Source: Roseburia sp. (GTDB taxonomy: Bacteria > Bacillota > Clostridia > Christensenellales > Pumilibacteraceae). From it: a stretch of DNA of 64,000 nt. Under the pieces are notes generated by a model. The model did not search any database. It was not told the origin of the DNA and saw nothing but the letters and a program-made list of their open reading frames with translations. Within the stretch, counting starts at the first letter, position 1. Each line of letters starts with the position of its first letter. This document shows, piece by piece, positions 1 through 64,000 of the stretch. The stretch covers positions 1 to 64,000 of the forward strand of contig JAMPDA010000008.1 of the NCBI GenBank assembly GCA_023665905.1. The letters run 5' to 3'. A program made the position numbers and the translations under genes.

Positions 1-2
1 CC

Positions 3-251
3 GAACACGACAGCATTGTACGGAGTAAAAAGGACGCAAGCAAGCTGTATTTGCAAATTATGCACCCCGACAATTTCCGTGTATCGTACACGCTTGCCGA
101 CGGTACACCCGTCACAAAGCAGCAACTTATCGATATGGGCGCGATAAAAGACGAGCCGAGCGAAAAGCCTTTGACGCTTGTATATGCGCTTGAAAGCATT
201 GTATCTATCACATACAAAGAGAACGGCAAAAAGGAGGTAATGGCGGCGTAA
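3..251 (+). CDS. Hypothetical protein, 5' end outside the window
   Basis: The reading frame is open from the window edge to a TAA stop at 249-251, so only the C-terminal 82 residues are visible. An internal TTG at 51 or ATG at 60 could start a shorter protein, but the frame upstream is also open and a truncated gene is the simpler reading. The visible part is mixed charged and hydrophobic, with no membrane segment and no cysteine pair. I do not recognise a family. It is followed at 69 nt by two more unknown small genes on the same strand, all with a lower GC third codon position than the housekeeping genes from polA onward. That suggests a mobile or accessory segment, but nothing in the visible residues proves it. 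Confidence 0.5.
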   Translation, partial: EHDSIVRSKKDASKLYLQIMHPDNFRVSYTLADGTPVTKQQLIDMGAIKDEPSEKPLTLVYALESIVSITYKENGKKEVMAA

Positions 252-319
252 CAACCGCACGGCGCAAGGCGGCGGAACAATAACACGTCCGTCGCCGACC
301 GCCGCAATTAACGAAAATT

Positions 320-877
320 ATGTTAGATCACACGACTACACCTGAAGGCAGAGCGCTTGCCAAAATCGAATTGCGAGTACAAGACCTTACCAACGCTATA
401 AGTATGTTGGAACTTATTGCCGGCGGGCAACCGAACGACAACTACGACGATACTATAAAAATATGGACCGTAAGACGCGGCATTGCAGGGCTTGTGTCAT
501 CTTTTAGAGCGATAGAAGACGATCTATACTCGCTTGTCAACGAGGGGTGTCACCTTCACCCGACACCGGACGAACGCACCGAAAGCAAAGCTAATAACAT
601 CTCGTGCAGCGTCATAGATAAACCCACGATAGATATGAACGCCTTACGCAAAGAGCTTATAGATGAGAGCCGAGAGATAGAGAAAAAGGCGGCGGCGGTA
701 TGCAATATGTTGAGCCTTTGCGGCGTAGCACAATACCCAGACGAGTTAAGTCAATGCGACTTATCGCAAGTGTTTGATTGCCTGCATGCGCTTGTCACTG
801 ACGTTTACGATGTCGCAAGCAATCATACGCTTCACATAGACATCGCTTTCGATACTATACAAGGGAGAGCTGCCTAA
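320..877 (+). CDS. Hypothetical helical protein, 185 aa
   Basis: The ATG at 320 opens a 185-residue frame ending in TAA at 875-877. The composition predicts an all-helical soluble protein, with short amphipathic stretches near the N-terminus and again at about residues 110-180. No signal peptide, membrane segment or catalytic motif is visible and I do not recognise the family. The stop overlaps the start of the next gene (TAATG), which indicates translational coupling. A short pattern of the type AIEDDLYSL at about residues 67-75 resembles GISYDLYAI in the downstream protein, so the two may be distant paralogues; this is an impression, not an alignment. Codon use is more AT-tolerant than in polA and later genes, consistent with an accessory origin. 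Confidence 0.6.
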   Translation: MLDHTTTPEGRALAKIELRVQDLTNAISMLELIAGGQPNDNYDDTIKIWTVRRGIAGLVSSFRAIEDDLYSLVNEGCHLHPTPDERTESKANNISCSVIDKPTIDMNALRKELIDESREIEKKAAAVCNMLSLCGVAQYPDELSQCDLSQVFDCLHALVTDVYDVASNHTLHIDIAFDTIQGRAA

Positions 878-1290
878 TGGATAACATTACATACGATAGC
901 GCCGCAGAAGTGCAAAGCGACGTCTTTAATATCGCAAATAAAGCCAACGACTTAGCCGCAACGCTTTTAGCCTTATCGTGCATAGACTACGAACTTGCGA
1001 ACGACGAAGAAAGCCTTACGGCAAACATACGCTTTATCTTTCGGCAACTCCACCGCATAGCAGACGGCATAAGCTACGATCTATACGCAATATCGGAAAC
1101 GTGGAATACCGACAAAGAGCGAGCGCAAAATAATCATACGACGATAGATCAGAGCAAGTCGGACGAAAGCGACACAGGCGTCGGACAGCGCACACCCGAC
1201 GAGGCATATAACAAGCTATTGGAAATACTTAACAGGTGGGAAAAGGAAGATAGGAACGGAGCAGGCGGCGGGACTGCCGATGCGCACTAA
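877..1290 (+). CDS. Hypothetical helical protein, 137 aa
   Basis: The ATG at 877 overlaps the TAA of the preceding gene, and a purine-rich GGGAGAG lies 9-15 nt upstream as a possible ribosome binding site. The first 75 residues look helical, and the C-terminal 45 residues are charged, Thr/Asp rich and probably disordered, ending in a Gly-rich run. No recognised family. It is the last gene of the small + strand unit, because a strong terminator follows at 1297-1338. The unit runs toward the 3' end of a tRNA-Ile gene on the opposite strand, an arrangement common for integrated elements, but no integrase is visible in the window. Confidence 0.6.
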   Translation: MDNITYDSAAEVQSDVFNIANKANDLAATLLALSCIDYELANDEESLTANIRFIFRQLHRIADGISYDLYAISETWNTDKERAQNNHTTIDQSKSDESDTGVGQRTPDEAYNKLLEILNRWEKEDRNGAGGGTADAH

Positions 1291-1296
1291 TAAATA

Positions 1297-1338
1297 CATA
1301 CCCCCTTATGCCTATACGGTATAGGGGGTAGTTTTTTG
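1297..1338 (+). terminator. Rho-independent terminator after the accessory genes
   Basis: An inverted repeat TACCCCC (1299-1305) and GGGGGTA (1324-1330), extended by a partly paired TTATGCC/GGTATA, is followed by six T residues at 1332-1337. It lies 6 nt after the stop of the 137-aa gene and would end the + strand unit. Confidence 0.8.
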
Positions 1339-1339
1339 G

Positions 1340-1737
1340 GGAGAATTACTGAAAATATTTTCGGTTTGCCTCATTGCTCATATTCTGACGCGGTTGTTCA
1401 TTTTCAAATCAATAGCAACACTTGCACATTAAAGCCGAATAAACGCTTATTATATATATTTATATATTGTAATTACTATATTATAGCAAATACAATGTAA
1501 TGTTATAAAATAATTGTATGTAGTTGAATGGTATGTAATAGTGTAGTAAATATCACTTCTATTCGATACAATGTTCAGTGTTGTAATGTATTAGCTATAA
1601 GAGTAGATATTGAAAAATTACAAAGCAAAAGACGGTAGCTATTACAGCCGCCGCCTTTTTGTTTTGAGCTTACAGTGCGAACGTTGCGGCAAAACCGCCG
1701 CCAAAGTAGTAAAATGTTCGTGTAATCTCGCTGTGGT
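1340..1737. other. AT-rich gap between accessory genes and tRNA-Ile
   Basis: About 400 bases hold no credible gene. The middle part (about 1440-1620) is strongly AT-rich, with runs such as TATATATTTATATATTG and several short TGTAAT/ATTACA-like words. The part nearest the tRNA turns GC-rich again. Short open frames here run through the tRNA gene and are not credible. The segment could contain a promoter, an integration or replication site, or decayed DNA, and I cannot tell which. Confidence 0.4.
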
Positions 1738-1810
1738 AGGAATGAGTGGACTCGAACCACCGACCCCCACCTTATCAGGGTGGTGCTCTAACCTGCTGAG
1801 CTACATTCCT
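1738..1810 (-). tRNA. tRNA-Ile (GAT)
   Basis: On the minus strand the sequence folds as a full cloverleaf: 7-bp acceptor stem AGGAATG/CATTCCT, D-arm GCTC...GAGC, anticodon stem CCACC/GGTGG with loop CTGATAA giving anticodon GAT, and a T-arm with GTTCGAGTC. No CCA is encoded. It is the last tRNA of a unit that starts with tRNA-Ala at 2156 and has two broken relatives in between. Its 3' end faces the AT-rich accessory segment. Confidence 0.95.
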
Positions 1811-1840
1811 TTATGCTATGTTGTGTTGTTGTTTGTTTAA

Positions 1841-1938
1841 CGTCGTTCCTGCTTCGTCGGACTACGACCCCCACCTTATACTCGCTTCGCTCGTGCTTCG
1901 TAGCAGGGTGGTGCTCTAACCTGCTGAGCTACATTCCT
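1841..1938 (-). pseudogene. Degenerate tRNA-Ile copy 1 with a 24-nt anticodon-loop insertion
   Basis: Read on the minus strand, the 5' half is identical to the intact tRNA-Ile: acceptor strand AGGAATG, D-arm, and the 5' anticodon stem through CCACCCTG. A 24-nt insertion (1880-1903) then splits the anticodon between G34 and A35, and the sequence resumes with ATAAGGTGGGGGTC. The T-arm and 3' acceptor strand are replaced by unrelated sequence (1841-1868) that cannot pair with AGGAATG and has no GTTCRA motif. It is therefore unlikely to give a functional tRNA. It lies about 128 nt from the intact gene and from copy 2, so this is a tandem array with a shared spacer. Confidence 0.75.
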
Positions 1939-1967
1939 TTATGACATGTTGATTATTATTTGTTTAC

Positions 1968-2064
1968 CGTCGTTCCGGCTTCGTCGGACTACGACCCCCA
2001 CCTTATACTCGCTTCGCTCGTGCTTCGTAGCAGGGTGGTTGCTAACCTTCCCAGCTACATTCCT
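1968..2064 (-). pseudogene. Degenerate tRNA-Ile copy 2 with the same insertion
   Basis: Same organisation as copy 1: the identical 24-nt insertion (2007-2030) in the anticodon loop and the same replaced T-arm region, differing by one base in the first 20. The D-arm has further decayed (GGTTGCTAACCTTCCCAGC instead of the regular stem). The more decayed state suggests that it is the older copy, or the one under no constraint. It sits directly downstream of tRNA-Ala in the same transcript. Confidence 0.75.
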
Positions 2065-2084
2065 TTATTTAAGTATTAAGTGGT

Positions 2085-2156
2085 GGAGATAAGCGGACTC
2101 GAACCGCTGACCCTCTGCTTGCAAAGCAGATGCTCTACCAACTGAGCTATATCCCC
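2085..2156 (-). tRNA. tRNA-Ala (TGC)
   Basis: The minus strand folds with acceptor GGGGATA/TATCTCC (one G-U pair), D-arm GCTC...GAGC, anticodon stem TCTGC/GCAGA with loop TTTGCAA giving anticodon TGC, and T-arm GTTCGAGTC. No CCA is encoded. It is the first gene of the tRNA unit, with a consensus promoter 20-48 nt upstream. Confidence 0.95.
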
Positions 2157-2175
2157 TCGACACGAGCCGAATATA

Positions 2176-2204
2176 ATATTATCAAATCGAGCGGTCGTTG
2201 TCAA
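2176..2204 (-). promoter_or_regulatory. Promoter of the tRNA-Ala/tRNA-Ile unit
   Basis: On the minus strand TTGACA (2204-2199), a 17-nt spacer and TAATAT (2181-2176) form a near-consensus vegetative promoter. The predicted start is near 2169, 13 nt before tRNA-Ala. Confidence 0.8.
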
Positions 2205-2265
2205 CCGTTTGCGCCATTCTTTCGCTTATTTTTTTAGGTTAACGATTTAGCTTGGCAATAAAGTC

Positions 2266-2294
2266 TTGTAATTGTCCTTTCGATAGTGTATACT
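2266..2294 (+). promoter_or_regulatory. polA promoter, predicted leaderless start
   Basis: TTGTAA (2266-2271), a 17-nt spacer and TATACT (2289-2294). The -10 box ends 6 nt before the polA ATG at 2301, so the expected transcription start coincides with the A of the start codon. Confidence 0.65.
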
Positions 2295-2300
2295 TATAGT

Positions 2301-4799
2301 ATGGAAAAAGACAGCTTTATAATTATCGACGCAAACTCGCTCGTCAATCGCGCGTTCTACGCCATGACGGGCATGACGACTTCGCGCGGCGAGCCCGTTG
2401 GCGCGGTCTACGGCTTTACTACGATGCTCGTCAAGCTGATAGAGCAATATCGCCCTAAGTACATCGCCGCGGCGTTCGACGTGCACGCGCCGACGTTCCG
2501 GCACAAGCTGACGCCGCTCTACAAAGCCACGCGCAAGCCCATGCCTATCGAGCTCGCCGCGCAGATGGACACGCTCAAGCGCGTACTGTCCGCGCTCGAC
2601 ATCAAGATGTTCGAGCTCGCAGGCTACGAGGCGGACGACATAATCGGCACGCTGTGCCGAAGCGAAGCGTTCACCTATGTTCTGACGGGCGACCGCGACA
2701 GCCTTCAGCTCGTGGACGACGGCACGCACGCGCTTTTGACCAAAAAGGGCATTTCCGAAATAGCGGAGATATCGCCGCAAAACGTTCAAGACGTATTCGG
2801 CGTCGCCGCCGATCGCATCGTGGACTTTAAAGCGCTCGCAGGCGATTCGTCGGACAATATCCCCGGCGTTTCGGGCGTCGGCGACAAGACGGCGGCGGAG
2901 CTCATCGGCAAGTACGGTTCGCTCGACGGGATATACTCGCACATCGACGAGATCGCGGGCAGTAAGCACGACAAGCTCGCCGCAGGCAAAGAGTCGGCGT
3001 ACCTTTCGCAAAAGCTCGCGCGCATCGACAGGGACGTCCCCATCGAATACGCGCTCGACGAGTGCATACTGCGCTTCCCCTTTCCCGCCGCCGCGCGCGA
3101 CATATTTGCCGAGCTGGAGTTCAAGTCCCTGCTCAAAAGACCGGAGCTGTTCTCTGCCGAGCGCGAGCAGGCGCCGATATCGGCAAAAGCCGAATGTGAG
3201 CGGCGCGAGCTTAAAAGCACGGCTGAAATCGAGGCGGCTATCTCCGCCGCGCCGAGCGGCGACGCCGCCGTACTCATATGCCGCGACGGCATACATTTCG
3301 CTTTCGACGCTTCCGTCGATCTTTTCGTCCCGATAACGGACGACCTATTCAGCGCTTTTTCCGCGGAGACCTGCTTGCAGGCGCTTTCCGCGCTGTTCGA
3401 GCGGAACGTCGTCACTTTCGACCTCAAGGCGCTGTTGCACGCGCTGGACGGAGCGGGCGTACAGCCGCGCGGCGGTCGGTGCGACGACGTGGCGCTGATG
3501 GCGTACTTGCTCGAATATCGGCTCTCGCCCGCTTCCGCCGCCGAGCTGTTCGACAGCCGCGACGAGTGCATGCGGCGGCTTTCCGAGCGCGGCATGACCG
3601 AGCTTTACGAAAAAGTCGAGCTTCCGCTCACGCACGTACTTTTCGACATGGAGCGCACCGGCTTTACTATAGACCGCACGCGGCTGGACGAGATCGACGT
3701 CAAGTTCACCGAGGCGGAAAACGAGTGCGCAAAGCGCGTGCTCGAGCTGTACGGCGGCGAATTCAACCTCAACTCGCCCAAACAGCTCGCCAAGGCGCTG
3801 TTCGACGACATGAAGATACCCTATCCAGGCAAGCCGCCGTACTCCACAAAGGCGGAGATACTGCAAAAGCTGTCGGGCGAATACGAGATAATCGACGAGA
3901 TACTCAAGTACAGGTTCAATTCTAAACTGAAATCGACGTTCATAGATGGACTGCGCAAGGCGCTTCGACCCGACGGCACTGTGCACACGTCGTTCAACCA
4001 GACCACTACGGCGACGGGCAGGCTGTCGTCCACCGATCCAAACCTTCAAAACATTCCCACGCGCGCGGACGAAGGACGGCTCTTGCGGTCGATGTTCGTG
4101 CCGCGCAAAGGCAACGTGCTCGTAGACGCCGACTACCGCCAAATCGAGCTCAAACTGCTCGCGCACTACTCCGGCGACCCCAAAATGATCGACGCGTTCA
4201 ATCACGGCTCGGACATACACGCGTCCACCGCGGCGGAAGTGTTCGGCGTGCCGACAGGCGAAGTGACGCCTGCAATGCGGCGCGACGCCAAAGCGGTCAA
4301 CTTCGGCATTGTTTACGGCATAAGCAATTACGGGCTCAGCCAAAACATCCACATCGCGCCGAGGAAGGCGGACGAATACATCAAACGCTATTTCGAGCGC
4401 TTCCCCGCCGTCAAGGCGTATCTCGACGGGCTCATCGCCGACGCGAAAAAGCGCGGCTACGCCGTCACCGCCATGGGCCGCAGGCGCGCCATACCCGAAC
4501 TGAACTCCGCAAAGTTCACCGAGCGCAAGTTCGGCGAGCGCGTGGCGATGAACATGCCGCTACAGGGCACTGCCGCGGACATAATAAAGATCGCCATGAC
4601 AAACGTGCACGCGGCGCTTTCCGGCATGAAGTCCAAGCTGATATTGCAGGTGCACGACGAACTTATCGTAGACGCCGACGAGAACGAAGTGGAAAAGGTC
4701 AAAGATATTCTCAAAACGGAGATGGAAAACGCAGTATCTCTTTCCGTTCCGCTCGACGTTGATATAGCCGTCGGCGGCAACTGGATGGAGTGCAAGTAG
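2301..4799 (+). CDS. polA: DNA polymerase I
   Basis: 832 residues from the ATG at 2301; an in-frame GTG at 2286 lies inside the -10 region and is unlikely. The N-terminal 5' nuclease domain (about 1-290) shows the helix-hairpin-helix pattern SDNIPGVSGVGDKT. The middle region keeps the 3'-5' exonuclease fold, but the Asp-x-Glu metal motif is not visible where expected (around residue 330), so proofreading is probably lost, as in several Firmicutes. The C-terminal polymerase has motif A DYRQIELKLLAHYSGD, motif B with RRDAKAVNFGIVYG, and motif C QVHDEL. It fills gaps in repair and replaces Okazaki primers. coaE follows after 16 nt, a usual Firmicute neighbour. There is no ribosome binding site; see the promoter entry. 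Confidence 0.97.
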   Translation: MEKDSFIIIDANSLVNRAFYAMTGMTTSRGEPVGAVYGFTTMLVKLIEQYRPKYIAAAFDVHAPTFRHKLTPLYKATRKPMPIELAAQMDTLKRVLSALDIKMFELAGYEADDIIGTLCRSEAFTYVLTGDRDSLQLVDDGTHALLTKKGISEIAEISPQNVQDVFGVAADRIVDFKALAGDSSDNIPGVSGVGDKTAAELIGKYGSLDGIYSHIDEIAGSKHDKLAAGKESAYLSQKLARIDRDVPIEYALDECILRFPFPAAARDIFAELEFKSLLKRPELFSAEREQAPISAKAECERRELKSTAEIEAAISAAPSGDAAVLICRDGIHFAFDASVDLFVPITDDLFSAFSAETCLQALSALFERNVVTFDLKALLHALDGAGVQPRGGRCDDVALMAYLLEYRLSPASAAELFDSRDECMRRLSERGMTELYEKVELPLTHVLFDMERTGFTIDRTRLDEIDVKFTEAENECAKRVLELYGGEFNLNSPKQLAKALFDDMKIPYPGKPPYSTKAEILQKLSGEYEIIDEILKYRFNSKLKSTFIDGLRKALRPDGTVHTSFNQTTTATGRLSSTDPNLQNIPTRADEGRLLRSMFVPRKGNVLVDADYRQIELKLLAHYSGDPKMIDAFNHGSDIHASTAAEVFGVPTGEVTPAMRRDAKAVNFGIVYGISNYGLSQNIHIAPRKADEYIKRYFERFPAVKAYLDGLIADAKKRGYAVTAMGRRRAIPELNSAKFTERKFGERVAMNMPLQGTAADIIKIAMTNVHAALSGMKSKLILQVHDELIVDADENEVEKVKDILKTEMENAVSLSVPLDVDIAVGGNWMECK

Positions 4800-4815
4800 T
4801 TCTTTTAGGGCGCTC

Positions 4816-5439
4816 ATGACGAAAGAAAACACACATAAAACCGTAATAGGTCTTACCGGCGGCATAGCGAGCGGCAAGACTGTAGCGAGCGACGCTCTCG
4901 GTGCGCTCGGCTTTTCCGTAGTGGACGCGGACGTTATATCGCGCGCCCTCACCGCGCATGGGAGCGCCGTCGAAAAAGAGATTACGGACATGTTCCCGTG
5001 CGCCGACGCAAACGGCGCGCTCGACAGAAAAGCGCTTCGCGCCGTCATTGCCGCAGACCCTGCCGCGCGCGAAAAGCTGAACGCGTTTTTACATCCGCAC
5101 ATAATATCCGCCGTAAAAGCGGAGGTCGCCGCCGCGCGCTCACCCGTCGTGCTATCCGCGCCGCTGCTATTCGAAACAGGGCTCGACAGGCTGTGCGGCT
5201 GCACGGTGTGCGTCGTGTGTCCGCGCGAAAAGCGTATAGAGCGCGTTATACTGCGCGACGGCACGGACAGGCAGTCCGCCGCCGCTGTCGTCGATATGCA
5301 GACGCCCGACGAAGCGCGCGCCGCAGCAGCCGACTACGTGCTGTCCTCCGACACCGATCTCGACAAATTCAAAAGCGCCGTCGCGGAGATGTTTTTAAGC
5401 ATTGCGGAAAAATTCGGCGCGGCGCCGCGAACTGATTAA
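4816..5439 (+). CDS. coaE: Dephospho-CoA kinase
   Basis: This enzyme phosphorylates dephospho-CoA at the ribose 3' hydroxyl, the last step of coenzyme A synthesis. The 207-residue length is typical. The P-loop GLTGGIASGKT is at residues 12-22, followed by the DAD of the CoaE family (VVDADVISR at about 36-44). A lid-like region HPHIISAV at about 95 and the PLLFETGLD motif at about 115-123 also fit. The ATG at 4816 follows an AGGGCG purine tract and lies 16 nt after polA, so the two genes probably share a transcript. Its 3' side is followed within 20 nt by a strongly paired RNA element and then a terminator. Confidence 0.93.
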   Translation: MTKENTHKTVIGLTGGIASGKTVASDALGALGFSVVDADVISRALTAHGSAVEKEITDMFPCADANGALDRKALRAVIAADPAAREKLNAFLHPHIISAVKAEVAAARSPVVLSAPLLFETGLDRLCGCTVCVVCPREKRIERVILRDGTDRQSAAAVVDMQTPDEARAAAADYVLSSDTDLDKFKSAVAEMFLSIAEKFGAAPRTD

Positions 5440-5458
5440 CCAACGAAAAACAAGAGCG

Positions 5459-5587
5459 TTGTTTCTTTCGAGAAGCGAGCAAGAGCAGGAAATCCGAGCG
5501 CCGACCGACGGGAGTGTACACAGACGTACATGACCGAGGGCGGCGCGACGGTTGACGAACTATTGCGACGCTTATCGGAAGAAACGG
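5459..5587 (+). ncRNA. Stem-closed structured RNA candidate after coaE
   Basis: The 17-nt arm at 5461-5477 pairs with 5569-5585 with one mismatch and one G-U, and two more G-U pairs can extend it (5459-5460 with 5586-5587). Inside, GCGCCG (5498-5503) pairs with CGGCGC (5541-5546), enclosing a 6-bp hairpin GTGTAC/GTACAT with a 6-nt loop (5514-5531). The element is followed 7 nt later by a terminator. No promoter is visible between coaE and the element, so it is most likely the 3' part of the polA-coaE mRNA or a processed RNA. The strand is assigned by that context; the fold also works on the other strand. I cannot name a known family. Confidence 0.6.
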
Positions 5588-5593
5588 GCATAC

Positions 5594-5624
5594 AAAAAGC
5601 CGAGCATGTTTGCTCGGCTTTTTA
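5594..5624. terminator. Bidirectional terminator between coaE and the ABC gene
   Basis: AGCCGAGC (5598-5605) and GCTCGGCT (5612-5619) form a perfect 8-bp hairpin with an A-run before and a T-run after, so it can end the + strand coaE transcript and the minus strand ABC gene. Confidence 0.9.
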
Positions 5625-5651
5625 ATTTTGCGTTATTTGCTATGTGCGATA

Positions 5652-8600
5652 TTACAGTGCGCGGATACTCGATATAGGCGGCTTACGCGAATACAGACCG
5701 ACGGGGATTATAGTGGACACCATTGCGGTAACTATGGCTATCGCGAGTATGCACAGCACCGACACCGGACCGAATACGAATATGGTCACCTTTATAAAGG
5801 TGTCGGCTATCAGCACATTGTTGAGCACGATGCAAAGTCCGAAAGCGCCGATCGCGGATATCGCAAAGCATATGGCGGCGATAATGAGCGCCTCGGATAT
5901 GAATATCTTGAACGTATCGAGGGTGCGCGCGCCTATAGCTCGCAGTATGCCTATCTCCTTCTTCTTCGCCGTTATCGACGCGGAGATGAAGTTGAACATC
6001 AATAAGAACGCGAACAGCGCGAGGATCAAGCCGGCGATCAGAAACACCGTTTTGAGCGTATCGGCAAGGGTGATGAGCACGGAAAGCTGGCTCATGACGG
6101 GGTTTGCGATCTCCGCCGTTGAGTCGTCGTCATTGTGCTCGTACGTGTAACCTACAAGTTCTTCGGTGAGCGACTTGCTCTTATCGTAGGGAATATAGAT
6201 AGCATAGACCTGCGCGTCCTCGGGCTGTTCGTACTTTGTTTCGTACTCCGTGTGCCAATTCGACGACGAGCCGGCGACATAAAAAGTGTCGTACAGCGAG
6301 CTGCCGAGATAGACCGCACTCGTAGATTCCATGAATACGGCGGAGATCGTCACGGGCTGCGCGCTTTCAAAGTTGTTTTTGATCTTTATGTCGAGCGCGC
6401 CCATATCTTGGAGTATGGTGCGCATCGTCTTGAGGCGGGCGAGCGTTTGCTCTTTATTCAGTCCGTCGAAATCGCTCCAGAAGACGTTTTCTTCGTTCCA
6501 CACTTCGTTGACGTACTGATTGCGTTCATTGTTCCATTGAACGTACTCCTCCCATTGCGTGCCCTGATCGGGCATGGGATTTGCGGCTAAGAACTCCACA
6601 TTCGCGCGCTCCTGCACCGTATTCCTGTACACGATAAACGCCTTCAGTCTATTGGCGTTGAGCTCGGCGGTTTCGGCGTACTCGTACTTAGCATTATTCC
6701 AAGCCTCCCAAGCGACATCGTACTCGTCATAACTACCGAAATCGGAGCTATTCGGCTCGGGATGAGTTTCCACATATTCTTCATACGCCAGATTATATAC
6801 AGCCTGCAACCTTTGAAACTCGTCTTGATTAAAGTCGGGGTCATATACATCGCGGAATGTGTTGAACGCGCTACGGTATACGCTTCCCAAGTACGAGGCC
6901 GACATCGCCACGGCGTTAGCGCCGAGCGAAGTGACGGCGTTGCCGTCGAGGTCGTACAACTTCAAAAGCGAGTAACCCGTATCCTCCTCGTACTTAGCCA
7001 TCATATATGTGTCGGTGCCGTTCAGATATTCGCTATCGCCTCTCAGATCGAGTACTCCGATCTGCGCCCATTCGCTGCTGTAGCGGAAATACCGATTGGA
7101 ATCGAAACCGTTGTCATTGCCGCTCGACGCATACTCGTTTACGAAATCTTTGTTTACGGCAAGGCGCGCATACATACCCGACCTGCGGTTCTGCTGCCAT
7201 TCGTACTGCGTCATGCCGTCGCCTGTATACGATTTACCCTGATCTGCGGCTTGCTTCAGCTCGGAATACGTATCGGGCACCGTCATGCCCTTATATACGC
7301 CGACGATCTTAAAGCGCGCGCTGTTGAAATTGAGCGTTATGGGCTTTTCGGAGGTGTACAGAATTTCGCTGTATCCGCCGTTTTCGAGCGAGAGTTTTTT
7401 CTCTTCCTCGCCGTCGTCGCCGTCAACGTAGTACGTAAAGCTCGCCTTGTCCGACTTGAACGCATCGAACATGAAGTCGGATATAGCCACCTCGTCCTTT
7501 GCCGTAGGCAGTCTGCCTGCGAGCATCGTCAATGTGTCGTTGGCGAGGATAAAGCCGTCGCAACTTTCGGAATAAAACTGAGTTAGAGCGTATTCGAGGC
7601 GCACGTTATCGAAGCGCGCGCTTCCGCTTATCGCCGCTATCGCGCCCGGGTATTTTGCAAGGAACGCCTCGTATTCTTCGTAGGTGTAGTTGGTCTGCTG
7701 TTTGGACGTGTACGTATCTTCGAGCTTATCGCCCTGATAGCTCTTTTCCGTCTGCCAATACGCTTTTTGCAAGACTATGGTGTCGTAGTCGCTGGTCATC
7801 AGCGTTTCCACGGTCACCTTTTTCTCGTCGAACAGCATGAGCGTAGACGCCAGCCCGAACAGAATGAACGCCACCACCGAAAGAATGATGGTAAACACGA
7901 GCCTTACGGGTTTTGTTTTGAGCGAGCTCGCGCCCATGCGCACCGCATGCCGCACGGGAAGGTGCGAGCGTATGAGCTTCTGCTGCGGATATTCCTTGGA
8001 CGCAGGCTGCTCCTTGATATTTTCGAACGCGCCGACGCTCATTTCCGGCGCATCCTCTTTCAGTGCGTTTATGCGCTCGCGCGACGTGGAAATGACTGCG
8101 GAGCCGCCCGCCCTATTGAGAAACTTCTTTATGTTGTCAAGGTCTGCGTCGGTGACTTTGGAGCCGTCCTGAACGCAAACCGTATCCGTGCCGAAAAAGC
8201 GCACGTTCTTTGCGCCCTCGCCTTCCTGCGCGCGGACCTGATCGAAAATGACCTTGCCGTCCTTAAGCTCGATTATGCGGTCGCCGTACTGTTCGGCAAA
8301 GTCGCGGTCGTGCGAAACGACGAGCACGAGCTTTTGCTCGGACAGCTTTTTGAGCGTGTCGAAAACCTGTTTGCCCGTCTTGCTGTCGAGCGCGCCCGTC
8401 GGCTCGTCCGCCATGATTATTTCCGGCTCTTTTACGAGTGCGCGGGCAATGGCGACGCGCTGTTTCTGTCCGCCCGAAAGTGTGTTGGGCTTGCGCTTGG
8501 CGAACTCCGTCATATCGACGTCGGCGAGGATCTTAGCTATGACCTCGGCGTCACGCTTTTTGTTTTGCAGTTCGAGCGCGAGCGCGATGTTTTCCTCGAC

Positions 8601-8900
8601 GGTGAACTCGTCGAGAATGTTGTATTCCTGGAAAACAAAGCCGACGTACGTGTTGCGGTAGCTATCGAAGTCCTGTCCGGAAAAATCCTTACTGCTCTTG
8701 CCCTTGATTATTATTTCGCCCGAATCGTAGCGATCGAGCCCACCGCAGACGTTGAGCAATGTCGATTTACCGCTGCCCGATTTACCGAGTATGAAAACCA
8801 TACCCGTTTCGGGAAAGTTAAGCGACACTCCGTCGAGCGCCTTTGTCACCGCGCCCTTTTTAGTCCTGTACGACTTGTGTAGGTCTTTTACTTCTAACAT
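5652..8900 (-). CDS. MacB/LolD-type ABC exporter: ATPase fused to FtsX-like permease
   Basis: 1082 residues. The first about 225 form an ABC ATPase with Walker A GKSGSGKS (39-46), signature LSGGQKQR, Walker B IIMADEPTG and the switch histidine VSHD. After a linker, a membrane segment lies at about 333-355. Then comes a very large extracytoplasmic region of roughly 580 residues rich in Tyr, Asp, Asn and Glu. It is followed by an FtsX-like C-terminus with membrane segments, including the conserved KKKEIGILRAIGAR loop. The architecture is that of single-chain MacB-like mechanotransmitters, often linked to peptide or antibiotic export. The large ectodomain is not one I recognise. A GGAG site precedes the ATG and a consensus promoter lies at 8954-8982. 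It is monocistronic. Confidence 0.9.
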   Translation of the reverse strand: MLEVKDLHKSYRTKKGAVTKALDGVSLNFPETGMVFILGKSGSGKSTLLNVCGGLDRYDSGEIIIKGKSSKDFSGQDFDSYRNTYVGFVFQEYNILDEFTVEENIALALELQNKKRDAEVIAKILADVDMTEFAKRKPNTLSGGQKQRVAIARALVKEPEIIMADEPTGALDSKTGKQVFDTLKKLSEQKLVLVVSHDRDFAEQYGDRIIELKDGKVIFDQVRAQEGEGAKNVRFFGTDTVCVQDGSKVTDADLDNIKKFLNRAGGSAVISTSRERINALKEDAPEMSVGAFENIKEQPASKEYPQQKLIRSHLPVRHAVRMGASSLKTKPVRLVFTIILSVVAFILFGLASTLMLFDEKKVTVETLMTSDYDTIVLQKAYWQTEKSYQGDKLEDTYTSKQQTNYTYEEYEAFLAKYPGAIAAISGSARFDNVRLEYALTQFYSESCDGFILANDTLTMLAGRLPTAKDEVAISDFMFDAFKSDKASFTYYVDGDDGEEEKKLSLENGGYSEILYTSEKPITLNFNSARFKIVGVYKGMTVPDTYSELKQAADQGKSYTGDGMTQYEWQQNRRSGMYARLAVNKDFVNEYASSGNDNGFDSNRYFRYSSEWAQIGVLDLRGDSEYLNGTDTYMMAKYEEDTGYSLLKLYDLDGNAVTSLGANAVAMSASYLGSVYRSAFNTFRDVYDPDFNQDEFQRLQAVYNLAYEEYVETHPEPNSSDFGSYDEYDVAWEAWNNAKYEYAETAELNANRLKAFIVYRNTVQERANVEFLAANPMPDQGTQWEEYVQWNNERNQYVNEVWNEENVFWSDFDGLNKEQTLARLKTMRTILQDMGALDIKIKNNFESAQPVTISAVFMESTSAVYLGSSLYDTFYVAGSSSNWHTEYETKYEQPEDAQVYAIYIPYDKSKSLTEELVGYTYEHNDDDSTAEIANPVMSQLSVLITLADTLKTVFLIAGLILALFAFLLMFNFISASITAKKKEIGILRAIGARTLDTFKIFISEALIIAAICFAISAIGAFGLCIVLNNVLIADTFIKVTIFVFGPVSVLCILAIAIVTAMVSTIIPVGLYSRKPPISSIRAL

Positions 8901-8953
8901 ATTTTCTCCGTGCGGCGCTCGCTCCTATATGAGTGATTTGCACCGACAGTCGA

Positions 8954-8982
8954 ATTATACACCTGCGCCGAATATCTGTCAA
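8954..8982 (-). promoter_or_regulatory. Promoter of the MacB-like ABC gene
   Basis: Minus strand TTGACA (8982-8977), 17-nt spacer, TATAAT (8959-8954): a perfect consensus. The start is predicted near 8947, giving a leader of about 47 nt with a GGAG site. Confidence 0.88.
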
Positions 8983-9053
8983 GCAAATCGCGCGTGATAA
9001 GTTGCCGTATGGCAAGTCGCAGACGGCTACTTATATTATCTGCACGCTTCACG

Positions 9054-9059
9054 TATAAT
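9054..9059 (+). promoter_or_regulatory. -10 box of the transglycosylase gene, leaderless
   Basis: A perfect TATAAT ends 6 nt before the ATG at 9066 and no ribosome binding site is present. The -35 position (9031-9036, TTATAT) is weak. Confidence 0.55.
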
Positions 9060-9065
9060 ACTCGT

Positions 9066-9578
9066 ATGCCTTTCAAACCGAAAAAAGCCGCGTCTATATG
9101 CGCGCTCGCGCTTGCCGCCGTTGCGGTGTCGGCGGCGATAGCCATATGCGCCGTGTTCCCCAACAAGTACGCCGACAGCGTGAACGCCGCCGCCGACGAG
9201 TTCGGGCTGGACCGCGCGCTCGTGCGCTCCGTCGTGTGGGCGGAAAGCAAGTTCGACGCCGCCGCTCAATCCGGCAAGGGCGCGGTCGGGCTGATGCAGC
9301 TCATGCCCGAAACTTACGGGCAATGCGCCGCCGCGCTCTATATAAACGCGCCGAGCGACGGGCGGAGCGACCCCGACGTCAATCTGCGTTGCGGCTGTTA
9401 CTATCTGTCGCTGCTTATGGACAGGTTCGACGGCGACACCGAAGCCGCGCTCATGGCGTACAACGCCGGCGAGCAGAACGCGCGCAGGTTCTTAAGCGGC
9501 GAAACGGTCTTTCCCGAAACGGCGGCGTATCTGAAAAAGATCGCGCTCGCGCGGCGCGTTTACGGATTTTTCGGCTAA
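9066..9578 (+). CDS. Membrane-anchored lytic transglycosylase, SLT domain
   Basis: 170 residues from the ATG at 9066. Residues about 8-28 form an N-terminal hydrophobic segment that would serve as signal anchor. The rest is a compact SLT-type lysozyme-like domain: AESKFD carries the catalytic glutamate, followed by GAVGLMQLMPET, NLRCGCYYL and AYNAGE. The enzyme cleaves the MurNAc-GlcNAc bond of peptidoglycan outside the membrane. It is as short as the minimal catalytic domain, without LysM or other binding modules. It stands alone between two unlinked units, with its own -10 box and a terminator right after the stop. Confidence 0.9.
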   Translation: MPFKPKKAASICALALAAVAVSAAIAICAVFPNKYADSVNAAADEFGLDRALVRSVVWAESKFDAAAQSGKGAVGLMQLMPETYGQCAAALYINAPSDGRSDPDVNLRCGCYYLSLLMDRFDGDTEAALMAYNAGEQNARRFLSGETVFPETAAYLKKIALARRVYGFFG

Positions 9579-9581
9579 ACT

Positions 9582-9619
9582 AAAGCTCCGCGGCGACATT
9601 TTTCGCTGCGGAGCTTTTT
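9582..9619. terminator. Bidirectional terminator between the transglycosylase and parC
   Basis: AAGCTCCGC and GCGGAGCTT arms surround a short loop and are followed by a T-run on the + strand. The reverse strand has a shorter A-derived T-run, so it may also serve parC. Confidence 0.85.
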
Positions 9620-9646
9620 ACTTGAGGTATACCGGGATATTTCGCT

Positions 9647-12085
9647 TTAGCCTCTTATGAGCTTGTCGTTATAGGCAAAGCCGGCGACGACGGTGTGCTT
9701 GCCCTTGAGCAGCGGTTTGCCGACGTGCGTGCGGTTTTCGATGGAGAAGTTCTCCGTCGAGTACGCGGTGAGATATTCGTCGTCCACATTGAGCACCACT
9801 TTGTACGGCACCGTTACGCACGCCGCGTACGCGAGCATTTTGCCGTTGTCTACCTTGCTCTTGCCGAAGTCCATTATCTTGACGCCCTTGCGATAGCGCG
9901 TCATGACGTCTATCTGCGAAACGAGCACGCGCTTAGCATAGCCGCGGTCGGTGCACAGCGCGATCTCCCCGTCGCCGTTTACTTGGCGCATGAGTATACA
10001 TTCGTCGCCGTCGGCAAGCGCAATACCCTTTACGCCCGTCGCTATCCTGTTCTGCGACGGCACGTCGGACATATCCGCGTTGAGGCACATGCCGTACTTG
10101 GTGACTATCATCAAAGACGAGCCCTCGCTCTCGTCCTCTATGGTGAGAACGGAGTCGCCCTCGCGGAGCTTGGTGGCGGCAAAGCTCGACTTTACGACGC
10201 CGTACTCGCTCCAGGGCGATTTTTTGACAAGACCGAACTTGGTGTAGAAAAGCAGGTTGCCCTTGGGGAGCTTTTCCTCCACGAGCCGCATGTACAGCGG
10301 ATACTCGCCCTCGGCGGCGTCCGCGACGATGGCGGAAAGCGGCGCGCCCTTTTCCCGCCACTTGCCGTCGGGTATGCTCTCCACGTCTATCTTGTAGCAG
10401 TTGCCGAGATTGGTAAAGCAGAACAGTCTGTCCGTGGACGTCGCTTTTACTATGGACGAGCACAGCTCGTTTAGCGTGGACGTTTCGGTAAAGTCCTTGG
10501 TCGCCATGGTGAAGTTTTTGACGAGCATCTTCTTTATCTGCCTGTAGCCGTTGACGGCGACGACGTACTCGTAAGTCGGTTTTTCGTCGTCGCTCGGCAC
10601 GGTGTACTGTTCCACCGACTGAACGATCTGCGATTTGCGGTTTTCGCGATACTGCTTGCGTATGCCCAAAAGCTCCGTCTTTACGAGCTCCATTTGCAGC
10701 TTTTTGGATGCGATTATAGCTTCCAACCGCGCTATCTCGCTGCGGACGTCGGCGAGCTCTTTTTCGAGCTTGAATATCTCGAGGTGAGTGAGCCGAGCCA
10801 AGCGCATATCGAGCACGGCTTGAGCCTGCACTTCCGACAGCCCGAAACGCTTTCTGAGCGCGTCTTTTGCCGCCGTGGTGTTGGCGCTCGCCTTGATTAT
10901 TTTTATCACTTCGTCGATATTCCGAACGGCTATTACCAAGCCTTCCAAAATATGCTCGCGCTTTTTCGCCGCTTCGAGTTCGTACTTGGTGCGGCGCAAA
11001 ACGACTTCGCGCTGATAATTGACGTAGTATGCGATTATATCCAACAGGCCCATTAACTGCGGCTTGCCGTCGGCAATGGCGACCATGTTGAACGAGAAGT
11101 TGGTGGAAAGATTTGTATACTTGAAAAGCGCGTTGATTATCTCTTTGGGGTTGTAGTCGCGCTTGACTTTTATGACGGCGCGCATGCCCACGCGGTCGGA
11201 TTCGTCCACAACGTCGGTTATGCCCGTAAGCACACCCTTTTTGTCCTCGCGCACCTTTATTATGCTCTCGAGAAGCTGCGCCTTATTGACGCCATACGGT
11301 ATTTCGTCTATTACGATTATCTTTTTGTCGTTGTCGTTTTCGATATGGAGCTTTGCGCGTATCGAGATCTTGCCCTTGCCCGTTTCGTATGCCGTCGCGA
11401 GCTCCGTCGGGATAAGCACGCCGCCCGTCGGGAAGTCCGGACCTTTGATGATCTTCATCATATCCTTGAGCGATATGCGCGGATTGTCGATATACGCTAT
11501 TACGCCGTCGATCGTTTCCATGAGGTTGTGCGGCGGAATGTTTGTGGCAAGCCCTACGGCTATGCCCGTGGCGCCGTTGACCAAAAGGTTGGGGAAACGC
11601 CCGGGGAGTATATCCGGCTCGAGCAGCGTGTCGTCGAAGTTCCAAGACCAGCGCACGGTGTTCTTGTCGATGTCGCGCAGTAGCTCCAGCGACAGCGGCG
11701 TAAGGCGCGCTTCCGTGTAACGCATAGCCGCCGCGCCGTCGCCGTCCACACTGCCGAAATTGCCGTGGCCGTCTACGAGTATTGCGCCCATGTTGAACGG
11801 CTGCGCCATGCGCACCATCGCCTGATAAATGGACGAGTCGCCGTGCGGATGCAGTTTACCCAAGCAGTCGCCGACTATACGCGCGCTCTTGCGGTACGGC
11901 TTGTCGGGCGTGATGCCGAGCTGGTGCATTGTGTAAAGTATGCGACGCTGAACGGGCTTGAGCCCGTCCTCGACGCGAGGCAGTGCGCGATCCAAAATAA
12001 CCGATTCCGAATACGGGATCATTGAGTCGCGCATTACGTCTTCCATTGTCTGTACTGTAAGTTTTCCGATAGGTCCCTTTTCCAT
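9647..12085 (-). CDS. parC: Type II topoisomerase subunit A, topoisomerase IV (ParC) type
   Basis: 812 residues. The N-terminal breakage-reunion domain has [19 protein letters not shown], and the catalytic tyrosine lies in [10 protein letters not shown]. The C-terminal beta-pinwheel lacks the QRRGGKG box of GyrA; at the equivalent position [12 protein letters not shown] is seen. This points to a decatenating topoisomerase IV rather than gyrase. It starts 52 nt after the ParE-like gene with a CGGAG ribosome binding site and is co-transcribed with it from 14136-14164. In some Clostridia such pairs are annotated as gyrase. A genuine gyrA would be expected elsewhere in the genome, and finding none would reopen the call. 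Confidence 0.82.
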
Positions 12086-12137
12086 AACCGTCTCCGAAGT
12101 TCTTGTCGTAAGTTAAAGTCTTAGCCGTAAAACAACG

Positions 12138-14087
12138 TTACGCCGGCTTGAAGGAATCGACTTTGTTGAAGTCCGCGTGCTCTATAATGTACTCGCGCCG
12201 CAGTTCCACCGCGTCGCCCATGAGCACCGAAACGAGCTTTTCCGCCTCCGCCGCGTCCTCTATCGTCACCTGCATGAGCGCGCGCTGCTCGGGGTTCATT
12301 GTCGTTTCCCAAAGCTGATCGGCGTTCATCTCGCCGAGACCTTTATAGCGCTGTACGGACGCGCCCTTGCCGAGGCGCGCTTTCGCGTCGTTGAGCGCCG
12401 CGTCGTCGTACGCGTACTCCACCTGATTGCCCTTTTCTATCTTGTAGAGCGGCGGCAGACCGATGTACACATGTCCCTCGTTTATGAGGTCTTTCATGTA
12501 GCGGAAGAAGAATGTCAAAAGTATTGCGCGTATATGATAGCCGTCCACGTCCGCGTCGGACAATATTATCACCTTGTGATAATTGAGGTTGTCCACATTG
12601 AAGTCCTCGCCTATCCCCGAGCCGAGCGCCGAAATGAGCGTGCGTATTTCCTCGTTGGCGAGCACTTGGTCTATGCGCTTTTTCTCCGCGTTGAGCGGCT
12701 TGCCTCTAAGCGGCAGTATCGCCTGATACGACCGCGCGCGCGCCTGTTTACACGTGCCGCCTGCGCTGTCGCCCTCGACTATGAACAGCTCGTTGTTCTC
12801 CGGCTTCCTGCCCGTGCACGGCGTGAGCTTGCCGACGAGGTTGAAATTGTCTATTGCGTTTTTGGCGCGCGTTATCTCTTTTTCTTTGCGCGCCGCCTCG
12901 CGCACTTTAGCCGCGAGCATACCCTTTTTGATTATCGCTTCGCCTATCGCGCTGTTTTTGGCGTCGGCGAAGTAATCGGCAAGCAGCTGCGTCACGAGCG
13001 CTTCTATCGCGATACGCGCCGCGGGGTTGCCGAGCTTGGTTTTTGTCTGACCCTCGAACTGCACGTTTGTCATCTGCACAGAAAGCACCGCCGTAAGACC
13101 TTCGCGGTAGTCGTCGCCCAAAAGGTTGGCGTCTTTATCCTTTAACATTCCGGCGCGGCGCGCGTAGTCGTTCATGACCTTTGTGTACGCCGCTTTAAAG
13201 CCCGTTTCGTGCGTGCCGCCCTCCGTCGTCGGAATGTTGTTGACGTACGAAAACAGGTTTTCCGTGTACGCGTCGGTGTGCTGGAAAGCGAGCTCCATGG
13301 CAATGCCGTCGCGCTCGCCTTTTATCATGACGGGCTCGTCGTACAAGGTGTTTCGCGCCTCGTTGATGTACTTGACAAAGTCCACTATTCCGCCGTCGTA
13401 CCAATACTCGAGCGAACGATAACCCTCGCCCACACGGACGCGCTCGTCGATGAGCTTTATCTTGACGCCCTTGTTGAGGAACGCGAGTTCCTTGAGCCTG
13501 CGCGCTATCGTTTCAAACTGGAATACGACCGTTTCGAATATGCGCCTGTCCGGCAAAAACCGCACTTTGGAGCCGTGCTTGTCCGTCTTTTCGCCCGTGT
13601 CGATAAGGCTGTATTTGGGGATACCGCCCTTGACCTCGCCGTTGACTTCTTTGGACTCGAACTCCATGCGATAGGTCGTGCCGTTTTTGTACACCTCGAC
13701 TTTGAGCCATTCGCTGAGAGCGTTGGTGACGGACGCGCCCACGCCGTGCAGTCCGCCCGAGTGCGCGTAATTGCTGGTGTCGAACTTGCCGCCTGCGTGC
13801 AACTGCGTAAACACGACTTCCACGCCCGAAACGCCGAGCTGCGGATGTATGTCCACCGGTATGCCGCGGCCGTCGTCCTCTACCGAAGCGCTGCCGTCGG
13901 CATGAATGGTGACGGTTATGCCGCTCGCAAAGCCGTTTGAAACCTCGTCGATCGAGTTATCGACTATCTCCCACAAAATATGGTGAAGGCCCTTTACCCC
14001 CGTCGTTCCGATATACATACCGGGACGAAGACGCACTGCGTCCAGCCCTTCAAGTACCCGTATATCTCCGGCGCTGTAATTTGACAT
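12138..14087 (-). CDS. parE: Type II topoisomerase subunit B, topoisomerase IV (ParE) type
   Basis: 649 residues, the usual ParE/GyrB length. The GHKL ATPase domain shows EIVDNSIDE, DDGRGIPVD and HSGGLHGVGASVTNALS. The TOPRIM domain shows LFIVEGDSAGGTCKQAR and ILSDADVDGYHIRAILLTFFFRYM. Together with the downstream A subunit it forms an A2B2 enzyme that passes one duplex through another using ATP. The ParE assignment follows from the partner and is not proven by this subunit alone. A GGAGG site lies 7 nt before the ATG and a promoter at 14136-14164 serves both genes. Confidence 0.85.
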   Translation of the reverse strand: MSNYSAGDIRVLEGLDAVRLRPGMYIGTTGVKGLHHILWEIVDNSIDEVSNGFASGITVTIHADGSASVEDDGRGIPVDIHPQLGVSGVEVVFTQLHAGGKFDTSNYAHSGGLHGVGASVTNALSEWLKVEVYKNGTTYRMEFESKEVNGEVKGGIPKYSLIDTGEKTDKHGSKVRFLPDRRIFETVVFQFETIARRLKELAFLNKGVKIKLIDERVRVGEGYRSLEYWYDGGIVDFVKYINEARNTLYDEPVMIKGERDGIAMELAFQHTDAYTENLFSYVNNIPTTEGGTHETGFKAAYTKVMNDYARRAGMLKDKDANLLGDDYREGLTAVLSVQMTNVQFEGQTKTKLGNPAARIAIEALVTQLLADYFADAKNSAIGEAIIKKGMLAAKVREAARKEKEITRAKNAIDNFNLVGKLTPCTGRKPENNELFIVEGDSAGGTCKQARARSYQAILPLRGKPLNAEKKRIDQVLANEEIRTLISALGSGIGEDFNVDNLNYHKVIILSDADVDGYHIRAILLTFFFRYMKDLINEGHVYIGLPPLYKIEKGNQVEYAYDDAALNDAKARLGKGASVQRYKGLGEMNADQLWETTMNPEQRALMQVTIEDAAEAEKLVSVLMGDAVELRREYIIEHADFNKVDSFKPA

Positions 14088-14135
14088 TGTATCCTCCGTG
14101 TATTTGTGTCGTAGCTGAAAAAATATTACCGGTTA

Positions 14136-14164
14136 ATTATAGCACGTCCGTCGATTTTTCTCAA
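14136..14164 (-). promoter_or_regulatory. parE-parC promoter
   Basis: Minus strand TTGAGA (14164-14159), 17-nt spacer, TATAAT (14141-14136). The leader is about 42 nt and includes GGAGG before parE. Confidence 0.85.
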
Positions 14165-14176
14165 CTGATTTTCAAC

Positions 14177-14200
14177 AAAAAAATCGCGACGGGATTTTTT
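14177..14200 (-). terminator. Probable weak terminator after trmL
   Basis: AAAAAAATC and GATTTTTTT surround a 7-nt loop and give a 9-bp A/T-rich hairpin with a T-run on both strands. It lies downstream of trmL on the minus strand. Confidence 0.45.
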
Positions 14201-14254
14201 TGCGCGGGCGTAGCGGCGCTTAGCGCGCGCTTCGACTGCGCCGCAAAGCGCATT

Positions 14255-14716
14255 CTACAGCAGTCCCTCAAAGCCGTTTTGGCGAAGCGCCTCGTACAGC
14301 ACGAGCGCCACGGTGTTGGAAAGATTGAGCGACCGCAGCCCTGCCGCCATGGGTATGCGCAGTGCGCTTTCGGGATTTCCGAACACGAGTTTTTCGGGCA
14401 AGCCCTTTGTTTCCTTGCCGAATACGAGAAAATCGCCGTCGCAAAACTTTACGTCCGTATATCGCTTTTCCGCCTTTTTGGACAGATAGAAAAACCGTCC
14501 GCCGCCGTTTCTATCGAAAAACTCGTCGAGGTTTTCGTAGTACGTCAGATCGAGCTTGTCCCAATAGTCGAGGCCGGCGCGCTTTAGCTTTGCGTCCGTT
14601 ATCTCGAAGCCCATGGGCTTGACTATGTGGAGCCTACTTCCCGTGCAAGCGCAGGTGCGCGAAATATTGCCCGTGTTCTGCGGTATTTCCGGCTCGACCA
14701 AAACGATGTTGAACAC
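14255..14716 (-). CDS. trmL: tRNA (cytidine/uridine-34 2'-O)-methyltransferase
   Basis: 153 residues from the GTG at 14716, which follows a GCGGAG site located in the end of the upstream gene; the longer open frame has no ribosome binding site. The three SpoU-family motifs are all present: EPEIPQNTGNISRTC near the N-terminus, FGKETKGLPE in the middle and IPMAAGLRSLNLSNT near the C-terminus. TrmL methylates the 2' hydroxyl of the wobble nucleotide of tRNA-Leu species using S-adenosylmethionine. The fold is the deep-knot SPOUT type without extra RNA-binding domain, as expected for the short form. It is translationally coupled to the alpha/beta hydrolase with a 1-nt gap. Confidence 0.9.
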   Translation of the reverse strand: MFNIVLVEPEIPQNTGNISRTCACTGSRLHIVKPMGFEITDAKLKRAGLDYWDKLDLTYYENLDEFFDRNGGGRFFYLSKKAEKRYTDVKFCDGDFLVFGKETKGLPEKLVFGNPESALRIPMAAGLRSLNLSNTVALVLYEALRQNGFEGLL

Positions 14717-14717
14717 G

Positions 14718-15620
14718 CTATTTCTCCGCAAGACAGCCGTCGAGGAATTCCAAAAAATCCTCGTAAACAACGTCCTTGTTTATTTCGTTGAGTATCTCGT
14801 GCCGCCCGTCCTCGTACATCTTGACAACGGGCTCGAGCCCGCATTTTCTGTACGCCTTGACGAGCTTTTTGATGAGCTTGCCGTAGCCGCCCACGCCGTC
14901 GGCGGTGCCCGACGCTATCATGAGCTTCAGGTCTTTGGGCGTAGCGGCGCGGTTTTTGTTTATGCGCTTGTTGCCGTCGAGGAGCTCTTTGTAGAACATG
15001 ACCGAGCACACGCCCACGCCTGCGCACAGCGGATCGGCGTTGTACTTTTCCACTTCCGCTTTGTCGCGGTTTATCCAGCCGTTTACGCCGTCCTTGATCT
15101 TTTTGTCGTAGCTTTCAAACGTCATGTTCGCAAAGAACTTGCCGGGCGCATCGGGGTGTTTCTTCGCTTTGCGATTCGCTATAAACCTGCCGAGCGCGAG
15201 CACGACGCCCTTTTGTATGGTCGAGCCGCACAGTATCGCGCCGTCTACCGCGCCTGCGTACTTTTGTATGAACCGCTGCGTGAGTATGCTGCCGTAGCTG
15301 TGCCCTATCACGAACGTCGGCACGTTCCACTTTTCCTTGGCGATGTCCGCTTCCTGCCTGATGTCGTCCACCGTCGCCTCGAACATGCCGGCGACGCCCT
15401 TGCCGAGCGCGTCTTCGTCCGTATGCCCGAAGCCGCGATTATCCATGCCGATAACGCAGTAGCCGTTGGCGTTGAGGTATTCGCAAAAGTCGTCGTAGCG
15501 CGCAATGTACTCGCACATGCCGTGCACCAGCACGACCGCCGCGCGCGGCTTTGCCACATTGTCCCAAACGGTGACGGCGACTTTTTTGCCGTCGCGCATG
15601 GTGACGAGATCGGTATTCAT
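14718..15620 (-). CDS. Alpha/beta hydrolase, monoacylglycerol lipase-like (serine aminopeptidase S33 fold)
   Basis: 300 residues with no signal peptide, so cytoplasmic. The oxyanion region VVLVHGMCEY, the strand GMDNRGFGHTD and the nucleophile elbow GHSYGS define an alpha/beta hydrolase of the lysophospholipase/monoacylglycerol lipase group. The probable acid and histidine are in ASGTADGVGG and YEDGRHEIL. It likely hydrolyses lipid esters, but the true substrate cannot be read from sequence. An AAGGGG site precedes the ATG. Its promoter at 15658-15686 is divergent from and overlaps the upstream region of murG. Downstream trmL is coupled, but no functional link between the two is evident. Confidence 0.85.
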   Translation of the reverse strand: MNTDLVTMRDGKKVAVTVWDNVAKPRAAVVLVHGMCEYIARYDDFCEYLNANGYCVIGMDNRGFGHTDEDALGKGVAGMFEATVDDIRQEADIAKEKWNVPTFVIGHSYGSILTQRFIQKYAGAVDGAILCGSTIQKGVVLALGRFIANRKAKKHPDAPGKFFANMTFESYDKKIKDGVNGWINRDKAEVEKYNADPLCAGVGVCSVMFYKELLDGNKRINKNRAATPKDLKLMIASGTADGVGGYGKLIKKLVKAYRKCGLEPVVKMYEDGRHEILNEINKDVVYEDFLEFLDGCLAEK

Positions 15621-15657
15621 GTTCCACCCCTTATCATAAAAATGTCGATATATGAGT

Positions 15658-15686
15658 ATTATATATCAAAAGAAACGCCTTGTCAA
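15658..15686 (-). promoter_or_regulatory. Promoter of the alpha/beta hydrolase-trmL unit
   Basis: Minus strand TTGACA (15686-15681), 17-nt spacer, TATAAT (15663-15658). Its -35 box lies only 14 nt before the murG start on the other strand, so the two transcription units are closely packed. Confidence 0.85.
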
Positions 15687-15700
15687 TATCGGAGAGAAAT

Positions 15701-16735
15701 ATGTACACGATAGCTTTTGCCGGCGGCGGAACAGCCGGTCACGTAATGCCCAACCTCGCCGTCATCGCCGCGCTCGGCGGCGGCTACAAGACCGTCTATA
15801 TCGGCGGAAACGGAATGGAAAAGGACCTGTGCGTCGCGCGCGGGATACCATTTTACACCATCGACACGGTAAAACTTCGGCGCGACGCTTTTATAAAAAA
15901 CATCGCCGTGCCGTTCAAGCTCCGCGCCTGCGTAAAGTCCGCAAAAAAGGCGCTCGACGAGATAAAGCCCGACCTCATATTCAGCAAGGGCGGTTACGCG
16001 GCGCTCCCCGTCGTCCTCGCGGCGAAGGACGTGCCCGTCGTCTGCCACGAAAGCGACTTTTCGCCCGGGCTCGCCACTAAGCTTTCCAAACGCAAAGCGA
16101 CGCGTATTCTGTGCGCTTTCGAGCCGTGCGCCGAAAAGCTCAAGCGCGCCGAATACTGCGGCACGCCGCTCGACCCTAAGCTCTACGAAAAGCGCGACAG
16201 AAAGTCGGCGCTCGAAAAGTACGGGCTCGACGGCAAAAAGCCGGTGCTGACCGTCATGGGCGGCTCGTCGGGCGCAACGGCGCTCAACGAGTGCACGGCG
16301 GCGGCGCTCCCCGAGCTTTTAAAGCTGTTCGACATTATCCACATAACCGGCAAGAACAAGCGCGGCGCGGACGCGACGGACGGCTACAAAGCCGTCGAGT
16401 TTGAAAACGACATGCCGACGCTGTACGCGTGCACCGACATCGCGCTGACGCGCGCCGGCGCGAACGCGCTCGCGGAATGTATCGCGCTCAAAATTCCGGC
16501 GGTCGCCGTTCCGCTCGAAAAAGCGTCGCGCGGCGATCAAGTGCAAAACGCCATGTACTACGCCGGCAAAAACGCGCTCAAAGTCCTGCGCGAAGCGGAC
16601 ATGACGCCGAGCTCGCTCGCGGAAACTCTGGCGGATACGTACAACCGCAAGAGCACGTACATTTCCGGCATGTCGGCTATCGACGTAGACGGCACGCAAA
16701 AAATTTGCGACATCATCAAAGAATATCTGAAATAA
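15701..16735 (+). CDS. murG: UDP-GlcNAc:undecaprenyl-PP-MurNAc-pentapeptide GlcNAc transferase
   Basis: 344 residues from the ATG at 15701, preceded by GGAG 7 nt upstream. MurG makes lipid II from lipid I on the inner face of the membrane. The glycine-rich loop GGGTAGHVMP at residues 8-17, CHESDFSPG at about 115, GGSSGATALNE at about 187-197, TRAGANALAE at about 252 and a basic DQVQNA at about 280 match the GT28 family. It is isolated here rather than inside a division and cell wall cluster. Its stop codon overlaps a 19-nt word that is also the terminus of an interspersed repeat (see 16731-16749). Confidence 0.95.
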   Translation: MYTIAFAGGGTAGHVMPNLAVIAALGGGYKTVYIGGNGMEKDLCVARGIPFYTIDTVKLRRDAFIKNIAVPFKLRACVKSAKKALDEIKPDLIFSKGGYAALPVVLAAKDVPVVCHESDFSPGLATKLSKRKATRILCAFEPCAEKLKRAEYCGTPLDPKLYEKRDRKSALEKYGLDGKKPVLTVMGGSSGATALNECTAAALPELLKLFDIIHITGKNKRGADATDGYKAVEFENDMPTLYACTDIALTRAGANALAECIALKIPAVAVPLEKASRGDQVQNAMYYAGKNALKVLREADMTPSSLAETLADTYNRKSTYISGMSAIDVDGTQKICDIIKEYLK

Positions 16736-16749
16736 ATTAGGTATTATAC
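16731..16749. repeat. Solo copy of the B-repeat terminal word
   Basis: The 19-nt word AATAAATTAGGTATTATAC is identical to the outer end of repeat B1 and nearly identical to the outer ends of B2 and B3, yet no repeat body follows. It spans the stop codon of murG and that of the converging gene. Confidence 0.5.
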
Positions 16750-18105
16750 TTTTATCGTTATCACGTATATATCGCGTCCGCCGGACGGCAAAGTCAGCGC
16801 TTCGCCGCCGCTCGCCGACAGCACAAACGTTACGCCGTCGGCTGTCTTTTTGCCGTCGTAAACTATCGCGTTTTCGACGGAAAGCAAAAGGATATCGCCC
16901 GTGCTCGGCAACAAAAACGCACACTCGTCCGACGCTTCGCCGCTTTTTTTCGCGCTCTTGCCCGCCATGATCTCCGCGCCGCCGCTCGATACGGCTTGCA
17001 TGGCTATGCCGTCCGTCGCGCTTACTTTGACGCAGGTAAAATCGGATCCTATCTCGTACAGCTCGGCGCCGACGTCGCGCTCGAACGCGGCGTAATATTT
17101 GCCGTCCGCTCTCAAAAGCCGCGCCGACGAAAACGAAAAGTCAAGCATACTCACATGGTATTTAACAAACGAGTACTCGACGCACATGACGGCGGCTTTT
17201 CCGCCTATGTCGCACAGCACGTAGTAGCCGAGCGGCATGTACGGCATGACCGCGTACGGACGCACCGCCTGCTCGCCTCCGCCGCCGCGCCGGCTTGCAG
17301 CCGCGTCTCCGCCCGGGATGAACGAAAAGAACACCGCCGCGTCGTATATCTTAGGGCTGTACGAGCGCGCTGATATGACATAGCTTTCGCCGAAGTCGTA
17401 GCAGTCGAAAAACTCGAGCGTACAGCCGTTGTCGTCCATGACGGTGCTCCTGCCCGTCGTCCAACGCTCGCCGACGGTGTACTCGGTGAACTTGAACGAC
17501 GTCGGCGTCGGTTGCGTCACGACCGCCGTCTTTTTAGTATCTATTGCGAATATTTTTACGGCGCCGCCCGTAAGCCGCGCCACCGACTTCGCCTCGCCGT
17601 CGAACCCCGCAAAGTACAGCTCCGCCGTTTCATCCGCCGTGCCTGCGCCGCTCAGCGCGGACACCGCAAAGCCGCCGTCCACCGCGCCGACCGCGGTGAC
17701 AAAGCCGGTGAAATACGTGTACTTTACGATGTCGCCGCCGCCGTTCAGCACGCACAGAAAACCGCCGTAGCCGTCGAAATCGAGATCGCCCACCGTGGCG
17801 TTGCCGAATATGTACGTACTGCCGTTTGCGAAATACACGTCTACTACGCTCTCGTCGCCGCTGCCCATGAGCCGCGTTTCGCGCAGTATCTCGCTCACCT
17901 TTCCGTCCGACGCTTTGCGATATTTTTCGTGCGGCGGCGGATCGGGCTCGCCGATAACGTCCGTTTCGGGCGGATCGTCGGAGCCCGACGGCGCGGCGGA
18001 AGCCGAACGCCCGAGCATGGGATAGAAAAATATCACGGCAAGAAGCGCCGCTATCAAGAGATTCAAAAGCGTTATCACCGCCGCCTGCGCCTTTGTGATG
18101 CGCAT
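16744..18105 (-). CDS. Membrane-anchored protein of unknown function
   Basis: 453 residues from the ATG at 18105, chosen because AAGGGGG lies 9 nt upstream; the open frame extends 57 codons further without support. Residues about 10-32 form one hydrophobic segment, followed by a Pro/Asp-rich linker and about 370 residues outside the membrane. The outer part alternates short beta strands with YVISARSYSP-like and ADGKYYAAF-like repeats, compatible with a beta-propeller or WD-like fold, though I cannot count blades. No catalytic motif or sortase signal is seen. It ends 8 nt from the convergent murG stop with no terminator between them. Family unknown. Confidence 0.75.
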   Translation of the reverse strand: MRITKAQAAVITLLNLLIAALLAVIFFYPMLGRSASAAPSGSDDPPETDVIGEPDPPPHEKYRKASDGKVSEILRETRLMGSGDESVVDVYFANGSTYIFGNATVGDLDFDGYGGFLCVLNGGGDIVKYTYFTGFVTAVGAVDGGFAVSALSGAGTADETAELYFAGFDGEAKSVARLTGGAVKIFAIDTKKTAVVTQPTPTSFKFTEYTVGERWTTGRSTVMDDNGCTLEFFDCYDFGESYVISARSYSPKIYDAAVFFSFIPGGDAAASRRGGGGEQAVRPYAVMPYMPLGYYVLCDIGGKAAVMCVEYSFVKYHVSMLDFSFSSARLLRADGKYYAAFERDVGAELYEIGSDFTCVKVSATDGIAMQAVSSGGAEIMAGKSAKKSGEASDECAFLLPSTGDILLLSVENAIVYDGKKTADGVTFVLSASGGEALTLPSGGRDIYVITIKV

Positions 18106-18199
18106 ATGTATGTTCCCCCTTCGCGCGTTTGACGCACAGTAAGTCGAAACGTATTGTAGCACAGTAGTGCGGCGCGGCGACGGCTTCGCAAAAACAGAC

Positions 18200-18240
18200 A
18201 AAAATCCGCGCAAACGCCTTAAATACGCATGCGCGGATAT
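18200..18240 (-). terminator. Terminator after the acetyltransferase gene
   Basis: ATCCGCGC and GCGCGGAT form an 8-bp stem. On the minus strand the 3' arm is followed by TTTTTG, in the right position to end the GNAT transcript. Confidence 0.7.
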
Positions 18241-18279
18241 ATGCGATTGTGCGGTCTTGCTTATAAAACCGAGCAAAAA

Positions 18280-18684
18280 CTAAATTCTTTTCATAAAAAA
18301 ATATTCCGAGTAATTATCTTCGTCATTCCTATAGCAACCAACCACCCTGTAGCCCATGGCGATATAAAAGTCTTTGCCCTGAAAGTCAAACGTATCGAGC
18401 CTGACAGTATTCGCACCGAGCGCTTTGGCGCGCCTTTCCATTTCCTCTATCAAAAGCCTGCCGTAACCTTTTCTGCGATATTTCTCATCGACGAAAACGG
18501 TGGAGCAATACAGTATCTTGAACGCCGTCATACATGCGTCCAAACCGCCGACAAGTTTTCCGTCTGACGATATGCCGATGGAAACACGCCCGTTCGGTTT
18601 ATGCGATATATGACTGATATCATAACGCTCCAAAGCGTTTTCAAGCCGTTCTATTTGGCGTTGCGATAAATCTATTATTTCCAT
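18280..18684 (-). CDS. GNAT-family N-acetyltransferase
   Basis: 134 residues from the ATG at 18684; the longer frame overlaps the upstream gene out of phase and is rejected. The acetyl-CoA pyrophosphate loop RRKGYGRLLIEEM at about residues 76-88 is the classic motif A of the family, preceded by the beta-4 strand STVFVDE and followed by FYIAMGYRVVG (motif B). The acceptor substrate cannot be deduced. No clear ribosome binding site is visible in the 26-nt gap to the upstream gene, so expression may depend on read-through from it. Confidence 0.85.
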   Translation of the reverse strand: MEIIDLSQRQIERLENALERYDISHISHKPNGRVSIGISSDGKLVGGLDACMTAFKILYCSTVFVDEKYRRKGYGRLLIEEMERRAKALGANTVRLDTFDFQGKDFYIAMGYRVVGCYRNDEDNYSEYFFMKRI

Positions 18685-18710
18685 ACTCAAAGCGTGACCG
18701 CTGTAAGACG

Positions 18711-19208
18711 CTATTTTTCGCGCGGAACGGGTAAGAGCTGAGCGCGCGCTTTTTCGTCGCGCACGGTCTGCTTGTAATACTTGGACGGGTGCGCGACTTC
18801 CGTCAGCGGCTTGCGCCAGGCGAACGGAATGAGCTCGTCCTCGCTCCCCACCCATTTGGGATCGTCCGAAAGCCTGTGGAGCACGTTGCCGTGTTTTTCG
18901 CGAGTGATCGCGACGGTCTTTACTTCCGGCTTTAAGTCGGTCTTGGTTTTGGTGCGCTGTTTCGGCTCGACCGTCGCCTGTTTGGTTCTATCTTTGGTCG
19001 TAGTTTTGGGCTTTGCGCCGGCGCGCGTTTTGGACACGGCGGACGTCTTTTGCTCCAAACGGTCCTTTGCTTCTTCGTACATCTCCGCCTTGGTTTTGGG
19101 CAAAACGACTTCGGGCACTTCCGGCGGAGCGTCGGAGCGCTTTGTCTTTACGTACTCCATTTCGGGCACGTACGAATCTTCGATTATCTTTTCGATGTCC
19201 TTTGCCAT
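18711..19208 (-). CDS. Hypothetical Lys/Thr-rich cytoplasmic protein
   Basis: 165 residues from the ATG at 19208 (an upstream TTG is less likely). Residues about 40-105 are a low-complexity Lys/Thr/Arg stretch resembling a linker or nucleic-acid-binding tail. The ends are more regular, the last 60 residues containing WVGSEDELIPFAWRKPL. No membrane segment and no known domain. It starts 28 nt after the upstream membrane protein gene and is probably co-transcribed with it. Confidence 0.6.
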   Translation of the reverse strand: MAKDIEKIIEDSYVPEMEYVKTKRSDAPPEVPEVVLPKTKAEMYEEAKDRLEQKTSAVSKTRAGAKPKTTTKDRTKQATVEPKQRTKTKTDLKPEVKTVAITREKHGNVLHRLSDDPKWVGSEDELIPFAWRKPLTEVAHPSKYYKQTVRDEKARAQLLPVPREK

Positions 19209-19235
19209 AACCAAACCGCGAGCAATGCGAAAATA

Positions 19236-19832
19236 TCAGTCGGCTTCGTCGAAGCCGGAAAACTTGTTCTTGTTCTTGTTTAGTATGAACTTGAGTTTTT
19301 GCACGTCGTTCTTTGCGACCTTAAAGGGCGGAGTGAGGCGGTTGAGCGTGGAAAACGTGTTCCTGTCCGAGGATAGGACGAGTATGCCGCGCTCCTCGTC
19401 GATTATATAGTCGCGCACCTGATGCCAATCGAGCATGCCGAGTCCGCTGTATATGCCCTTGTCCACAACGGCGTTTTTGCTTATGCCGAGCAACACGATA
19501 AAAAATTCCGCCGCTATCATCAGTATGAGCGCAAACATCAGCGCGATATTCGCCGGCGTGCGCCCGACGCCGAAAAGTCTGTTGAACTCCGCAACGCTCG
19601 GCGCTTCCGCGTCCGCCATCTGCATAATGATATAAAAAATCAAAAACCCGATAATTACCGAAAACGTCCAATAAACCGCCTTGCCCGTTTTGAGCTCGAC
19701 GAGATTTATGGAATGATACAGCTTGATCTGCCTCGAGATCAGCTTGACAGACTTTTCGATAAGTACGGCGGTCGCCGATAAAGCAATGACCGCGACGATT
19801 ATTACCGTAGCCAAATACCCGTTAAAACCCAT
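19236..19832 (-). CDS. Membrane protein with a cytoplasmic beta-rich C-terminus
   Basis: 198 residues from the ATG at 19832. Three hydrophobic segments at about 5-27, 55-74 and 95-115 form a small membrane domain. The last 70 residues (from about GIYSGLGMLDWHQV) look like the short beta-rich, PH-like domain attached to many Firmicute membrane proteins of unknown role. It is first of a three-gene unit with an unknown basic protein and a GNAT gene. There is no ribosome binding site. A perfect promoter places transcription start at or next to the ATG. Confidence 0.75.
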   Translation of the reverse strand: MGFNGYLATVIIVAVIALSATAVLIEKSVKLISRQIKLYHSINLVELKTGKAVYWTFSVIIGFLIFYIIMQMADAEAPSVAEFNRLFGVGRTPANIALMFALILMIAAEFFIVLLGISKNAVVDKGIYSGLGMLDWHQVRDYIIDEERGILVLSSDRNTFSTLNRLTPPFKVAKNDVQKLKFILNKNKNKFSGFDEAD

Positions 19833-19838
19833 ATCAAG

Positions 19839-19867
19839 ATTATAGCGTGCGCGCACGGTTTTGTCAA
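19839..19867 (-). promoter_or_regulatory. Promoter with transcription start at the ATG (leaderless)
   Basis: Minus strand TTGACA (19867-19862), exactly 17 nt, TATAAT (19844-19839), then 6 nt to the ATG at 19832. This is the clearest leaderless candidate in the window. Confidence 0.8.
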
Positions 19868-19891
19868 CCGAACGAAGAATACTGCGTTTTG

Positions 19892-22800
19892 CTATTTATA
19901 GTATTCGACGCCCGATTCAAAGAGCTTCATGTCGGTTTTGGCGTAGCACTCGACCGTGTTCTTGTGCAAAAACTCGCCTATGCGCTCGCTGTGACCCATT
20001 TTGCCGAGCACGCGCCCGTCCGGACTTACTATGCCCTCGATAGCCATTACGGATCCGTTGGGATTGAACGGGCTTTGCATGGTGGCGTGCCCGTATTCGT
20101 CGCAGTACTGCGTCGCTATCTGACCGTTTGCGATAAGCCGATCGACGACCGCTTTTTCCGCGAAGAACTTGCCCTCGCCGTGCGACACGGGCACTTGATA
20201 CACGTCGCCCGCCTTTACGTGCCTGAGCCACGGTCCCACAGTCGAGCACACGCGGATATCTACCATGGTGGAAACGTGCCTGCCGATGTTGTTGAACGTC
20301 AGCACGGGATCGGTCTTTTTGGGCACGGAAATGTGTCCGCTCGGCAGGAGCCCGAGTTTTACGAGCGCCTGAAAGCCGTTGCAAATGCCTATGGCAAGCC
20401 CGTCGCGCTTGTGCAGCAGGTTTTCCACCGCTTCCGCTATGGACGGATTGGAAAGGAACGCCGCGATGAGCTTTGCGCTTCCGTCCGGCTCGTCGCCGCC
20501 CGAAAAACCGCCGGGGAGCGCGAGTATCTTGCACTTTTCGAGCGCCGACGTCATCGCCTTTACGCACTCCTCTACGTCTTGAGGCGTGCGGTTTTTAACG
20601 ACGAACACGACGGGCTCGGCTCCGGCTTTTTCGAAGCGGCGCGCCGTGTCGATCTCGCAGTTCGTGCCCGGGAATACGGGAATGAACACCTTTACTTTTT
20701 TGGGCTTGGCGCCGCCTGCGCGCTTTGTCTTTTCGCCTACGCCCTTATAATTTATGTCGTGCGCTTCGCCGTCCGCGCGCGCGACGGTGGGATAAACGCC
20801 CTCAAACGTGCCCGTAAACGCCGACAGCAGCGCCGCGCCGTCCACGTCTTTTCCGTCGTACACTATGTCGCTGCCGTCGGAAGCGCGCGTAACGCTGCTG
20901 CCGACGGAGAACTTGCCGTTCTCCGTGGTCACGCCCAAAAAGTCGAGGTCGTATCCGAAGAAGTCCTCGCCCGTGCGCGCCGCAAAAACGACGTCGCCCT
21001 CGTTCTCCTCGAACAGACTGCGATCGCTCGAAGCGAACGCGAAGCCCAGACCGTTACCGAAGCACGATTTAACGACCGTAGCCGCCGCGCCGCCGCGCTC
21101 GACTACAGCCGCCGCCGTGACGTTGCCTCTGCCTATCTCGCCTGCGAGCAGCATCAAAAAGTCGTTGAGATTGTCGAAATCGGGCATGCCGAAAGCGTCG
21201 CGCTTTAATCTGTATCTGTACACGCGCTCGCCTGCCGCTCCGAACGTGTTTCCGCACACCGTCGCGCTGTCGGCAACGCCGAGCGCGAACGCAATGAGCG
21301 TGGGCGGCACCGTTATTTTTTCAAACGTGCCGGACATCGAGTCCTTGCCGCCTATCGCCGCGCGCTTAAGCTTTATCTGCGCGGTGAGCGCGCCCAAAAG
21401 CGCGGACATCGGCGCACCCCATTTTTCGGCGTCGGTGCACCGCGCGAAGAACTCCTGAAGCGTCAGGTACATATTCTCCGGTCGAACGCCTGCCGCGGCG
21501 AGCTTTTCCACCGCGAGTATGACGGAGTACATTCCGCCGACGAACGGCGAAACGGGCAGCGCCGAAGAAAGTCCGTGCGAACACACCGTGCAAAAATCGG
21601 TGTCAGTCGGCAGTTTTGCCGCCATGGTCTGCGACGGAGTGAGCTGTTTCTTTCCGCCGAACGGCATGAACACGCTGTTCGCTCCGACGGTGGAGTCGAA
21701 CATCTCCCCTAAACCTTTTTGCGAGCAGACGTTGTAGTCGGAAAGAATGTCGCAAAGCAGCGCCGTGTAGTCGCCCGAATCGTACGCCGCGGCGCGCTTT
21801 TTGCCGAGCTCGCCGAAGCATTTTACGACGGGGTCTTTTATGACCGCCGTCGCTTCCTGTCGCACGCCGTTGCTGTCCAAGAACTTCCGCTCGAGGTCTA
21901 CTATGAGCTTGCCGTCGAGGAACATTCTCATTCTGTCGGTGTCGGTGACGACCGCTATCTGCGTGGCTTCCGTGTTCTCCTCGCGGCACAGCTTTTTGAA
22001 AGCCGCGACGTCCTTTTTGGCGATGACGACCGCCATGCGCTCCTGACTTTCGGAAATGGCAAGCTCGGTCGCGGAAAGCCCTGCGTACTTTTTGGGCACG
22101 CTCCCGAGTTCAATATCAAGCCCGGGCGCAAGCTCGCCCACGGCGACCGAAACGCCGCCCGCGCCGAAGTCGTTGCAACGCTTGATGAGCCGCGTAAACT
22201 CGCCGTTGCGCATGAGCCGCTGCAGCTTGCGCTCTATCGGCGCGTTGCCCTTTTGCACTTCCGCGCCGCAAGTTTCTATGGAGTGTGAATCGTGCACCTT
22301 GGACGAGCCTGTCGCGCCGCCGCAACCGTCTCTGCCCGTTTCGCCGCCGACGAGCATGACGACGTCGCCGGCTTCCGGCGCTTCTCTTTTTACGTTTGCG
22401 CACGGCGCAGCGCCGACTACAAAGCCCGTTTCCAGACGCTTTGCCGCATAGCCGGCGTGATAGTACTCTTTGACTTCGCCCGTCGCGAGCCCTATCTGAT
22501 TGCCGTACGAGCTGTAGCCCTTTGCGGCGCGCTTGCTTATTACGCGCTGCGGGAGCTTGCCTTCCATCGTCTTGTCGAAAGACGCGTTGATATCCGCCGC
22601 GCCCGTTATGCGCATGGCTTGATACACGTACGCCCGTCCCGACAGCGGATCGCGTATCGCGCCGCCGAGGCAGGTCGCCGCGCCGCCGAACGGCTCGATT
22701 TCCGTAGGGTGGTTGTGCGTTTCGTTTTTAAACAGTATGTACCAGGGCTGCGACGAGCCGTCGCGCATGACGATATCGTACTTGACCGTGCACGCGTTTA

Positions 22801-23656
22801 TCTCCGGCGAAATATCCTGCGCCGTAGCGTAGCCGCGCGCTCTCAGCGCTTTTGCGCCGATAGTGGCGACGTCCATGAGCGACGGATACTTATCGGCGCG
22901 ACCCTTATATATGTAGTTGAACAGTTCCGTGTAATCGGCGTATGCGTCGGCGATGTGCGGATTGTCCGATTTTATCTTCGTCGTCAGCGCCGTGGTGAAC
23001 GTCGTGTGACGGCAGTGATCCGACCAATACGTGTCGATGACCTTGAGCTCGGTGTACGTCGGCTCGCGGCGCTCGTTACGGAAATACGACTGCACGAACA
23101 CAAGATCGTCGAGGCTCATCGCAAAGCCCTGCTCTTTGTAGAACATTCCGAGCGACACGAACGACTTTTGCGTAAAACCCTCGACGAGCCGCGCAGGCTC
23201 GGGCGCGTCCGCTCTTACGTCGAGCGTCGTCGGCTTATCGAGCGAGCACAGCCTGCTCTCGACGGGGTTAACGAGATAGTTCTTTATGGCGGCGAGTTCT
23301 TTTTCGCTCGCGTCTATGGCGTACACGCTCGCGCACCTTACGGTCGGGCGCACGCCTTTTGCCAAAAGCTGCACGCACTGCGCCGCGGAGTCAGCGCGCT
23401 GGTCGAACTGCCCGGGCAAGAACTCCACGCCGAACACCGCGCCCGTCGTTTTGGGCAGCGTTTCGAGATACACCGTATCCGTCGCCGGTGTGGAAAACAC
23501 CACGGGCACGGCGGCGTCGAACTGTTCGTCCGTCAGCCCGTCCACGTCGTAGCGTATGAATATTCGAACCGCCGCCGATATGCCGAGCGATTCGTATAAG
23601 TCCGCCGCCAATGCGGCGTTGCTTGCCGATCTTTCCGTATAAATGCGCCTTATCAT
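19892..23656 (-). CDS. purL: Phosphoribosylformylglycinamidine synthase, single chain (PurL with PurQ domain)
   Basis: 1254 residues, the size of the large fused form. The enzyme converts FGAR, ATP and glutamine to FGAM. The first about 980 residues hold the two AIRS-like halves, with NETHNHPTEIEPFGGAAT as the ATP/substrate signature. The last about 260 residues are the class I glutaminase with the nucleophile in GICNGFQALVKLG and a His/Glu pair further on. No PurS is needed in this form. It is the last gene of the purine operon, 25 nt after purD, with a GGTAGG ribosome binding site. No clear terminator follows before the next promoter at 19839-19867. Confidence 0.96.
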   Translation of the reverse strand: MIRRIYTERSASNAALAADLYESLGISAAVRIFIRYDVDGLTDEQFDAAVPVVFSTPATDTVYLETLPKTTGAVFGVEFLPGQFDQRADSAAQCVQLLAKGVRPTVRCASVYAIDASEKELAAIKNYLVNPVESRLCSLDKPTTLDVRADAPEPARLVEGFTQKSFVSLGMFYKEQGFAMSLDDLVFVQSYFRNERREPTYTELKVIDTYWSDHCRHTTFTTALTTKIKSDNPHIADAYADYTELFNYIYKGRADKYPSLMDVATIGAKALRARGYATAQDISPEINACTVKYDIVMRDGSSQPWYILFKNETHNHPTEIEPFGGAATCLGGAIRDPLSGRAYVYQAMRITGAADINASFDKTMEGKLPQRVISKRAAKGYSSYGNQIGLATGEVKEYYHAGYAAKRLETGFVVGAAPCANVKREAPEAGDVVMLVGGETGRDGCGGATGSSKVHDSHSIETCGAEVQKGNAPIERKLQRLMRNGEFTRLIKRCNDFGAGGVSVAVGELAPGLDIELGSVPKKYAGLSATELAISESQERMAVVIAKKDVAAFKKLCREENTEATQIAVVTDTDRMRMFLDGKLIVDLERKFLDSNGVRQEATAVIKDPVVKCFGELGKKRAAAYDSGDYTALLCDILSDYNVCSQKGLGEMFDSTVGANSVFMPFGGKKQLTPSQTMAAKLPTDTDFCTVCSHGLSSALPVSPFVGGMYSVILAVEKLAAAGVRPENMYLTLQEFFARCTDAEKWGAPMSALLGALTAQIKLKRAAIGGKDSMSGTFEKITVPPTLIAFALGVADSATVCGNTFGAAGERVYRYRLKRDAFGMPDFDNLNDFLMLLAGEIGRGNVTAAAVVERGGAAATVVKSCFGNGLGFAFASSDRSLFEENEGDVVFAARTGEDFFGYDLDFLGVTTENGKFSVGSSVTRASDGSDIVYDGKDVDGAALLSAFTGTFEGVYPTVARADGEAHDINYKGVGEKTKRAGGAKPKKVKVFIPVFPGTNCEIDTARRFEKAGAEPVVFVVKNRTPQDVEECVKAMTSALEKCKILALPGGFSGGDEPDGSAKLIAAFLSNPSIAEAVENLLHKRDGLAIGICNGFQALVKLGLLPSGHISVPKKTDPVLTFNNIGRHVSTMVDIRVCSTVGPWLRHVKAGDVYQVPVSHGEGKFFAEKAVVDRLIANGQIATQYCDEYGHATMQSPFNPNGSVMAIEGIVSPDGRVLGKMGHSERIGEFLHKNTVECYAKTDMKLFESGVEYYK

Positions 23657-23681
23657 TACTTGCCTACCGTTATTATTTATA

Positions 23682-25043
23682 TTATCGTTTATCGCATGTC
23701 GCGCCGTTATCGAGCGCGGCTTTACCGATGTCTTTTCTGTAAAAGCATCCGTCGAACTTTATCTTGCGTATGTTCGCGTACACCCTGTCGAGCGCCGTTT
23801 TAAAATCGTCCGCCACGGTCTGCACGCACAGCACTCTGCCGCCGCTCGTAATAAGCCCGTCGCCCTCGCGCTTTACGCCTGCGTAAAACACGTTGACATC
23901 GCGCGAAACATCGCCAAGTCCCGTAATGGGACAGCCCTTTTTGTACGACAGCGGATATCCGCCGCTCGCGAGCACCACGTTGACCGATTTTTTGTCCGAC
24001 CACTCGATGTCGAGCCTGTCGAGCGTGCCGTCTACCGTCGCATTGAATATATCGTACAGATCGGTTTTAAGAAGCGGCAAAACGCTCTGAGTTTCCGGAT
24101 CGCCGAAGCGCGCGTTGTATTCGAGCACGCGCACGTCGTCGCCGTCCACCATGAGCCCGAAGTACAGCACGCCTTTAAAGGGCGCGCCTTCCTTTCGCAT
24201 TGCGGAAAGCGTCGGCTCGACGACCGTCTTGACGGTTTTTTGCAATATTTCTTCGGTGAACCGCGGACAGGGCGAGTACGCGCCCATGCCGCCCGTGTTC
24301 AAGCCCTTGTCGCCGTCGAGCGCGCGCTTGTGGTCGCACGACGTCGGCATGAGCGAATAATGCTCGCCGTCCGAAAACGCCAAAAGCGAAACCTCGTAGC
24401 CCTTTAAAAACTCCTCGACGATTATCTTGTTGCCGGCGGCGCCGAACTTTTTGTCCGTCATTATTTCTTCGACGGCGGCCATAGCGCTCTTTTCGTCCTC
24501 GCAAATGAGCACGCCTTTGCCGAGCGCGAGCCCGTCCGCCTTGACAACTACGGGGAACTTTCCGCCGCGGATAAACTCCGTCGCCGCGGCCGCGCTGTCG
24601 AACGCGCCGTACGCCGCCGTGGGTATGCCGTAACGGCGCATAACGTCCTTGGCATACGCCTTGGACCACTCCAGCCGCGCCGCCGCCTTTTTCGGGCCGA
24701 AGGCGCGATGTCCGCGCTTTTCGAGCTCGTCCACAAGTCCCAGGGCGAGCGGATCGTCGGGCGCGACAACGGTGAACTTGATGTTTTTATGCGTATCGAC
24801 ATACTGCACGATCTTTTCGATCTCCGTCGCGCCGATACCCGTTTCGACGACGTCCATACCGGCATTGCCGGGCGCGCCGTAGATCTCGCCCACCTTGGCG
24901 CTTTCGCGCAGTTTGGACACTATGGCGTGTTCCCTGCCGCCGCCGCCCACTACGAGTATATCGTCGCCGTGCGGCTGCGCGTCTTTAAACTGTACACGGC
25001 GCGCGACGCTTCCCGTTTCCTTTCGTTTTTCGGTCAAAGACAT
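23682..25043 (-). CDS. purD: Phosphoribosylamine-glycine ligase
   Basis: 453 residues. PurD joins phosphoribosylamine and glycine with ATP to give GAR. The ATP-grasp core shows VVKADGLALGKGV, the end of the loop AMAAVEEI, and GMGAYSPCP. The family normally starts directly with ILVVGGGGREHAI. Here a GGAG-led ATG at 25043 adds about 28 residues before it, rich in Lys, Arg and Gln, and no alternative start lies at the canonical position. The extension is therefore probably translated. It sits between purH (80-nt gap) and purL (25-nt gap). Confidence 0.95.
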   Translation of the reverse strand: MSLTEKRKETGSVARRVQFKDAQPHGDDILVVGGGGREHAIVSKLRESAKVGEIYGAPGNAGMDVVETGIGATEIEKIVQYVDTHKNIKFTVVAPDDPLALGLVDELEKRGHRAFGPKKAAARLEWSKAYAKDVMRRYGIPTAAYGAFDSAAAATEFIRGGKFPVVVKADGLALGKGVLICEDEKSAMAAVEEIMTDKKFGAAGNKIIVEEFLKGYEVSLLAFSDGEHYSLMPTSCDHKRALDGDKGLNTGGMGAYSPCPRFTEEILQKTVKTVVEPTLSAMRKEGAPFKGVLYFGLMVDGDDVRVLEYNARFGDPETQSVLPLLKTDLYDIFNATVDGTLDRLDIEWSDKKSVNVVLASGGYPLSYKKGCPITGLGDVSRDVNVFYAGVKREGDGLITSGGRVLCVQTVADDFKTALDRVYANIRKIKFDGCFYRKDIGKAALDNGATCDKR

Positions 25044-25123
25044 GATAGCTCCGAATATTTTTAGGTTTCCGGTTTTTCGGTTTTTCTGTAAAAAATCGTT
25101 GTTATTTTCTTTTATCGCGCGGA

Positions 25124-26740
25124 TCAGTGCTTAAAGTGGCGCTGACCGACAAACACCATGGCTATTCCCGCTTCGTCCGCGGCTTTTACGGAGTCCGCGT
25201 CGCGGAGCGATCCGCCCGGCTGGATTATGGCGGTTATGCCGGCTTCCGCCGCCGCCTTTACGCAGTCGTCGAACGGGAAGAACGCGTCGGACGCCATTAC
25301 GGAGCCCTTAGCTTCCGCGCCGGCGTGCTCTATCGCCTGTTGCGCCGCCCAAATGCGATTGGTCTGACCCATGCCGATACCAGTCGTCCTGCCCGACTTT
25401 CCTATGACTATCGCATTCGACTTGGTGTGCTTTACCGTCTTCCAGGCGAACATGAGCGCGTCGACTTCCTCTGGCGTGGGCTTGCGCTTTGTCACAACGC
25501 CAGTGCCGTACACCGTCTTGGTCTTGCCGCCCGCCGTTTCGCTCGTCGTAACGGACGCAGGTCTATCGAACAGACCCATATCCTCGTCGTCGATGAGCGT
25601 TTCGTCGTAACGCTGTACGAGCAGTCCGCCGTACACCTTTTTCATGTCGAACGCCGTCTTTTCGCGCCTCGCGGTTATGTCGTCGATAGCGAGCAGACGA
25701 ATGTTCTTTTTGCTCTCGAGTATGGCGAGCGCTTCTTTGGTGTAGTCGGTCGCCATGACTATCTCGATGAATATTTTGTTTATCTCCGTCGCCGTCGCTT
25801 CATCAACGACGCCGTTTATCGCGAGTATGCCGCCGAACACCGACACGGGGTCGGATTCGTAAGCGCGCATATACGCCTCGTGCACCGTCTTGCCCGTGCC
25901 CACTCCGCACGGGTTGGCGTGCTTGCACGCCACGACCGCCGGAACGCCGTCGAACTCCTTTAAAAGCTCGAGCGCGCCGTTTGCGTCGTTGATGTTGTTG
26001 TAAGAAAGCTCTTTACCCCAAAGCTGACGCGCCGAGGACAGCGAGCCCTTGCGCGCGAGCTGCTCTTTGTAGAACACCGCGCCCTGCTGCGGATTTTCGC
26101 CGTAACGAAGGTCCTGCGCCTTGTCGTACGCAAACGTGATGTGCTCGGGAAATTCTATTCCCAAAAGATTGCGCATGTAGTCGGATATGAGCGAATCGTA
26201 CGCCGCGGTGTGACGATACACTTTGTACGACAGACCGAGCCTGAATGTTTGATCATCCGTCTTGTTCTCTATGCGTTCTATCACTTCCGCGTAGTCGCTC
26301 GGCTCGCACACGACGAGCACGTCGCGATAGTTTTTCGCCGCACTGCGAAGCATGGTAGGTCCGCCGATATCTATGTTTTCGATCGCTTCCTCGAGCGTCA
26401 CGTTCGGCTTTTGAATAGTCTGCTTGAACGGATAGAGGTTGACCGCCACGAGGTCGATAGTGGAATACCCCATCTCTTTGAGGCTCGCCATGTGTTCCTT
26501 GCTGTCGCGCCGAGCGAGAAGCCCTGCGTGCACCGCCGGATGCAACGTCTTTACTCTGCCGTCCAGACATTCTCTAAAGCCCGTGACGTCCGATATCGAG
26601 ATCGCCTTTACTCCGCTGTCCACGAGCGTTTTGAGCGTGCCGCCCGTCGAAACTATCTCGAAGCCGAGCCGCTCGAGCTCTTTGCAGAACTCCACGACCC
26701 CCGTTTTGTCGCTTACGCTTACAAGTGCGCGTCTTTTCAT
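25124..26740 (-). CDS. purH: AICAR transformylase / IMP cyclohydrolase
   Basis: 538 residues, bifunctional: it formylates AICAR with 10-formyl-THF and then closes the ring to IMP. The N-terminal MGS-like cyclohydrolase domain starts [18 protein letters not shown] and continues STGGTLKTL. The transformylase part shows [20 protein letters not shown] and, near the C-terminus, [19 protein letters not shown] site precedes the ATG. It follows purN by 60 nt in the operon and completes the route to IMP. Confidence 0.96.
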
Positions 26741-26800
26741 TTTATCTTTCTCCCGTTGGTTATTTTTCGTTTTTGTCCGCCGTGACGAATAATTACACCG

Positions 26801-27385
26801 TTATTTTTCGCACAGCATTTTTACCGCGTCCACCAAAAGCGGATGCTCGATCGTTTCGAGTATGCGCTTTTGCAGGCTTTCGGGCGTATCGTCATCGAGC
26901 ACGTCGAGCTTGCGCTGAAGTATTATCTCGCCCGTGTCCGTTCCGCCGTCCACATAGTGCACCGTGGCGCCGCTCGTCGTTTCGCCCGCCGCGATGACCG
27001 CCTCGTGCACGTGCAGTCCGTACATGCCCTTTCCGCCGTACTTGGGAAGCAACGCCGGATGAATGTTGATTATTTTTCCGCCGTATTTATCGAGGAGAGC
27101 CGGCGTCAGTATGCCGAGATATCCCGCGAGCACCACGAGCTCCACGCCGTAACGATCGAATATATCCGCCACGCGCGCGTCGCGCTCAACTTCGCTCGCA
27201 AAGTCCTTTTTGCGGCACACGTAGCAGTCTATGTCGGCGGCTTCCGCGCGGCGTATGCCGTAAGCGGCGGCGTTGGAAGTTACCGCAACGACTATCTTTC
27301 CGTCGAACGCGTTGTTTTTCTGCCCGTCGATGAGCGCCTGAAAATCCGTGCCGTTGCCCGAAAACATTACGGCGATGTTTTTCAT
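26801..27385 (-). CDS. purN: Phosphoribosylglycinamide formyltransferase (folate-dependent)
   Basis: 194 residues. PurN formylates GAR with 10-formyl-THF. It has the N-terminal MFSGNGTDFQALID loop, LAGYLGILTPALLDKYGGKIINIHPALLPKYGGKGMYG carrying the Asn-His catalytic pair, and HYVDGGTDTGEII near the C-terminus. Its ATG overlaps the purM stop by 4 nt, so the two are translationally coupled. No purT (formate-dependent) alternative is visible. Confidence 0.95.
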   Translation of the reverse strand: MKNIAVMFSGNGTDFQALIDGQKNNAFDGKIVVAVTSNAAAYGIRRAEAADIDCYVCRKKDFASEVERDARVADIFDRYGVELVVLAGYLGILTPALLDKYGGKIINIHPALLPKYGGKGMYGLHVHEAVIAAGETTSGATVHYVDGGTDTGEIILQRKLDVLDDDTPESLQKRILETIEHPLLVDAVKMLCEK

Positions 27386-28398
27386 AAAAGCACTCCCGAG
27401 CCGCTCGTCGTTTCGCCTATTATGTACGCCTTTTCGCCCAAAGCGTTTGCGCGCGCGACAAACCTGTCCGCGTCGTCCGGCTTGACGGCGGCGACCATGC
27501 CTATGCCCATATTGAACGTGTTGTAAAGCTCCGCATCCGAAAGGTGCGAGCGCTGCGCCAAAAGCTCGAAAATGTCCGGTCGGGGGAACGACTTTATATC
27601 CACGCGACAGCCTATCCCGTTCGGGAATATGCGCGGAATGTTCTCTATAAATCCGCCGCCCGTTATGTTGGCGAGCCCGAGCACTTCGAACTCGTCGGCG
27701 AGCTTTAACACGCTGTTCACATATATGCGCGTCGGCGTGAGTATCCTGTTCAAAAGCGACGTGCCGAGCGACGTGTCCGCCTCCAGCTTTTCCACGTCCT
27801 CGCCCAAAAGCCGACGCACGAGCGAAAAGCCGTTGGAGTGAAGTCCGCTCGACGCCAAGCCTACGAGCGCACAGCCCGGCGTTATGAACGCGCCGTTGAT
27901 TATCTTGTCACGCTTGACTATGCCCACCGAAAATCCGGCGAGGTCGTATTCCCCGGCGCCGTACATCGACGGCATTTCCGCCGTTTCGCCGCCCACGAGC
28001 GCCGCGCCGGCCTCTTTGCAGCCTTCCGCCACGCCCTTGACTACGTCCGCCACGACGTCGGGATTTATCCTGCCCGTCGCTATGTAGTCCAAAAACAACA
28101 GCGGCTTTGCGCCCTGACACACTATGTCGTTGACGCACATCGCGACGCAGTCTATGCCGACGGTGTCGTTTCTGCCCGAAAGAAAGGCGTACTTCAGCTT
28201 TGTGCCCACGCCGTCCGTGCCGGCGACGAGCACATCGCCGTTTTCGCCGTCCAGCGAGTAAAAGCCGCCGAAACTTCCCAAGCCCTGCAAAACGTTCTTG
28301 TTGAACGTCGCCGCGGCGTGCGCTTTTATCTTGTCCACGGCGGCATAGCCGCGCGTTACGTCCACGCCAGCATCCGAATACGTTATCTTTTTGTCCAT
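27382..28398 (-). CDS. purM: Phosphoribosylformylglycinamidine cyclo-ligase
   Basis: 338 residues. The enzyme closes the imidazole ring of FGAM with ATP to give AIR. It has the usual AIRS features: SDAGVDVTRGY at the N-terminus, GTDGVGTKLKYAF, GGETAEMPSMY and NITGGGFIENIPR. A CAGGAG ribosome binding site precedes the ATG. A 121-nt gap separates it from purC, the longest gap in the operon, and includes a weak GCGCGT/ATGCGC hairpin with a TTATTGTTTTTA tract that might partly attenuate the transcript. Confidence 0.96.
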   Translation of the reverse strand: MDKKITYSDAGVDVTRGYAAVDKIKAHAAATFNKNVLQGLGSFGGFYSLDGENGDVLVAGTDGVGTKLKYAFLSGRNDTVGIDCVAMCVNDIVCQGAKPLLFLDYIATGRINPDVVADVVKGVAEGCKEAGAALVGGETAEMPSMYGAGEYDLAGFSVGIVKRDKIINGAFITPGCALVGLASSGLHSNGFSLVRRLLGEDVEKLEADTSLGTSLLNRILTPTRIYVNSVLKLADEFEVLGLANITGGGFIENIPRIFPNGIGCRVDIKSFPRPDIFELLAQRSHLSDAELYNTFNMGIGMVAAVKPDDADRFVARANALGEKAYIIGETTSGSGVLL

Positions 28399-28519
28399 AC
28401 GTTGCTCCTGTTGCCAAACGGCGCTAAGGCCGAAATATCGGTGTAAATTTTATTCCTATTTTATCCGTAAAAACAATAAGCGCGCATAATGTCCGAACGG
28501 CACGACACGCGCTGATCAA

Positions 28520-29236
28520 TTATTTTCTTAGCCCTATACGGCGCATCATCTCGTCGTATGCACCCTCTACGCCGCCCATATCGCGGCGGAAACGGTCTTT
28601 ATCGAGTTTTTCCTTGGTCTTATGGTCCCAAAACCTGCACGTATCGGGACTGATCTCGTCGGCGAGTATGATCCTGCCCTTGTATCTTCCGAACTCTATC
28701 TTAAAGTCGATAAGGTCTATGCCGACGCCTGCGAAAAATTCCTTCAATATGTCGTTGACCTTACACGCCGTGCGCTCTATCACGTCGAGCTCCTCGCGCG
28801 TCGCCCAGCCGAAAGCCAGCGCATGGTCGGAGTTGACCATGGGATCGCCCAGCTCGTCCGATTTGTAGTACAGCTCGAGTATGGGCATTGACGGAACGAC
28901 GCCCTCGGGCTGACCCGTGCGCTTGCTCAGCGAGCCCGCGACCACGTTGCGCATTATGACTTCGAGCGGAACTATCTTTACGTTTTTGACGAGCGTGCGA
29001 CGCTCGGAAAGCTCTTTTACAAAGTGCGTTTCTATGCCCTCTTTTTCGAGCAGAGCCATGAGATAGTTGGTCATCATGTTGTTTACGACGCCCTTCCCGA
29101 CGATCGTTCCGCGCTTAAGCCCGTTAAACGCAGTCGCGTCGTCCTTGTAATCGACGATCAGCAGGTCGGGATCGCTCGTCGCGTACACCTTTTTCGCTTT
29201 GCCCTCGTAGAGCTGTTCTTTCTGTTCGACGTCCAT
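28520..29236 (-). CDS. purC: SAICAR synthetase
   Basis: 238 residues. PurC condenses CAIR with aspartate using ATP. The N-terminal [12 protein letters not shown] motif, [14 protein letters not shown] and the metal site region [25 protein letters not shown] are all present. An AAGGAG site lies 7 nt before the ATG. It follows purE by 29 nt. In most Firmicutes purB follows purE or purC, but it is not in this window. Confidence 0.96.
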
Positions 29237-29265
29237 GATCTTCTCCTTGAGAAAAATAATATTTA

Positions 29266-29781
29266 CTATTTGTTTTTCGCTTTTTCGCCCGAAACGGCGG
29301 CTTGTATCTTTGCGTCGTCGGCGAGCGTTTTTTTGCGCATTTCTTCGGTGTATTCCGCGTACTTACTTGCCAGCGCGCCGTCGTACACGGCGAGCATGCG
29401 CACGCAAAACAGCGCGGCGTTTGCGCCGGCGTTGACGCCCACGACCGCCACGGGCACTCCGCTCGGCATGGGAAGTATGCTTAAAACGCTGTCGAGCCCG
29501 TCGAGGAAGGAAGTCGATACGGGCAACGCGACTACGGGCAGAGCCGTCGCCGCGGCGAGCACTCCGCCGAGGTGCGCCGCCTTGCCCGCCACCGCTATTA
29601 TAGCGCCGAAGCCGTTTGCCGCCGCGTTCGCCGCAAACTCGTGCGCCTCGTCGGGCGTGCGGTGCGCGCTCAAAACGCGCACGGAATATTCCACTCCGAA
29701 CTTTTCCAAAACCTCGATAGCCGGCTTTACCTTTTCGAAATCGCTCGACGATCCCATTACGATCGCTATGCGCTTAGCCAT
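29266..29781 (-). CDS. purE: N5-carboxyaminoimidazole ribonucleotide mutase
   Basis: 171 residues from the ATG at 29781 with GAGGT 6 nt upstream; the longer frame extends into the promoter. PurE moves the carboxylate of N5-CAIR to give CAIR. It has [14 protein letters not shown], the active-site loop [14 protein letters not shown] and [28 protein letters not shown]. No purK is present in the window, so either a class II-like CO2-using mechanism or a distant purK must supply the substrate. It is the first gene of the operon. Confidence 0.95.
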
Positions 29782-29851
29782 TTTTACCTCTTTTGCGGTC
29801 GCCTTTTGTCGCTCGGCTCGCCGCTGAAAACGCGCCGAACGCTCCGACATT

Positions 29852-29883
29852 ACGATTTTATCAAATCGTCGGACACATGTCAA
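29852..29883 (-). promoter_or_regulatory. Purine operon promoter with a palindrome over the -10 box
   Basis: Minus strand TTGACA (29883-29878), 17-nt spacer, TAAAAT (29860-29855). A 7-bp inverted repeat ACGATTT (29852-29858) and AAATCGT (29863-29869) with a 4-nt centre covers the -10 box and is a plausible operator. The leader to purE is only about 67 nt, too short for a purine riboswitch. Confidence 0.75.
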
Positions 29884-30005
29884 TCAAATACGCCGACTTG
29901 CGCCGAAAAATAGTTACTGCGCAAAAAACTGACGAGGCGCGACGGCGTTTTTTTGCGCAAAAAGCGGCGCAAGAGCGGTCGAAACGAGCAAGTTGAAAAA
30001 AACCC

Positions 30006-30034
30006 TTGACTTAAATGTTTATATAATATATACT
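30006..30034 (+). promoter_or_regulatory. Promoter of the PP2C-kinase unit
   Basis: TTGACT (30006-30011), 17-nt spacer, TATACT (30029-30034). The leader is about 35 nt with GGAG before the ATG at 30076. Confidence 0.8.
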
Positions 30035-30075
30035 GTAATCTATAAATAGGGCTAAACCTATCGACGGAGTTTTAA

Positions 30076-30825
30076 ATGAAGATATTGACGGCCTCTATCT
30101 GCAAGCAGGGCGGCAGAGAATACAATCAAGACTACCTCGATCTGACCGTTTCGGACGACGGAGCGTGTCTTGTCGTGTGCGACGGGCTCGGTTCGTACTA
30201 CGGCAGCGAGGTCGCAAGCCGCATTTGCGCCACGCAGATAATCGAGGAGTATTCTCGCATAAAGTCCGCCGATGCGGAACGCGCCGTGCGTCCCGAGTTT
30301 TGCCAGAGCTACGTACAGGCCGCGCACAACCGCGTTACGGACGAAAAGGAGCGCAACCCCGATATCAGGTCGTCGTGCACCACCGTCGCATGCGTTATAA
30401 CCGACTTTAAATCGACCGTGATGTCGCACATCGGCGACACGCGCATTTACTTTTTCAAGCACAACAAGCTGTATTTCCAGACGCGCGACCACTCGCTTTC
30501 GCAGATAGCCGTCGAGCAAGGCAAAATACCGCTGCGCGACATACGCTCGCACAAGGACCAGAACAAGCTCACGCGCGTTCTCGGCTCCGGATATTACATT
30601 CCGCCCGACTGCGATCTCTACAACTCCCCTCTTTCCGCCGGCGACGCGTTTATCCTGTGCACGGACGGATTTTGGGAGTACGTGTACGAGGAAGAAATGG
30701 AGGAGGACCTGACGTCGTCCGCGACGCCCGAGGAAGCGGTCGCCAAGCTCGAACAGCGTTTGCTCGCGCGCGTCACCAAATTCAACGACAACTACTCGGC
30801 GATAATCGCCATGGTCAAAGACTGA
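30076..30825 (+). CDS. PP2C-family serine/threonine phosphatase
   Basis: 249 residues with no membrane segment. Metal-binding motifs of the PPM family are visible: GGREYNQDYLDL (the usual R-x-x-N-Q/E-D), VVCDGLGSYYGSEVAS, SHIGDTRIYFF, LCTDGFWEYV and, near the C-terminus, KFNDNYSAIIA (D-N pair). It dephosphorylates Ser/Thr residues using Mn or Mg. The kinase gene begins 10 nt downstream, so it should oppose that kinase, in the manner of PrpC/PrkC pairs. The gene stands alone with that kinase, away from the prmC/ribosome assembly genes usually next to PrpC. Confidence 0.92.
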   Translation: MKILTASICKQGGREYNQDYLDLTVSDDGACLVVCDGLGSYYGSEVASRICATQIIEEYSRIKSADAERAVRPEFCQSYVQAAHNRVTDEKERNPDIRSSCTTVACVITDFKSTVMSHIGDTRIYFFKHNKLYFQTRDHSLSQIAVEQGKIPLRDIRSHKDQNKLTRVLGSGYYIPPDCDLYNSPLSAGDAFILCTDGFWEYVYEEEMEEDLTSSATPEEAVAKLEQRLLARVTKFNDNYSAIIAMVKD

Positions 30826-30835
30826 CGGGTGACGT

Positions 30836-32140
30836 ATGGCAAGAGTCAGGACTAATAAAAATATCTGTCTTTACTGCTTCGGCAATCTCGACAGCAATCG
30901 CGTGTGCATGACGTGTCACAGAAAAGCGGACGACACGCCGTCGCCGCCGCACCATCTGCCGCAACGCACGGTGATCGGCACGCAAAACCGCTACCTCATC
31001 GGCAAGGCGCTCGGCGAGGGCGGTTTCGGCATAACCTATCTCGCTTGGGATCTCCAACAGGGTATCAAGGTCGCCGTCAAGGAATACTTCCCGTCCGGCT
31101 ATGTCACGCGCGTCAGCTCGAGCAACCTCGTCATCATCAACTCCAAGCAGAACCAAGCCGCGAGCAACCGCGGTCTTAAGCGCTTCGTCGAAGAAGCGCG
31201 CGCGCTCGCAAAGATAAAAAACCTCGCAGGCGTGGTCAACGTCCGCGACTTCTTTTCCGCCAACGGCACGGCGTACATCGTCATGGAATTTTTGGACGGT
31301 ATGTCGCTGAAAAAGTATCTGCAACGCAAGGGCGGAAAGATAAGCGTAGAGGAGATCCTCACGATAATGCGACCCGTCATGGACTCGCTGACGCAGGTCC
31401 ACAAGATCGGGCTCATACACCGCGACATTTCGCCCGACAACATTCTCATAACAAAGTACAACGAAGTCAAGCTTATAGACTTCGGCGCGGCCAAATACTC
31501 CAACCCCGACGGAAAATCGCTGTCGATAGTCCTTAAACAGGGTTTCGCGCCGCCCGAGCAGTACGACACGCACGGCGAACAGGGCCCTTGGACGGACGTC
31601 TACGCGCTCGGCGTGACGATATACTACGCGATAACGGGCACCCTACCCCCCGAGTCGATACGGCTGATGATGGGCAAGGAAACGCTCAAACGCCCGTCCG
31701 AGCTCGGCGTCGCAATAGATCCGGGCGTGGAAAACGCGCTCATAAAGTCGCTCGCCGTGGACAAGAAAAAGCGGTATCAGGACGTGCAGAGCATGATCAA
31801 CGGACTGTACAATCCGCGCACGCCGCGCCGCGCCGTGACGGCGATGACAACAACGACGACGCCCGCTACGCCCAAAAAGACAATAGTGCCGCGCACCGCC
31901 GCCGTAACGCCCGCCGCGCCGGCAACGCCGACAACGCCAAAAGCGACGTCGAAAACGCCCGTCGCGAAGGCACAGCCGCAAAAAGCCGCCGCGTCCAAGA
32001 ACGCCGCAAAGACGGATACATCGACTTCGGCTTCAAAGTCGTCGGCGGCAAGATCCGCACAAAAGACGACGCCCGACACGAACACGAAAGGCGCGAAAAA
32101 GACTTCGGGCAATATTTTTTCAAAGCTGTTCAAAAAATAA
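30836..32140 (+). CDS. Serine/threonine protein kinase with zinc ribbon and disordered tail
   Basis: 434 residues. Residues 11-27 carry two CxxC pairs (C11, C14, C24, C27), a small zinc ribbon. The kinase domain (about 50-310) is complete: glycine loop LGEGGFGITYLA, catalytic lysine in VAVKEYFPSG, HRDISPDNI and DFG in LIDFGAAKY. The tail (about 315-434) is almost only Thr, Ala, Pro and Lys. There is no membrane segment and no PASTA domain, so it is not a PrkC-type receptor; it is closer to soluble kinases linked to FHA or secretion modules. The neighbouring PP2C is its natural partner. The Thr-rich tail could be its own phosphorylation target; that is inference. Confidence 0.9.
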   Translation: MARVRTNKNICLYCFGNLDSNRVCMTCHRKADDTPSPPHHLPQRTVIGTQNRYLIGKALGEGGFGITYLAWDLQQGIKVAVKEYFPSGYVTRVSSSNLVIINSKQNQAASNRGLKRFVEEARALAKIKNLAGVVNVRDFFSANGTAYIVMEFLDGMSLKKYLQRKGGKISVEEILTIMRPVMDSLTQVHKIGLIHRDISPDNILITKYNEVKLIDFGAAKYSNPDGKSLSIVLKQGFAPPEQYDTHGEQGPWTDVYALGVTIYYAITGTLPPESIRLMMGKETLKRPSELGVAIDPGVENALIKSLAVDKKKRYQDVQSMINGLYNPRTPRRAVTAMTTTTTPATPKKTIVPRTAAVTPAAPATPTTPKATSKTPVAKAQPQKAAASKNAAKTDTSTSASKSSAARSAQKTTPDTNTKGAKKTSGNIFSKLFKK

Positions 32141-32197
32141 ATCGGCGCGCCGACGCGCAGGCTACATGCAATCGAATTATAACAAAACAAAGACAAA

Positions 32198-32227
32198 ACA
32201 AAAAGCGCCCGAATTAAGCGCTTTTTG
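32198..32227. terminator. Bidirectional terminator between the kinase and mscL
   Basis: AAAAAGCGC (32200-32208) and GCGCTTTTT (32218-32226) form a hairpin with A-run and T-run, serving both converging genes. Confidence 0.88.
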
Positions 32228-32242
32228 TTTTGCTTGTTTTTA

Positions 32243-32860
32243 TTATTTTTCTTCCGCGACGGAGTCCACCGCCTTTTCTATCGCCTGCGCCTGTGCCGGC
32301 TGAAGCGACTTTAGCAGTTCGCGGATATCCTTCAATATCTGCTCCTGCGTTTCGGGAGCGTTTGCCTGCGCCTCGGCTTCCGCCTTGGCTTTTTCTTCGG
32401 CTGTCCGTTTTGCGACGAACTCTTTCATCTGCTTGCGGTTCATGCCCTGCGCACGGAGCTGTTTTCTCTCCTCGTAGGACAGATCGATCTTGTACTCGTT
32501 TGCGCCTGCCCTGAGCGAGTTGATGGCTTTGATGATTATAAACAGCACGATAGCGGTGAGCAGGAAGTTGATGACCGCCATGATGAACGCACCCCAGTCG
32601 ATGTACACCGATTTAGTCAAATCGATGTCGGCGGAGCCGTATGCCACGCTCGCGCCGTTTGCGTCGCGCGGAACGAGCATCGTAATAAGTCCGTTGAGCG
32701 CGTCGCCCATCGGTATGGCGTCGATGAGCGGATGGAAGATGTTGTTTACGAGCGCCGTCACGATAGCCGTAAACGCCGCACCGATTATCATACCTACTGC
32801 GAGGTCAACGACATTTCCGCGCGTAATGAACTGTTTGAATTCTTGAAAGATCTTCTTCAC
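32243..32860 (-). CDS. mscL: Large-conductance mechanosensitive channel
   Basis: 205 residues from the GTG at 32860, preceded by AGGAG. MscL is a pentameric channel that opens on membrane tension. The amphipathic start KKIFQEFKQFITRGN is followed by the pore helix VVDLAVGMIIGAAFTAIVTALV and the second helix at about 88-112 (FIMAVINFLLTAIVLFIIIKAIN). The usual family length is 130-150 residues. Here the C-terminal helical bundle is extended by some 60 residues, Ala/Glu/Lys/Gln rich, which may lengthen the coiled-coil stalk. Monocistronic. Confidence 0.95.
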   Translation of the reverse strand: MKKIFQEFKQFITRGNVVDLAVGMIIGAAFTAIVTALVNNIFHPLIDAIPMGDALNGLITMLVPRDANGASVAYGSADIDLTKSVYIDWGAFIMAVINFLLTAIVLFIIIKAINSLRAGANEYKIDLSYEERKQLRAQGMNRKQMKEFVAKRTAEEKAKAEAEAQANAPETQEQILKDIRELLKSLQPAQAQAIEKAVDSVAEEK

Positions 32861-32890
32861 GGTAATTTTCTCCTTTATGTCGATACAAAC

Positions 32891-32919
32891 ATATTAATGT
32901 CTTTTCGCCCGTTTGTCAA
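32891..32919 (-). promoter_or_regulatory. mscL promoter
   Basis: Minus strand TTGACA (32919-32914), 17-nt spacer, TAATAT (32896-32891). Confidence 0.8.
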
Positions 32920-33020
32920 GCGCACGAACGCAAATTAAGTGAAGATGTAAAAAGAAAAAGTGAAAAAGTGACGGCGGGCTGACCGTTCCACCTAATGCCG
33001 CGAACTCAAACCACCGTTTT

Positions 33021-33150
33021 GTCATTTCGACCGGAGCGAGCGATAACGAGCGAAGCGGAGAAATCTAGGCGCTTTAGCGCCGCATGAATATTGTACAGCT
33101 TTACATTTCTGCGGCGGTTCGCCTAGATTTCTCGACAAGCTCGAAATGAC
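33021..33150. repeat. A-family palindromic repeat, copy 1
   Basis: The left end GTCATTTCGACCGGAGCG and the right end CTCGAAATGAC are inverted, as are AGAAATCTAGGC and GCCTAGATTTCT inside. The right arm is shorter. The whole unit folds into one long hairpin, the form of a small non-coding mobile repeat. Confidence 0.7.
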
Positions 33151-33263
33151 ATGGGTATGGACAAAACATGATTGATAAACACATGCTTCGCCTTATTATA
33201 TGGCAAAGCCAAACCAACTTCCTTGTTATTTCGACCCAATGCCGCGAACTCAAACCACCGTTT

Positions 33264-33413
33264 TGTCATTTCGACCGGAGCGAGCGACAGCGAGCGGAGC
33301 GGAGAAATCCAGCGGCGCAAGCCGCGCATTGCCAAAGGAATAGCTTTACTTTTCTGCGACTACGCCAAAGATCTCCCCACGCGCAAACTCCGCAATGCGC
33401 ATGGAGAGATGAC
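33264..33413. repeat. A-family palindromic repeat, copy 2
   Basis: Left end GTCATTTCGACCGGAGCG and inverted right end GGAGAGATGAC; the same organisation as copy 1 with a different loop. The left 47 nt match copy 1 almost completely. Confidence 0.7.
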
Positions 33414-33443
33414 AAATCAAGTTAATATGTTATTATAAAAAAG

Positions 33444-33469
33444 CGAAAAATGGCGGCGTTGTCGCCGCC
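33444..33469 (-). terminator. Terminator after the 74-aa gene
   Basis: GGCGGCG and CGCCGCC surround a 4-nt loop, with ATTTTTCG on the minus strand side, 33 nt after the gene end. Confidence 0.75.
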
Positions 33470-33501
33470 TCGTCGGCGCAGACACGCGTCAGACAGGCAA
33501 A

Positions 33502-33726
33502 CTATAGGCTATCGAGTTCCTCTTGCAACTGCCGCATTTTCTCGCGTTCGAGCTCTATGAGATCGGTATAAGTTTTAAAGTAATCGACGTCCTCTTTGTC
33601 GATATTGCCGTGATCGACAAGCGCCGCTATAAAGCCGGAAAGAGAACGCAAGCGCTTTTTCTCGAGGACTTCTATTTCTTCCTCGCAAGCCGCTATTGCT
33701 TTTTCCAATTCGCTTTTTCTGAACAT
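33502..33726 (-). CDS. Small coiled-coil protein, 74 aa
   Basis: A CGGAG site precedes the ATG. The two ends (about 1-30 and 50-74) are strongly predicted coiled coil, full of Glu, Lys and Leu, joined by a short turn. No enzyme motif. It is the third gene downstream of the response regulator and Hpt genes on the same strand, separated by 82 nt from Hpt, and could be an accessory part of that signalling unit; this is inferred only from position. Confidence 0.65.
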   Translation of the reverse strand: MFRKSELEKAIAACEEEIEVLEKKRLRSLSGFIAALVDHGNIDKEDVDYFKTYTDLIELEREKMRQLQEELDSL

Positions 33727-33808
33727 AATGCTATCTCCGAAAAGTAAAATTTCTGTGCGTGTTTCCGCGTACGGACCCTTCGGGGGTAACCGGAATTTCC
33801 CGCCGCCG

Positions 33809-34168
33809 TCACTCCGCGGCGAGTTCGCGTATACGTGCTACTGTTTTTTCGTATTCCTTTGTGACCGCGGTCATGAGCGGCGCGATATCGTCGCCGTACT
33901 CGTGCCTGCCGCGCAATGCTTCCGTAAGTCTGTTGACCTCCGAGAACAGCGTGGTGAGCGAAAGATTCATGCTCACGCCCTTAAGCGTGTGCGCGGCGCG
34001 GAACGCTTCTTCGATATTGCGCTCGCCCAAGTTCTTTACGAGCAGCGCATAGCTGCCGTCATCGAGCACTTTCAGCAAGAATTTTTTGATGCGCTCGTCG
34101 GTGCGCAACCGACTTACCACGTCGGCATAATTGCCGCCCATTGCCTTGTAACATTCTTCTACCGTCAT
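33809..34168 (-). CDS. Hpt phosphotransfer protein
   Basis: 119 residues, all helical. The phospho-acceptor histidine is His60 in AAHTLKGVSMNL, the family signature. It lies 21 nt downstream of the response regulator gene with an AAGGAG site. A free-standing Hpt next to a REC protein indicates a multi-step phosphorelay, in which Hpt passes phosphate between a hybrid histidine kinase located elsewhere and this regulator. No histidine kinase is present in the window. Confidence 0.88.
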   Translation of the reverse strand: MTVEECYKAMGGNYADVVSRLRTDERIKKFLLKVLDDGSYALLVKNLGERNIEEAFRAAHTLKGVSMNLSLTTLFSEVNRLTEALRGRHEYGDDIAPLMTAVTKEYEKTVARIRELAAE

Positions 34169-34189
34169 TATATTCTCCTTGTGCCGATA

Positions 34190-36217
34190 TCAGTGATGGA
34201 CTTCTTCGCCGTAAAAGCAATAGCCGTTCTTGGTGCTGAGCTTTACTTCGTACGCCGCCTGCTCCGCCATGTGGAACAGCGTTTCGTAGTCCACTACGCG
34301 GTTTTCGACGCACGCGATGCCCATGCTTATGCTGACTGTAAAGCCCTTGTATTCCTCGGTAAGCCGCGAAAATACGCGCTCGACGTACGAGCGTATGCTC
34401 TCTTTGTATTCGAGGAAGATTATAAACTCGTCGCCGCCCATGCGCGCCACAACGTCGCCGCCGCGCGAGTTCTTTTTGAGTATCCTGCCGATATTCTCGA
34501 GTATCTCGTCGCCGAAAAGGTGTCCGTGCTCGTCATTTGCGATCTTGAAGTTGTCGAGATCGAAAAATATCATTGCGAGCTTTTTGCTCTTACCGGACTC
34601 GAGTATCTTGGTTATGTGCTGTTTTGCGGCGTTGTGATTGAGAAGTCCCGTGCGCGAGTCCTGATTGGCTATGCGCTGCAGATGGCGCATTTCCGTCGTT
34701 TCCTCGTCCACGTCCACTATCTTGCCTATCGCGCCCTCGAAATCGGGCACTTCGCCGTCACCCCAAATGGATTTGACGATTACCTTGTACCACTTTTTAT
34801 TGCCGCCCACATTGAGCAGATACTTTTCCGTCAATATCGAATGTTCGGGCGACGACTCGCGTATCTTCGCCAAAAGCGACACGAAATCGTTCTTGTTGAA
34901 CACGCGGTTGCCGAGCTCGCTGCTCGTGGGATCGAGTATCTTTTCGGGCATGCCCAAATACTCCGCACCCCATTCGGAAAGAACTATCATTTCCGGCATG
35001 GCGTTGTACTCGAAGATTATCTCGTGCGAAAGGTCGGACAAAAATCTGTATTTGAGCCGTTCGCGCTCGAGCAGTTGGACCGTTCTGTTCTGCACGTCCG
35101 TGCCGCCGAGCTTGACCATCTGCTCAGCCGCACTGCGCAGGCTCTTTTCGGTCGCCTTGCCGAACGACACCACGTCCATTTCTTTTTTAAGGTCGTCCGC
35201 GACTTCCGTAAGACATTCTATGAGCAGCGGATTGAACGCGCCGCACTCGCCGTTAAGGATCATCTGCACGGCTTCTTCGGGCGCAAACGCGTCCTTGTAC
35301 ACGCGCTTGCTCGTAAGCGCGTCGTACACGTCGGCAAGCGCCACGACCTGCGCCGCAATGGGAATGTCGTCGCCCTTGAGCCCGTCGGGATAGCCGCCGC
35401 CGTCGTAACGCTCGTGGTGCCAGCGGCAGATCTCGTAACCGACGCGAATGAGCTGTTCGTCGTTGCGGAACGGAATGTTGTCGAGCATTTTCGCACCCTC
35501 GACGGTGTGAGTCTTCATTATCTCGAATTCTTCCTTGGTGAGCCGCCCCGGCTTGTTGATTATCTCCGACGGAATGGATATCTTGCCTATGTCGTGCAGC
35601 GCCGAAGCATTGCAGATTATATGTATGTCGTCGGCGGATATCGCGTACTTATCCGTCTTTTTGAGGAGCTGTTTTAATATCATCTCGGTAAAGGTATAGA
35701 CGTGCAGCACGTGCAAACCGCTCTCCCCGTTGCGGAACTCGACGATGTGCGACAGTATTTCCACCATCAGGCGATTGCTCTTTTCTTTTTCGTAGATCTG
35801 ATCGGAAAGCATGTTCGCCATGTCGCTTTGACGGAGCGAAAGCATGTAGTTGCTCGCCACGCGGTGCTTGACGGTGCGCTCGTCAAACGGCCTGCTTATG
35901 TAGTCCACCGCGCCGAGGTCGTACGCCCTGTCTATGTACGAAAATCCCGTTTCCGCGGATATCATGATGACCGGTATGCTCTTAATCCAGCCGCGCTGGT
36001 TCATGAGCGCCAGCACTTCGAAACCGTCCATGATCGGCATGACGATATCGAGCAGCATAAGCGAAATATCGAGCTCGTGCTCTTGAAGTATCGCCATGGC
36101 TTCCATGCCGTTTTCCGCTTCCATGATGTCGAACTCGCCCGAAAGCATGTCCGAAAGCAGCGAGCGGTTAAGCTCCGAATCGTCCACCACCAGAATCTTC
36201 TTTTTGGAATTGCTCAT
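34190..36217 (-). CDS. Response regulator with HD-GYP and GGDEF domains
   Basis: 675 residues from the ATG at 36217 (GAGGAG upstream). Order: REC domain (about 7-125) with VVDDSE and phospho-acceptor Asp57 in LLDIVMP; HD-GYP phosphodiesterase (about 165-350) with ALHDIGKIS, WHHERYDGGGYPDG and a VVALADVYDAL end; a PAS-like region (about 380-510); and a GGDEF cyclase (about 515-665) with the intact MGGDEF catalytic loop. It can in principle both make and degrade cyclic-di-GMP, and the balance could be set by phosphorylation. The next gene is Hpt, then a coiled-coil protein. Its own promoter lies 88-116 nt upstream. Confidence 0.92.
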   Translation of the reverse strand: MSNSKKKILVVDDSELNRSLLSDMLSGEFDIMEAENGMEAMAILQEHELDISLMLLDIVMPIMDGFEVLALMNQRGWIKSIPVIMISAETGFSYIDRAYDLGAVDYISRPFDERTVKHRVASNYMLSLRQSDMANMLSDQIYEKEKSNRLMVEILSHIVEFRNGESGLHVLHVYTFTEMILKQLLKKTDKYAISADDIHIICNASALHDIGKISIPSEIINKPGRLTKEEFEIMKTHTVEGAKMLDNIPFRNDEQLIRVGYEICRWHHERYDGGGYPDGLKGDDIPIAAQVVALADVYDALTSKRVYKDAFAPEEAVQMILNGECGAFNPLLIECLTEVADDLKKEMDVVSFGKATEKSLRSAAEQMVKLGGTDVQNRTVQLLERERLKYRFLSDLSHEIIFEYNAMPEMIVLSEWGAEYLGMPEKILDPTSSELGNRVFNKNDFVSLLAKIRESSPEHSILTEKYLLNVGGNKKWYKVIVKSIWGDGEVPDFEGAIGKIVDVDEETTEMRHLQRIANQDSRTGLLNHNAAKQHITKILESGKSKKLAMIFFDLDNFKIANDEHGHLFGDEILENIGRILKKNSRGGDVVARMGGDEFIIFLEYKESIRSYVERVFSRLTEEYKGFTVSISMGIACVENRVVDYETLFHMAEQAAYEVKLSTKNGYCFYGEEVHH

Positions 36218-36304
36218 AAAACTCCTCGATGAATGTAAAAAATACGCCTGCAAATGCGATATTGCGGCACGCGGCGACGCTATGCCACATGCCACCGATT
36301 AAGT

Positions 36305-36333
36305 ATTATAGCGCATAAGCACATATTTGTCAA
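36305..36333 (-). promoter_or_regulatory. Promoter of the REC/HD-GYP/GGDEF unit
   Basis: Minus strand TTGACA (36333-36328), 17-nt spacer, TATAAT (36310-36305): a perfect consensus. The leader is about 80 nt. Confidence 0.88.
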
Positions 36334-36380
36334 CTTATTTTACGGGTATGCGACCTATAATAGCGGTCAAACGCTTTACG

Positions 36381-36421
36381 CAAAAAACGGGACGCGGAGT
36401 TTACACCCCCGTATCCCGTTA
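36381..36421 (-). terminator. Terminator after the exporter operon
   Basis: On the minus strand AACGGGATACGGGGG pairs with CTCCGCGTCCCGTT and is followed by TTTTTTG. Its arms closely resemble the terminator at 42408-42443. Confidence 0.8.
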
Positions 36422-36454
36422 GATGTAAAATTTGCGGGTCGGCGCGCGCTACCG

Positions 36455-37249
36455 TTACACCAAATCGGTCTTAGCGAGAATAACGTTACTCGCCGCGCCC
36501 GCTCCGACGGCGAACAGCGCGCCGCCGGCAAGGCACATTATCACGTTCAAAAACCCTGCGTCGAGAGGTGCGATCATGGGTATCATGGTGTACAGCAGCA
36601 TGCCTGCCGCGAGCGAGCCGAGAATTGAAATCCAAAGCTTCTGTTTTGCCACGACAGCCAAAATAAGCGGAACGGCGACGAATATCGCCGTCATGAATAT
36701 TTTGGAGAACAAGCACGCCGCAACGCCGCCGGCGCCGAAACCCGTCGTATCGAACGGGAGCCCTGCTATCCCGCTGCCTATCAAAACACCTATAAAGAAG
36801 CACAGCGCCATTATAACGCCGCCGACGTAACAGACGACGCTTTTGGAAATGACATAGTCAAGCTTTTTTGCGCGAACGGCAAACAGGTTTTTCGCATAGC
36901 CGCTTTTAAAATCGTCCGCCACGAAAATGCAGACGAAAACAGGGATAAGGAAGAACAGCATGTTCATATTGCACATGCCCGTCAGATCCATCGACATTCC
37001 CGTTCCGGAAAGCGAGCCTATCGCCTGCCACGCGTTGGTGAAGCCTTCCGTTGCCGTTTCCGCGCCCGTCGTCGGGTCCGCCGTCGCGCCGCCCATAAAC
37101 GAAGTCATCGCCAAAAAGAGTATGGGCAGCGCAAGGCTGACGCCTGCCATTATGTACACAAGCGGCATTGTGAACATTCGCCTGAAGTCCACTTTGAACA
37201 TGCCGAGTAACCGACCGCGAAAAGTCTGTTTTTCAAATTGCGCTTCCAT
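36455..37249 (-). CDS. ABC-2 type permease (exporter 1)
   Basis: 264 residues with six predicted membrane segments: about 26-48, 100-120, 135-158, 168-190, 202-225 and 236-258. A cytoplasmic N-terminus of about 25 residues begins with a Phe-rich amphipathic stretch (FRGRLLGMFKVDFRRMF). It resembles the EcsB/NatB/lantibiotic-immunity-type permeases. Its start overlaps the end of the ATPase gene (37233) by 17 nt. The second permease (38161-38985) shares the KVDFRRMF/GVDFYRLF start and the KSGYVKQLF-like loop, so the two pairs are a duplication. Confidence 0.85.
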   Translation of the reverse strand: MEAQFEKQTFRGRLLGMFKVDFRRMFTMPLVYIMAGVSLALPILFLAMTSFMGGATADPTTGAETATEGFTNAWQAIGSLSGTGMSMDLTGMCNMNMLFFLIPVFVCIFVADDFKSGYAKNLFAVRAKKLDYVISKSVVCYVGGVIMALCFFIGVLIGSGIAGLPFDTTGFGAGGVAACLFSKIFMTAIFVAVPLILAVVAKQKLWISILGSLAAGMLLYTMIPMIAPLDAGFLNVIMCLAGGALFAVGAGAASNVILAKTDLV

Positions 37250-38150
37250 CGCGTTTATTCTCCTTCATCAAGTCGATATAGTATTCTTCGAGGCTGATTT
37301 TGTCCGTCTTTATTTCCGTCACGATTATATTACTGTCGTACAGATACTTTACGATCTCGTCCGGTTCCGCGCCGTCGTAGACGCGGATATATCCGCTTTC
37401 GTCCGTTTCCGCTCGCGCATATTTGCGCGCCAGCACGGACTTTGCATGCTCCGCGCTGTCGGCTTTTAGCGCGACGAAAGTGCGGCAGTTTGCGTTCAGT
37501 TCCTCGGCGGTCATTTCGGCTATCATCTTGCCGCCGCGAACTATGCCGTAATGGGTGGCTATCTTTTCGAGCTCGCCCAAGATGTGCGAGGATATAACGA
37601 CGGTGCAGTCGTAGTTTTTCGTTATGTCGATAAGCACCTCGCGCATGATGCGCATGCCGTCGGCGTCGAGCCCGTTTATAGGCTCGTCGAGAACGAGCAG
37701 TTTGGGGTCGCCAAGAAGCGCGAACGCTATCCCGATGCGCTGTTTCATGCCCAAAGAACAGTTTTTGAACTTGTTGCCTGCCGAGCCTTCCATGCGCACG
37801 GTTTTGAGAACTTTCCGCACCTTCTCCTTTGCGTTTGAGATTTGCAGATTTGCCGCCTGCAAAAGCATATTGTTCCACACGCTGTAATTGGGAAAGCACC
37901 CGGGCGCTTCTATAAGCACGCCTACTTTAGCCCTAACGTCGGGGTCGGCATAGTCGCGCCCGAACAGCTTTATACTGCCGCCGCGCGGCACAAGCAGTCC
38001 GCAAATGAGTTTTTCCGTAGTCGATTTGCCCGAGCCGTTTTCGCCTATAAAGCCGTATATCGCGCCCTGCGGCACAGTCATGTTCAGCCCGTTCACCGCC
38101 TGCTTATCGCCGAAGTTTTTACTTAAATTCCTTATTTCTATCGCGTTCAT
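37233..38150 (-). CDS. ABC transporter ATPase (exporter 1)
   Basis: 305 residues. Walker A GENGSGKS at about 37-44, Q-loop, signature NCSLGMKQRIGIA, Walker B LLVLDEPINGLD and switch histidine SSHIL place it with the BcrA/NatA-type drug or peptide exporter ATPases. The C-terminal about 85 residues resemble the accessory domain of that group. A GAGAGG site precedes the ATG. It partners the overlapping permease gene. The paralogue at 38986-39888 is closely similar throughout. Confidence 0.93.
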   Translation of the reverse strand: MNAIEIRNLSKNFGDKQAVNGLNMTVPQGAIYGFIGENGSGKSTTEKLICGLLVPRGGSIKLFGRDYADPDVRAKVGVLIEAPGCFPNYSVWNNMLLQAANLQISNAKEKVRKVLKTVRMEGSAGNKFKNCSLGMKQRIGIAFALLGDPKLLVLDEPINGLDADGMRIMREVLIDITKNYDCTVVISSHILGELEKIATHYGIVRGGKMIAEMTAEELNANCRTFVALKADSAEHAKSVLARKYARAETDESGYIRVYDGAEPDEIVKYLYDSNIIVTEIKTDKISLEEYYIDLMKENKRDGSAI

Positions 38151-38160
38151 AATTCACCTC

Positions 38161-38985
38161 TCAATATACGTCGCGTTTATAGAGAATAAGCAAGCCGAGT
38201 ATGTTATATATGACCGCCCAGGTCACCGAACACGCGAGGCATATTACGACCGCCGCAAAACTCGAGGAAAGACAGGCATACACCGACGAGCCGTAAAGGA
38301 ATATGTTGAGCGCGGTCGAATTGCCGACGAGCGCCGCCGCGCCGATGACGGGTATACCCGTGCCGAGTACAAAGCAAAGCGCAATCGAAATGCCGAACTT
38401 ACTGCGGAATATCACGTTGATAAACGTGTACAGGCTTGCCCAGCCCAAGCTCATTATCATTTTGCCGAGTATGGCGCAGACGAGCGAGCCGGCATTTACG
38501 GTAAACGGCAACCCCGTCATTGCGCCGGAAAGCGTGCCGCCGATAAAATATGTTACGCACATGCACGCCATGGAAAACGCGCCGAGAAGCGACTTGCTCA
38601 TCATATAATCCTGCTTTTTCGCGTGCGTCGTGAACAGCTGCTTGACGTAGCCGCTTTTATAGTCGTGCCCTATGAATATCGAAACCATTATTCCGCCGAA
38701 AATAAACACCATGTTCATGTTGGCGTATTCGCCCATATCGCCGACGACGTACAGCGGACGGGAAGCCGCGATTATCTGCCAAGCGTTGGTGAACATACCC
38801 GCCGCCTCACCCGTCGCCTCGCCCGTCGCGCCCATGGAAACGAGCGCGGGGATAACTGCGGCAATGCCGAGAAAAATATAAAACAGCGGAGTGTGGAACA
38901 ATCGATAAAAGTCCACGCCGAGCATACCTTTCAGCCGCTTGAAAAACGACGGCGACTCGAACTTTATTTCGCGCGTACTTTCCAT
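38161..38985 (-). CDS. ABC-2 type permease (exporter 2)
   Basis: 274 residues with about six membrane segments and an extracytoplasmic loop after the first one rich in Gly, Ala, Glu and Thr. Family features match exporter 1. It starts directly after the stop of its ATPase (38986) with an AGGGGG site inside that stop region, so the pair is translationally coupled. A substrate cannot be read from the sequence. Antibiotic or peptide efflux is likely from the family and from the TetR regulator nearby. Confidence 0.85.
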   Translation of the reverse strand: MESTREIKFESPSFFKRLKGMLGVDFYRLFHTPLFYIFLGIAAVIPALVSMGATGEATGEAAGMFTNAWQIIAASRPLYVVGDMGEYANMNMVFIFGGIMVSIFIGHDYKSGYVKQLFTTHAKKQDYMMSKSLLGAFSMACMCVTYFIGGTLSGAMTGLPFTVNAGSLVCAILGKMIMSLGWASLYTFINVIFRSKFGISIALCFVLGTGIPVIGAAALVGNSTALNIFLYGSSVYACLSSSFAAVVICLACSVTWAVIYNILGLLILYKRDVY

Positions 38986-39888
38986 TTATATATCCCCCTG
39001 TTTACTCATGAGCTCGATATAGTATTCTTCCAAACCGACCCTGTTCTTTTGCACTTCCGTGACGGCGTGCCCGTTTTCGAGCAGATATCTTACGATAGCC
39101 GCCGTGTCGTCCACGTCGTAAACGCGCAAATAATCTTCTTCCGCTTGGACATTGCCGAACTTCTTTTGCAATAACATTTTCGCGCCGTTCATATCTTTCG
39201 TTTTGAGCGAAACGAACACGCGCGCACGGGCATCCATTTCGGCGGCGGAAAGTTCCTGTATCATCTTGCCCTGACGAATAATGCCGTAGTGCGTTGCTAT
39301 CTTTTCGAGCTCGCCCAAGATGTGCGACGAAATGAGCACGGTGCAGTTATAGTTCTGCGTAATGTCCACAAGTATCTCGCGCATGATCCTCATGCCGTCC
39401 GAATCGAGCCCGTTGATAGGCTCGTCCAAAATGAGAAGCGCCGGACTTCCGAGCAACGCCATAGCGATGCCGATGCGCTGTTTCATGCCGAGCGAGCAGC
39501 TTTTGAATTTGATTTTCGCGTTATCTTCCATGCGCACGATTTTAAGTACGCGGTTGATTTCTTCCGCGCGATTAGTCAAGCCGAGATTTATGGCTTGCAT
39601 CATCAGGTTCGCCCACACGCTCGAATTGGGGAAACAGCCCGCGTTTTCTATGAGCGCGCCCACGCGAACGCGCACGCCTGCGTCGGTGTACGACTTTCCG
39701 AACAGCTTGATATCGCCGCCGTCGGGCACAAGGTGTCCGCAGATAAGTTTTTCGGTGGTCGATTTTCCGCTGCCGTTTTCGCCGATAAAGCCGTATATCG
39801 CGCCCTGCGGCACCGTCATATTAAACCCGTCGAGCGCGTACATGCCGCGAAAGCTCTTAGACAGGTTTCTGATCTCTATTGCGTTCAT
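38986..39888 (-). CDS. ABC transporter ATPase (exporter 2)
   Basis: 300 residues. Walker A GENGSGKS, signature SCSLGMKQRIGIA, Walker B LLILDEPINGLD and the His switch SSHIL are all intact. It is closely similar to the 37233-38150 ATPase, with the same MNAIEIRNLSK start. A CGGAG site precedes the ATG. With four genes arranged ATPase-permease-ATPase-permease and gaps of 10 nt or fewer within pairs, the array is one operon derived by tandem duplication. Confidence 0.93.
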   Translation of the reverse strand: MNAIEIRNLSKSFRGMYALDGFNMTVPQGAIYGFIGENGSGKSTTEKLICGHLVPDGGDIKLFGKSYTDAGVRVRVGALIENAGCFPNSSVWANLMMQAINLGLTNRAEEINRVLKIVRMEDNAKIKFKSCSLGMKQRIGIAMALLGSPALLILDEPINGLDSDGMRIMREILVDITQNYNCTVLISSHILGELEKIATHYGIIRQGKMIQELSAAEMDARARVFVSLKTKDMNGAKMLLQKKFGNVQAEEDYLRVYDVDDTAAIVRYLLENGHAVTEVQKNRVGLEEYYIELMSKQGDI

Positions 39889-39945
39889 ATCGTTTACTCC
39901 GAACGGTCGATATATCCGAATATCGAATTGTCCGAAAACCGACGC

Positions 39946-40626
39946 TTATTCTTCCGCATCGTCGCTTTCGGAAACGGCGACGGAATACTCGCCGTCCAAG
40001 CCCTTTGCCTTTAAAAACTCGTTGAACGCCGCAACAAGACTTTCCGCGCTCAATTCTTCCGCGTCGATATCGGCTACGGGTTTTTCGGCGCGAGCGTGCG
40101 CCGTCGCGCCTGCAATGCTCGCCTGCGTCTGCGCGCGCGACTTTGCGATCTGCGCCGCCGTTCTTGCGTTCGCTTCTTTTGCGCTGTTTTTCATGTTTTC
40201 GATAATGAGCTTGCATTTAGCCTTAAAGCCTTTGGTGTGTATCAGCTCCGCGAACTCGGCGTTTTCTTCCGCCGACTTCGCCTTTGCCGCACGAAAATCC
40301 GCCTTGTCCTTTTCGTGCTGCTTGCGCGCATTTTCGCCCATGTTCGAGAATGCGATCTTGAACTTTTTAAAGACGTTCTTTTCGCGTAAAAATTCCCCGA
40401 ATTGCTCGTTGAGTTCGAGCATTTCCCGCTCGATCTGTTGCTGTGTCTTTTCCATACCTTTGCTCCTTCGCCTTACGGCTTCGTTATTTTTTTGAGAGTG
40501 GCGGAGCAGTATTTGCATACGCTCGCCGTGTGTCTTTGCCCGCGCGAACTCGTCGAAGTCCGCTTCGGTTATTACCGGCGGTTCCCCTTCGAGTTCTCTG
40601 TATGTAATGACGATCTTCTTTTCCAC
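39946..40626 (-). CDS. Coiled-coil protein of unknown function, GTG start
   Basis: 226 residues from the GTG at 40626, which has AGGA 7 nt upstream; the open frame extends 19 codons further into a repeat element (B1), so the start is placed here. The middle (about 55-170) is a long, charged coiled coil with many Lys, Glu and Ala. The ends are acidic. No signal peptide or membrane segment. It is encoded just upstream of the exporter genes (57-nt gap) and may be co-transcribed with them. Its upstream region lies within repeat B1, so its promoter may come from that repeat. Confidence 0.65.
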   Translation of the reverse strand: MEKKIVITYRELEGEPPVITEADFDEFARAKTHGERMQILLRHSQKNNEAVRRRSKGMEKTQQQIEREMLELNEQFGEFLREKNVFKKFKIAFSNMGENARKQHEKDKADFRAAKAKSAEENAEFAELIHTKGFKAKCKLIIENMKNSAKEANARTAAQIAKSRAQTQASIAGATAHARAEKPVADIDAEELSAESLVAAFNEFLKAKGLDGEYSVAVSESDDAEE

Positions 40627-40647
40627 GGTTGTTCCTGAAAAATTTTT

Positions 40648-40923
40648 GATTCGAGGAGCATTTTTGCCCGCTTGCGCAATCACAGATTGAATAGTTATTT
40701 ATTACGTATTCTATCGAAGTGAGTGGTAAGCAATGGGTCGCGCAGCATTTGGCTGCCGACGACGACAAATTTGGTGTACTTACCATACAAGTAGATTTGC
40801 GCGCTTGCGCAAGCAAATCTGCGCCGTATGGGCAACCGAAAGTTATACCCCGCGGCTTGCCGCGGAAAGCGTGCGAAGCACGCGGGTCCAGGGCTTGCCC
40901 TGGGGTATAATACCTAATTTATT
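40648..40923 (-). repeat. B-family interspersed repeat, copy 1
   Basis: Read on the minus strand it starts AATAAATTAGGTATTATACC and ends near GCTCCTCGAATC, the same frame of words as copies at 55604 and 59748. Inside are several GC-rich palindromes such as CCAGGGCAAGCCCTGG and CGCGTGCTTCGCACGC. Outer words AAATTAGGTATTATACC and the inner GGTGTACTTACC/CACCAAATTT are inverted. It separates the unknown gene at 40626 from tetR. Confidence 0.7.
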
Positions 40924-40938
40924 AGAAATCGTTATTTG

Positions 40939-40967
40939 TTGATTTCTTGTTTACATTGTAGTACAAT
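40939..40967 (+). promoter_or_regulatory. tetR promoter with a palindromic operator candidate
   Basis: TTGATT (40939-40944), 17-nt spacer, TACAAT (40962-40967). A perfect 13-nt palindrome ATTGTAGTACAAT (40955-40967) covers the -10 box, a typical place for TetR autorepression. Confidence 0.7.
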
Positions 40968-41036
40968 ACAACGGAAAAGTGAACAACACAAAATTCGACT
41001 TGTGTCGATTTCTGAAATCATTTCGAGGGGATAACC

Positions 41037-41615
41037 ATGAACAGATCGGAAGCGAAGTTCCACAACACGGCGGTAAAGCTCGACAGAGCATTTATAGAAT
41101 TATTGGACACGAGGGAATTTTCGGAGATATCCGTCAAGGACGTTTGCGAAAAGGCGGGCGTAAACCGCTCGACGTTTTACTTGCATTACGAAAACACTTA
41201 CGACCTGCTTAAAGAAACGCAAGACTATATTATGGAAAAATTTTGGGATAGCTTCGACGGCAAATCTCTTTCCAAGGACCTGACGAACGTGCCTGTCGAA
41301 GAACTGAATTTTATTTCGCCCGAATATCTCATGCCGTATTTGGAATTTATAAAGCAAAACAAATTCCTGTTCAAAGTATATATGCAAAATCTAAACAGCT
41401 TCGACAGCAACGCGACGAGCGGCTTTTTTCTCAACGAAGTTTTTATCCCCATTCTCGAAAAGAACGGCGTTACGGATAAAACCGTCGCGGACTACATGAT
41501 GAGATACTATTTGACGGGCATCACCGCCGTTGTTTCGGAATGGGTAAGGCGCGACTGCGCAGACGAAATGCTGTTTATATGCGAAATAATAAGCGCGTGC
41601 GTCCGTCCGGCGTAA
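41037..41615 (+). CDS. TetR-family transcriptional regulator
   Basis: 192 residues. The helix-turn-helix at about 20-60 is typical: ISVKDVCEKAGVNRSTFYLHYENTYDLL. The C-terminal ligand domain is unlike any I can name. An AGGGGA site lies 5 nt before the ATG. It is separated from the exporter operon by repeat B1 and oriented away from it. Its own promoter carries a palindrome over the -10 box, so self-repression is likely, and control of the neighbouring exporters is an inference from position. Confidence 0.9.
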   Translation: MNRSEAKFHNTAVKLDRAFIELLDTREFSEISVKDVCEKAGVNRSTFYLHYENTYDLLKETQDYIMEKFWDSFDGKSLSKDLTNVPVEELNFISPEYLMPYLEFIKQNKFLFKVYMQNLNSFDSNATSGFFLNEVFIPILEKNGVTDKTVADYMMRYYLTGITAVVSEWVRRDCADEMLFICEIISACVRPA

Positions 41616-41640
41616 AGTTTTCGGCGCGCTCGATACCGAA

Positions 41641-42108
41641 TTACGCAAACAAATTTACGATGTGCTTGCGCTTTTTAACTGCGTACAGATACGTCTTATA
41701 CGCGCCGCTGTTTTTCCTCTGCTCCACCCAAAATAAAACCAAGTCGCTTCGGTCTATCATTGCAAGGTTGCGATAATATATCGCAGTATACCAATAATCG
41801 AATAATTTTGTCGGGCACTCCAACGCCTCGTACTCTTTTCGGATAAACCACCGCGGCGGCTTTCTAAGCTGCTTATCGAGCGCAAAACAAAAAACCCTTT
41901 TGATGTCGAGCTGCGGCTCGGCGTTTTTCTTTTCGGTCACAAGGTCGTAGCACAGACCGTCGAAATCGCTCCTGCCGCCGAACAGGAATGTCCGAACGCC
42001 GTCCGCCACCGCTCTGTCTATCTCCGCTCTCGTCCTTGCTATGAGATCGTCGGTTATATCGACATCGGAATGTCCGAAACACGAGCAAGTCTTTTCTGCC
42101 GTTTCCAT
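41641..42108 (-). CDS. SLOG-fold protein (YpsA/DUF1273-like)
   Basis: 155 residues. CFGHSDVDITDD and FLFGGRSDFDGLCYDLV match the nucleotide-binding loops of the SLOG superfamily, which includes YpsA, LOG-like and DprA-like Rossmann proteins. The C-terminal part DRSDLVLFWVEQRKNSGAYKTYLYAVKK follows the same family pattern. A possible role is binding of a nucleotide-derived ligand. Its ATG touches the T-run of a strong terminator hairpin, and the only ribosome binding site candidate (GGGAG) lies inside that hairpin's 3' arm. Expression should thus depend on read-through or refolding. Confidence 0.8.
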   Translation of the reverse strand: METAEKTCSCFGHSDVDITDDLIARTRAEIDRAVADGVRTFLFGGRSDFDGLCYDLVTEKKNAEPQLDIKRVFCFALDKQLRKPPRWFIRKEYEALECPTKLFDYWYTAIYYRNLAMIDRSDLVLFWVEQRKNSGAYKTYLYAVKKRKHIVNLFA

Positions 42109-42137
42109 AAAAAATGTCGCTCCCGAAGGAACGACAT
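42109..42137 (-). terminator. Terminator or attenuator adjoining the SLOG start codon
   Basis: On the minus strand ATGTCGTTCC, TTCG, GGAGCGACAT form a 10-bp hairpin (42137-42114) with a UUCG tetraloop and one G-U pair, followed by TTTTTT (42114-42109) and immediately by the SLOG ATG. Confidence 0.85.
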
Positions 42138-42299
42138 TATAGCATACCGTCCCTTTGAATGCGACTTCAATTTAGCTATCTCCGAGGAAACAAGACTACC
42201 GGGCGATATAACTACCGACATTAAGTCTTGTGTCCTCAATAAAAAAATATACTACTCCCTTTCGAGAGCGGAGATAATCATTCTTAAATTGAAGTCGCA
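42114..42299 (-). ncRNA. Three-way-junction structured RNA upstream of the SLOG gene
   Basis: The outer stem pairs 42286-42300 with 42159-42173: 15 perfect base pairs, with the RNA 5' end at the predicted transcription start. An inner stem TATCTCCG (42276-42269) pairs with 42184-42177. Two hairpins sit in the junction: CTCUC/GGGAG with a GAAA tetraloop (42268-42255) and a 14-bp stem with one mismatch (42237-42224 with 42197-42184; one position is shared with the inner stem). A 3' tail of about 20 nt leads to the terminator. It has its own promoter (42305-42333), so it is a free-standing RNA or a leader, about 190 nt. Possible identities are a riboswitch or other leader RNA, or a 6S-like RNA. 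None is proven. Confidence 0.7.
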
Positions 42300-42304
42300 T
42301 AGCT

Positions 42305-42333
42305 ATTATAGCACCTTTCATATAAAATATCAA
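42305..42333 (-). promoter_or_regulatory. Promoter of the structured RNA
   Basis: Minus strand TTGATA (42333-42328), 17-nt spacer, TATAAT (42310-42305). The predicted start at about 42299 coincides with the first paired base of the RNA. A second TATAAT-like box (42141-42136) lies just before the terminator, without a -35 box. Confidence 0.85.
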
Positions 42334-42407
42334 GGATTATCGATATCTGAAATTTAAAAGCCGCCATGCAAAATGACGATATCGCAAGCCACGCACATTC
42401 TTCAACG

Positions 42408-42443
42408 CAAAAAACGGGACACGGTGTTACCCGTATCCCGTTT
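42408..42443 (-). terminator. Terminator after the phage holin gene
   Basis: Minus strand AACGGGATACGG and CCGTGTCCCGTT form a 12-bp stem followed by TTTTTTG, at the end of the phage module operon. It is similar in sequence to the terminator at 36381-36421. Confidence 0.85.
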
Positions 42444-42455
42444 GCATTGCGGCGG

Positions 42456-42764
42456 CTATGCGTTTCCGTCCGATCGCGCGGCGGCGTCCGACTTCGACGT
42501 TTCCGTTTCCGTTTTCGTGGCGTCCGACGCGCCGGCGGCGTTTTCGCCGTTAAACAGTTCGTCCGCGACACTCGCGGCGCTTCCCGAAGCGCTCTGCGGC
42601 GCGGACACTATGCCGAACATCACCAGGATCGAGCACACCGCGTTTATCACCGCGCTTGCCGTGTCGTCGCCTATCTCCACGCCGAACGAGCCGAGCGCCA
42701 AAAACACGGCGCTTATCATGCCCACCCAGAACCCGACGCTTTTGATACGTTCTTTGAGCTTCAT
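42456..42764 (-). CDS. Phage holin, phi LC3/LLH-like
   Basis: 102 residues. The N-terminal KLKERIKSVGFWVGMISAVFLALGSFGVEI, with two hydrophobic segments (about 10-28 and 36-58), matches the class II holin pattern of Firmicute phages. The C-terminal 40 residues are Ala/Ser/Thr/Asp rich and hydrophilic. Holins form lesions in the membrane at a timed moment. No endolysin gene follows, unlike the usual holin-lysin cassette. A GGGAGG site precedes the ATG. It is the last gene of the phage-derived operon before the terminator. Confidence 0.8.
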   Translation of the reverse strand: MKLKERIKSVGFWVGMISAVFLALGSFGVEIGDDTASAVINAVCSILVMFGIVSAPQSASGSAASVADELFNGENAAGASDATKTETETSKSDAAARSDGNA

Positions 42765-42765
42765 G

Positions 42766-43656
42766 TCACCTCCCGTACTTGTCGTACAGCTTGTAATAGT
42801 AGTAGTCCGAAAGATGGTCGCGATAGAGCGTGTGGTTGCGCACTTCTTTGCGCGCCTGCTCGGAGCTGAGCGCCGACAGATACTCGTCCATCTTGGCGTA
42901 GACGGCTTCGTATATATCGTCGCGCTCTTTTTCGGACAGCGTGTCGAGCGAGCTCTCTTTGCTCTTTTGATTGAGCGCCGCGGTGTAGAGATCGCTTTCC
43001 GTCTTTGCTCTGTTCGCGTCGAGCTGAGCCTGCTTTACGGCGATGTCGTTGTTGTACTTGAGCGCTTCCGTCGCCTTTTTGTCGCGCTCGGCTTTGAGCT
43101 CGTCGAGCTTTTGACTGAGCTTGACCGCGTACGCGAGGTTGAACTCGTCGAGCGCCGTTTGCAGTTTTGCGCCCACTGCCGATATCTCGCCGTCCAGCTC
43201 GGATATCTGCTTGCCGTAGCTGTTGCGCGTATCGGCGGCTTTTGCGAGGTATTCGCTTTCGAGTCCGGCTTTTTCTGTCGCGGCTATGGAAGATCGGGCG
43301 AGCCCGCGCTTTATCACGTCGTTGTCTATGCCGCGCGCGGCGGACGCATACGCGCTGTCGAGCGCAGCGAGCTCGCTCTGCAACGCCGAAACATACGCGT
43401 CGCGCTTGGCGGTCATAGTCTTTTCGTCGTTGGCGCTGCTCTCGCGAATGGAGTTAAGCTTGTCCGTCTTGTACTCGTCCAGGCTTCGCTCGGCTACTAT
43501 CTTGAGATACTCGTCGCTCGGCGCGTCGTACGACATCTGCTTGAGCGTGACGGCAGGGAGCGTCGGCTTAGCCACGCTGTTCTCTACCGTTTCGAGCTTT
43601 TTTATCTCGTCCTCGAGCTTGCTTCTCGAATCGGAATTGTCATTGATCATTGCCAT
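42766..43656 (-). CDS. Coiled-coil structural protein of the phage module
   Basis: 296 residues, nearly all helical with long heptad-like stretches at about 100-260 and a Tyr-rich end (YYYYKLYDKYGR). No catalytic motif. In P22-like phages a coiled-coil trimer plugs the portal (needle) or is ejected with DNA; either role would fit this position after the connector genes, but no family match can be claimed. The ATG overlaps the previous small gene by 17 nt. Confidence 0.6.
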   Translation of the reverse strand: MAMINDNSDSRSKLEDEIKKLETVENSVAKPTLPAVTLKQMSYDAPSDEYLKIVAERSLDEYKTDKLNSIRESSANDEKTMTAKRDAYVSALQSELAALDSAYASAARGIDNDVIKRGLARSSIAATEKAGLESEYLAKAADTRNSYGKQISELDGEISAVGAKLQTALDEFNLAYAVKLSQKLDELKAERDKKATEALKYNNDIAVKQAQLDANRAKTESDLYTAALNQKSKESSLDTLSEKERDDIYEAVYAKMDEYLSALSSEQARKEVRNHTLYRDHLSDYYYYKLYDKYGR

Positions 43657-43813
43657 GTCCTTCGTACTTCTCCCTATACAGTCGATATTTGAACAGTTCG
43701 TAATCTCTTACGATATCGTGTCCGGCGCGCGCAAGCTTTTGCTTTCCGGCTTCGCTCCTGTCGCGCTCGTCCGTTTCTTCGGCGCGATCCGCATTTTCCG
43801 TCACACCGGACAT
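43640..43813 (-). CDS. Small phage-module protein, 57 aa
   Basis: The frame from ATG 43813 to TGA 43642-43640 encodes 57 residues, charged throughout, with ARAGHDIVRDYELFKYRLYREKYEG in its second half. It overlaps the BhlA-like gene by 13 nt at its start and the coiled-coil gene by 17 nt at its end, the dense overlap pattern of phage operons. It is too short for common gene finders. The function is not recognisable. Confidence 0.55.
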   Translation of the reverse strand: MSGVTENADRAEETDERDRSEAGKQKLARAGHDIVRDYELFKYRLYREKYEGHGNDQ

Positions 43814-44118
43814 GCCGCACCTCCGTCGTTCTTTCTCGCGATCTTTTCGGCGCGGCGCGGCACGACGGCGGACTTTACGGCGGCGGTGTCCGACTTGACC
43901 GCTTTGACGGCGGTAAGCAGACTGCCCGCGTCGTCCTTTATGTCCTCGGTATCCGCCTTGACCGACGACACGACGCCCAATCTGTCCGAAAGCGAGCGTA
44001 TCGTCCGCGTGTAATTATCCTCGCGCCGCCTGCTGTCGCGCAGTTCGTACACGAGCAGACCGCAAAACAGCACCGCCCACAGTCCGTTCGCGACCACGAG
44101 CGATATTATTTCGTCCAT
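43801..44118 (-). CDS. BhlA/UviB-like holin
   Basis: 105 residues. A single N-terminal membrane segment (LVVANGLWAVLFCGLLVYEL) is followed by RRREDNYTRTIRSLSDRL and an alternating SVKADTEDI/TAVKAVKSDTAAVK region, the layout of BhlA and UviB, small proteins tied to bacteriocin or holin function in Firmicutes. Together with the 42456 gene the module has two potential holins. A short gap precedes the beta-rich protein gene upstream. Confidence 0.75.
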   Translation of the reverse strand: MDEIISLVVANGLWAVLFCGLLVYELRDSRRREDNYTRTIRSLSDRLGVVSSVKADTEDIKDDAGSLLTAVKAVKSDTAAVKSAVVPRRAEKIARKNDGGAACPV

Positions 44119-44145
44119 GTTGAAATTCCCCCAACCAATATAATA

Positions 44146-44493
44146 CTATTTTTCGCACGCGCCCAAAACGAGCGCGAGCGCGTTGCTCCTTGCGGCGGAG
44201 AGCTTGAGCTCGCCCGTCCCGACGGGCAGTACGCCCACTATCGGCGACGACCGCGTAGCTATTTGCTTGCCCGCAAAGTCGAGCGAGCAGCTTCCGCCGT
44301 CGAACACCGCGATCACCGCCGCGCCCTGCGAAACCGCAACCGTGCCGAATGTGGTATACGAAGTTCCGCCGGCGGTGGCTGTGACGCCCGAAAGTACGGT
44401 CGCGCCCGTACTGCGCTTTAAGAGCGCGCGCACCGCCTCTATGCGCACCGAATTGTCCTCCACGCCGAGCAGCGCGCGGTTTATCTTGTCCAT
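44146..44493 (-). CDS. Beta-rich small structural protein
   Basis: 115 residues from the ATG at 44493 with GGAGGG 5 nt upstream; the longer frame overlaps the hub gene. After a short helix (MDKINRALLGVEDN) the protein is Gly, Ala, Ser, Thr and Val rich, resembling fibre or decoration domains (GVTATAGGTSYTTFG). It probably decorates the particle or tail hub. No family is certain. Confidence 0.6.
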   Translation of the reverse strand: MDKINRALLGVEDNSVRIEAVRALLKRSTGATVLSGVTATAGGTSYTTFGTVAVSQGAAVIAVFDGGSCSLDFAGKQIATRSSPIVGVLPVGTGELKLSAARSNALALVLGACEK

Positions 44494-44507
44494 GATCCCT
44501 CCGAAAT

Positions 44508-45899
44508 TCAAAACACCGAGTAGATGAGCGTCGGCGGCTTTACGTCGCAGTCTTCCGCTTGCGAATCGACAGACACCGAAAACTTTTTGCACTGCGCGTT
44601 GACACGCACTTTGCGATCGCCTGCTTTTACGGCAAAAGTTTTCGTCTTTTTCTCCGTCGCGACCGAAAGCGCGATGTCGGAGCTCGAGCGAATATGTATC
44701 TCACGAAGCGCCTTGCTCTTGTCCGGCATAGCGAGATCTGTGACGGGACTTTGCCAATACTTGGGCAGCACCGTATCGAAACGCTTGCCGTTTTTGGTGA
44801 CTACGCCTGCCGACGACGCTTCGCACGCGACGAGCATATCCTCGCCGAGATACGTACACGAATTCATGAACCGAATATCCAGCCCGCGCGCTATCGAATA
44901 CTCGCCCGTCGCCGTGTCGAATACGAGCAGCGCGTTTGCGACATACTCCTCGGCTTCGCACCCGACCGCCTTTCCGTCCGGAAAATTCATTTTGCAGGAG
45001 AGGTAGTATTTGCCGTTATGGAACGCGCACGCGCACGAGTCCGACGCTTCGATGAGCCCGTCGAGATTGCCGAGAACGCGCGTGCAGTCGTACCCGTCGA
45101 ACATGTACAGTCCGTCGGACGCGAGGAACATTATGCACGAGCCGCACGTGGCTATGCTAGACGGGAATATCCTGCCTGCCGAAACGAAAAGATTGACCAC
45201 CGAAAATTCGCTCTGATCGGCGTACGCGGTCACGCGGCTTATGCCGTGGTCGCGGAATATGTACAGATAGCTTCCGAACGACACGACCTTGTTGAGGTCG
45301 CCGCGCTCGTCCAAAAGCTCTATAAATCCGCCGGCGTCCGCGCCGATAGACCAATTCGTCGGATCGAGGTCGTCCGAAAAGAACACCTTTGTGGGCTCTT
45401 CCTTGCTCGTCACGAACATCCGCTCGTAATGCAACGCCATAGACGATATCGTCGGCGTATTCTCGTGCTCGGTAAACGCGGAACCGTCCCAAGTAAAGAG
45501 TTTTCTGCCCTCGCACGACATCAGCAGCACGTCCTTGGAGTTGAGCCGGTAATTGAGAGCGGTCATCGGCGCGTATGAAAAAGTGCTGATAAACCGCATC
45601 TTTTCCTTGTACGAATCGTAGTAGCGTATCCTGCCGTTTGCGTACTGCATGACGTACTGTTCTACGTATTTTCCGGCTTCTTCCGAATAGTATCGATACA
45701 CCCAATATCGCGAAATGTCAGTCGGGACCGCCGCGTGCGTCGATACGCCGTAGCCCACTTTGAGCGCGCCCGACGTGAAGTCGTAGTTGTAGCACAGCGG
45801 CGAAACGTTGAAGTCTATCACGCTGCTGTCGCGCTTGCTGTCTATTGCCCTGAATGCTCCGACGCGCTTTCTGTAGCGCGTCCGCGTAGGTATTTTCAT
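44508..45899 (-). CDS. Propeller-like tail hub or DNA stabilisation protein (P22 gp10-like)
   Basis: 463 residues from the ATG at 45899 (GGGGTGA upstream). It is beta rich, with repeated aromatic strands such as YLYIFRDHGISRV, CIMFLASDGLYMFDGYD and KYYLSCKMNF, consistent with a beta-propeller. Its position after the 203-aa connector and its length match P22 gp10, the packaged-DNA stabilisation and hub protein. Only gene order and general fold support this; a profile search would be decisive. Confidence 0.6.
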   Translation of the reverse strand: MKIPTRTRYRKRVGAFRAIDSKRDSSVIDFNVSPLCYNYDFTSGALKVGYGVSTHAAVPTDISRYWVYRYYSEEAGKYVEQYVMQYANGRIRYYDSYKEKMRFISTFSYAPMTALNYRLNSKDVLLMSCEGRKLFTWDGSAFTEHENTPTISSMALHYERMFVTSKEEPTKVFFSDDLDPTNWSIGADAGGFIELLDERGDLNKVVSFGSYLYIFRDHGISRVTAYADQSEFSVVNLFVSAGRIFPSSIATCGSCIMFLASDGLYMFDGYDCTRVLGNLDGLIEASDSCACAFHNGKYYLSCKMNFPDGKAVGCEAEEYVANALLVFDTATGEYSIARGLDIRFMNSCTYLGEDMLVACEASSAGVVTKNGKRFDTVLPKYWQSPVTDLAMPDKSKALREIHIRSSSDIALSVATEKKTKTFAVKAGDRKVRVNAQCKKFSVSVDSQAEDCDVKPPTLIYSVF

Positions 45900-45960
45900 A
45901 ATGCTCACCCCACTTTCGCTCGCCGATATATCGGAAGCCCATCGCGCGTTACGCGCTCTT

Positions 45961-46572
45961 TCATATCCACGCCCTTGCGCCCATTTGCGCGCGGCGCGAA
46001 AGGCGCTTTTTTTCGGACTCGGCGCCGTATCTCTGATCCCAAATCTGCGCCTCGTCCGTCCTGCCCGTTATGAGGCAGTAGTCGCGGCAGACGAGAAACA
46101 GCAGTATACATTCGTCCGCCGCCGCGCCCGTTTCCACATCGTCGTCGAGATTTTTGTCGGACGGCACGACCGTGTATTTAACGGTGTATGCGCCGTTTGC
46201 CGGCACCTTGAGCCCGAGCGAGTCGAACATATACCGCACCGACACCCCGTACCGCTTTACCGAGCGCACCGACGACGGCTGCTCCGCGAACGCCGCGAGC
46301 GGTATCACGCCGTCCGTCACGGTAAACTCCCGCGTGCGGCATATCGGAAATCCGTCCAGACACAGTTCCGCCGCCGCGAGGTTGACGCACTTTATGAGCG
46401 TGCGCACGTCGGCGTCGTCGATAGCGGAGATCTGCGACGCCGTGCCGCCGTTCGCGTTTTCACCCGTTTCGCCTGTTTCGGTCGTTTCTTCGTCCGCCGC
46501 CGCGAGCGCCGCTTCTATATCGTCCGCCTGCAAAAGCGCCGCGGCGGAGATAGCTATTTGTCTTACCGTCAT
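45961..46572 (-). CDS. Head-to-tail connector protein (P22 gp4-like position)
   Basis: 203 residues from the ATG at 46572. It is helical and acidic between about residues 18 and 45, with a conserved-looking middle (DVRTLIKCVNLAAAELCLDGFPICRTREFTVTDGVIPL) similar to DNA-packaging connector proteins of the gp4/gp6 type. It lies between the capsid and hub genes, as gp4 does in P22. The AGGAGG site is 12 nt from the ATG, slightly long. A gap of 61 nt before the hub gene has no other frame. Confidence 0.6.
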   Translation of the reverse strand: MTVRQIAISAAALLQADDIEAALAAADEETTETGETGENANGGTASQISAIDDADVRTLIKCVNLAAAELCLDGFPICRTREFTVTDGVIPLAAFAEQPSSVRSVKRYGVSVRYMFDSLGLKVPANGAYTVKYTVVPSDKNLDDDVETGAAADECILLFLVCRDYCLITGRTDEAQIWDQRYGAESEKKRLSRRAQMGARAWI

Positions 46573-46595
46573 TATGCTTTCCTGCCTCCTTTCGG

Positions 46596-46907
46596 CTATG
46601 CGATACTCGACGCTATCCTGTCCGCCGCCGCCTTTGCGCGCGCGAGCTCTTTCGCGGCGTTTTCGCGCTCCATGCGCTCGACTATCTCGGCGACGCGTTC
46701 GGCGCGCGTATAAAGCACGCGCCGAACAGTACGCTCGTCGAGAGTGTCGAACGGCAGGACCAAGCACAGCGTCGAAGGCGCGCAACGGCTGTTGTGCACC
46801 TCGAACTTTCCGGTCTTGTAGTTGAGAAACACGAAATAACCGTCGTCTATGGTCTTGAGCCGCCGACAAACGCCGAACAGGTCGTCCTCTATGACGCGTC
46901 CCGTCAA
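46596..46907 (-). CDS. Small phage-module protein with TTG start
   Basis: 103 residues. The TTG start at 46907 overlaps the capsid TGA stop (TTGA) and has GGGGAT 10 nt upstream. The first half is beta rich with an aromatic GYFVFLNYKTGKFEV strand, and the last 35 residues are a Glu/Ala/Arg helix. It lies where decoration or head-completion proteins are found. I do not recognise the family. Confidence 0.6.
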   Translation of the reverse strand: MTGRVIEDDLFGVCRRLKTIDDGYFVFLNYKTGKFEVHNSRCAPSTLCLVLPFDTLDERTVRRVLYTRAERVAEIVERMERENAAKELARAKAAADRIASSIA

Positions 46908-48052
46908 GAACGCGTTATCCCCGTGAGCATAGCCTGACCGTTAGGCTTTTGGCAGATGAGGTCGCAGTATTTGACGAGCGTCGCCGTGTACGTGGGTTTG
47001 CCCTGGTTTTGGCGCAGGATCTTGCCGTTTTCCGTTTCCAAGAACCGCCAATCGCAGAGCTGGTGAAGCTTGAACGCCTTGGTGTTGAGCAGGTACATAG
47101 TGCCGTCGGGCACGAACCTGTCGTACACGAGCGGCAAGCCGTTGTACGAAAGCGTTTTAAAGCCGCCGTCCAATTCCATGACGTCGATGTTGCGCTTGTA
47201 CGACGACATGTACGTTATGAACGAGTACTTGACGTCCTGCGAGCACGAGATAAAGTCCACCGCCGAGCCTGCGTCGTTTTCAAGCGCGTCTATCGCTTCC
47301 TGAATGACGATCTCGTCTATGGCGTCGTTCACGTTTTTGGTGTACGGCTTAAGGAAGGGATGCGCGGATTTTTGCACGCCGTATACGGTCGTACCGTTGA
47401 ACAGCGCGCCGAGGCCGGTTATCTCCTTGTCTTTAGAGCCCTGCACGTACATCGCGTCGCCGTCGGCGATCGTAACAGTCGCGCTGTCGAGCGTCACCTT
47501 TTTGGCGGCGCGATCGACGTACGTTATGCGCGCCGTACCTTTTTTAACGCCTGCGGACGAATAGATATCCACAACGAGCCCTTCGATGAGGTTGCGCGTG
47601 CTGTCCACGGTCGTTGCGCCGCCGCTCACCGAAAAGGTGCACAGTTTGCCGCTGCCGTCGCCGTACAGCATGCGGCCGAGGTTGAACTTGGACGCGTTCA
47701 AAAGCCCTTCCAGCTCGGCGTTCAAAAGGTCGGTGAACGCGCCTCTGCCGTCTGCGGAAGCCCGTATGGCTTTATCGGATATCTCTATCTGACCGTAGAG
47801 GTTTTTGAGCGTGGAAACAAACTGCAAGTAGTTGTTGCCGTACGCGGCGGGAAGGCTTCCGTCCTCGTCGCCCGCGCCGACGCCGCCGTTTATGCCGAAG
47901 CGCGCCGCCGTGCGTATTTCCTTTCCCCACACGTCGGCGGAGGTCTGCTCGATCTTGGACAGGAGCGGATTGACGCGCGTGTTCAAAAGGTCGGTCATCG
48001 TGCCCAAATACACCGTCTTAAGCGCGTTTTCCGCGTTTTGTAAAGTTACCAT
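46904..48052 (-). CDS. Phage major capsid protein
   Basis: 382 residues. Start TLQNAENALKTVYLGTMTDLLN and the phrase SADVWGKEIRTAARFGINGG, a middle insertion of beta strands, and an end with GKPTYTATLVKYCDLICQKPNGQAMLTGI are all typical of the HK97-fold capsid group found in Firmicute phages. An AAAGGAG site precedes the ATG. The scaffold and portal genes stand directly upstream, the order of almost all tailed phages. No protease gene accompanies it, so maturation presumably depends on the separate scaffold protein. Confidence 0.9.
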   Translation of the reverse strand: MVTLQNAENALKTVYLGTMTDLLNTRVNPLLSKIEQTSADVWGKEIRTAARFGINGGVGAGDEDGSLPAAYGNNYLQFVSTLKNLYGQIEISDKAIRASADGRGAFTDLLNAELEGLLNASKFNLGRMLYGDGSGKLCTFSVSGGATTVDSTRNLIEGLVVDIYSSAGVKKGTARITYVDRAAKKVTLDSATVTIADGDAMYVQGSKDKEITGLGALFNGTTVYGVQKSAHPFLKPYTKNVNDAIDEIVIQEAIDALENDAGSAVDFISCSQDVKYSFITYMSSYKRNIDVMELDGGFKTLSYNGLPLVYDRFVPDGTMYLLNTKAFKLHQLCDWRFLETENGKILRQNQGKPTYTATLVKYCDLICQKPNGQAMLTGITRS

Positions 48053-48095
48053 ATTATCTCCTTTGATTTTGTTTTTTTAGGTCCCGTAAATGTGC

Positions 48096-48710
48096 TTACA
48101 GAGCCAGCAATTCGTCGGCGAGTCGCTTGGCGTCGGAAAGCGTTTTGGGACGCTTTACGGGCGTCAGTACCGCCGCGCCCTGCGGCGACACAACGCTTCC
48201 GCCCAAGCCGAGTAATTTGCGTTTGTAGCGCGCGACGGCGGCGTCGAACACTTCGGGTATGTCGCAAAGCGCTTCGGCAAGCTCTGTAGCTCGCGCCTGC
48301 ACTTCCGCCACCACGTCGAGCTCGAACGCCGTGCCGCGTTCCGCACGTGCGCCGCCTGCCGCTATTGCGTCAGCTATAGCCGCACAGTCGGGCGCGCGAT
48401 GCGCCGTTTCGTGCTCGCATGCCGCGGCGATTTCGCAATGCGCGTTCGCCGCATGGCACGCTTCGTCCACCGAGCGCGGCTCCGACGGCTGTGCCGACTC
48501 GTCCGCCGTCGTCTTCGCTGTCTCGGTTCTATCCGATACTCCCTCGGCCTGCGCGCCGTTTGCTTCCGCCGCTTGTAGCTGTTTTATAAGCTGGCAGCGC
48601 TTTGTAAACTCGCTTTCGAGCGCGTTATAAGCCGCGAGGAGATCGTCCGGACTGTTGAACTTTCCTATCTTAGAGACCGATATCTCGGTTTGTTCTGTCG
48701 AATTTTTCAT
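48096..48710 (-). CDS. Phage scaffolding protein
   Basis: 204 residues. The long Ala/Glu/Thr-rich helical middle with many Cys and His (about 60-120) and a short basic C-terminus (KRKLLGLGG ... KRPKTLSDAKRLADEL) suit a scaffold that binds capsid through a positively charged end. It lies between portal and capsid genes, the canonical place. The unusual Cys/His content (CHAANAHCEIAAACEHETAH) is noteworthy. A GGAGGG site precedes the ATG. Confidence 0.75.
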   Translation of the reverse strand: MKNSTEQTEISVSKIGKFNSPDDLLAAYNALESEFTKRCQLIKQLQAAEANGAQAEGVSDRTETAKTTADESAQPSEPRSVDEACHAANAHCEIAAACEHETAHRAPDCAAIADAIAAGGARAERGTAFELDVVAEVQARATELAEALCDIPEVFDAAVARYKRKLLGLGGSVVSPQGAAVLTPVKRPKTLSDAKRLADELLAL

Positions 48711-48734
48711 GTATCTTTACCCTCCGAATGGTAT

Positions 48735-50657
48735 TCATAATGCAGATTCGGGCAATATATCGCCGAGCGCACCGCCCGACACGTCGCCGCGCGGCTCTGC
48801 CGAATATCCCGCCGCATACGCCGCTTCCGCGGTTTTCGCCGTATCGGGCGAAACCGCCGAAAGGAGCGCGCGGTGCTCCGCGATGTGTGCGCGCAGTCTG
48901 TCCGCCTTTTTGCCCGACGGACATTCGGTCAGCAGATACCGTATGTGCGCGTCGATGTGCGTCGAATGGTCGTCGTACTCGTCGAGCCTGTACTTGTCCT
49001 TGCAGTTTTCCGATTCGGCGCGGTTTATCTGCACCTGCGTCATGCCGACGTCGCCGTCCCAGCCGCCGTAGCCGAGCGCGTCCATAAACCTGCGTTTGGC
49101 GCTCTCCGTCATCTTGCCGTCGGCGTCGAACAGCAAGCCCATTTTGTACAGCTCGAACATCATGTTCTGGCGCATCGCCGGCGTGGACAGCAACTCGTTG
49201 TCCGTTTCAAACACCACGTCGTCGCTCGATATATCCGACGCCGACCAGCGCAACAGTTCCACTTGACCGTTTTTGCCGGCGATCCTGCTGAGCCGCGCGT
49301 CCGACCCGAACTGCTTATAAAGCCGCAGTATGTGCCGCGCTATCTCGCGCGCGGCGAGCCGCACGTATTCGGCGGAAAGCGACAGGCGCGTGTCGTCCTG
49401 CTCTATGAGCAGTTGGAGCGCAAGACCGCTCATCGCCGACGACGCTATCTTGGACGAGCGCATTATCTCGCTGACGCCGCTTATCTGAGTGAACTCGTTT
49501 AAAAGCCGCGTTTCTTCGGCGTCGAACTCGCTCGGCACGGAGCCGCAATCCACCATGCGCGGCGGCGTTGCGCCTTGACGGTAGACGAGTATCTTTCCGG
49601 GCGATATTCCCTCTTGCTCGAGATTGTCGATGTCCACCGAGCCGTCCTCCACCGCCATTACGCCCATGGACAGCCTGTTCATGAACTCGTGCTTGCGGTT
49701 TTTGACGGCGTTGTACGCGCGCTGAACGGGTATGAGCCGCTCGACTACGGACGCGCCGAAAAAGCAGCCGGCGTTGCCGAGCATGACCTGCTTTACAAAC
49801 GGAAAGCCGCGCCGACGGTCCGCGCAGTTCACATACGGAAGCGGACCGTAAAACAAAAGCACGCCGTTCGCGCACACTGCGAGCTCGCCCTCCGGCTTTT
49901 CGGGCGTGGGGAGCGTGTATCTTTCTATAAGCACGGCGCAGTTTTCGGCGGCGCGCGCCGTGAGTTTACTGAGCGTGCCGTCCGCCGTCAGTCCGCCGCT
50001 GACCGCCGCCGCGGAAAGCCCTATCACTTCGCTCTTTTCGGGCTCGACGCGCTTGCCGTACACGCGCTTTATCTCGTCCACGTCCACGGCGCGCGCACGA
50101 ATGACCGAGCGACAGTCGCCGAGGTTTTGCGCAAACACGCTGTCGGGATATATTTCAAACGGCGACACCACCTTTACGCACACGTCGCCCTCGAACGTTC
50201 CGTCCGATATCTCAAGTCCCGACTTGACGTCCCAACCGACGTAGTAAAAGCTCGTGCCGCATATCTCCGACCACATCGTGCCCTCGGTGAGCAGTGCGTC
50301 CATATCCAGCTTGTCGCACGTCGAGGCGAGTATCTTCGACGCGTTCTTAGCCGTCTTGATGTCGCCGTCGTCCGACGAGAACGGGCGCACGGTAAGCGAC
50401 GGACGCACGGTGTTGAGCTTTGCGAGCCGAGTTTCCACGATAGTCGAAATGTGATTAAACACCTCGCGCTCCTGCCAATAGTAGTCGCGCTCGACGTCCG
50501 TTATCTCGCCCGTGACCGCCGCCGTGCAATACTGATTGCCCATGTAGAAATTCATATTGAGCCGCCACTGCGTTTCGTACGGCCGCCGCGCCTCGGCGCG
50601 CGCCTCGAAATCGCGTTTGAGCTCAGCCGTTATGTTTTCCTCGTATTCCCGTTTCAT
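48735..50657 (-). CDS. Phage portal protein, P22-like
   Basis: 640 residues. The N-terminal RRPYETQWRLNMNFYMGNQY, FNHISTIVETRLAKLNTVRP and a middle with WDVKSGLEISDGTFEGDV and YPDSVFAQNLGDCRSVI agree with the portal family of podovirus-like phages (P22 gp1 is 725 residues). The portal forms the dodecameric ring at one capsid vertex through which TerL pumps DNA. Its ATG overlaps the stop of the zinc protein gene (ATGA). The downstream neighbour is the scaffold gene after 24 nt. Confidence 0.9.
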   Translation of the reverse strand: MKREYEENITAELKRDFEARAEARRPYETQWRLNMNFYMGNQYCTAAVTGEITDVERDYYWQEREVFNHISTIVETRLAKLNTVRPSLTVRPFSSDDGDIKTAKNASKILASTCDKLDMDALLTEGTMWSEICGTSFYYVGWDVKSGLEISDGTFEGDVCVKVVSPFEIYPDSVFAQNLGDCRSVIRARAVDVDEIKRVYGKRVEPEKSEVIGLSAAAVSGGLTADGTLSKLTARAAENCAVLIERYTLPTPEKPEGELAVCANGVLLFYGPLPYVNCADRRRGFPFVKQVMLGNAGCFFGASVVERLIPVQRAYNAVKNRKHEFMNRLSMGVMAVEDGSVDIDNLEQEGISPGKILVYRQGATPPRMVDCGSVPSEFDAEETRLLNEFTQISGVSEIMRSSKIASSAMSGLALQLLIEQDDTRLSLSAEYVRLAAREIARHILRLYKQFGSDARLSRIAGKNGQVELLRWSASDISSDDVVFETDNELLSTPAMRQNMMFELYKMGLLFDADGKMTESAKRRFMDALGYGGWDGDVGMTQVQINRAESENCKDKYRLDEYDDHSTHIDAHIRYLLTECPSGKKADRLRAHIAEHRALLSAVSPDTAKTAEAAYAAGYSAEPRGDVSGGALGDILPESAL

Positions 50658-50872
50658 TTGCCTGCGTCCTTTTTGGGCTTACGTCGCGCCGTTTCGACGG
50701 ACTTGGGAATTATCGCCGCGCCGATCGCGGAGTAAAGCTCGTTAAGGCACTTGTCGCAGGCGTAAATGCGACTGCGAATACCCACGCGGTCGAACTTGAT
50801 CGCGTGGACGGCGCGGTTCTTGCACGCGCCGAGCTCGCACCTTATGTTGTTTTTGCACTCTATTACTTCCAT
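50654..50872 (-). CDS. Small zinc-finger-like protein of the phage module
   Basis: 72 residues with cysteines at about 6, 12, 17, 39 and 42. CKNNIRCELGACKN and YACDKCLNEL look like a treble-clef or ribbon zinc site. The end is basic (RRKPKKDAGK). GGAGG precedes the ATG. It lies between the presumed small terminase-like protein and the portal gene. A DNA or protein binding role in packaging is possible. Confidence 0.6.
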   Translation of the reverse strand: MEVIECKNNIRCELGACKNRAVHAIKFDRVGIRSRIYACDKCLNELYSAIGAAIIPKSVETARRKPKKDAGK

Positions 50873-50890
50873 ACAGCCTCCTTGTATGTT

Positions 50891-51181
50891 TTAATCGGTC
50901 TTTCGCATAGCCGATACCGTCGCGCCGGCTTCCCTTTCGAGCTCCGAAAGCAGTCTGCGTTTTTCTATCTCGAGCTGCTCGTCGGACAGCTCGTCGGTGT
51001 CGTTGCTGTCGAATATAAGTTTCGCCGCGGAGATGTCGGGCGGAACGTCCTTTTTGGTGACGCGCTTTTTGACCAGCTCGAGCGTTCCATCCACCATGGC
51101 GTATTCTTCCACCGTTTCTTCCGCCTCGTAGCCGCACGCGCGCTTGACTACGGCGTCGAATATCTCGTCGCGAAGCATCAT
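50891..51181 (-). CDS. Packaging-associated small protein, possible terminase small subunit
   Basis: 96 residues. MLRDEIFDAVVKRACGY is followed by KKRVTKKDVPPDISAAKLIF, a lysine-rich turn and PP-D pattern often seen in Firmicute terminase-small-subunit-like proteins, and a helical end (DEQLEIEKRRLLSELEREAG). It starts 4 nt inside the end of terL and has GGAGG upstream. In many phages the small subunit comes before, not after, terL. The call is therefore only tentative. Confidence 0.45.
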   Translation of the reverse strand: MMLRDEIFDAVVKRACGYEAEETVEEYAMVDGTLELVKKRVTKKDVPPDISAAKLIFDSNDTDELSDEQLEIEKRRLLSELEREAGATVSAMRKTD

Positions 51182-52602
51182 GCTCGCCTCCTCGTCGCGC
51201 GCCGACGTATGAGCCGCTCTTTATCCAGCGCGATATCGCTTTTGGCGGCTTCGCGGCGCGGCGGCACGGGTCGGCTCATCAGGTAGTATCTGAGCTCGTC
51301 CAAACAGTGATCGTCCGTCTTGACCGGTCTGTCGCCGTCACCCCAGCGGTACGCTTTGAGCTCGCGGATAAGATTGACGCAGGTGTCGAAGATGAACAGT
51401 CGCGGCTTGCCGTCCGTCATCAGGTATTGCTTTACGCGGTTTATTCCGCTGAAAAGGTCCTTGTTGACGCGCGTGTCCACGAGTATGCCGCAGTCGCAGA
51501 ACAGCTCCGCCACCGACCTTTCGGCGTTGAGCGTGTGCTGCGACGCCGCGCTGTCTATGAGCGCTTCCACGCGCCCTCGCCCGTCCGTGTGCCAGCCGAG
51601 CGCCGCGCATATTTCCTTTATTGCGCGCGCGTGGTACTGCACCGACTTTCCGGCCTCGAAGTGCTCCGCCACGACGTACACATTGCCGTCGTAGTCCACC
51701 GCGTACCAATGGCAGGACAGCGGATTGTTCAAGCCCGGGTCTATCGACAGCCGATCCTGCCACTCGCGCGGAACGTCGAACGGCGGTATCACGTGCACGC
51801 GCTCGTCGAACTCGGTGTACACCGCGCCCTTTGCGTCCGCGAACCGCCCGTACCGCCTGACGTCGCGCTCCGCTTGCGTCATAGCCGCCGAAACGCGCTC
51901 CACCTCGTCGGGGTCGAGATACGGGTTGTCCGACCACTCCATGAAGATGTGCCACACTTCGGGATCGTCGTTGCAGTTGAGATATATGCGCTTGTACACA
52001 AACGTAAGCCCGAGCAGCGGCGTCATCGTGCCGAAAATAAGTCCCTTCCTGTCCACGACGCGCATCGCACATTCGTCGTAGATGTCCTCGGGCGGCTCCT
52101 CGTCGAACCACACGTAATCGAGCGACGCGCCGGCAAACTTATCCCGTCCCGCCTCGCACGTCTTAAAGCCGATAGTGCTGACGGTGCCGAACACGTTTTT
52201 AACGGCGATATAGTCGATTATCCCGCCCGACGGGCTCTGCGCTTTGCCGCTTTCCATCACGATATCCGCTATCCAATCGGGATTGAGATAGCGCAGTATT
52301 TTTTTCTGCGCGACGTCGCGCTGCACCCTGCGGCTGAGCGAAACGACCCAGCCGTCGGTGCGCTTGTTCTCCCTGTACGGATGTATGCCGCGCGCAAGCC
52401 ACACCGTTTCCGCCGCGCCGCACTCCGTCTTGCCCGTGCGGTTGCCGCCGAACACCCACCGATTGCGCTTTTGACAGCGGTGGAATTGCATTTGCTTTTC
52501 GTGGACCTTTTCGGTGTTGTAGCGCGCAAGCGCATTGTTTTTGTATCTTCGCTTTTGCTCGCGCTCTATCTTGAGTATTTTTCGTACGTTTTCTTTCAGC
52601 AT
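51178..52602 (-). CDS. Terminase large subunit
   Basis: 474 residues. The ATPase has the Walker A-type loop GGNRTGKTE and a Walker B-like VWFDEEPP. The C-terminal nuclease shows LSIDPG, LIDSAAS and TDDHCLDELRY acidic clusters, the metal sites of the RNase H-like domain. It packages DNA into the procapsid, cutting at headful length. It is the first gene of the operon, with GAGGGG before the ATG. No housekeeping promoter is visible upstream, suggesting control by a specific activator. Confidence 0.92.
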   Translation of the reverse strand: MLKENVRKILKIEREQKRRYKNNALARYNTEKVHEKQMQFHRCQKRNRWVFGGNRTGKTECGAAETVWLARGIHPYRENKRTDGWVVSLSRRVQRDVAQKKILRYLNPDWIADIVMESGKAQSPSGGIIDYIAVKNVFGTVSTIGFKTCEAGRDKFAGASLDYVWFDEEPPEDIYDECAMRVVDRKGLIFGTMTPLLGLTFVYKRIYLNCNDDPEVWHIFMEWSDNPYLDPDEVERVSAAMTQAERDVRRYGRFADAKGAVYTEFDERVHVIPPFDVPREWQDRLSIDPGLNNPLSCHWYAVDYDGNVYVVAEHFEAGKSVQYHARAIKEICAALGWHTDGRGRVEALIDSAASQHTLNAERSVAELFCDCGILVDTRVNKDLFSGINRVKQYLMTDGKPRLFIFDTCVNLIRELKAYRWGDGDRPVKTDDHCLDELRYYLMSRPVPPRREAAKSDIALDKERLIRRRATRRRA

Positions 52603-52686
52603 GCGTTCCCCTCAACAATCATTTTTTCCCGATGCGATTCGGCAGACAGCGACAAAACACGCCGTAATTCCACGGCGCGCCTGCGC

Positions 52687-52692
52687 TATAAT
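52687..52692 (+). promoter_or_regulatory. -10 box of the SH3-like gene, leaderless
   Basis: A perfect TATAAT ends 7 nt before the ATG at 52700 with no ribosome binding site. No -35 box fits at the standard distance, so it may be activator-dependent. Confidence 0.5.
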
Positions 52693-52699
52693 CGTATGA

Positions 52700-53356
52700 A
52701 TGATATCGCTATGCAACGTATTGACGGCGCTGACGTTTTTTCTCATGCCGGCGCAAACGACGCTGTACGACGCGGCGCTGAAGCCCATTGTGGACCTGCC
52801 TGCCGGTTATTTCGTCATGCAAACGGCGGAAGCCGCCGCGGACGGATACATAGCCGTCGCTTACGACGACCTGACCGGCTTCGTAAAAGAATCCGCCGTG
52901 CAGGCGGTCGATTACCGTCCCGTCACAAAATACGAGCGCACGGTCACATTCAGGTGCGACAACGACGGTCAGCCCGTCAACCTGCGCGGCTCGCCCGAAC
53001 GCTCCGCACAAGTACTCAAGGTCATGAGCGAAGCGTCGAGCGGCAGATGCTACGGCACGACGCGCGGCGAAGCGCTTATAACCGGCGGCGACACGCTGTG
53101 GTACTACGTGGAAAACGACGGCGTGCGCGGCTACTGCTACTATGCGCACGTTTCGGTAACACCCACGCCGCCCAACGTGATAGAAAAAGAGCCGGACCCC
53201 GAACCGGAGCTCGAGCCGTCTCAGCCTACGGTTGCGGAAGTCGGCGAAGCCGCGTCCATGTCGTCTACAGCCGCGATAATATTCATTGTCGCGCTGTGCC
53301 TTCCCGTGCCGTTCATAATGTTCTATCTGTTCAGAAAGCCGAAAGACGGCTCTTGA
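52700..53356 (+). CDS. Secreted, membrane-anchored protein with an SH3-like domain
   Basis: 218 residues. A signal-peptide-like start (ISLCNVLTALTFFLMPAQT) is followed by an SH3-type region with FRCDNDGQPVNLRGSPERSAQVLKVM, the classic bacterial SH3b word PVNLRGSP. Then comes a Pro/Glu linker and a C-terminal membrane segment (about 190-210, AIIFIVALCLPVPFIMFYLF) with a basic end, so the domain should lie outside the cell. It is divergent from terL with 97 nt between starts. It probably binds cell wall. Whether it belongs to the phage module is not known. Confidence 0.75.
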   Translation: MISLCNVLTALTFFLMPAQTTLYDAALKPIVDLPAGYFVMQTAEAAADGYIAVAYDDLTGFVKESAVQAVDYRPVTKYERTVTFRCDNDGQPVNLRGSPERSAQVLKVMSEASSGRCYGTTRGEALITGGDTLWYYVENDGVRGYCYYAHVSVTPTPPNVIEKEPDPEPELEPSQPTVAEVGEAASMSSTAAIIFIVALCLPVPFIMFYLFRKPKDGS

Positions 53357-53791
53357 CTACTGCCGAGTATAGTAGCACACGGACGCCGTCGGCGCCGGAT
53401 CGGGCGCGCGGCGGCTTCGCGGCTTTCGCTTTATCTGCTTGAATAAATACGAAAACTCGCTCTGTGCGCGCTCGACGTCATAGCCGGCGCGCCGCATGTA
53501 CCGCTCCGCCGCGTCGAACAGCGGACTGTCCAGGCCGCCTGCGGCGCAACGGCACAGCATGTCGAACTCCCCGTCGAGCCCGCGCTTGATAAACGCGTGC
53601 AACACCGCAAGATTGCAAAGATCGACGCGCCTGTTATCGAGCGCAATAAGCGTTTCGACGACTTTGTGCGCGGGCAATGCCGTGTCGTGTATGACGACTT
53701 CTTGCTCGGCGTCTATTTTGTCCTGCAACCCGTAGATCAACGGAAAAATAAACAGTATATTCTCTATGGTTTTTCTCTTTGCTCGCTGCAT
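53357..53791 (-). CDS. Hypothetical protein, 144 aa
   Basis: AAGGAG precedes the ATG. Its stop lies directly next to that of the SH3-like gene (converging). It is helical, with a basic C-terminal part (KQIKRKPRSRRAPDP). No known motif. Its size and basic tail would fit a small phage late-gene regulator of the ArpU/RinA kind, but I see no motif that proves it. It ends the block of unknown genes beside the phage module. Confidence 0.55.
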   Translation of the reverse strand: MQRAKRKTIENILFIFPLIYGLQDKIDAEQEVVIHDTALPAHKVVETLIALDNRRVDLCNLAVLHAFIKRGLDGEFDMLCRCAAGGLDSPLFDAAERYMRRAGYDVERAQSEFSYLFKQIKRKPRSRRAPDPAPTASVCYYTRQ

Positions 53792-53951
53792 AACTACGCT
53801 CCTTTATTTATTTTACGAGCGCAGTGTATCACCGAATTACTGACAAATATATGTCAACATTAAATCAGCCACAAATATTATGAACAAAAAAATTAAAGTG
53901 CACAAAGCGAAGAAATCCGACAACCTTGCCGCGCGCTCTAACCTACTCTTT

Positions 53952-54138
53952 GTCATTTCGACCGGAGCGAGCGTCAGCGAGCGGAGCGGAGAAATCCAGG
54001 CGCGCAAGCGCCGCATGATTGAGTGAAGACGTAATAAGGAAAAGTGAAGAAGTTGCGGCGCGTACAGCTTTCCCACCTTGCGGCGGATCGCCTGGATCTC
54101 TCCGCGCGCATTGCTCCGCAATGCTTGGTCGAGATGAC
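53952..54138. repeat. A-family palindromic repeat, copy 3
   Basis: Starts GTCATTTCGACCGGAGCG and ends inverted GGTCGAGATGAC. Inner arms GGAGAAATCCAGGCG and CGCCTGGATCTC are complementary. It belongs to the same family as the 33-kb copies. Confidence 0.7.
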
Positions 54139-54386
54139 AAACGGGTGATTTGGGTACGCGAGATTGATAATGGCTTGCTATACTTTAATGTAAGCAGATA
54201 AGCCCAACCAACTCCTTGTCATTTCGACCGGAGCGACGAAAGCCCTTTCCACCCGATGTCATTTCGACCGGAGCGCGTCAGCGCGTAGCGGAGAAATCTA
54301 GCGGCTTTGCCGCGCATGTCTATTGTACAGCTTCACATTTCTACCGTCCACGCCAAAGACCCCTCGCCCACATCGGGAGTTCGCTC
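54139..54386. repeat. A-family repeat copy 4 and flanking non-coding DNA
   Basis: The word GTCATTTCGACCGGAGCG occurs twice, at 54218 and 54258, the second followed by AGCGGAGAAATCTAGCGG and the shared inner stretch TTGTACAGCTTCACATTTC. The right arm is decayed. No gene is credible in the gap 53792-54444. Confidence 0.65.
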
Positions 54387-54394
54387 TCATAAAA

Positions 54395-54421
54395 GCAAAG
54401 CGCGCCGTGCGGCGCGCATTA
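54395..54421 (-). terminator. Terminator after the alpha/beta hydrolase at 54.4 kb
   Basis: Minus strand GCGCGCCGCACGGCGCGC hairpin followed by TTTGCTTTTA, 24 nt past the gene's stop. Confidence 0.7.
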
Positions 54422-54444
54422 CATTATCAATAAGCCGACTGCGG

Positions 54445-55389
54445 CTATGCCACGACCCCGCCGACGAACTCACGCAGCTCGGCGGCATACTTTTCCGGGT
54501 CGTAGACGTATGCGCACGCATGCACGGCGTCGGGCACGGCGTAAAATTTCTTCTGCGGCGAGCCGCACGCCTCGTAAAGTTTTTTGCCGAGCTCGAAAGG
54601 CACGAACGCGTCTTTTTCACCGTGAATAAACAGCGCCGGCATAGTCATGCTTTGAGCAAACGGCACGATATCCGCGTCATAAATGGAATACCCGTGCACG
54701 AGCTTTACGCCGACGGCGAGCGGTAACATCGCCACGGCTTTGGGCAACGGCACTTTGCCGAGGCACGCAAAGTATTCGTCGCGCTGCGACGAAAATCCGC
54801 AGTCGTCTATGACGCACTTGACCTGCGGCGGCGGGTTCATGCCGGCAACGGCGATCACCGTAGAGCCGCCCATGGAAACGCCGTCGAGAGCGATAGAAAC
54901 GTCCTGTCCGTAAATATCTATGAGCTTGTCTATCCACCGCAAAACGTCGAAGCGATCTATCCACGCCATACCGACTTTTCCGCCCGAAGCGCCGTGTCCG
55001 CGCATGGACGGCAAAAGCACATCGAAGCCCATATCGTAAAAAATCTTTGCCTGCGGCTGCATGGAACGCGGCGACGCGCCGTAGCCGTGGCAACACACAG
55101 CGACCTTTGCGGCACGCTCGGCATGCTTTATAAGCGTCGCGCAGAGCTTTACGCCGTCGTACGCGGTGAGCTCCCGGCTTTCGGTGCCGTCCGCGACCTC
55201 GTCGAACCAAGAAATATCCACGCCGAAACTTTCCGCCGTATAGTTCTTCTTTTTCGCATTTTTTGCGCTCATTTTTTTGCGCCGCCCGAGTATGATATGA
55301 ACGGCTACGAGCGAGCCGGTAACAAACGCCGCCGACAGCGCTACCAATACGCACGCTATGACCAAAAGCGCGACCATCCAACCTTGCAT
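54445..55389 (-). CDS. Membrane-anchored alpha/beta hydrolase
   Basis: 314 residues. An N-terminal hydrophobic segment (about 4-30) is followed by a basic stretch (GRRKKMSAKNAKKKN), so the catalytic domain should face the cytoplasm. Core motifs are VCCHGYGASP (oxyanion loop), DVLLPSMRGHG, the nucleophile elbow GVSMGGS, FIHGEKDAFVPF (acid) and DAVHACAYV (His). It falls in the same large family as YqkD/BAAT-like hydrolases. The substrate is unknown. A GGAAG site precedes the ATG. Confidence 0.87.
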   Translation of the reverse strand: MQGWMVALLVIACVLVALSAAFVTGSLVAVHIILGRRKKMSAKNAKKKNYTAESFGVDISWFDEVADGTESRELTAYDGVKLCATLIKHAERAAKVAVCCHGYGASPRSMQPQAKIFYDMGFDVLLPSMRGHGASGGKVGMAWIDRFDVLRWIDKLIDIYGQDVSIALDGVSMGGSTVIAVAGMNPPPQVKCVIDDCGFSSQRDEYFACLGKVPLPKAVAMLPLAVGVKLVHGYSIYDADIVPFAQSMTMPALFIHGEKDAFVPFELGKKLYEACGSPQKKFYAVPDAVHACAYVYDPEKYAAELREFVGGVVA

Positions 55390-55451
55390 AACATCACTTC
55401 CGAAAGATTTAACCGCTCGCGCCGAATACTCGCCGCAACGCTTATACAGAT

Positions 55452-55480
55452 ATTATACCGCATTTGCGCGCCGTTGTAAA
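55452..55480 (-). promoter_or_regulatory. Promoter of the membrane alpha/beta hydrolase
   Basis: Minus strand TTTACA (55480-55475), 17-nt spacer, TATAAT (55457-55452). Confidence 0.8.
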
Positions 55481-55603
55481 GCGCACGCGCTCAATAATCT
55501 TTATATCGGTAAAAACGCAACGGCATATTCCGCCGCCGCAAATCGAACGGCGTTGTCGCTAAACCCGTGTATTACACGTCTTGTTGCACAATACGCCGCA
55601 ATA

Positions 55604-55885
55604 TAAATTAGGTATTATACCCCAGGGCAAGCCACGAACCCGCACGGCAACTGAATGTTGCACGAAGTATTGCTTACGTTCTCGCTTATAATTGTGTGCA
55701 GGCTTGCCCTGGAGCACCCTACGGGTGTTCCGCTAGCCACGCGGCGGGGTATTACACCAAATTTGTCGTCGTCGGCAGCCAAATGCTGCGCGACCTATTG
55801 CTTACATGCTCACTTCGATAGAATACGTAATAAATAACTATTCAATCTGTGATTGTGCAAGCAAGCAAATTTGCTCCTCGAATAA
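55604..55885 (+). repeat. B-family interspersed repeat, copy 2
   Basis: Starts ATAAATTAGGTATTATACC and ends TTTGCTCCTCGAATAAAA. An inner CACCAAATTTGTCGTCGTC is shared with copies 1 and 3. It contains a stretch (about 55812-55858) matching copy 1 nearly completely. Oriented opposite to copy 1. Confidence 0.7.
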
Positions 55886-55916
55886 AAACGACCGAAAAGT
55901 TATCTCGGTCGTTTTT
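55884..55916 (-). terminator. Terminator after tRNA-Arg
   Basis: ACGACCGA and TCGGTCGT surround an 11-nt loop and have T/A-runs on both sides. It ends the minus strand tRNA transcript. Confidence 0.8.
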
Positions 55917-55919
55917 GGC

Positions 55920-55992
55920 GTTCACGGCGGGAATCGAACCCACAGTCTATCGCTTAGGAGGCGATTGCATTATCCTATTATGCTACGTGAAC
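55920..55992 (-). tRNA. tRNA-Arg (CCT)
   Basis: Minus strand acceptor GTTCACG/CGTGAAC, anticodon stem ATCGC/GCGAT with loop CTCCTAA giving anticodon CCT, and T-arm GTGGGTTCGATTCCCGC. No CCA encoded. Promoter at 56025-56053. Confidence 0.95.
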
Positions 55993-56024
55993 AGACGGGC
56001 TTGCCACCCCGTACCACCCGTACA

Positions 56025-56053
56025 ATAATATCATATCGCGCGGAGAAGGTCAA
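56025..56053 (-). promoter_or_regulatory. tRNA-Arg promoter
   Basis: Minus strand TTGACC (56053-56048), 17-nt spacer, TATTAT (56030-56025). Confidence 0.8.
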
Positions 56054-56107
56054 GCAAAAAGGACGGACACGGCGATATTCCGTCGTCCGTCCGTTTGTAC
56101 ATTCGTG

Positions 56108-57124
56108 TCATTTATCTTTATAGCCGTTCGGGTTGTCCGCCTGCCACTTACAGAGCGAACGGCACATATCGTCGAGAGAAAGCTCTGCGTGCCAGCCGAG
56201 CTCGCGCGCCGCTTTGGACGCGTCGGCATAGCTCGCGTCGATATCGCCTGCGCGCCGCGCCGTCACCGCGTACGGGAGCTTTCTGCCGCACGCACGCTCG
56301 AACGCATGTATCACGTCGAGCACGCTGTAACCGTTGCCCGTGCCGAGGTTGTACACGTACACGCCCGACTTGTTAATTTTGGACACAGCCGCCACATGCC
56401 CTTTTGCAAGGTCCACAACGTGAATATAATCGCGCACGCCCGTGCCGTCCGCGGTGTCGTAATCGCCGCCGAACACGTTTATCCTCTCGAGCTTGCCCGA
56501 TATGACCCGACCGATATACGGCGTGAGGTTGTTGGGAATGCCCTGCGGATCCTCGCCGATCAGCCCGCTTTCGTGCGCGCCGACGGGGTTGAAATAGCGC
56601 AGAATGACGACCGTCCAGCTATTGTCCGCGGCATAAAGATCGCGCAATATCCGCTCTTGATACAGCTTGCTCGTGCCGTACGGATTGGTCGTGCCGCCCG
56701 TGCGGCAGGTTTCGTCGAGCGGCAGGCGTTCTGGCGTGCCGTAGACCGTCGCCGACGACGAAAACACAATGTTCTTTACGCCGTGGTCGCGCATTGCCTC
56801 GAGCAGAGTGAGCGTGCTTACGAGATTGTTGTCGTAATACTCGAGCGGCTTGACGCACGACTCGCCCACCGCCTTAAGACCGGCGAAGTGTATCACGTAG
56901 TCGATCTTATTCTCATTAAAAACCCTGTCGAGCGCGGCACGGTCGCGAACATCCGCGTCGTACAGCTTGAGTTTTTTGCCCGTTATCTTTTCCACTCGAC
57001 GCACCGATTCGGCAAACGAATTGGAAAAATTATCTATCACTATGGGCTCGTGCCCTGCCGCGATAAGCTCTATACACGTGTGCGAGCCGATGTAGCCGGC
57101 GCCGCCCGTAACCAATATCTTCAT
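56108..57124 (-). CDS. galE: UDP-glucose 4-epimerase
   Basis: 338 residues. GalE interconverts UDP-glucose and UDP-galactose with bound NAD. The Rossmann loop VTGGAGYIGSHT at about 5-16, the catalytic YGTSK at about 149-153, SSATVYG and NPVGAHESG are all present. It supplies UDP-galactose for surface glycans or takes part in galactose use; no Leloir genes are nearby. GGAGG precedes the ATG. It is monocistronic, with a consensus promoter at 57165-57193. Confidence 0.96.
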   Translation of the reverse strand: MKILVTGGAGYIGSHTCIELIAAGHEPIVIDNFSNSFAESVRRVEKITGKKLKLYDADVRDRAALDRVFNENKIDYVIHFAGLKAVGESCVKPLEYYDNNLVSTLTLLEAMRDHGVKNIVFSSSATVYGTPERLPLDETCRTGGTTNPYGTSKLYQERILRDLYAADNSWTVVILRYFNPVGAHESGLIGEDPQGIPNNLTPYIGRVISGKLERINVFGGDYDTADGTGVRDYIHVVDLAKGHVAAVSKINKSGVYVYNLGTGNGYSVLDVIHAFERACGRKLPYAVTARRAGDIDASYADASKAARELGWHAELSLDDMCRSLCKWQADNPNGYKDK

Positions 57125-57164
57125 GTGTTCCTCCGCCGCCGTGCGGCATGTACTCGACTTTTAG

Positions 57165-57193
57165 AGTATACCACCGCGACGGCCGCAAGTCAA
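57165..57193 (-). promoter_or_regulatory. galE promoter
   Basis: Minus strand TTGACT (57193-57188), 17-nt spacer, TATACT (57170-57165). Confidence 0.82.
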
Positions 57194-57262
57194 GTTTTTC
57201 CGCTTTTATCTTTAGCTATGCGCAAAAAGGCATTTATCAAAACAATATAATATACGACGCAC

Positions 57263-57288
57263 AAAAATGCGCCGCTTTTAGCGGCGCA
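57263..57288 (-). terminator. Terminator after leuS
   Basis: Minus strand TGCGCCGC, TAAAA, GCGGCGCA hairpin followed by TTTTTG, 6 nt after the leuS stop. Confidence 0.85.
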
Positions 57289-57293
57289 CATGA

Positions 57294-59708
57294 TTACATC
57301 ACTATGTTTATCAATCTGTCGGGAATGACTATCACCTTTTTGGGCGCATTGCCGCCGAGCATATCTTTGACGTCCGCGTTGTCGAGCGCGAGCGACCTTA
57401 TCTCGTCTGCTCCAAGGCCCTGCGGCAAAACTATCTTGCATTTGATCTTGGAATTTATCTGAACGGCGTATTCCGACGTCGCCCTGACGAGCTTGCTTTC
57501 GTCGCACACGGGGTAGCTTTCGAGAAATACCGAGCGCGTACCGCCCGTCATCTCGTTGAGCTCCTCGCAAAAATGCGGAGCGAGCGGCGCCATGAGCTTT
57601 ATCAGAACGCGCAGAACGTGCTTGAGGTACGGCGCGCTGTAGTCCTTTTCGGCGCGGTACTTGTACATGGCGTTGACGAGCTCCATGCACCGCGCGACGG
57701 CGGTATTGAACCCGAACGCGGGAATGTCCGCGGACACCTGCTTTATGCAGTAGTTGAGTTCGTAGTCGAGCGCGCCCGCGCCGCCGTCCTCTTTTTCGTC
57801 CTTGACCTCGACGGCGAGCCGCTCTATCCGGTCCATAAACTTCGCGCACGACACAATGCCGGCGTCCGACCAAGGTCCGCCCTCGGTGTAGTCGAAGCCG
57901 AACATTATATACAGCCGGAGCGCGTCCGAGCCGTATTTTTCGATAAGCGCGTCGGCGGAGATAACATTGCCGCGCGACTTGCTCATGCGGTAGCCGTCCG
58001 GACCCAAAATTACGCCCTGATGCACAAGACGCAGGAACGGCTCCTCGAAGTCGAGATAGCCGAGGTCGTGCAACACCTTGGTTATGAACCGCGAATACAA
58101 AAGATGTCCGCACGCATGCTCCGCGCCGCCGACGTAACAATCGACGGGCAAAAGCGAATTGACGGTGGCTTTATCGAACGGCGCGCCGTCGTTGTGCGCG
58201 TCGGGATAGCGCAGATAGTACCAGGACGAGCAGACGAACGTGTCGAGAGTATCCGACTCGCGCCGCGCCTTGCGTCCGCACACAGGGCACACGGTGTTTA
58301 TGAACTCGTCGCACTTGGTCAGCGGCGATTTTCCGTCGGGCGTGAAGTTGACGTTGTACGGAAGCGTGACGGGCAGGTCTTTTTCGGGCACGGGGACCGC
58401 GCCGCAATGCTCGCAGTATATCATGGGTATGGGCGCACCCCAATAACGCTGCCGCGACACCGACCAGTCGCGCATGCGGTAGTTGACTTTTCTTCCGCCG
58501 TGGCCCGTCTTTTCGAGCTTGTCGAGCACGGCGAGCTTGCCGTCGGCGCTTTTCATTCCGTCGAACTCGCCGCTGTTCGTCATTATGCCGTATTCTGTAA
58601 AGGGAAGCTCGTCGCCGCCATTCTCACCCTTTACGACGCGGCGGATCGGCATGTTGTTTTTAAGCGCGAACGCGTAGTCGCGCGTATCGTGCGCCGCGAC
58701 GCCCATGACCGCGCCCGTGCCGTAGGTGGCAAGGCAGTAATCGGCAATGTACACCGGCACTTTTTCACCGTTGACGGGATTTATACAGTAACAGCCGAGA
58801 AACACGCCCGTCTTGTCCTTGGAAGTGGAAGTGCGCTCGATGTCGTTCTGCTTGGCGGCGGCTTTGACGTACGCTTCGACCTCTTTTTTGCGGTCGGGCG
58901 CGGTCAGCGCCGATACGTACGGGTGTTCGGGCGCGAGCACGACATACGTCACGCCGAAAAGCGTGTCGGCGCGCGTCGTAAAGACCTTTATGCTCTTTAC
59001 GTCGCCTTTGGGCTCGCAAAGGTCGAAAACCACCTCGCCGCCCACCGACTTACCTATCCAGTTGCGCTGCATGGTCTTGGTCTTTTCCGGCCAATCGAGC
59101 TCGTCCAGCCCGCTCAACAGCCGCTCCGCGTAATCGGTTATCTTAAAGAACCACTGCGTCATCTCCTTGTGAATGACCTCGGAATGACAGCGCTCGCACT
59201 TGCCGTCCACGACCTGCTCGTTGGCTATTACCGTCTGACAGGACGGGCACCAATTTACGGGCGCTTTTTTCTGATACGCCAGACCGTTTTTATAAAGCTG
59301 CAAAAACAGCCACTGCGTCCAGCGATAGTAGTCGGGCGAGCACGTGTAGAACTCGTGCGACCAATCGAACATGACGCCCATGTCCTTGAGCTGACGCTCC
59401 ATAGTGGCGATATTCGCCTCGGTGGAGTCCTTGGGGTGTACGCCCGTCTTTATCGCGTAGTTTTCGGCAGGCAGACCGAAAGCGTCGAAGCCCATCGGCT
59501 GAAAAACGTTTTTGCCGTTCATGCGCATGAACCGCGCGTACGAATCGGCGACGCCGTAGTTGTACCAATGCCCGATGTGCAGTTTTGCGCCCGACGGGTA
59601 CGGCAACATCTCGAGGACGTAGCACTTATCTCCGCCCTGCTTAAAGGTATTAATGCCCTGCGTTTGCCAAACGCCCTGCCATTTCTTTTCTATTTTGTTA
59701 TGATCCAT
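57294..59708 (-). CDS. leuS: Leucyl-tRNA synthetase
   Basis: 804 residues from the ATG at 59708. It charges tRNA-Leu with leucine. The HIGH-type motif is in [17 protein letters not shown] at about 37-53. The CP1 editing domain follows, with [10 protein letters not shown] and [39 protein letters not shown]. The KMSKS equivalent is RMSKSRGN at about 560. The long open frame upstream is repeat-derived and not used. No ribosome binding site is present, and the promoter places the start 2-3 nt before the ATG. Confidence 0.97.
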
Positions 59709-59717
59709 AGTAAAAAT

Positions 59718-59747
59718 ATCATAACACAAACAATCGCCGCGTGTCAA
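59718..59747 (-). promoter_or_regulatory. leuS promoter, near-leaderless
   Basis: Minus strand TTGACA (59747-59742), 18-nt spacer, TATGAT (59723-59718), then 9 nt to the ATG. The -35 box lies at the border of repeat B3. Confidence 0.7.
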
Positions 59748-59890
59748 ATAAATTAGGTATAATACCCAGGGCAAGCCCTGGACACGCACGCTTCGCGTGC
59801 AAGTTCCGCCGCAAGCGGCGGTGTATTACACCTAATTTGTCGTCGTCGCAAATTTGCTCCCGCAAGCGGGCAAATTTGCTCCTCGAATAA
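59748..59890 (+). repeat. B-family interspersed repeat, copy 3 (short form)
   Basis: Starts ATAAATTAGGTATAATACCC and ends GCTCCTCGAATAAAAA. It contains palindromes around CCAGGGCAAGCCCTGG and CACGCTTCGCGTG. It lacks the middle block present in the other two copies. Confidence 0.7.
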
Positions 59891-59928
59891 AAAAATACGG
59901 CGGCATAAGTTTACCCGTCGTATTTTTT
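59888..59928. terminator. Terminator between the MetRS-like gene and repeat B3
   Basis: AAAAAATACGGCGG and CCGTCGTATTTTTT form a stem of about 13 bp with two mismatches, serving the minus strand synthetase transcript that ends at 60036. Confidence 0.7.
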
Positions 59929-60035
59929 CGTATTCGCTTTAACGTCCGTTACCTACTATGAGCGAGCTTAACGTAGCAAGAGCCCAAAACAGCCCACTGT
60001 CGGGTGTGTTCGGTTGAGGTCGGGTGAATGTCTAT

Positions 60036-61997
60036 TTACTTATTGAACTGCCATGCCGGCCTTGTAAAGAAATCGACCTTCGGCTCCAAAAATTTCAGCT
60101 CGTGCTCGTCACCGGTGATCTCGCCCATCGTCTTAAAGATGTTATCCCAGGAAAAGAGCTGTTCGCCCGTAAGACCCAAGTACTCGCGCACCGTTTCGGT
60201 CGAGAGCGGCGCTATAGGGTGCGACATGACGGTCGCCGTCTTTATGAGGTGCAGTCCGTCCGCGATCGCCTGCTCGAACCGCGCTTCGTCGAAGCTTTGC
60301 TGCAAAGCGTTCATTCGCTCGGAAAGCGTCTTGTTGATATACTTGAAAAACTCCTCGAGCTGTATCATGACGTCCGAAAACTCGAACCTGTACATTCTGT
60401 TTTCGTACTCGACTATCTGCTCTTTGCACTTTTCCGATATCTCGTCCGAAACGGGACGGCGCGGAACGGTTTGATTTCCGTTGTTGTATTTTTGGAACGA
60501 ATAGAACAGCGTCCGCACCGCGCGATTGAGGAAGTTGGTGAACATCGACCATTCCTTATACACGGGATCGCCCTGATTGGTCGGTTGCGGATTGTACGGT
60601 TTGGGCTGGAACGGAACGCTCGCACTGCCGAGCCCGAGCCCGAAAAAGTGCGCGCGGAGCTGTTCCGCAGAGTAATGCGCCAAAAGCTCCTGCGCCATCG
60701 GCGGCTTCACCTTTCCGCTGCTGCTCGCTTTGGAATTGAAGAACAATATGTGTTTGTTTGGCACTATCGTCGGCATTTTTATATTCCAGCTTCCGTCGAA
60801 GTTCAACGCTTCGAACAGCGCGCCCTCGGCGAGCGCGTAGAAATAGATGTTGTCCTCGCCTATGAATTGATAAACCTTGGCGTCGTCGTCGCACCACCAA
60901 TTCTTCCACTCGTCCGCCGATCTTCCCGTGCTTTCGAGATACGCCCGAGTGAACGATATGGGCGCCCACAGCGATTCCGGCCACACCCAAAACGTGAGGT
61001 CTTTCATGCCGTCCGTGTCGGGTATGGGCACACCCCACTCGATATTGCCGGATATGCGGAACGGCACGAGCGTCTTGCCTGTGCGGAAGCGTATATCGTT
61101 TCGCGCGAGCAGCGCGCACGCGGCTTCGCGATCTTTCAGCTTGGAAAACACGACGCGACAGTTGTTCTTTTGCGCGTCCTCGTCGCAGGAATACTCGATG
61201 CCGGAGCCTTTAAGCGCATTCTCGACGGCGGCTCTGTTTTCGACCTTCGTATACAGCGACGGCTCTTTGAGCGACTCCTTGCACACGTTCGTCAAAAACG
61301 CGCGCGACTGCGGATCGCGCTCCCACTTTTCCACGAGCCGTCTTAGATACGGCGCGAATTTTTCTATATCCAAATACCAATTCTTGACGTCCTTTAGCAC
61401 CGGACGCTTGCCCGACAGCGTGCTGACGGGCGCTATGAGCTCCTCGGGAAAATACTGATGACCGAGCGAGCACTCGTCGGCGTACGCCTGTTCGGACTTG
61501 CAGCCGTTTATCGGACAGCGCCCGACGACCTGTCTGCCGTTTAGAAAAGTGCCGCGTTCCTCGTCGTAGAACTGCTTGGTTGACAAAACGGACAGCGCGC
61601 CGCTTTCGTGCAGCTTTTCAAAAAGCTCGCGCGAAAACTTTGCGTGCGCCTCGCCGCCCTTGCCGAACGCCGACGCGCCGAAAAGCGAGGGCGCTATAAG
61701 ATAGTTCTTCAGCGTTTCGAGCTGGCTGTCGTGGTTCTTTTTTACGAAGTCCACCACCGAGCCGTCGAACTCGCCGCTGTCGGTGAGAGTGCGGTATTTT
61801 TCGACTATGGGCGAGCCGTAACAGTCCGTGCCAGAAACGAACACGACGTTTTCCTCGCCTATCCGGTCTTTCATGAACCGCGCAAAAACGTCGGCGTGAA
61901 CGAACACTCCGCCGATGTGCCCGAAATGGAGCTCTTTACTGCCGTACGGCATGCCTGCCGTTATAAGCACGCGTTTGGGAAAATTCGGTCTTTCCAT
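60036..61997 (-). CDS. Methionyl-tRNA synthetase-like protein with altered signature motifs
   Basis: 653 residues from the ATG at 61997, the first ATG in frame with the family start; the longer frame has no ribosome binding site. The ATP site is KELHFGHIGG, where HIGH is changed to HFGH. A zinc-like region RCPINGCKSEQAYADECSLGH fits MetRS. The KMSKS loop is not present. At its place SKASSSGKVK is seen, keeping lysines but not the signature. The anticodon-binding helical end is present. It could be a divergent MetRS or a class I paralogue. A second, standard metG elsewhere would favour the latter. It is co-directional with alaS (84-nt gap). Confidence 0.75.
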   Translation of the reverse strand: MERPNFPKRVLITAGMPYGSKELHFGHIGGVFVHADVFARFMKDRIGEENVVFVSGTDCYGSPIVEKYRTLTDSGEFDGSVVDFVKKNHDSQLETLKNYLIAPSLFGASAFGKGGEAHAKFSRELFEKLHESGALSVLSTKQFYDEERGTFLNGRQVVGRCPINGCKSEQAYADECSLGHQYFPEELIAPVSTLSGKRPVLKDVKNWYLDIEKFAPYLRRLVEKWERDPQSRAFLTNVCKESLKEPSLYTKVENRAAVENALKGSGIEYSCDEDAQKNNCRVVFSKLKDREAACALLARNDIRFRTGKTLVPFRISGNIEWGVPIPDTDGMKDLTFWVWPESLWAPISFTRAYLESTGRSADEWKNWWCDDDAKVYQFIGEDNIYFYALAEGALFEALNFDGSWNIKMPTIVPNKHILFFNSKASSSGKVKPPMAQELLAHYSAEQLRAHFFGLGLGSASVPFQPKPYNPQPTNQGDPVYKEWSMFTNFLNRAVRTLFYSFQKYNNGNQTVPRRPVSDEISEKCKEQIVEYENRMYRFEFSDVMIQLEEFFKYINKTLSERMNALQQSFDEARFEQAIADGLHLIKTATVMSHPIAPLSTETVREYLGLTGEQLFSWDNIFKTMGEITGDEHELKFLEPKVDFFTRPAWQFNK

Positions 61998-62080
61998 ATT
62001 TTTTTCCGACCTCTCTTGCGGAAATCCTCTTGATACGCCGCCGAAAATCAAACGCTTCCGTGCGGCGCTAAAAATCCGAT

Positions 62081-63859
62081 TTACTCGAGCACCGCTTTTA
62101 TACGCCTTACGCCGGCGCTGCTCGATTGTTCCTTTATTATGCGAAAATGCCCGAGCTCGCCTGTTCGCGCCGCATGCGGACCGCCGCAAATCTCTTTGCT
62201 GAACTCGCCCATGGTGTACACCTTTACTTTTTCGCCGTACTTGGACGCGAACAGACCGACCGCGCCCTGCGCCTTTGCCTCGTCCACTGTCATCTCCTCG
62301 CAGACCACGGGAACGTCGGCTTTTATGGCGGCGTTCACCTTGTCCTCGACCTGCTTGATCTCATCCGCCGTCATCGCGCGCGCAAACGAAAAGTCGAAGC
62401 GCAGCCGCTCGGGCGTGATGTTCGAGCCGCGCTGATTGACGTTGGGATCGTCGAGCACCTCTTTCAGCGCACTGTGCATGAGGTGCGTCGCGGTGTGCAG
62501 TCTTGCGGTGAGTTCGCCCGTGTCCGCCAAGCCGCCCTTGAACCGCTGTTCCGCGCCGGCGTGGGATAGCGAGCGGTGCTCCTCGAACCGCGCGTTAAAG
62601 CCGTCCACGTCCACCTTGAAGCCGCGCTCGCGCGCCATTTCCACCGTCATCTCGAGCGGAAAGCCGTAGGTGTCGTAAAGCCTGAACGCAGACTTGCCGG
62701 GAATGACGTCCGTCTGCAAAAACTTGCACAGTTTTTCAAATTCCTTTATGCCGTTTTCGAGCGTGCGCTCGAAGCGCGTCTGCTCCTCGTTGATCTCGAA
62801 AACTATCTTGTCGCGCGCCGCGGCAAGCTCGGGATAAACGTCGGCATACTTTTCGACGACCACTTTTGCCACTTCGGCGTAGTCGCCGCTTTTGAGCCCG
62901 ATCCCCATGCCGAAGCGTATGGCACGGCGCAAAAGCCTGCGCAGGATATAGCCCTGATCGACGTTGGACGGCGTAACGCCGCGCTCGTCGCCTATAATAA
63001 ATGTGGCGGTCCTAATGTGGTCGGCTACGACGCGTATCGCGCGCGTACTCGCCTCGTCCTTTATGCTCTTACCCGACAGCTCCTCTATCTTTTCGACTAT
63101 GGGCACAAACACGTCGGTGTCGTAAACGCTCGCAAGACCCTGCACGTTCATGAGCGCGCGCTCCAAGCCCATGCCGGTATCGACGTTTTTCTGCTTGAGC
63201 GGCGAAAAACTGCCGTCGGCGTTCTTGTTGAACTGCATAAACACGTCGTTCCAGACCTCGACGTATTTTCCGCAATCGCATGCCGGCGAGCACGTCGGCG
63301 AGCACTTGGGCTTTCCCGTGTCGTAAAACATCTCGGTATCGGGACCGCACGGACCCGTTTGACCTGCCGGTCCCCACCAGTTATGCTTTTTGCCGAGATA
63401 AAATATGTTCTCGCGCGCAATGCCGCATTTTTCCCAAAGCGCCGCCGTTTCGTCGTCGCGCGGACAGTCGGCGTCGCCTTCGAACACGGTAACGGCGAGC
63501 CGTTCGGGCTCGAGCCCGAGCTGTTTAGTCAAAAACTCGTAACTCCACGGCACCATTTCCGCCTTAAAATAATCGCCGAGGCTCCAATTCCCGAGCATCT
63601 CGAAAAACGTGCAGTGCGACGCGTCGCCCACCTCGTCGATATCGCCCGTCCGCACGCATTTTTGCGTGTCGCACAGCCGCTTGCCGGAAGGGTGCGGCTG
63701 ACCGAGCAGATACGGCACGAGCGGATGCATGCCTGCCGTGGTAAACAGCACCGTCGGATCGTTCTCGGGTATCAGGGACGCCGAGGATATCGGTGTATGG
63801 TCTCTTTTCGTAAAAAAGTCGATCCACTTTTTACGCAGTTCGTCGCCGGTAAGTTTCAT
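62081..63859 (-). CDS. alaS: Alanyl-tRNA synthetase lacking the C-terminal domain
   Basis: 592 residues, whereas the standard enzyme has about 870. The catalytic core and tRNA recognition domain are complete (TTAGMHPLVPYLLG, CVRTGDIDEVG, WNDVFMQFNK, MGLERAL). So is the editing domain, with HTATHLMHS and CGGPHAARTGE. The glycine-rich C-Ala (DHHA1) domain is missing and the frame ends cleanly at VRRIKAVLE. It aminoacylates tRNA-Ala and hydrolyses mischarged Ser- and Gly-tRNA, probably as a monomer. Shorter forms of this kind are known in some bacteria. GGAGG precedes the ATG. Confidence 0.92.
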   Translation of the reverse strand: MKLTGDELRKKWIDFFTKRDHTPISSASLIPENDPTVLFTTAGMHPLVPYLLGQPHPSGKRLCDTQKCVRTGDIDEVGDASHCTFFEMLGNWSLGDYFKAEMVPWSYEFLTKQLGLEPERLAVTVFEGDADCPRDDETAALWEKCGIARENIFYLGKKHNWWGPAGQTGPCGPDTEMFYDTGKPKCSPTCSPACDCGKYVEVWNDVFMQFNKNADGSFSPLKQKNVDTGMGLERALMNVQGLASVYDTDVFVPIVEKIEELSGKSIKDEASTRAIRVVADHIRTATFIIGDERGVTPSNVDQGYILRRLLRRAIRFGMGIGLKSGDYAEVAKVVVEKYADVYPELAAARDKIVFEINEEQTRFERTLENGIKEFEKLCKFLQTDVIPGKSAFRLYDTYGFPLEMTVEMARERGFKVDVDGFNARFEEHRSLSHAGAEQRFKGGLADTGELTARLHTATHLMHSALKEVLDDPNVNQRGSNITPERLRFDFSFARAMTADEIKQVEDKVNAAIKADVPVVCEEMTVDEAKAQGAVGLFASKYGEKVKVYTMGEFSKEICGGPHAARTGELGHFRIIKEQSSSAGVRRIKAVLE

Positions 63860-63890
63860 AACGTTATTGCCTCCGATAGCAAAAGTTTTT

Positions 63891-64000
63891 TCAGTCGTCG
63901 ATATCTGCCGCGTCGTCGTCCGCTTTGGACTTTCTGCGTTGCGGCTTGAGTTCTTCGTAAAGATTTTTTATCCCCGTCGTCATGGACGTTATGCGCATGG
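63891..64000 (-). CDS. C-terminal end of a gene cut by the window edge
   Basis: An open frame on the minus strand ends with TGA at 63893-63891 and is open to the window edge. Visible residues are MRITSMTTGIKNLYEELKPQ and an acidic end with ADDDAADIDD. An ATG at 63998 could in theory start a 35-aa protein. More likely this is the tail of a larger protein upstream of alaS. No family can be assigned from 36 codons. Confidence 0.4.
   Translation of the reverse strand, partial: MRITSMTTGIKNLYEELKPQRRKSKADDDAADIDD

Follow-up and report, generated by a model that had tools for sequence, protein, structure and literature searches.

What kind of RNA is encoded downstream of a prophage holin gene (42456-42764) and upstream of a 155-aa SLOG-fold gene (41641-42108) on the minus strand of contig JAMPDA010000008.1 from Roseburia sp. 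(assembly GCA_023665905.1)? Within the window, i.e., the whole 64,000-nt stretch of DNA analyzed here, these two genes are separated by a promoter, an RNA of ~190 nt containing a three-way junction, and a terminator, and every element previously described for this locus has been confirmed. An earlier interpretation of the locus (the sequence-only reading) had proposed either a riboswitch-type attenuator or a stand-alone RNA followed by read-through, with a 6S-like RNA as the main alternative. Comparison with relatives now makes it very likely that the RNA is a cis-acting transcription attenuator of the orphan-riboswitch type, in which a switching segment, X', would be held in a pseudoknot in the OFF state and would be free in the ON state.

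The unit begins with a promoter (42305-42333; all features are on the minus strand), in which a -35 element, TTGATA (42333-42328), is followed after a 17-nt spacer by TATAAT (42310-42305), with a TG before the -10 (extended -10, TGC). The promoter is present, and calling it perfect went slightly too far, as its -35 element matches five of the six consensus positions. A -10-like box just upstream of the outer stem, P1, is found in 97% of 72 independently found relatives, relative to 31% of control positions. P1 itself begins near the expected transcription start and comprises 16 bp (42300-42285 with 42174-42159), and compensatory changes that preserve it, by which the stem was to be checked, are seen in relatives. 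Inside P1, the predicted fold contains P1b (TATCTCC, 42270-42276, with GGAGATA, 42177-42183), the GAAA-loop hairpin P2 (42255-42268), which serves as the junction's third arm in this subclass only, and the long hairpin P3, with 13 pairs and one mismatch (42237-42224 with 42197-42184). Between P2 and P3 lies a U-rich, single-stranded stretch (42238-42251) that recurs among the relatives compared within the subclass. Downstream of P1 are X' (42139-42158), an intrinsic terminator hairpin with a UUCG loop (42113-42138), and the terminator's T-run (42109-42114), which abuts the ATG at 42108. The outer stem, GAAA hairpin, 13-pair hairpin, and UUCG terminator with its T-run touching the SLOG start codon are, as such, all where the sequence-only reading had placed them. 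The window's RNA folds with an energy of -75.9 kcal/mol (z -7.8), which none of 200 shuffles matched, and 26 of the 29 non-redundant relatives in its subclass are likewise predicted to form the three-way junction. A perfect extended -10 (TGCTATAAT, 42147-42139, minus strand), a copy of the promoter's own, is also seen inside X' and is not conserved in relatives. The RNA (42276-42263) is also perfectly complementary over 14 nt to part of the SLOG coding sequence (42019-42032), a match that is absent in a close relative (G010) and is probably due to chance.

Three features go beyond the initial description, namely a pseudoknot, an antiterminator, and a small apical hairpin, P4. The pseudoknot was found by comparing relatives and involves pairing of a P3 loop motif, GGUAGnnAUACCGUUCC, with X' just 3' of the outer stem. 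In the window's apical loop (42201-42217), P4 (CGGUA-GUUA-UAUCG, 42217-42204) overlaps the pseudoknot strand GGUAGUUAUAUCGCCC (42216-42201), the partner of which is 42153-42140 of X'. A model of the pseudoknot and terminator (R1) was built from 11 seeds, in which both sides change in 7 of 14 pseudoknot pairs and 92% of cells are paired in the combined structure, compared with 35-57% in slid controls. On average (z -2.7), the cognate loop-X' duplex is also more favorable than one with shuffled X'. The pseudoknot of the window does not stand out when considered by itself (z -1.7; 13 of 200 shuffles do as well), and it is the family that carries the case for the pseudoknot. Among 72 further members, found mostly by a model (R3) that includes no pseudoknot or loop information, the cognate X'-loop duplex is significant at p<=0.05 in 69% and at p<=0.01 in 42%. 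P4 uses bases of the pseudoknot strand in 45 of 48 earlier members and in all 72 further ones, and a GGTAG in the P3 apical loop is invariant in 11/11 seeds. As in riboswitches, then, a conserved folded domain (P1, P3, P4, and the pseudoknot) precedes the expression platform. In many of the class-level relatives (L225-L244), the apical hairpin is strongly conserved as GGGAAAAUAC-UUUGGYAAAAG-GUGUUUUCUC and occurs together with an X' containing CACUUUUU; this combination is possibly a recognition element.

The same X' also takes part in a second structure. Its 5' part pairs with the 5' arm of the terminator, while the 3' strand of P1 pairs with the terminator's 3' arm (GTCGC, 42165-42161, with GCGAC, 42120-42116), and the two pairings together form an antiterminator. 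In an alignment of 46 sequences (A3), 11 of the 12 antiterminator pairs change on both sides, with 69 such cells relative to 29.8 in shuffles; cells and sequences are related, so that these covariation and fold counts do not represent independent events. The covariation score is 0.388, compared with 0.238 for shuffled and 0.08-0.15 for slid versions, and 85% of cells are paired in A3, compared with 32-56% when the pairing is slid. The terminator pairs covary too, using the same bases in another pairing, and since both pairings covary, both structures are probably under selection. When the 3' segment is folded in isolation, the lowest-energy structure is the antiterminator for 41 of 48 members (85%); it is not the best fold in the other seven, even with X' free. 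The rate falls to 2.8% when X' is shuffled, to 0.8% when X' and the P1 strand are both shuffled, and to 20% when another member's strands are swapped in. As in attenuators, a terminator lies between promoter and gene, and a conserved antiterminator is mutually exclusive with it. Such mutually exclusive pairings, and their conservation, are established by comparison of sequences, and the earlier idea of a riboswitch-type attenuator has accordingly gained good support from covariation of all three pairings (P1 3' strand with terminator, X' with terminator, and X' with loop) and from the rarity of the antiterminator in shuffles.

From these pairings we infer actual switching, its direction, and a role for P4 as the sensor, along the following lines. 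P1 and P3 would form first, and X' would emerge afterwards. In the OFF state, P1 would close the junction and X' would be captured by the P3 loop, the resulting pseudoknot spanning about 9-20 bp, allowing the terminator to form and transcription to stop before the ATG. In the ON state, the loop would be held as P4 or otherwise blocked, and X' would be left waiting for the terminator arm; free X' and the P1 3' strand would then pair with the terminator's 5' and 3' arms, respectively, generating a long antiterminator hairpin and enabling the polymerase to read through. Because P4 and the pseudoknot share loop bases, a stabilizer of P4, whether a ligand, a protein, or another RNA, would be expected to free X' and turn the gene on. 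In the SLOG-linked subclass, translation may be controlled as well, since a Shine-Dalgarno candidate (GGGAG, 42124-42120) resides in the 3' arm of the terminator, and opening of the terminator should help to free the ribosome binding site. In the window, this site is still weakly paired within the antiterminator; in members such as G004, the antiterminator leaves an AAGGA unpaired. A ribosome binding site locked in the terminator hairpin, as noted initially for the window, applies to SLOG-type members and does not extend to most others, which have a separate Shine-Dalgarno sequence. Since the proposed pairings predict sharp mutational effects, both mechanism and ligand are directly testable.

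The RNA belongs to a real and widespread family that is very probably cis-regulatory. A DNA search of 100 related genomes gave partial matches, most of which, on reading, turned out to be complete RNAs sharing this layout, located before SLOG genes and other genes; the relatives with names are uncultured Clostridia MAGs. R1 and a finder model (R2) together uncovered many further copies in the family; R2 was used for locus finding only, never as structural evidence. R3, derived from the antiterminator segments of 46 sequences, matched 73 of the 297 genomes sampled in the order, spanning 28 genera with as many as 9 copies per genome, and, at a stricter cutoff, 36 of 391 sampled genomes of the class (23 genera). 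In a phylum-wide sample of 398 genomes searched at the stricter cutoff, the sole match was the window's own genome; the 397 others, which gave none, serve as a negative control. The family also occurs in a human-gut phage record, MT835511, which carries the RNA before a SLOG gene. Searches of viral contigs with the SLOG protein, the L3 motif, and X' patterns yielded no true relatives, and nine motif matches failed R3. In Rfam 15, the window's RNA matched no family at the gathering cutoff and nothing relevant at permissive thresholds, and 52 related loci gave no above-cutoff match at the RNA; a DUF2800 match was dismissed as far below threshold (17.9 bits; cutoff 60.2) and on the wrong strand. 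No description of the family was found in a literature search that left supplements and subscription journals outside its scope. Apparently, then, this is a large and undescribed RNA family scattered through Clostridia genomes. A mobile-element origin was rejected because the copies are not repeats: they have diverged strongly, and compensatory changes maintain them.

The genes behind the RNA are diverse. At 85 of the 95 loci examined, the terminator is followed by an ORF on the same strand that has a Shine-Dalgarno-like sequence, and by a simple pattern rule about 48 of the 95 are lipoprotein-like; about a dozen are SLOG-like, and the rest encode zinc-ribbon, membrane, and unknown proteins. 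The window's genome alone possesses three clear copies, two of which (L113 and L114; G000:C47, about 50.1 kb and 72.5 kb) each precede a predicted secreted lipoprotein. The three-way-junction subclass is the SLOG-linked one, outside the order too (L226), and SLOG genes mostly start 0-4 nt from the T-run, while the start codons of other genes mostly lie 15-40 nt away. Three loci (L087, L089, and L118) have no clear same-strand gene nearby. Complete promoter-RNA-terminator units in tandem were seen before SLOG genes at L159 (G211:C27:9800-11450; four), L164 (G309; two), and L160 (G175; three), where intermediate copies precede ATG-TAA or truncated SLOG genes and retain their stems despite divergence. 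Such copies, with no intact gene directly behind them, could point to a trans role. At L006, L009, L014, and L015 (G004, G007), the SLOG gene behind the RNA is replaced by one for an uncharacterized protein of at least 100 aa with the motif YAVERVAFGYEKP, for which a PHROG match was not found. Finally, the L239 and L242 copies precede an AbrB-like protein (MTVNIDGxGRxVIPKEYREEFNL), a possible transcription regulator.

The SLOG assignment of the window's gene is made at the level of fold. Pfam and NCBIfam searches with the 155-aa protein gave no match above threshold, and the protein is considered a SLOG member because an AlphaFold model (built from four aligned sequences; pLDDT 79) matches YpsA, DprA, and ThsA SLOG structures in Foldseek, including YpsA (2nx2; E 2.5e-6) and, more weakly, the ThsA SLOG domain (7uxs; E 1.2e-3), as well as Moco carrier proteins. 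It shares this fold with YpsA, DprA, LOG, and ThsA proteins and differs from the solved structures in being a stand-alone protein of 155 aa, with 10-16% identity to the best of them. Upstream on the same strand are phage genes such as those for portal, major head, and holin proteins, while on the far side of SLOG there are TetR and ABC genes, so that the RNA-SLOG unit would appear to sit at or near a prophage edge. Accessory genes are often found at prophage edges.

Several other explanations might account for this arrangement. One is a small RNA that stands alone and works in trans, with steady leakage past the terminator accounting for expression of the gene downstream. It would be consistent with the promoter and terminator that flank each copy and with the diverged tandem copies (four in G211, two in G309, and three in G175) that keep their structure without an intact gene between them. 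A terminated small RNA, however, needs no antiterminator that destroys its own terminator, yet the antiterminator covaries, and the 85 of 95 copies placed before a same-strand ORF with a Shine-Dalgarno-like sequence also make a trans-acting RNA unlikely. The same reasoning bears on the 6S-like RNA initially regarded as the main alternative, as 6S RNA has no need of an antiterminator. Resemblance to 6S RNA (ssrS) is limited to a length near 190 nt and closed ends, whereas the window's RNA has a three-way junction, a pseudoknot, an antiterminator, and a gene directly behind it. Matches to 6S (RF00013) were absent both at the gathering cutoff and at E values up to 5, and 6S RNA was rejected.

The perfect extended -10 within the window's X' (TGC-TATAAT, 42147-42139) raises the prospect of an internal promoter, from which a SLOG mRNA would start within the terminator arm with its ribosome binding site free, the upstream RNA being a separate entity. 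This is very unlikely, as the likeness to a -10 is not conserved in relatives (CTAC, TATGGT, and others), two pairings already constrain X', and a suitably spaced -35 is not apparent. A type III toxin-antitoxin arrangement, in which the RNA would be the antitoxin and SLOG the toxin, is suggested by the order of promoter, RNA, terminator, and gene, by the pseudoknotted RNA, and by the RNA copies that some genomes carry in tandem ahead of SLOG, and is nonetheless highly improbable; the RNA lacks short tandem antitoxin repeats, the product has a SLOG fold where a ToxN/TenpN/CptN-type RNase would be the criterion, the antiterminator is conserved, and the family also precedes secreted lipoproteins and other unrelated proteins. 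Least probable is a leader-peptide attenuator operating through ribosome stalling. It shares the terminator/antiterminator logic, and two relatives have weak, sub-threshold Phe_leader matches (32.9 and 29.1 bits; cutoff 55). P1, however, starts near the transcription start and so leaves no room for a ribosome binding site, and a Shine-Dalgarno sequence with a short ORF occurs inside the RNA in only 15% of 72 members.

With a cis-acting attenuator as the preferred reading, the nature of the signal can be considered. The sequence-only reading had called ligand-controlled expression attractive but unproven, given that the SLOG family binds nucleotide-derived ligands. An RNA that is specific to SLOG and senses such a nucleotide is not supported by comparison, in that the same family precedes lipoproteins, zinc-ribbon proteins, and membrane proteins. 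A SLOG-specific ligand is unlikely to explain a family found before such unrelated genes, and a general signal, one that involves the cell surface as well, is the better fit. That the genes are unrelated while the stems are conserved runs counter to the outcome in which unrelated genes would have been accompanied by no conserved stem. More tentatively, and with rather more doubt than conviction, it may be proposed that the family is a new riboswitch class, spread across the class Clostridia and at least one phage, in which P4, with its GGUA-type loop, would sense a shared cellular signal, e.g., a nucleotide second messenger, and control surface lipoproteins and phage SLOG proteins through competition among P4, the long pseudoknot, and the antiterminator. 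If this family, absent from Rfam, is a switch, it would rank among the more widespread orphan riboswitch candidates left, occurring in about a quarter of the order's sampled genomes and in 23 genera of the class, and its targets suggest a shared signal linking the cell envelope with phage accessory genes.

Known systems offer two points of comparison. The c-di-GMP riboswitches of Clostridioides difficile occur in several copies per genome, before surface and adhesin genes and also in prophages (PMC11477304). The distribution of the present family over surface genes and prophages recalls these riboswitches by analogy only; unlike them, it has another architecture and does not match their Rfam models. 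In ZTP/pfl and fluoride riboswitches, a pseudoknotted aptamer is followed by an intrinsic terminator, and strand displacement determines whether read-through or termination ensues (PMC10085676, PMC11077080). The family likewise has an aptamer-like, pseudoknotted domain followed by an intrinsic terminator. It differs from ZTP/pfl and fluoride riboswitches in having no sequence or Rfam match to them, in its pseudoknot of about 9-20 bp, the sequence of which changes freely, and in the exchanges proposed here, with X' passing between loop and terminator and a strand of the outer stem exchanging with the other terminator arm.

Follow-up and report, generated by a model that had tools for sequence, protein, structure and literature searches.

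The minus-strand locus at 42456-52602 of the window, the whole stretch of 64,000 nucleotides that was analysed, is probably an element of the host chromosome that resembles a gene transfer agent (GTA), derives from a podovirus and has been inherited vertically. The domestication of this module is strongly supported, because it is distributed as a single copy, its gene order is conserved, its chromosomal neighbours are shared, its genes are under purifying selection, its phylogeny is congruent with that of LeuS, and no att-like repeats were found near it.

The module consists of 14 genes in the P22-like order of TerL, portal, scaffold, major capsid protein (MCP), adaptor and nozzle. As the preliminary description had stated, every frame is open, with one terminal stop per gene at the coordinates listed below, and the codon use is chromosomal (RSCU correlation of 0.97 with the flanking genes). 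The strong terminator reported to close the operon was found as a 13-bp stem at 42443-42412, and the region immediately before terL showed no sigma-70-type site, in agreement with the claim that no housekeeping promoter precedes it. More than 100 loci share this order, in which it is fixed, and this is far more than chance would give. The limits of the module, however, had been drawn too narrowly. The genes at 42456-52602 do belong to it, but a divergent SH3-like gene and the regulator gene p144 travel with it across the family. The features are as follows.

51178-52602, minus strand: large terminase TerL (PF03237 2e-10, PF17289 6e-6); ATPase and nuclease motifs intact
50891-51181, minus strand: small terminase TerS (phrog_309), C-terminal half only, N-terminal HTH region missing
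50654-50872, minus strand: small zinc-finger-like protein rich in Cys, encoded between terS and the portal gene; position kept in the family and in phage relatives
48735-50657, minus strand: portal (P22_portal PF16510 5.4e-23, phrog_156 1.7e-39)
48096-48710, minus strand: scaffolding protein, identified from its position and from profiles in relatives
46904-48052, minus strand: MCP (phrog_14242 2.6e-55, NF033394 7.1e-78)
46596-46907, minus strand: p103, small conserved head/neck protein, also found behind MCP in order members and phage relatives
45961-46572, minus strand: head-tail adaptor of the podovirus gp4 / SU10-adaptor type (SU10_adaptor; AlphaFold, Foldseek)
44508-45908, minus strand: tail nozzle / hub (beta-propeller), podoviral short-tail protein (AlphaFold, Foldseek)
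44146-44496, minus strand: short beta-rich protein of a genus-specific family, in the slot of the 'MDYGK' and receptor-binding-like genes of other genera
43801-44118, minus strand: BhlA-type holin (PF10960 2.4e-14)
43640-43813, minus strand: 57-aa protein, kept in only part of the genus
42766-43656, minus strand: DUF7934 coiled-coil protein, a marker of the module (PF25588 3.3e-46)
42456-42764, minus strand: phiLC3-type holin (PF04531, phage_holin_1, 1e-4; phrog_297 2.6e-10)
42412-42443, minus strand: intrinsic terminator, ending the operon
52700-53356, plus strand: SH3-like protein (weak SH3_3), divergent from terL across the family and order
53357-53791, minus strand: p144, putative late-gene regulator, adjoining the module across the family
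53823-53855, minus strand: predicted palindromic operator and extended -10 promoter of the p144 gene, conserved in the genus and family

The portal gene is present in one copy in the genome. Strong class-level matches to DUF7934 are nearly confined to this order. The SH3-like protein, a conserved partner of the module, has a hydrophobic stretch at its N-terminus and a membrane segment at its C-terminus. No gene for a tape measure, an endolysin, an integrase, replication, integration or lysogeny was seen in the module.

The module had been described as lacking a tail. Fold searches of its connector and hub contradicted this and ruled out a tail-less capsid. The AlphaFold model of the nozzle (pLDDT 93) matched the Pa223 tail in Foldseek (E 3e-21, TM 0.79), and also VP1, GP4, SU10 and T7; that of the adaptor (pLDDT 90) matched tail chains of Pa223 and SU10. 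By these folds, the connector and the hub are a podovirus tail adaptor and nozzle, and a short tail is encoded. The portal-adaptor-nozzle set is complete, and both the gene order and the folds are those of a P22-like podoviral virion module. Among PDB sequences, the MCP profile had no match.

The terminase genes bear on what may be packaged. Walker A (GGNRTGKT), Walker B (VWFDEE) and the nuclease Asp positions of TerL are conserved over 14 species. The 96-aa protein after terL was correctly noted as a small protein, and its identity can now be corrected: it matches the phrog_309 TerS at profile positions 200-248 of 319, and its alignment to a phage TerS of 157 aa covers residues 55-131 of the latter. 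Over 104 loci the median length is 96 aa and only the C-terminal half is present, whereas TerS of the phage relatives retains an N-terminal extension with HTH-like sequence. In GTA-type TerS the N-terminal HTH DNA-binding domain is gone and the remainder is kept (PMC6854486), and the same was found here. By its alignment, the gene encodes a truncated, GTA-type TerS, the type that permits sequence-blind packaging. Since the recognition part is missing, the element most likely packages the bacterium's own DNA like a GTA. The earlier label of a domesticated capsid candidate was right as to domestication, but is less specific than the GTA reading given this truncated TerS.

Upstream of p144, a palindrome with an extended -10 (GACA-N6-TGTCA ... 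TGnTAnACT) is conserved in the genus and family. It is the only full operator match (0-2 mismatches) in its own genome, so that a regulon around GACA-N6-TGTC was rejected. A link to WYL regulators, suggested by other genomes, was unsupported because the motif is missing from both WYL genes of this genome. Relatives of p144 carry an HTH matching sigma-70 region 4 and phage transcriptional regulators (ArpU-like); no HTH was detectable in the window copy.

The capsid gene is single-copy in all 20 genomes of the genus Anaerocaecibacter (Pumilibacteraceae), in 16 of 17 genomes from the rest of the family, and in 237 of 396 from the order as a whole. The chromosomal neighbours of the module are shared in many species. 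The dN/dS values of 14 conserved genes, 12 of them in the operon, were 0.09-0.35, indicating purifying selection. Within the genus, distances were 0.13 for MCP and 0.15 for TerL, against 0.18 for LeuS, and Mantel tests of MCP, TerL and portal against LeuS gave r of 0.63-0.74 (p 0.001). The head-gene tree recovered the genus and the family as clades with support of 1.0 and shared 9 splits with LeuS, compared with 0.2 for shuffled labels; there were 4 strongly supported conflicts. The LeuS sequence of one genome (G026) in this comparison was mis-extracted. At least one relative, a family member (G035), has lost the scaffold and capsid genes, and the function is therefore dispensable in some lineages. 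The preliminary description had proposed selection across related genomes and the same locus in relatives as checks on domestication; both, together with the copy number, gene order and LeuS congruence, bore it out.

An active prophage would carry an integrase, att sites, and lysogeny and replication genes, and would vary in presence among close relatives. None of these was found in the module or its flanks. The refuting conditions set in the preliminary description, an integrase with att sites and variable presence between close strains, thus went against a mobile prophage, and its claim that no integrase lies nearby was upheld. No direct repeats of 15 nt or longer were found between the module flanks, and a prophage with its att at tRNA-Arg (55916-55992) was rejected, as no 13-mers of this gene are shared with the 36-55.8 kb region. 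The inverted repeats of 80 and 53 nt (40.6 and 55.8 kb) belong to a dispersed repeat, of which further copies lie at 59.8 kb and on another contig.

GTAs have been defined by proteins derived from tailed phages, an endogenized genome, mostly vertical inheritance, mostly random host DNA, a head too small for the whole element, and delivery of the packaged DNA to other cells (PMC9662315). The locus has the protein ancestry of this definition; it is fully endogenized, as a single chromosomal locus with shared neighbours and neither att-like repeats nor an integrase; and it has been inherited mostly vertically, co-diversifying with its hosts, as judged from the Mantel tests and the head-gene tree against LeuS. 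For random host DNA as its cargo, the truncated TerS gives indirect support.

The FpGTA of Faecalibacterium (FpGTA I and II; Borodovich et al. 2026, PMC12946183) is podovirus-like and about 40 nm in size, and packages about 8.5 kb of host DNA; its TerS shows no obvious DNA-binding domain. Judged by gene content and size against that description, our best reading is that the present locus is the same kind of thing. Both are chromosomal operons of about 10 kb in gut Clostridia, encoding TerL, portal, scaffold, MCP, short-tail proteins and a small TerS with no obvious DNA-binding domain, lacking replication genes and near-universal in a genus. In contrast to FpGTA, terS follows terL and two holin genes lie in the same operon here, and no endolysin or tail-fibre operon was found. 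FpGTA is reported in one genus and with particles, whereas the present locus is order-wide and seen as genes. RcGTA of Rhodobacter capsulatus (Rhodogtaviriformidae) is likewise a vertically inherited caudoviral module with intact TerL in a large clade, but its genes are not all in one region, and the tail here is podoviral and the MCP of another family. PBSX is a myovirus-like killer particle. Like the present locus, it is a domesticated phage-like element of a Gram-positive bacterium, but here the tail is short and podoviral, without a detected receptor-binding protein. PBSX of Bacillus subtilis is GTA-like, and its packaged DNA is not injected (PMC12946183).

Among IMG/VR sequences, the matches with more than 50% identity are mostly short fragments of this operon, and phage-like contigs with the same head order are 36-47% identical. 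Podovirus-type phages (IMG/VR contigs L260, L266, L267 and L269, 48-61 kb; Arthrobacter phage Jasmine and relatives) share the order TerL, zinc protein, portal, scaffold, MCP, p103 and nozzle, with MCP identities of 25-47%. L260 additionally carries a DUF7934 homologue, behind the nozzle. Unlike the module, these phages have a longer TerS, tail fibres, and amidase-like and resolvase genes.

If the element works as a GTA, p144, behind its palindromic operator, would switch the operon on in some cells. The scaffold, MCP, portal, adaptor and nozzle would assemble into small short-tailed particles, and TerL, with a TerS without its DNA-recognition half, would load them sequence-blind with pieces of host DNA. 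The two holins suggest lytic release and may aid the escape of particles through lysis, and other cells might then receive the packaged DNA. This last step is the least secure part of the scheme, since the operon of other genera includes a putative receptor-binding protein of about 600 aa which this genus does not have. No homologue was found anywhere in the 20 genus genomes, which rules out relocation; Anaerocaecibacter has lost the protein. The fast-evolving 'beta' gene might encode what is left of a receptor-binding part. ComEC is present in the genome, which is weak support because ComEC is near-universal. Lysins had been proposed for a genome-wide search; of two families covered, Amidase_2 and GH25, both are absent from the whole genome, and an endolysin of these families encoded elsewhere was thus rejected.

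The missing receptor-binding-like protein and the two holins without a detected endolysin (in the operon; Amidase_2 and GH25 genome-wide) would also fit a domesticated particle that packages host DNA without delivering it, such as a PBSX-like killer or a device for lysis and DNA release. The same possibility was left open for FpGTA by its authors (PMC12946183). We consider it rather unlikely here, as the DNA path from head to nozzle is complete and under purifying selection, and the 'beta' gene could still serve binding. A capsid recruited to a non-DNA role, for example storage or protein delivery, is much less probable. Scaffold and capsid genes do occur without adjacent terL or portal elsewhere in the class (L285, L286 and L289), and the capsid family may be reused there in DNA-free form, but at this locus TerL has kept intact, conserved motifs, and the portal, adaptor and nozzle genes are still there.

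There is very little chance that the locus is a decaying or cryptic prophage remnant. The lack of replication, integration, lysogeny and endolysin genes in the module, and the loss of scaffold and capsid in one family member, would agree with decay; the open frames and low dN/dS would not, and one copy in essentially every genome of the genus and family already contradicts it, being a fixed and selected distribution. Phages with the same head order exist, from which a head-encoding satellite or mobile island, spreading alone or with a helper phage, might be imagined. Such an island is hardly to be expected as a single copy congruent with the host phylogeny, beside the same chromosomal neighbours in many species and without att-like repeats. 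The GTA-like element therefore remains our preferred reading. A more specific form of it, an ancient, order-wide podoviral GTA of which the Anaerocaecibacter branch, without the receptor-binding protein, works in a new way (for example by DNA release, or by delivery without a dedicated receptor), is put forward tentatively.

To our knowledge, very few GTAs are known outside Alphaproteobacteria. The first podovirus-like one, that of Faecalibacterium, was reported only in 2026 (PMC12946183). The present locus points to a system like FpGTA, fixed and under selection, throughout the greater part of a gut bacterial order. If a GTA is indeed order-wide, in at least 237 of 396 sampled species, it would be among the most widespread GTAs known in Gram-positives. 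Since isolates carrying the locus exist (Anaerocaecibacter muris CLA-AA-M11, Pumilibacter muris and P. intestinalis), two questions become testable: how far gut Clostridia generate their own gene flow, and in what way a domesticated particle functions once its receptor-binding protein is gone.

The module comprises 14 open minus-strand genes (52602-42456 of the window), each with a single terminal stop, and gene calls and profile matches place them in the order of P22 genes 2-1-8-5-4-10. Its 3' end carries a terminator with a 13-bp stem, and the RSCU correlation of 0.97 with the flanking chromosomal genes indicates that codon use is alike. The preliminary description was thus borne out with regard to order, open frames, chromosomal codon use and the closing terminator. 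Two more genes, outside its coordinates, lie within the conserved gene order, which was found identically, with both included, in more than 100 loci. These features are as follows.

42456-52602, minus strand: TerL (large terminase), 96-aa protein, small Cys-rich protein, portal, scaffold, major capsid protein (MCP), 103-aa protein, adaptor, nozzle, short beta-rich protein, BhlA holin, 57-aa protein, DUF7934 coiled-coil protein, phiLC3-type holin
52700-53356, plus strand: divergent SH3-like membrane protein
53357-53791, minus strand: p144, a putative late-gene regulator

A dispersed repeat of about 280 bp lies at 40644-40922, 55603-55888 and 59747-59875 of the window, two copies flanking the module in inverted orientation; examination of other loci in the genus turned up no copy. 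A tRNA-Ile(GAT) and tRNA-Ala(TGC) pair, typical of an rRNA operon spacer, lies near the window start (1734-2156).

The module had been described as being without a tail. The predicted structures of the connector (adaptor; alignment of 38 sequences, pLDDT 90) and the hub (nozzle; alignment of 52 sequences, pLDDT 93) refute this. The hub fold matched podovirus tail nozzles, namely that of Pseudomonas phage Pa223 (E 3e-21, TM 0.79) and those of VP1, GP4, SU10 and T7, and the connector fold matched several adaptors, including those of Pa223 and SU10. On these models, the particle would be short-tailed and podovirus-like.

The capsid gene is present in one copy in all 20 genomes of the genus, in 16 of 17 from other genera of Pumilibacteraceae and, nearly always single-copy, in 237 of 396 genomes sampled from the order (202 of 330 of good quality). 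Across the class it is rare (26/391 genomes, mostly of this order or one other genus). Named relatives matching the capsid profile, among them the isolates Anaerocaecibacter muris CLA-AA-M11, Pumilibacter muris and Pumilibacter intestinalis, indicate that the window comes from the genus Anaerocaecibacter (Pumilibacteraceae, Clostridia). The neighbours are constant in several species, with a hydrolase upstream, an HD-GYP gene downstream and leuS 10-31 kb away. In one genome of the family (G035), the operon looks like a case of natural decay: scaffold and MCP are cleanly absent, the portal runs directly into p103, and the adaptor, MDYGK and receptor-binding-like genes are truncated. Outside the order, capsid clusters of the form scaffold-MCP-p103-(connector)-nozzle, with no terL or portal, lie among housekeeping genes such as serC/serA; the loci are L286 (G472), L289 (G568) and L285 (G747), the last with scaffold and MCP alone near pyruvate-formate-lyase genes. 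Each of these loci may represent a further domesticated capsid from this family.

Protein distances were correlated with those of LeuS (Mantel r 0.63 for capsid, 0.63 for terminase and 0.74 for portal; p 0.001). Within the genus, capsid and terminase diverged no faster than LeuS. The tree of three head proteins recovered the genus and the family, each with support of 1.0, and had 9 splits in common with the LeuS tree, as against 0.2 with shuffled labels; four conflicts were strongly supported, and the LeuS sequence of one genome, G026, was mis-extracted. Tests of 14 conserved genes, of which 12 belong to the operon, gave dN/dS from 0.09 (TerL) to 0.35 (adaptor), hub and adaptor evolving fast and TerL and capsid slowly. 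A check for the att sites of a mobile prophage found no att-like repeats. The single-copy spread across the order, the LeuS-like descent, these dN/dS values and the att result agree with the domestication proposed in the preliminary description.

The closest annotated phages showed capsid identity of just 25-28%. IMG/VR matches above 50% identity were mostly short contigs that carry this operon and, where they extend far enough, also p144 and the SH3-like gene; these are chromosomal copies filed as viral. Many short "viral" entries among contigs L218-L254 are such pieces of the chromosomal operon. Phage-like contigs of 48-61 kb (36-47% identity) share the head gene order but have a longer small terminase (TerS) and tail-fibre, amidase-like and resolvase genes. 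DUF7934 is nearly limited to the module; the phage-like contig L260 has one homologue, located after its nozzle gene.

The 96-aa protein, whose median length over 104 loci is also 96 aa, matched positions 200-248 of the 319-position PHROG small-terminase family, and aligned with residues 55-131 of the 157-aa protein in the phage relatives of the same head order (L260 and L267). The N-terminal part of the phage TerS, absent from the 96-aa protein, contains by eye a helix-turn-helix-like (HTH-like) sequence. The protein is the small terminase of the module, with its presumed recognition half lost. The small terminase of the Rhodobacter capsulatus gene transfer agent (GTA) likewise begins past a missing DNA-binding domain, an absence that its authors proposed to explain sequence-blind packaging (PMC6854486), and the Faecalibacterium GTA (FpGTA) shows the same condition (PMC12946183). 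Across 14 species, TerL retains both Walker motifs (A, GGNRTGKT; B, VWFDEE) and the Asp positions conserved in its nuclease domain. We infer that the packaging motor works but that its own genome is no longer selected; an intact TerL with a shortened small terminase would lead to packaging without choice of that genome.

As had been noted, the module contains no endolysin. Since Amidase_2 and GH25 are also absent from the genome, the lysis set, with two holins, is incomplete on paper. In other genera, the nozzle-holin interval encodes a protein of about 310 aa ("MDYGK") and a protein of about 600 aa, called receptor-binding-like from its position and size because a PHROG search gave no convincing family match. 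The latter has no homologue in any genome of the window's genus, where a protein of about 115 aa occupies its slot. ComEC, present in nearly all relatives, is weakly suggestive of DNA uptake.

In other genera, p144 matched sigma-70 region 4 and phage transcriptional regulators; no HTH was detectable in the window's copy. p144 is preceded by a palindrome (GACA-N6-TGTCA) and then an extended -10, an arrangement that genus and family conserve; in the window's own genome the full match occurs at this site only. WYL regulators were tested as partners of the palindrome and were unsupported. Elsewhere in the order, in other families (L187, L205 and L189), GACA-N6-TGTC was also seen at or close to genes for HTH-WYL-type regulators, which suggests a regulator of this type as its candidate reader.

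The reading of the locus as a domesticated podoviral element of order-wide spread has good support. What was found here agrees with those three GTA criteria of PMC9662315 that sequence can address, the particles themselves being predicted. The element likely, as we infer, packages host DNA at random, and it may transfer that DNA. In gene content and size it is of one kind with FpGTA.
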